Positions 1-10,799 of a stretch of 10,799 nucleotides of DNA are shown here, piece after piece. The stretch lies in the NCBI GenBank assembly GCA_903839795.1, contig CAIMDR010000316.1, positions 1 through 10,799 on the forward strand, written 5' to 3'. The notes under the pieces were generated by a model, which was not told where the DNA came from, searched no databases, and was given only the letters and a program-made list of their open reading frames with translations. This DNA is from an uncultured Methylococcaceae bacterium. Lineage in GTDB: Bacteria; Pseudomonadota; Gammaproteobacteria; Methylococcales; Methylomonadaceae. The number at the start of each line of letters is the position of its first letter. Within the stretch, counting starts at the first letter, position 1. The position numbers were made by a program, and so were the translations under genes.

Positions 1-130
1 CGATAAAAAAGCACCAGGGTAAAAAATGTCCAGCAGACCGACTTAATGGCTTTGCCTATAGCGAGAATTGGTTGGAAAATCTATTGATTTCCGCTTCACT
101 CAAGGATTTTAGGTGCCCCCCATAATCCGG

Positions 131-136
131 TATAAT
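131..136 (+). promoter_or_regulatory. Possible -10 box upstream of aroE
   Basis: A perfect TATAAT hexamer lies 54 bp before the aroE ATG at 191. No good -35 box is visible: with 17-18 bp spacing the hexamer is TTTAGG or TTTTAG. The call therefore rests on the -10 box alone. If it is used, transcription would start near 143. That would exclude the in-frame GTG at 113 as the aroE start and supports the ATG at 191. Confidence 0.35.
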
Positions 137-190
137 CAGGATAAATGGAATAATTTTAAGGGTATTTCGGATGAAAATAAGAGTACAAAA

Positions 191-1024
191 ATGATATTGC
201 CAGATCACTATGCGGTCTTTGGTGACCCGATTAAACACAGCAAATCGCCACGGATTCATCAGATTTTTGCCGAACAAACCGGACAAGTGCTGGAATATAA
301 GGCACAAGAAGTGCCTGCCGAGCAATTTTCTGCGGCCGTGGCCGTTTTTTTTGCCAATGGCGGCAAGGGCTTAAATTGCACCATTCCATTGAAAGAACTT
401 GCTTGGGCTTATGCGGCGGTTAAAACAGAACGCGCCAGCATGGCAAAAGCGGTTAATACGCTGGCGTTACAGGCTGATGGTTCCTTACTTGGCGATAACA
501 CCGATGGTATTGGCTTGGTAACCGATTTAATGAGTAATCATGGTGTTGCTTTGGCAGGAAGCAGGATATTGATTTTGGGTGCGGGTGGCGCAAGCAGAGG
601 CATCATAGCGCCATTGCTTGAACAATCCGTGCAAGCACTCGTTATCGCTAACCGCACCCTTGATAAAGCCATCAATCTGGCGGCAGAATTTCAACATAAA
701 GGTGTCGTTAAGGGTTGCGGCTTTAGTGATTTAAAAAACCAGTCATTCGATTTAATCATAAACGCCACATCAACCAGTTTAAGCGGTCAATTACCGCCCT
801 TGCCAGAAGCGTTGCTCGCAACAAATGGCGTGTGTTATGACTTGGCGTATAGCAATGAGCCGACTGTTTTTGTTAAATGGGGACAAGAAAACCAAGCACT
901 AAAAAGCCTTGATGGTTTGGGTATGCTGGTAGAGCAAGCGGCTGAAGCCTTTTTTATCTGGCGAGGCATTCGCCCAAAAACCCGACCGGTTATTGAGCTA
1001 CTCAACGCAGAACGAAAGCTGTAA
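191..1024 (+). CDS. aroE: Shikimate dehydrogenase (NADP+)
   Basis: This cytosolic enzyme reduces 3-dehydroshikimate to shikimate with NADPH in the chorismate (aromatic amino acid) pathway. From the ATG at 191 the protein has 277 residues, close to the 272 of E. coli AroE. Shikimate-binding SKSP is at residues 17-20. The NCTIPLKE segment carries the catalytic Lys68, and GDNTDG carries Asp105. The Rossmann NADP loop GAGGASRG spans 130-137 and is followed by NRT (154-156), typical of NADP preference. The family C-terminal motif DGLGMLVEQAAEAF is intact. The frame is open back to a GTG at 113, which would add 26 residues with no family likeness. I chose the ATG because it puts the conserved YAVFGDP at residues 7-13 and has a weak AAGAG-like ribosome site. 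A 7-codon mini-ORF (171-194) overlaps the start by ATGA. The neighbour downstream is convergent. Confidence 0.96.
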   Translation: MILPDHYAVFGDPIKHSKSPRIHQIFAEQTGQVLEYKAQEVPAEQFSAAVAVFFANGGKGLNCTIPLKELAWAYAAVKTERASMAKAVNTLALQADGSLLGDNTDGIGLVTDLMSNHGVALAGSRILILGAGGASRGIIAPLLEQSVQALVIANRTLDKAINLAAEFQHKGVVKGCGFSDLKNQSFDLIINATSTSLSGQLPPLPEALLATNGVCYDLAYSNEPTVFVKWGQENQALKSLDGLGMLVEQAAEAFFIWRGIRPKTRPVIELLNAERKL

Positions 1025-1035
1025 AAAGCGATTTA

Positions 1036-1340
1036 TCCACGAAAAGCACGAAAGACACGAAAAAAATACCTGCTAAAAAAGTTGCCACAGATTCGCAGAT
1101 TATAAATTAAGGCCGTACGCAGAAAATAACCCTCGGAATCAGCCTGGTTCCCACGCCGGAGCGTCACTGCCCACAGTTAAGTACAATAACACAGTAGGAG
1201 CGGGCCATGCCCGCGATATTTTGGCAGCAATGCTTAGCTTTAGCTTCTTCATCGCGGGCATGGCCCGCTCCTACTTAATGACAGTGACGCAGGAGCGTGA
1301 AAACGATAGGATATTTCGTGTCTTTCGTGCTTTTCGTGGA
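1036..1340. repeat. Nested inverted-repeat element between aroE and the carbonic anhydrase gene
   Basis: Three layers of inverted repeat are stacked here. The outer arms (1036-1062 and 1314-1340) are perfect 27-nt complements built from a repeated CACGAAA unit. The middle arms (about 1143-1169 and 1282-1308) are imperfect; they share GCGTCACTG/CAGTGACGC and CACGC/GCGTG. The inner arms (1193-1217 and 1251-1275) are a perfect 25-nt REP-like pair. The left side has about 80 extra bases (1063-1142) compared with the 5 on the right, so the element has grown or been invaded asymmetrically. It contains no ORF. Lying between two convergent genes, it probably blocks read-through from both sides. No other part of this intergenic stretch shows a gene. 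Confidence 0.85.
1193..1275. repeat. REP doublet (REPIN-like), GTAGGAGCGGGC family
   Basis: Two copies of a REP-like unit face each other, separated by a 33-bp spacer. Each unit starts with the tetranucleotide GTAG and continues into a short hairpin, GCGGGC-CAT-GCCCGC. GTAG at the foot of a palindrome is the known hallmark of REP sequences mobilised by REP-associated tyrosine transposases (RAYTs). No RAYT gene is in this window. The two arms are identical over 25 nt, which implies recent spread or strong constraint. Confidence 0.75.
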
Positions 1341-1349
1341 CAACAGCTT

Positions 1350-1895
1350 TTAAATGGATTCTTTTCCCTGTTTTAAGTGCTCATTTTTCAACTGCACATA
1401 ATGTTGCGCTGAATATTCCAAAAACTCTTTTTCGGATTCTTTTAACGGTCTTACTTGTTTGGCAGGCGAACCGATATATAAATAACCGCTTTCCAGTCTT
1501 TTTCCAGGAGCCACCAAAGAACCTGCGCCCAGCATGACATAATCTTCGAGAACCGCATCATCCATGATAATTGCGCCAATGCCAATCAGACAATAATCGC
1601 CTACAGTGCAGGCATGCACTACGGCTTTATGCCCAATGGTTACGCCTTTTCCTATGGTTAAGGGATGGCCTTGGGTAGAAAATGGGCCGGCATGAGATAC
1701 ATGCAGTACAGAACCATCTTGAACATTGGTGCAGTCACCAATTTTTATACTTTCGACATCGCCTCTGATGACGGTAGCAGGCCATATCGATACGTCATTG
1801 CCTAGCGTCACATCACCAATGACGACGGCACTGTCATCGATATAAACAGACTCGCCAATGACAGGTTGCTTATCATTAAATTTTCTAATTGACAC
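1350..1895 (-). CDS. yrdA: Gamma-class carbonic anhydrase family protein (YrdA/PaaY type, left-handed beta helix)
   Basis: The protein has 181 residues, close to E. coli YrdA (184). It is a hexapeptide-repeat beta-helix from about residue 12 to 145, ending in a charged C-terminal helix that packs on the trimer. The metal ligands of archaeal Cam have counterparts in His65 (SVLHV), His89 (IGHK) and His94 (VVH). The RGD (44-46) and NVQD (57-60) motifs are present. The acidic proton-shuttle loop of Cam is missing, as in YrdA/PaaY proteins, so carbonic anhydrase activity is not certain; thioesterase-like or unknown roles remain possible. The start is GTG at 1893-1895, preceded by AAAGGAAG. It converges with aroE across a nested repeat. 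The aroE/yrdA proximity is also known from E. coli. It is divergent from the metallopeptidase gene. Confidence 0.9.
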   Translation of the reverse strand: MSIRKFNDKQPVIGESVYIDDSAVVIGDVTLGNDVSIWPATVIRGDVESIKIGDCTNVQDGSVLHVSHAGPFSTQGHPLTIGKGVTIGHKAVVHACTVGDYCLIGIGAIIMDDAVLEDYVMLGAGSLVAPGKRLESGYLYIGSPAKQVRPLKESEKEFLEYSAQHYVQLKNEHLKQGKESI

Positions 1896-1939
1896 AATAC
1901 TTCCTTTATTTTAAAACAAACATGAAAATAAACAGGATT

Positions 1940-1980
1940 TTGACATAAAATCACTTTTTGGGGATAGACTAAAATAGTCT
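1940..1980. promoter_or_regulatory. Divergent promoter region with IscR-like palindrome
   Basis: A perfect TTGACA is at 1940-1945 on the + strand, with TAGACT 19 bp downstream as a fair -10 (1965-1970). Just after it lies the palindrome AGACT-AAAAT-AGTCT (1966-1980). Its inner 13 bases, GACTAAAATAGTC, fit the core of the IscR type 1 site as I remember it (GACT-RWWWY-AGTC). The flanks of that consensus do not match. The region serves the divergent carbonic anhydrase (-) and metallopeptidase (+) genes. Whether a regulator binds here is an inference. Confidence 0.4.
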
Positions 1981-2033
1981 CAGGCGCTTGCATTGTTAAA
2001 AACGACAAATCACTCTGATTTTAAAGGTACAGC

Positions 2034-2735
2034 ATGACGGTCATACAAGGAAACGGCTTTGTTGCCGAGATAATTCGTTCTTCCAAAAGAAAAACTTCAG
2101 CCATCAAAATACAAAAAGGCAAGGTATTTATTATGGTTCCTGAGTGGTTAAGCCTCGCAGTGATTGAATCTTTAGTGACTGAAAAGACGCGCTGGATAAA
2201 AGAAAAATTGGCTATTCAGAAAGAAATTATAGCCATTAAACCGAAAGAATTTGTTTCGGGTGAAGCCTTTTCTTGCCTGGGTAAGAGTCACCCGTTAAAA
2301 ATTGAATCAGGTCTTTATCCGGCTATTAAACTCCATCAGGATGAATTGGTGGTTTCAGTCAGGGATAAGGCCGCAGACAACGCCCAAGCTATCAAGCAAT
2401 TACTCATTAAATGGTTTAAGCAGCAAGCTGAATCGGCATTGAGAGACAAGACCGAGCATTATTCCAGAATAATTGGCGTTAATGCTTCGTCCGTTACCAT
2501 TAAATCGTTTAAAGCAAGATGGGGCAGTTGTAACGTTACGGCAGGTATTCAATATAACTGGAAAATTATTATCGCGCCTGACCGCATCGTTAATTATGTG
2601 GTCATTCACGAGTTATGTCATATCTTGCACCACAACCATTCGCCTGCTTTCTGGAAAGCCGTTGAACGATATTGTCATGATTACCGCGAGTGTGGTGCGT
2701 GGTTAAAAAGCAATGGTGCCCGTTTGGAGATTTAA
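2034..2735 (+). CDS. YgjP-like zinc metallopeptidase (DUF45/M48-type domain)
   Basis: This is a predicted soluble zinc-dependent peptidase of the YgjP/WLM-like (DUF45) group, with 233 residues and no signal peptide or membrane segment. The C-terminal catalytic domain shows the family marks in order: RWGSC at 162-166, then HELCH at 192-196 with zinc ligands His192 and His196 and the catalytic Glu193. NHSPAFW follows at 201-207 and supplies the likely third ligand, His202. The N-terminal half (about 1-120) is the usual beta-rich part that precedes the domain in this family. The start is ATG with AAAGG six bases upstream. No substrate is known to me for this family; DUF45 genes often lie next to unrelated housekeeping genes. 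The stop codon is 5 bp from that of the opposing gene, with no terminator hairpin between them, so + strand transcripts probably run into the antisense of its neighbour. Confidence 0.88.
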   Translation: MTVIQGNGFVAEIIRSSKRKTSAIKIQKGKVFIMVPEWLSLAVIESLVTEKTRWIKEKLAIQKEIIAIKPKEFVSGEAFSCLGKSHPLKIESGLYPAIKLHQDELVVSVRDKAADNAQAIKQLLIKWFKQQAESALRDKTEHYSRIIGVNASSVTIKSFKARWGSCNVTAGIQYNWKIIIAPDRIVNYVVIHELCHILHHNHSPAFWKAVERYCHDYRECGAWLKSNGARLEI

Positions 2736-2740
2736 AATAC

Positions 2741-3100
2741 TCAGGTCTTACCGTTTGGGCCAAAGGAGGTTAGTGCGATGATCAGAAAAATGATCAGCAG
2801 TATTGGCCAGAAAAAGGGCACGACAATGGCAATCCCCAGTAAGGCAACAAAGGCGGCCGCCATAAACAGGAATAAGCCGACACCTAAAAACAACAAGACT
2901 ATCAGCACTCCCGTGATGAGCATAATCACTAAAAATGAAGGAATAGCGGCAAGATGAACCAACGAATTGGCAACCGGTGCGCCGTTCATCATGATGCTAA
3001 ATTGACCAACATCCGGATGAAATAAATAGCTAAAAATCGCAATCACCAGTCCCACTATCAGTACTTTTGTTATTAGTTTGGTTTTACTTGGGTGTTCCAT
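2741..3100 (-). CDS. Small multi-pass membrane protein, unknown function
   Basis: I do not recognise this 119-residue protein. A short basic N-terminus (HPSKTKLITK) is followed by a hydrophobic helix at about 9-26. A loop of about 20 residues comes next (HPDVGQFSIMMNGAPVA). Two long, almost continuous hydrophobic stretches then follow (about 48-76 and 80-112), and the tail is short and polar (SFGPNGKT). It should be an inner-membrane protein with three or four helices. No charged residue lies inside the helices and there are no Cys or other obvious ligand residues. It starts with ATG behind GAGGTG. It is on the same strand as the ETR1-like kinase gene, but 282 bp of repeats separate them. Co-transcription is possible but not shown. 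Confidence 0.75.
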   Translation of the reverse strand: MEHPSKTKLITKVLIVGLVIAIFSYLFHPDVGQFSIMMNGAPVANSLVHLAAIPSFLVIMLITGVLIVLLFLGVGLFLFMAAAFVALLGIAIVVPFFWPILLIIFLIIALTSFGPNGKT

Positions 3101-3164
3101 AAATCACCTCACATAGATTGATTGTTGGTTAAAAAAGTTGGCTACCAAGTTAAGATAGGACAGT

Positions 3165-3301
3165 GGTAGGGTGCGCATCGCGCACCTAAAACCGCATTCA
3201 CTAAACGGCTTTATTTGCACCACAACACTTATTGTTTTCTACCTTTAGCCTATTGGGTTTCTTTCTCTGGCATTGTTGTGGTGCGCGATGCGCACCCTAC
3301 C
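3165..3301. repeat. REP doublet (REPIN-like), GTAGGGTGCGC family
   Basis: Perfect 22-nt inverted arms lie at 3165-3186 and 3280-3301. Each arm has GTAG followed by a 7-bp hairpin, GGTGCGC-ATC-GCGCACC. A second inverted pair, GCACCACAAC (3217-3226) and GTTGTGGTGC (3275-3284), overlaps the right arm and offers an alternative fold. The architecture is the same as the doublet at 1193-1275 but the sequence differs, so it is a second REP family. It sits in the 282-bp gap between two minus-strand genes, where no coding sequence is visible. Confidence 0.75.
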
Positions 3302-3318
3302 GGTCTTGGGCATCTTAC

Positions 3319-3353
3319 TCCCTCGCCCTCCGGGAGAGGGTTGGGGTGAGGGG
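3319..3353. repeat. GC-rich hairpin repeat downstream of the ETR1-like kinase gene
   Basis: CCCTCGCCC at the left pairs with GGGTGAGGG at the right (one G-T wobble). A CTCCGGGAG core lies between them. The sequence type (CCCTCGCCCTC...GAGAGGG...GGGGTGAGGG) is one I recognise as a dispersed palindromic repeat of proteobacterial genomes. It lies 30 bp past the stop of the minus-strand kinase gene. There it could act as a transcript end-stabilising structure or weak terminator, but no T-run follows on the minus strand. Confidence 0.55.
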
Positions 3354-3382
3354 ATATAAATGATTAAGTTATTTTATGCACG

Positions 3383-5257
3383 TTACTTATTGCGTGCCGG
3401 CAAGGTGAAATAAAAAGTGGTGCCTTTCCCCGGTTGGCTATTAAAATGCAAATACCCTTCGTGGGCTTCGATGAGCGAGCTACTGATGGAAAGTCCCATG
3501 CCCATGCCGTCTGACTTGGTGGTGAAAAAAGGCATTAATATTTTTTCTTGCTGGTCTTCATCAATTCCCGATCCATTGTCCTTTATTCTGACTTGTATGC
3601 TATTGTTGGAAGTTAATTCACTCTGTATGCTTAAGCGGCGTTCCTGGTTTGAAGGGCAGTTTTGCAAGGCATCAATACTATTTCGGATCAGGTTTATGAG
3701 AACCTGTTCAATTTGTACCTGATCGACATTGACAGACGGCAGTGGGTCTTCCAGTTCAAAGCTTAGCGTTATGTTATGTTCTTTAAGCTCATCAACACAC
3801 AGGCCGGCCGCGTTATTAATCAAGGTATTAATGTTACTGATTGAGCGTTGTGTGGCATGGGTTTTAACAAATTCCCTCATACGATGAATTATCCGCCCCG
3901 CTCTTAACGCTTGTTGCTGGGTTTTATGCAAAATTTCCGAGAGCTTTTCCATATCAAGCTTTTCAGCTTTAATAAGGTTTAAACTGACTTGCGTATAGGT
4001 GTTAATAGCCGTCAGTGGCTGGTTAACTTCATGGGCAATGCCTGATGCCATTTCTCCCATCAGTCCCAGACGGGTGACATGGGAGAGTTGGTTTAGATGT
4101 TCCTTGTCTTGTTGTTCCTGATGTTTACGTAAACTGACATCTCTAACAATGATTGTAAAATAGTGCGCATTGTCGATTGAATACTCTGCTATGGATAGAT
4201 CCAGTGGCACTACTGAGCCATTTTTGTGAAGACCATCAATTTCCTGAATTTGACGGCTCGGTTGAGCGGTATTGAAGAAGTTGAAATGCGCTAGCGGAAT
4301 GAGAATGCTAATGCCGCACCCCACCAGTTCTTCGGGCTTATAGCCAAAAATAGTTTCTACAGCGGCATTAGCCGATATGATATTGTTGTTGGACATATCA
4401 ACGGTAATAATACCTTCTACCGAGGCATTAAAAATGGAGTCAAGCTTAGCTTCCATTAGTTTGCGTTCGGTAACGTCGGTAATAAAGCCGTGCCAGAGTG
4501 TGGCACCGTTCGCTTCCCGCTCCGGTACGGCGTTGCCGAACAGCCAGCGTACAATACCGTCATTAAACTTGACCCGATATTCATGGCTCCACGGAGTTAA
4601 GTTTTGTGCGGATTTCTTGATGGAGGCTTTAACGTCGCTGAGGTCGTCCGGATGAATAAACGTAAATACTTTGGACGCATCTTTGTGGACTTCTTCCTGG
4701 CTGGTTTGGTATATATCCCGAATGCCTTCACTGGCAAAAGGAAAGCAGGAGCTACCATCGGGAAGCAAACGATATTGGTAAACCATTCCCGGCACCCGAC
4801 TGGCAATTTTTTGGAGGCGGTCGAAAGCTTCTTGCTGAGCCAGTTGCGCTATTTTTCTTTGTTCTATTTCCGCTTGCAGTTGCTTGTCAGTCGGTAAGGA
4901 CAAGGCTTGGGGCACAACCCACAGCATTAATGCGGCGGTGACAATCGAGATAACTGCCGTAAAAGCCTTAAGCAAGCCATCCAGCCAATATAAAGGTATC
5001 CATATCGTAACGGCTGACAGTAAATGCGTGGTGCCGCAAGCGATAATAAACCCCGCAAACAGTATGCCCAGCCACGGATACTGTATATCTTTACGTTGCC
5101 GGATAAAATAGACAATAGTAAAAGGAATGGAATAATAGGCCAGCGTAATCAGCAGATCCGAGACAACGTGTAGCCAAAGTAAAACAGGGCTCCACGACAG
5201 ACAATAGCCGTGAGGAATGAGGTCTTTAATACCCAAAAGGTCAATCAGTGCTTGCAT
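3383..5257 (-). CDS. Ethylene-receptor-like (ETR1-type) membrane sensor histidine kinase with two PAS domains
   Basis: The 624 residues contain, in order, an ETR1-like ethylene-binding membrane domain of three helices (about 22-118), PAS (about 148-266), PAS (about 270-380), HisKA and HATPase. In the membrane domain, SDLLITLAYYSIP (33-45) and IIACGTTHL (71-79) match ETR1. Asp34, Tyr41, Ile44, Pro45, Ile71, Cys74 and His78 line up with ETR1 Asp25, Tyr32, Ile35, Pro36, Ile62, Cys65 and His69. Cys74 and His78 would be the Cu(I) ligands. The kinase core looks active: His409 in AHEVNQPL, an N box at 522-530, DNGSGID at 560-566, PFFTTK and GMGMGL at 584-589. It has no receiver domain, and no adjacent regulator gene lies on its strand, so it is an orphan kinase. 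The start is the only ATG near the domain, but it lacks a clear ribosome site. Ethylene, copper or another small hydrophobic signal could be the ligand; that part is inference. Confidence 0.92.
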   Translation of the reverse strand: MQALIDLLGIKDLIPHGYCLSWSPVLLWLHVVSDLLITLAYYSIPFTIVYFIRQRKDIQYPWLGILFAGFIIACGTTHLLSAVTIWIPLYWLDGLLKAFTAVISIVTAALMLWVVPQALSLPTDKQLQAEIEQRKIAQLAQQEAFDRLQKIASRVPGMVYQYRLLPDGSSCFPFASEGIRDIYQTSQEEVHKDASKVFTFIHPDDLSDVKASIKKSAQNLTPWSHEYRVKFNDGIVRWLFGNAVPEREANGATLWHGFITDVTERKLMEAKLDSIFNASVEGIITVDMSNNNIISANAAVETIFGYKPEELVGCGISILIPLAHFNFFNTAQPSRQIQEIDGLHKNGSVVPLDLSIAEYSIDNAHYFTIIVRDVSLRKHQEQQDKEHLNQLSHVTRLGLMGEMASGIAHEVNQPLTAINTYTQVSLNLIKAEKLDMEKLSEILHKTQQQALRAGRIIHRMREFVKTHATQRSISNINTLINNAAGLCVDELKEHNITLSFELEDPLPSVNVDQVQIEQVLINLIRNSIDALQNCPSNQERRLSIQSELTSNNSIQVRIKDNGSGIDEDQQEKILMPFFTTKSDGMGMGLSISSSLIEAHEGYLHFNSQPGKGTTFYFTLPARNK

Positions 5258-5346
5258 GTGTCAGTTGAATTGGCGGCTTATTAAAAGTTGGTTTACAATT
5301 AATCTGTTAAGGAAATTTTTATAACAATAAATCAAGAGGTAATTTC

Positions 5347-5661
5347 ATGAAAATGCTCGTTAAGTTAACCGTTATGTTGGCACTGGCTTCTTTAAGTCAG
5401 GCAAGTTTAGCAGCTGATCCTGTTGAAAAGAAATCTGAAATGACAATGGATCATGGCATGGATGAATCAAAAATGATGGAGCATTTAAAAATAAGGCAGG
5501 AAGAGATTCTAAAAATGCATGATCTTTCCAATAAAATTCTTGCAGAAACTGATCCAAAGAAACAGCAAGTCTTGAAAGATCAACAGCTTGAACTGATTAA
5601 AGCCGAGCATATTAAAATGATGTCCATGCATCATTCAAAAATGATGGGTATGACTAAATAA
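5347..5661 (+). CDS. Secreted Met/His-rich small protein, putative periplasmic copper binder
   Basis: This 104-residue protein belongs to no family I can name. A signal peptide is clear: basic MKMLVK, a hydrophobic core, and a likely cut after ASLA (residues 19-22). The mature 82 residues hold 12 Met and 6 His and no Cys. They cluster at both ends, MTMDHGMDESKMMEH (32-46) and MMSMHHSKMMGM (91-102). A charged helical middle, probably a hairpin of two helices, separates them. Such Met/His clusters are typical of periplasmic Cu(I)/Ag(I) binders, so metal storage or delivery is a reasonable guess, not a proof. The start has AGAGG eight bases upstream. The gene is monocistronic with a terminator directly downstream, and it is divergent from the ETR1-like kinase gene, with which it shares an 89-bp promoter region. 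Confidence 0.82.
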   Translation: MKMLVKLTVMLALASLSQASLAADPVEKKSEMTMDHGMDESKMMEHLKIRQEEILKMHDLSNKILAETDPKKQQVLKDQQLELIKAEHIKMMSMHHSKMMGMTK

Positions 5662-5683
5662 ATAGTCTCAACGAAGACCTGAA

Positions 5684-5723
5684 GGACACGACGAAATAAA
5701 ATGTCGTGTTCTTTATTTTTTTT
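5684..5723 (+). terminator. Rho-independent terminator after the Met/His-rich protein gene
   Basis: A 9-bp stem pairs 5684-5692 (GGACACGAC) with 5703-5711 (GTCGTGTTC); one pair is G-T. The loop has 10 bases, and the T-rich run 5712-5723 is broken by a single A. It works only for the + strand; on the other strand no T-run follows the hairpin. Confidence 0.8.
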
Positions 5724-5776
5724 CGCAGTGTACACATTTTTTATTGGCAATGCGAAATATTAGTCGCCAGATTATA

Positions 5777-7210
5777 TTAATCTACGGTTTTCAGATTGTA
5801 TTTTCTTACCCGATAGCGTAGCGTTTCCCTGGTTGCGCCTAGCGCCCTGGCGGCTCCGGTCAAATTGTTATCGGCTCGTTCCAGTGCAGTTTTAATGATA
5901 AATCGATCCATATCATCCAGTGCCATACTGCCATCCAACGGTAAAAAAATACCTTGTTCACTCGATTTTGCTTGAGAGTGGCTATCGATCCCTGCAACGC
6001 GTTGATCCCGATCACTTAAGCCTGCCTGGGCATGCTGTCCCGGCAATTGCAGCCATTGTCCCGGAAAGGTTGCGCCGTCAGAAAATAATACGCAGCGTTC
6101 AATCACATTACGCAATTCCCTGACATTACCCGGCCAGTGATGCGCTTTAAGCTTGTTCCATACTTCATCAGGAATATCTTTTACTTGTCGTCCGGCTTTG
6201 GCATTGTATTCAGCAACAAACAGCGGCACCAGCTCGTCAAGATCTTCAACGGCTTCACGCAGTGGCGGCAAAATCACTTTAAACACGCTTAAACGGTGAT
6301 ATAAGTCAGCGCGAAAACTACCCTCCTGAGCCATTTGTTCCAGATCACGGTTACTGGCCGCAACTATCTGCACATCAACACTGATCTCTTTTTCACCGCC
6401 CAAGCGGCGCACTTTGTGATCCTCAATGGCTTTAAGCAACTTGGCTTGTAAATCCAGCGGCATTTCACCGATTTCATCCATAAACAAGGTGCCGCCATCG
6501 GCTTGTTCCAATAAACCACGATGACGTCCCGATGCACCGGTAAAGGCACCGGGCTCATGACCAAATAACTCGGATTCTAATAGTTCTCGCGGCAATGCGG
6601 CACAATTAACTTCAATCATCGGTTGTTGGGCGCGAGGGCCACCGTAGTGCAGGATGCGTGCGGTCAAACCCTTGCCGGTGCCGCTTTCGCCACCGATAAT
6701 CAAGGCGCTGAACGGAACTTGCGTTAGTTTTGCCAGTAACTGCCTGATTTCTTGCGCTTGCTGGCTATGCCCCAAATAAGCCTCCGGCGAGTAACGCCGA
6801 TGACCTTGCTTGGTTTGATCAATAACCCGACGCTGAATAGACGCACTACGCGTAGCACTGGTTACGACCAGGTCGAGACGTTCCAAATCACAGGGTTTTT
6901 CCAGAAAATCATAAGCACCCAGACGCAGCGCTCTGACTGAATCGGGCACGCTGCCGTAACCGGTTAAAAACAGCCATTCGGCATAGCTGACATGTTTTTT
7001 CATCGCTTCCATAAAGTCCAGCGCGTTACCATCCGGCAAGTTCATATCCGAGAGTATTAGTAGCGGTTCTATGCGATTTTTAAGCAGTAACGTTTTGGCT
7101 TTTTCTAAGGTGTCAGCCAATACGACATCCCAGCCTTGTGCCCGGTAGTGACGAGAAAGCTCGGTACCCAGCAGTTTTTCATCTTCAATGATGAGGAGTG
7201 TTTCTATCAT
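5777..7210 (-). CDS. Sigma-54-dependent response regulator, NtrC family
   Basis: The 477-residue cytosolic transcription activator has three modules. The receiver (about 3-118) has the acidic pair Glu9/Asp10, the phospho-acceptor Asp55 ([11 protein letters not shown]), Thr83 and Lys105. The AAA+ domain (about 144-375) has Walker A GESGTGKG at 174-181, the sigma-54 contact loop GAFTGA at 221-226 and Walker B TLFMDEIG at 241-248; WPGNVREL at 359-366 marks its end. A Fis-type helix-turn-helix is at about 448-470 ([18 protein letters not shown]). A Gln/Ser-rich linker of about 50 residues precedes the DNA-binding part. All catalytic motifs are intact, so it should drive open-complex formation at -24/-12 promoters when phosphorylated. 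Its ATG overlaps the stop of the kinase gene by four bases (ATGA), so the two are translationally coupled and the kinase is almost certainly its partner. The target genes are not shown, except a possible site upstream of the operon. Confidence 0.95.
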
Positions 7211-8658
7211 GATTTATTTCCAGGCAAGCATTCTTTCGGTAATAGCACGGTAACACAAGCGCCATGCGGTTGTTGGTTACCCAGTTTAATGGTTCCACCC
7301 ACGTCTTTGACAAAACGCTGCACCATTGCCAAGCCCAGGCCGGTACCTCCCTGACGACTGGTGCGGAAGGGGCGTATGCCATAGTTAAGCAGGTCTTGGG
7401 AAAAGCCGGGGCCATTGTCAAAAACATCAATACGTAAACGCTGGCTTTCAATGTGTGCTTTGATACGGATTAAGCCAGGATTGCTTTCCAGGGCATCGGC
7501 AGCATTGAGTATCAAATTTAATAAAGCCTGACGGATGCCGCTCTCGGGCAAATGTACCGGTAAGGTGTTGGGCGTATCACAGTTCAGCTCGATGGATTCG
7601 GAGATTTGGTAACGGGTTAAGGTCAGTAAATCACAAATGAGTATGGACATATCAAAATCAGTCGCTGCTTCAGGTGAATGACGGCTTTGATCGAGCATAT
7701 CGTTTAGCAATCTCGCCAAGCGCTTTAGTTCGCTACTAATTAAATCCATTCTTTCGCATTGGTTTTGATCATCAATTTCACGGCGTAAATTGTTAAAAGC
7801 CATTTGAATGCCCGCCAGTGGATTACGTATTTCATGAGCTAATTCTGCGGCAACTTCACCAATGGCCGCTAAACGTTCAGCTCTTGCCAAGCTATATTGT
7901 TGTTCCAAAAGGGCTTGGGTGGCTAATCTGACTTCCCTTTGTAAGGATTGCGCAAACAAGCGTTTGGCTTCTTCCAGTTCGGCGAGATGTATCACTAACG
8001 CGTTATAGCTGTTAAAAACCGGAAATAGCAAAGGATCCAAATGATCTGTGGTTATCGGCGTGTAGTTTTCTTCAGTCAACCGCTCCAATAATTGTCTCAG
8101 GTCATTCAGTGGATGTAAAATTCGATAGTTTAAAAACAACATCGCGCCCAATAATATCAAGGTAAAAGTAACCAAGGCGATGTACAGTTCGGTTTGGGTG
8201 TCAAAGTTGATATCTTCCAGTAATTTTTCCCGTCGCAAGCCTTCTTCATCCAGTGTTTGTCTCATGACTTCAAGAGCCTGTATCAAGCGGGTATTTTTTT
8301 CTGACTTGTCCAGCTTGCTCACATTAGCGAGAAGACTACTGACAGTCTCTAAACTTTCTTTGGTAGCCGGTAATAAATAGCGATTATCAGCTATTAACGT
8401 CTGCATTTCATTCAGGGTTTTAGTCAATACGACGGGTTGGGAATCGGGAACGGTTTCGGTTACATAGCCAATCAAGGATTGCTGTAAACCCACCGATACA
8501 TTTTGAATGCGATGGGAATAGTTCACGTAGGATAAAACCGTTTCAAAATGATGTAGGTTGCGCCAGATCATGCCGCCAAGAATAGCCAGCGCTAACAGTA
8601 ACAACCCCAAGAACGCCAAGGCTCGGATTTTTGCGGGTCGATAAAAAATTGAGGTCAT
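7207..8658 (-). CDS. Two-TM sensor histidine kinase, partner of the sigma-54 response regulator
   Basis: The 483-residue inner-membrane kinase has TM helix 1 at about 13-31 and a periplasmic helical sensor of about 120 residues. TM helix 2 is at about 157-176, with a HAMP-like linker (178-230) and a coiled coil after it. The kinase core has the H box AHEIRNPL with His275, an N box NLILNAADAL (381-390), DNGPGF (414-419) and GTGLGL (438-443). The periplasmic part has no Cys and shows no recognisable ligand fold; it looks like a helical bundle of the four-helix or CHASE3 kind. The stop TGA is shared with the regulator start. The ribosome site before its ATG is weak. A TATAAT at 8716-8721 on the minus strand lacks a -35, so an internal promoter is only a possibility. 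It is probably co-transcribed with the TPR gene 85 bp upstream. I cannot name its signal. Confidence 0.93.
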   Translation of the reverse strand: MTSIFYRPAKIRALAFLGLLLLALAILGGMIWRNLHHFETVLSYVNYSHRIQNVSVGLQQSLIGYVTETVPDSQPVVLTKTLNEMQTLIADNRYLLPATKESLETVSSLLANVSKLDKSEKNTRLIQALEVMRQTLDEEGLRREKLLEDINFDTQTELYIALVTFTLILLGAMLFLNYRILHPLNDLRQLLERLTEENYTPITTDHLDPLLFPVFNSYNALVIHLAELEEAKRLFAQSLQREVRLATQALLEQQYSLARAERLAAIGEVAAELAHEIRNPLAGIQMAFNNLRREIDDQNQCERMDLISSELKRLARLLNDMLDQSRHSPEAATDFDMSILICDLLTLTRYQISESIELNCDTPNTLPVHLPESGIRQALLNLILNAADALESNPGLIRIKAHIESQRLRIDVFDNGPGFSQDLLNYGIRPFRTSRQGGTGLGLAMVQRFVKDVGGTIKLGNQQPHGACVTVLLPKECLPGNKS

Positions 8659-8743
8659 TAGGTGTTTTTTGAGCGGTTAGGTGAAGATAGTTGGCAAGTC
8701 TTGCTGATGTTCGGAATTATAGGCCATTGATTGTGCCTTTTAG

Positions 8744-9796
8744 TTACGGAATATCCGTTGGAGAATTTTTCAGATAAAGTGCTTTATAAGCGGCAACCGG
8801 CTTTTCAAAATTACCGTTTGCTTGAATCAAGGCATCCAGATCGGCTGCTAATAGCTCGTCAATAGTGACTGGATGATCAAAATTTAAATCGCGTAATTTT
8901 TGTAGTGTTTTCTCTGCGCCTTCACTATCCCCCTGTAAATAAAGACTGACGGATAAGCAGTAATAGGCATAGCTTTTTTTCTCTTCCAGGGTAACCAGCT
9001 TAAAGCGCTTTGCAGGGGCGGCTTCAAAATCCCAAGTATCCTCATTCTCGGGTTTGGTCATTATTGTCTTATCATTCAGCCAATCAATTGCCTGATTTTG
9101 ATAGCTAATTGCCTGGCTTAGATATTCGAGACGCCAATAAATTTTGGCGCTTTCAAGTGCGGAAAGCGGGTATTCCTTATTTTTTCCATATTCTTTAATG
9201 GCCTCCTCATAATGCAGTTGTTTAAAATAGATATTACCCAAGTTGTTTCTGTATTTAGGTGTCGGTGAGCTATCTATCGCATTTAAGGACTCCACCTTGG
9301 CGTCTTCATAATTGCCTGATTGGTCATAAAGTCTGGCCAAATCATAATGAGCTTCAGCCAGTTTCGGATTTTGTGTTATAGCCTGCTCAAAATACGGTAC
9401 GGCCTTATCAGGTTGGTCATTAGCGGCGTAATACTCACCCAGGAATAAATTAACATGAGAGTCGTTTGGGTTCTGTTGATAAAGTATGTCGATGGCTTCT
9501 TTAAACTCTGGCTGGGATAATGTTTGTGGAATATCGGCTATTTGTAGATACCACGCAGCTTGTTTGTTTTGCGGATTGGCTTTGAGTTCTTCTTCAAAAA
9601 TCCGTTTGGCATCGGCGTAACGGCCAATATTTAAAGCATTATCGCCTTCAACGATTAACTGCTTGGCAGCAACGGGCGGTTTTTTTGAGCTGTCATAACT
9701 ATAGGCCACCCAACCGCCAGTTATTATCGCTGCAATTAAGGCAGCGACAAGACTTAGTGTTTTTATGTAATTCCAGAGTTTGGATAAAAAGCTCAT
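8744..9796 (-). CDS. Membrane-anchored TPR-repeat protein
   Basis: The 350-residue protein has one N-terminal membrane helix (about 13-33), preceded by Lys6 and Lys12 and followed by a linker KKPP. The rest should therefore be periplasmic, anchored by an uncleaved signal; no lipobox is seen. TPR-like helix pairs are visible at about 43-76 (GRYADAKRIFEEELKANPQ), 112-145 (DKAVPYFEQAITQNP), 146-178 (GNYEDAKVESLNAI), 182-205 (HYEEAIKEYG) and 276-305. The segment 238-272 (with TKPENEDTWDFE) interrupts the repeats and looks like an insert. AGGA seven bases before the ATG is a good ribosome site. As first gene of a likely operon with the kinase and regulator, it may assemble a sensed complex or help the kinase in the periplasm. 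That role is inferred from position only. The stop lies 85 bp from the kinase start. Confidence 0.85.
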   Translation of the reverse strand: MSFLSKLWNYIKTLSLVAALIAAIITGGWVAYSYDSSKKPPVAAKQLIVEGDNALNIGRYADAKRIFEEELKANPQNKQAAWYLQIADIPQTLSQPEFKEAIDILYQQNPNDSHVNLFLGEYYAANDQPDKAVPYFEQAITQNPKLAEAHYDLARLYDQSGNYEDAKVESLNAIDSSPTPKYRNNLGNIYFKQLHYEEAIKEYGKNKEYPLSALESAKIYWRLEYLSQAISYQNQAIDWLNDKTIMTKPENEDTWDFEAAPAKRFKLVTLEEKKSYAYYCLSVSLYLQGDSEGAEKTLQKLRDLNFDHPVTIDELLAADLDALIQANGNFEKPVAAYKALYLKNSPTDIP

Positions 9797-9868
9797 GGTC
9801 TCGTCCTAATTGGAAACGACATATCCTGTAAATTACGCATTGGGACGGTTTACCCTATTTTACAGATC

Positions 9869-9890
9869 ATTATAAGCACTAAATCTGCCT
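9869..9890 (-). promoter_or_regulatory. Possible sigma-54 (-24/-12) promoter, overlapping a TATAAT box
   Basis: Read on the minus strand, AGGCA (9890-9886) and TGCTT (9878-9874) put GG and GC twelve bases apart, the spacing sigma-54 needs. Eight of the twelve informative positions of the TGGCACG-N4-TTGCW consensus match. The same stretch ends in a perfect TATAAT (9874-9869), so a sigma-70 promoter is an alternative; its best -35 (CTGACT, 19-bp spacer) is poor. Transcription would begin about 65 bp before the TPR gene. One arm of the CTGCCT/AGGCAG hairpin covers the -24 element. Confidence 0.3.
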
Positions 9891-10010
9891 CATAGTCAGG
9901 CAGTTCAATATTTTCAGGTATTGTAATAATCGGTCTCTCTTAAAGGGTCGTGTTTTGTTAATCTTTTAAAGCCCTTTAATCAACCGAAATAATAGGCAAG
10001 TATCGCACGC

Positions 10011-10023
10011 TGAGAGGCTCTCA
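10011..10023. promoter_or_regulatory. Perfect 13-bp palindrome, candidate activator site
   Basis: TGAGAG-G-CTCTCA is a perfect palindrome with one central base. It lies about 140 bp upstream of the putative -12 element before the TPR gene. That is the usual range for enhancer sites bound by NtrC-type activators. The binding protein is not known from the sequence. Confidence 0.3.
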
Positions 10024-10191
10024 TCAAACGAATGATAGCGGAAATTCAGTAACAAGTTTTTTTGACGCGAAAAACACCTGCATTATCAACTTTATCCGTT
10101 GAAGTCAGGGTTTGTTGATTTCCTGGGATTATGCATTTTATAGGAGAATTTATTGATTCAAGCAGGTGACGGTGAAAAGACAAAATTTACA

Positions 10192-10503
10192 TTAAACAAT
10201 TTCAAAAGAGAATATGACGGTAATCAGTGTCATTGACACCAAGCCTAGCAAAAATATCATTTCCGCCCAACGTTCCAGCCGTTCAGTGGACTGCTCTACA
10301 CGAATGGATGAAAATGAAAGTAGTGCGCTTATCATAAATAACAGGCTGTCAATGGCCAAGCCTTTATCAATCAGGTAGTTCGTTAAGCCGGGAGCCATGG
10401 TTTTAACGATGCTGATAACCATAATACAGACACCCACCATCGTCGCAGAATTTGGCAAAATATGATGAGAGAGATCATTGGAGCGGAATTTCTTGTTATT
10501 CAT
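10192..10503 (-). CDS. Small three-TM membrane protein, unknown function
   Basis: The protein has 103 residues from the ATG at 10501-10503; a TTG codon just before it could serve instead, and no clear ribosome site decides the matter. Three hydrophobic helices are at about 20-37, 51-68 and 80-100, counted from that ATG. A polar, basic N-terminus carries HHILPNSATMVG. The amphipathic SSIRVEQSTERLERWAE segment between helices 2 and 3 should lie in the cytosol. I believe the LP-SATMVGVC motif recurs in small membrane proteins of many proteobacteria, but I cannot give a family name or a role. Intergenic sequence surrounds it on both sides, so it is probably monocistronic. Confidence 0.72.
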   Translation of the reverse strand: MNNKKFRSNDLSHHILPNSATMVGVCIMVISIVKTMAPGLTNYLIDKGLAIDSLLFMISALLSFSSIRVEQSTERLERWAEMIFLLGLVSMTLITVIFSFEIV

Positions 10504-10576
10504 CAATTAATTTTGTTGCCGATAGTTGTATTTGTGTTACTTAACAAAGAGCGCATAAGTCAAAGTCAGCAGGCAA

Positions 10577-10799
10577 TTAGTTATAACCTGGATTATTCGC
10601 CGGTGCTATTCGGTTTTTTGCCATAATAAAAGCGGTATGAGGCACATATAAAAGGTCGGCAATTTTTCGTACCAGATATTCTTCGTTCATATCCAATACG
10701 CCATCAATAAAAGCAATTTTCCAGAGTGATTCAATTAATCCAACCTTTTGCTCCAGACTGTAGCCTTGTAACCGATCAGAGCCCTAGATTAAACGGCAG
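10577..10799 (-). pseudogene. C-terminal part of a TerB-like protein, in-frame stop, cut by window edge
   Basis: On the minus strand a 68-codon open frame ends with TAA at 10577-10579. Its translation, with LIESLWKIAFIDGVLD, EEYLVRKIADLLYVPH and FIMAK, matches the C-terminal helices of the TerB-like (tellurite resistance TerB family) fold, which carry conserved DG-LD and E residues. A TAG at 10784-10786 closes the frame on its upstream side. No good start codon lies between it and the conserved part. The four in-frame codons beyond the TAG read CRLI, and a Leu-Ile pair is also usual just before this segment in relatives. So the gene seems broken by a stop or small indel, though an error near the sequence end would look the same. 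The N-terminal part lies outside the window. No ribosome site or start can be judged. TerB-like proteins of this short type are not necessarily tied to tellurite. Confidence 0.55.

Follow-up and report, generated by a model that had tools for sequence, protein, structure and literature searches.

Plant ETR1 receptors carry a GAF domain after the membrane domain. Ethylene-binding domains with varied outputs are already in print for proteobacteria (PMC7700396), and bacterial receptors with demonstrated direct binding of ethylene are described for very few species (Synechocystis, A. brasilense; PMC11819568). The first 130 residues of AzoEtr1 bind ethylene in yeast, SynEtr1 is also a light receptor, and ETR1, SynEtr1 and AzoEtr1 are treated under an inverse-agonist model in which ethylene lowers kinase activity (PMC11819568). 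The seven ethylene residues are reported for GeiEtr1/2, and plant receptors have two N-terminal cysteines (PMC6682694).

A tblastn search with the ETR domain against plasmid records matched 19 records, 7 of them from Azospirillum. The record of A. brasilense Sp7 holds a 525-aa ORF (L160:3959-5536) with release factor 3 (by reading) upstream and, overlapping it downstream, a receiver ORF of 160 aa from the first start or 135 aa from a later ATG. Since this layout fits the description in PMC11819568, the ORF was taken as AzoEtr1. Two cyanobacterial plasmid homologues were retrieved as well.

The window, i.e., the whole stretch of 10,799 nucleotides analysed here, comes from a Methylobacter in the broad sense, and its ORF at 3383-5257 on the minus strand is intact. 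The features of this gene are listed below; the codons were placed by direct reading and by alignment with AzoEtr1.

3383..5257, minus strand: ETR1-type sensor histidine kinase, 624 aa (ORF; Pfam ETR1_N, PAS_3, PAS_9, HisKA, HATPase_c)
4895..5182, minus strand: ETR1_N domain, residues 26-121 (PF25487, E 1.1e-36; whole-genome search)
5096..5188, minus strand: helix 1, residues 24-54, with D34, Y41, I44 and P45 (AlphaFold2 and DSSP; hydropathy)
5156..5158, minus strand: codon of D34
5135..5137, minus strand: codon of Y41
5123..5128, minus strand: codons of I44 and P45
5006..5077, minus strand: helix 2, residues 61-84, with I71, C74 and H78 (AlphaFold2)
5045..5047, minus strand: codon of I71
5036..5038, minus strand: codon of C74, expected Cu(I) ligand
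5024..5026, minus strand: codon of H78, expected Cu(I) ligand
4898..4990, minus strand: helix 3, residues 90-120 (AlphaFold2)
4490..4738, minus strand: PAS_3, residues 174-256 (Pfam)
4133..4414, minus strand: PAS_9, residues 282-375 (Pfam)
3860..4060, minus strand: HisKA, FixL-like, residues 400-466 (Pfam; dimerisation-domain comparison)
3392..3724, minus strand: HATPase_c, residues 512-622 (Pfam)

An earlier note, made from the sequence alone, had read positions 4903-5257 (residues 1-118) as an ETR1-type ethylene- and copper-binding domain on a PAS histidine kinase. This classification holds: Pfam assigns ETR1_N, PAS and HisKA, with PF25487 scoring 125.4 bits against a cut-off of 27. The AlphaFold2 model, built on a 42-row alignment, has a mean pLDDT of 85.7 (82-97 by ten-residue blocks over residues 21-120) and predicts three long N-terminal helices, accompanied by hydropathy peaks. 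No solved structure matched the membrane domain by sequence, and the PAS-HisKA-HATPase part matches PDB 4gcz, a FixL fusion, at E 8e-58. The transmitter is FixL-like, the difference from FixL being the ETR domain at the sensor end; the protein scores below the NCBIfam FixL equivalog cut-off (282.7 against 850 bits). The Pfam scan matched neither a receiver domain nor a GAF domain in the 624-aa protein, and PAS domains stand in place of the latter.

In its PAS, HisKA and HATPase_c transmitter (Pfam), the window kinase is of the AzoEtr1 kind. The two proteins share the three-helix ethylene domain (51% identity over residues 14-123 of the window kinase), the seven residues, the order of PAS followed by HisKA/HATPase and the lack of an in-protein receiver. 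However, the window kinase has two PAS domains, the dimerisation domains (compared over 78 aa with the window kinase as reference) agree at only 26 of 78 positions, and the receiver gene found directly downstream of AzoEtr1 has no counterpart beside the window gene. An ETR1-type domain is also shared with the cyanobacterial receptors SynEtr1 (Synechocystis PCC 6803) and GeiEtr1/2 (Geitlerinema). The likeness to Arabidopsis ETR1, judged on the plant side by the Pfam model, lies in ETR1_N and the seven ethylene-binding residues; unlike the plant receptor, the window kinase has PAS domains and one conserved cysteine, C19, which is found in 76 of the 85 ETR domains considered below.

All seven residues that the earlier note had named as important for ethylene binding, D34, Y41, I44, P45, I71, C74 and H78, were found by direct reading at the positions it gave. 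We take them to be the counterparts of ETR1 D25, Y32, I35, P36, I62, C65 and H69. A misalignment of D34, C74 or H78 had been named as the result that would count against the claim; in BLASTP, all seven residues are identical to those of the 525-aa AzoEtr1 ORF of A. brasilense Sp7. The residue columns were then counted over the fetched loci, which gave 85 distinct ETR domains after two short ones had been dropped. D34 is kept in 80, Y41 in 80 (F in the other 5), I44 in 73, P45 in 77, I71 in 79, C74 in 83 and H78 in 85, and the full set is unchanged in 56 of the 85. A search with residues 1-140 of the window kinase returned 713 homologues; the residue pattern exceeds chance, because among the best 120 of them it reads DYIPICH in 115 and DFIPICH in 5. 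Compared with its nearest orthologue, that of G004 (91% over 473 codons), the window gene shows a dN/dS of 0.20, with 0.16 within the ETR domain, and is therefore under purifying selection. The ETR protein of G028 (L043:4672-7095), encoded next to the sigma-54 two-component system treated below, carries F in place of C74 and a receiver at its C-terminus, so that some members of the family have probably lost copper.

Of the seven residues, the two copper ligands show the strongest conservation, which would also suit a different function, namely a membrane sensor of Cu(I), or of another small molecule or gas, reporting copper supply in a methanotroph. The remaining ethylene-binding residues are mostly kept too, which speaks against this reading, as does the ethylene binding of AzoEtr1 with the same seven residues (PMC11819568). 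No copper gene was recognised in the window or among the ETR-gene neighbours read by eye. We consider a copper or other small-molecule sensor unlikely and favour an ethylene receptor; the neighbouring Met/His-rich gene, which bears on the same question, is treated below.

ETR1_N is unusually common in the window's genus and not general across the order. Of the 35 genomes of the genus, 15 carry it, as do 21 of the 61 relatives; among the families other than that of the window, f4 has it in 5 of 6 genomes, but f2, f3, f5, f6, f7 and f8 together in 0 of 18. In the class sample, 10 of 274 genomes exceeded the cut-off, three of them from the same order (the window's own, G308 and G039), which leaves 7 of 271 once order members are set aside, with the reservation that some of the 240 no-match genomes may belong to the order. 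The 47 ETR1_N loci in named genomes carry the label Methylobacter, Methylococcaceae or Methylococcales in 43 cases, Crenothrix in one and 'uncultured proteobacterium' in three. ETR genes are present in Methylobacter tundripaludum SV96 and M. psychrophilus Z-0021; SV96 encodes two ETR kinases of 1161 and 900 aa in tandem (L087:5975-12703). The window's own genome has three ETR1_N proteins: the window kinase, a GGDEF-EAL protein on C132 (Pfam) with P45 changed to T, and a kinase-receiver-Hpt protein on C601 with D34 changed to G.

The output classes of the ETR ORFs were assigned by home-made profiles and motifs in two overlapping sets. Among the 49 ORFs of the relatives, 20 look like kinase-receiver proteins, 15 (that of C132 included) are GGDEF/EAL-like, 9 are kinase only and 5 show no output or are partial; the corresponding counts for the 48 ORFs of the named genomes are 11, 2, 28 and 7. 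L091, L095, L096 and L103 share a run of genes in which a second kinase (~707 aa), a receiver (151 aa) and a receiver-GGDEF protein (~426 aa) come after an ETR kinase. This conserved run, seen in M. tundripaludum SV96 and three further loci, is likely an operon leading from ethylene to cyclic di-GMP. Such an arrangement, the share of GGDEF/EAL-like proteins and the lowering of cyclic di-GMP by ethylene in A. brasilense (PMC11819568) would all fit an intact window receptor whose main output, instead of transcription, is cyclic di-GMP or surface behaviour through unlinked partners. The window protein itself, however, has no GGDEF or EAL domain and its transmitter is FixL-like, and we hold this output to be very unlikely for it.

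The surroundings of the ETR gene on its upstream side comprise the following features:

5258..5346, no strand: divergent intergenic stretch that separates the ETR gene from the Met/His-rich gene, with partial conservation across seven aligned loci of six genomes
5347..5661, plus strand: Met/His-rich exported-looking protein, 104 aa, divergent neighbour, not ETR-specific
5777..7210, minus strand: sigma-54-dependent response regulator (NtrC/AtoC-like), core locus of the genus
7207..8658, minus strand: histidine kinase HK2, presumed partner of the sigma-54 regulator (family scan)
8744..9796, minus strand: TPR protein, same core locus as HK2 (family scan)

Downstream of the ETR gene lie a same-strand 119-aa ORF without a family match and an opposite-strand YgjP-like gene; a receiver gene directly downstream is absent. 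The 104-aa Met/His-rich protein has no Pfam or NCBIfam match. Its gene occurs in 11 of the 35 genomes of the genus, in 9 of those 11 near the sigma-54 two-component system, and of its 153 homologues, the organism-named ones among the best 120 are methylococcal except for one labelled Gammaproteobacteria. An exported-looking protein of this kind, encoded divergently next to the receptor, would suit a copper-sensing function, but the gene also stands beside the regulator where the ETR gene is missing (G015, G025) and is thus not specific to it; for the same reason, the idea that it serves as the receptor's copper chaperone was dropped.

TPR protein, HK2 and sigma-54 regulator form, in this order, a core locus of the genus, HK2 being matched in 28 of 35 genomes (E 1e-120). 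An ETR gene directly follows the regulator in 7 of these 28 (G000, G004, G013, G019, G028, G031, G034). In G019, transposase-like ORFs disrupt both copies in this slot (L058, L078), one of which also has a broken regulator gene. The slot of G025 holds a different PAS kinase, and several other genomes with HK2 have lysA-, dapF- and xerC-like genes (by reading) after the regulator and no ETR gene. Complete ETR copies in the slot range in length from 624 to 1019 aa. In the tree of the ETR domain, which is short and leaves many forks unresolved, the best topology requires three changes for the slot copies and the well-supported branches force only one; descent of the slot genes as one inherited lineage is compatible with this tree but not supported by it.

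The position after the regulator raises the question of whether the ETR kinase feeds the sigma-54 regulator in addition to HK2, with the Met/His-rich and ETR genes as targets of that regulator. The recurrence of the gene in 7 of 28 genomes (disrupted in G019) would agree with this, though the rest of the ETR protein differs among them, and so would the presence of another PAS kinase in the same slot of G025. On the other side, the regulator has its own kinase, HK2, in the operon; the ETR kinase agrees with HK2 at only 20 of the 78 dimerisation-domain positions and at none of the six that we take to be specificity residues; the locus lacks an ETR gene in many genomes, although in four of the 28 the contig stops right after the regulator (L143, L151, L154, L155); and the tree does not support the slot copies as one clade, a single origin still being compatible with it. 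The sigma-54 system is probably not the partner, because it is a core locus, is often without an ETR gene and has its own kinase, and a second input of this kind appears improbable to us. The adjacent regulator was accordingly rejected as first-choice partner, since its core system already includes a kinase whose transmitter is unlike that of the ETR kinase. The patchy ETR gene, the other kinase in G025 and the occurrence of the Met/His-rich gene without ETR speak for the slot as a site of sensor-kinase turnover, not for a dedicated ETR/sigma-54 pathway.

A closer relation was found in the transmitter itself. Its dimerisation domain agrees with those of the ETR kinases of L033, L046, L055, L087, L092 and L104 at 62-64 of 78 positions, with L100 at 56, with the bacteriophytochrome kinase of its own genome (C267) at 63 and with its own soluble FixL-like PAS kinase on C513 at 50; the value for L035 is 28. 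The C267 protein (L003, 85-2752) is a bacteriophytochrome-type kinase with PAS_2, GAF and PHY spread over two overlapping ORFs. Whereas SynEtr1 senses light itself, light sensing would here reside on this separate kinase with a similar transmitter. One M. tundripaludum ETR kinase agrees at only 12 of 78 and adjoins a second kinase, a receiver and a receiver-GGDEF gene, so that outputs differ within the ETR family.

The kinase on C513 runs off the contig end, with an apparent continuation on C640 (188 bp, 94%), where a REC-GerE regulator begins within the last codons of the FixL-like kinase. That the two contig ends, inside one kinase gene, agree at 94% over 188 bp indicates that the assembly contains strain variation. 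In two named genomes (L098, L101), the gene immediately ahead of an ETR kinase encodes a FixJ-type receiver, and the dimerisation domain of this kinase agrees with that of the window kinase at 64 of 78; these receivers are short and lack a DNA-binding part, and the one in L098 shares 61% identity with the receiver of the C640 regulator, against 32 of 104 positions with the window's sigma-54 regulator. At a contig edge in L124, a FixJ-like receiver (53/85) lies close to an ETR gene, and in L035 the ETR kinase is directly followed by a REC-GerE regulator. These neighbourhoods and the similarity of the transmitters point to the C640 regulator, and the most likely partner, as judged from the sequences, would be a regulator with a FixJ-type REC domain and a LuxR helix-turn-helix, probably the one on C640.

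Among the 26 ORFs with the window's transmitter motif (5 + 21, from overlapping sets), most have no adjacent receiver if the sigma-54 regulator next to the slot is left aside. G004, which is 87% complete and has a window-type kinase, gave no FixJ-like match at E 1e-40. Co-occurrence of a FixJ-like regulator with this kinase type was discarded as evidence, since 4 of 5 genomes of the relatives set (among them the window's own) is uninformative when the background rate is 32 of 61.

We consider it fairly probable that the window gene encodes a Cu(I)-ethylene receptor kinase with a FixL-like transmitter, acting on a FixJ-type regulator that is probably the one on C640. In the mechanism that we infer, three membrane helices would hold Cu(I) through C74 and H78, with D34 and a pocket of Y41, I44, P45 and I71, and ethylene would bind to this Cu(I). 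Binding would change, and by analogy lower, the activity of the FixL-like kinase through the two PAS domains, which may add a second input. The kinase would then phosphorylate the stand-alone FixJ-type regulator and so alter the transcription of its putative target genes. The C640 regulator may also be a target of the genome's bacteriophytochrome and soluble PAS kinase.

Ethylene is oxidised by methane monooxygenase in methanotrophs, as described for Methylohalobius (PMC11507031). The earlier note had drawn its link to methane on the condition that the host is a methanotroph. This is probably so, since the pmoA family (PF02461) was found in 29 of 35 genomes of the genus, but it was not found in the window's own assembly, which is 83% complete. 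Incompleteness is the likely cause, because PF02461 is found in 19 of the 22 good genus genomes and is missing from the other 3 as well. A PQQ methanol dehydrogenase-type enzyme is present in the assembly. The assembly's one match to PF04896 (30.3 bits against a cut-off of 26.7) covers 60 of 245 positions, lies inside a long transporter-like ORF, is 34% identical over 44 aa to a real PmoC and was read as chance. We found no evidence for the window kinase in copper control of methane monooxygenase.

A FixL-FixJ-like pair and pmoA occur on one contig in five genomes, ~13-26 kb apart (L196 in G031; L197 in G013; L198-L199 in G034; L200-L201 in G019; L202-L203 in G025), out of the 18 genomes of the genus that have both families; in the other 13, mostly fragmented, they lie on different contigs. 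Between the pair and pmoA, four of the five, G025 being the exception, have protease-, DnaJ-, Hsp20- and HPF-like genes (by reading). The pair is thus placed as a candidate regulatory system in the vicinity of the methane monooxygenase genes, which describes a position and not a function. The methane link that we infer would be a Methylobacter-type ethylene circuit, in which exchangeable sensors for ethylene, red light and a cytoplasmic signal share one transmitter type and one FixJ-like regulator, encoded near pmoCAB in the five relatives, and adjust methane metabolism or surface life to ethylene. We offer this circuit tentatively, as a speculative and rather doubtful extension.

Together, our results place the window kinase in a known bacterial ETR family and in an unexpected host group. 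As far as titles and the beginnings of abstracts show, the literature searched includes no paper on an ethylene receptor in a methanotroph, and it yielded no ethylene-binding data for any methanotroph protein. A 2016 Synechocystis paper is said to list bacterial receptors, and Methylobacter may be in its supplement. In its main text, PMC11507031, which deals with ethylene metabolism in methanotrophs, uses the terms receptor, ETR1 and histidine kinase zero times each.

The named strains with ETR genes, M. tundripaludum SV96 and M. psychrophilus Z-0021, make ethylene sensing testable, and the paralogues on C601 and C132, each with one binding residue changed, are natural near-controls. Soil methane uptake is influenced by ethylene. 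Should the ETR proteins bind this gas, methane oxidisers that oxidise ethylene would also sense it, and this could bear on how that influence arises.
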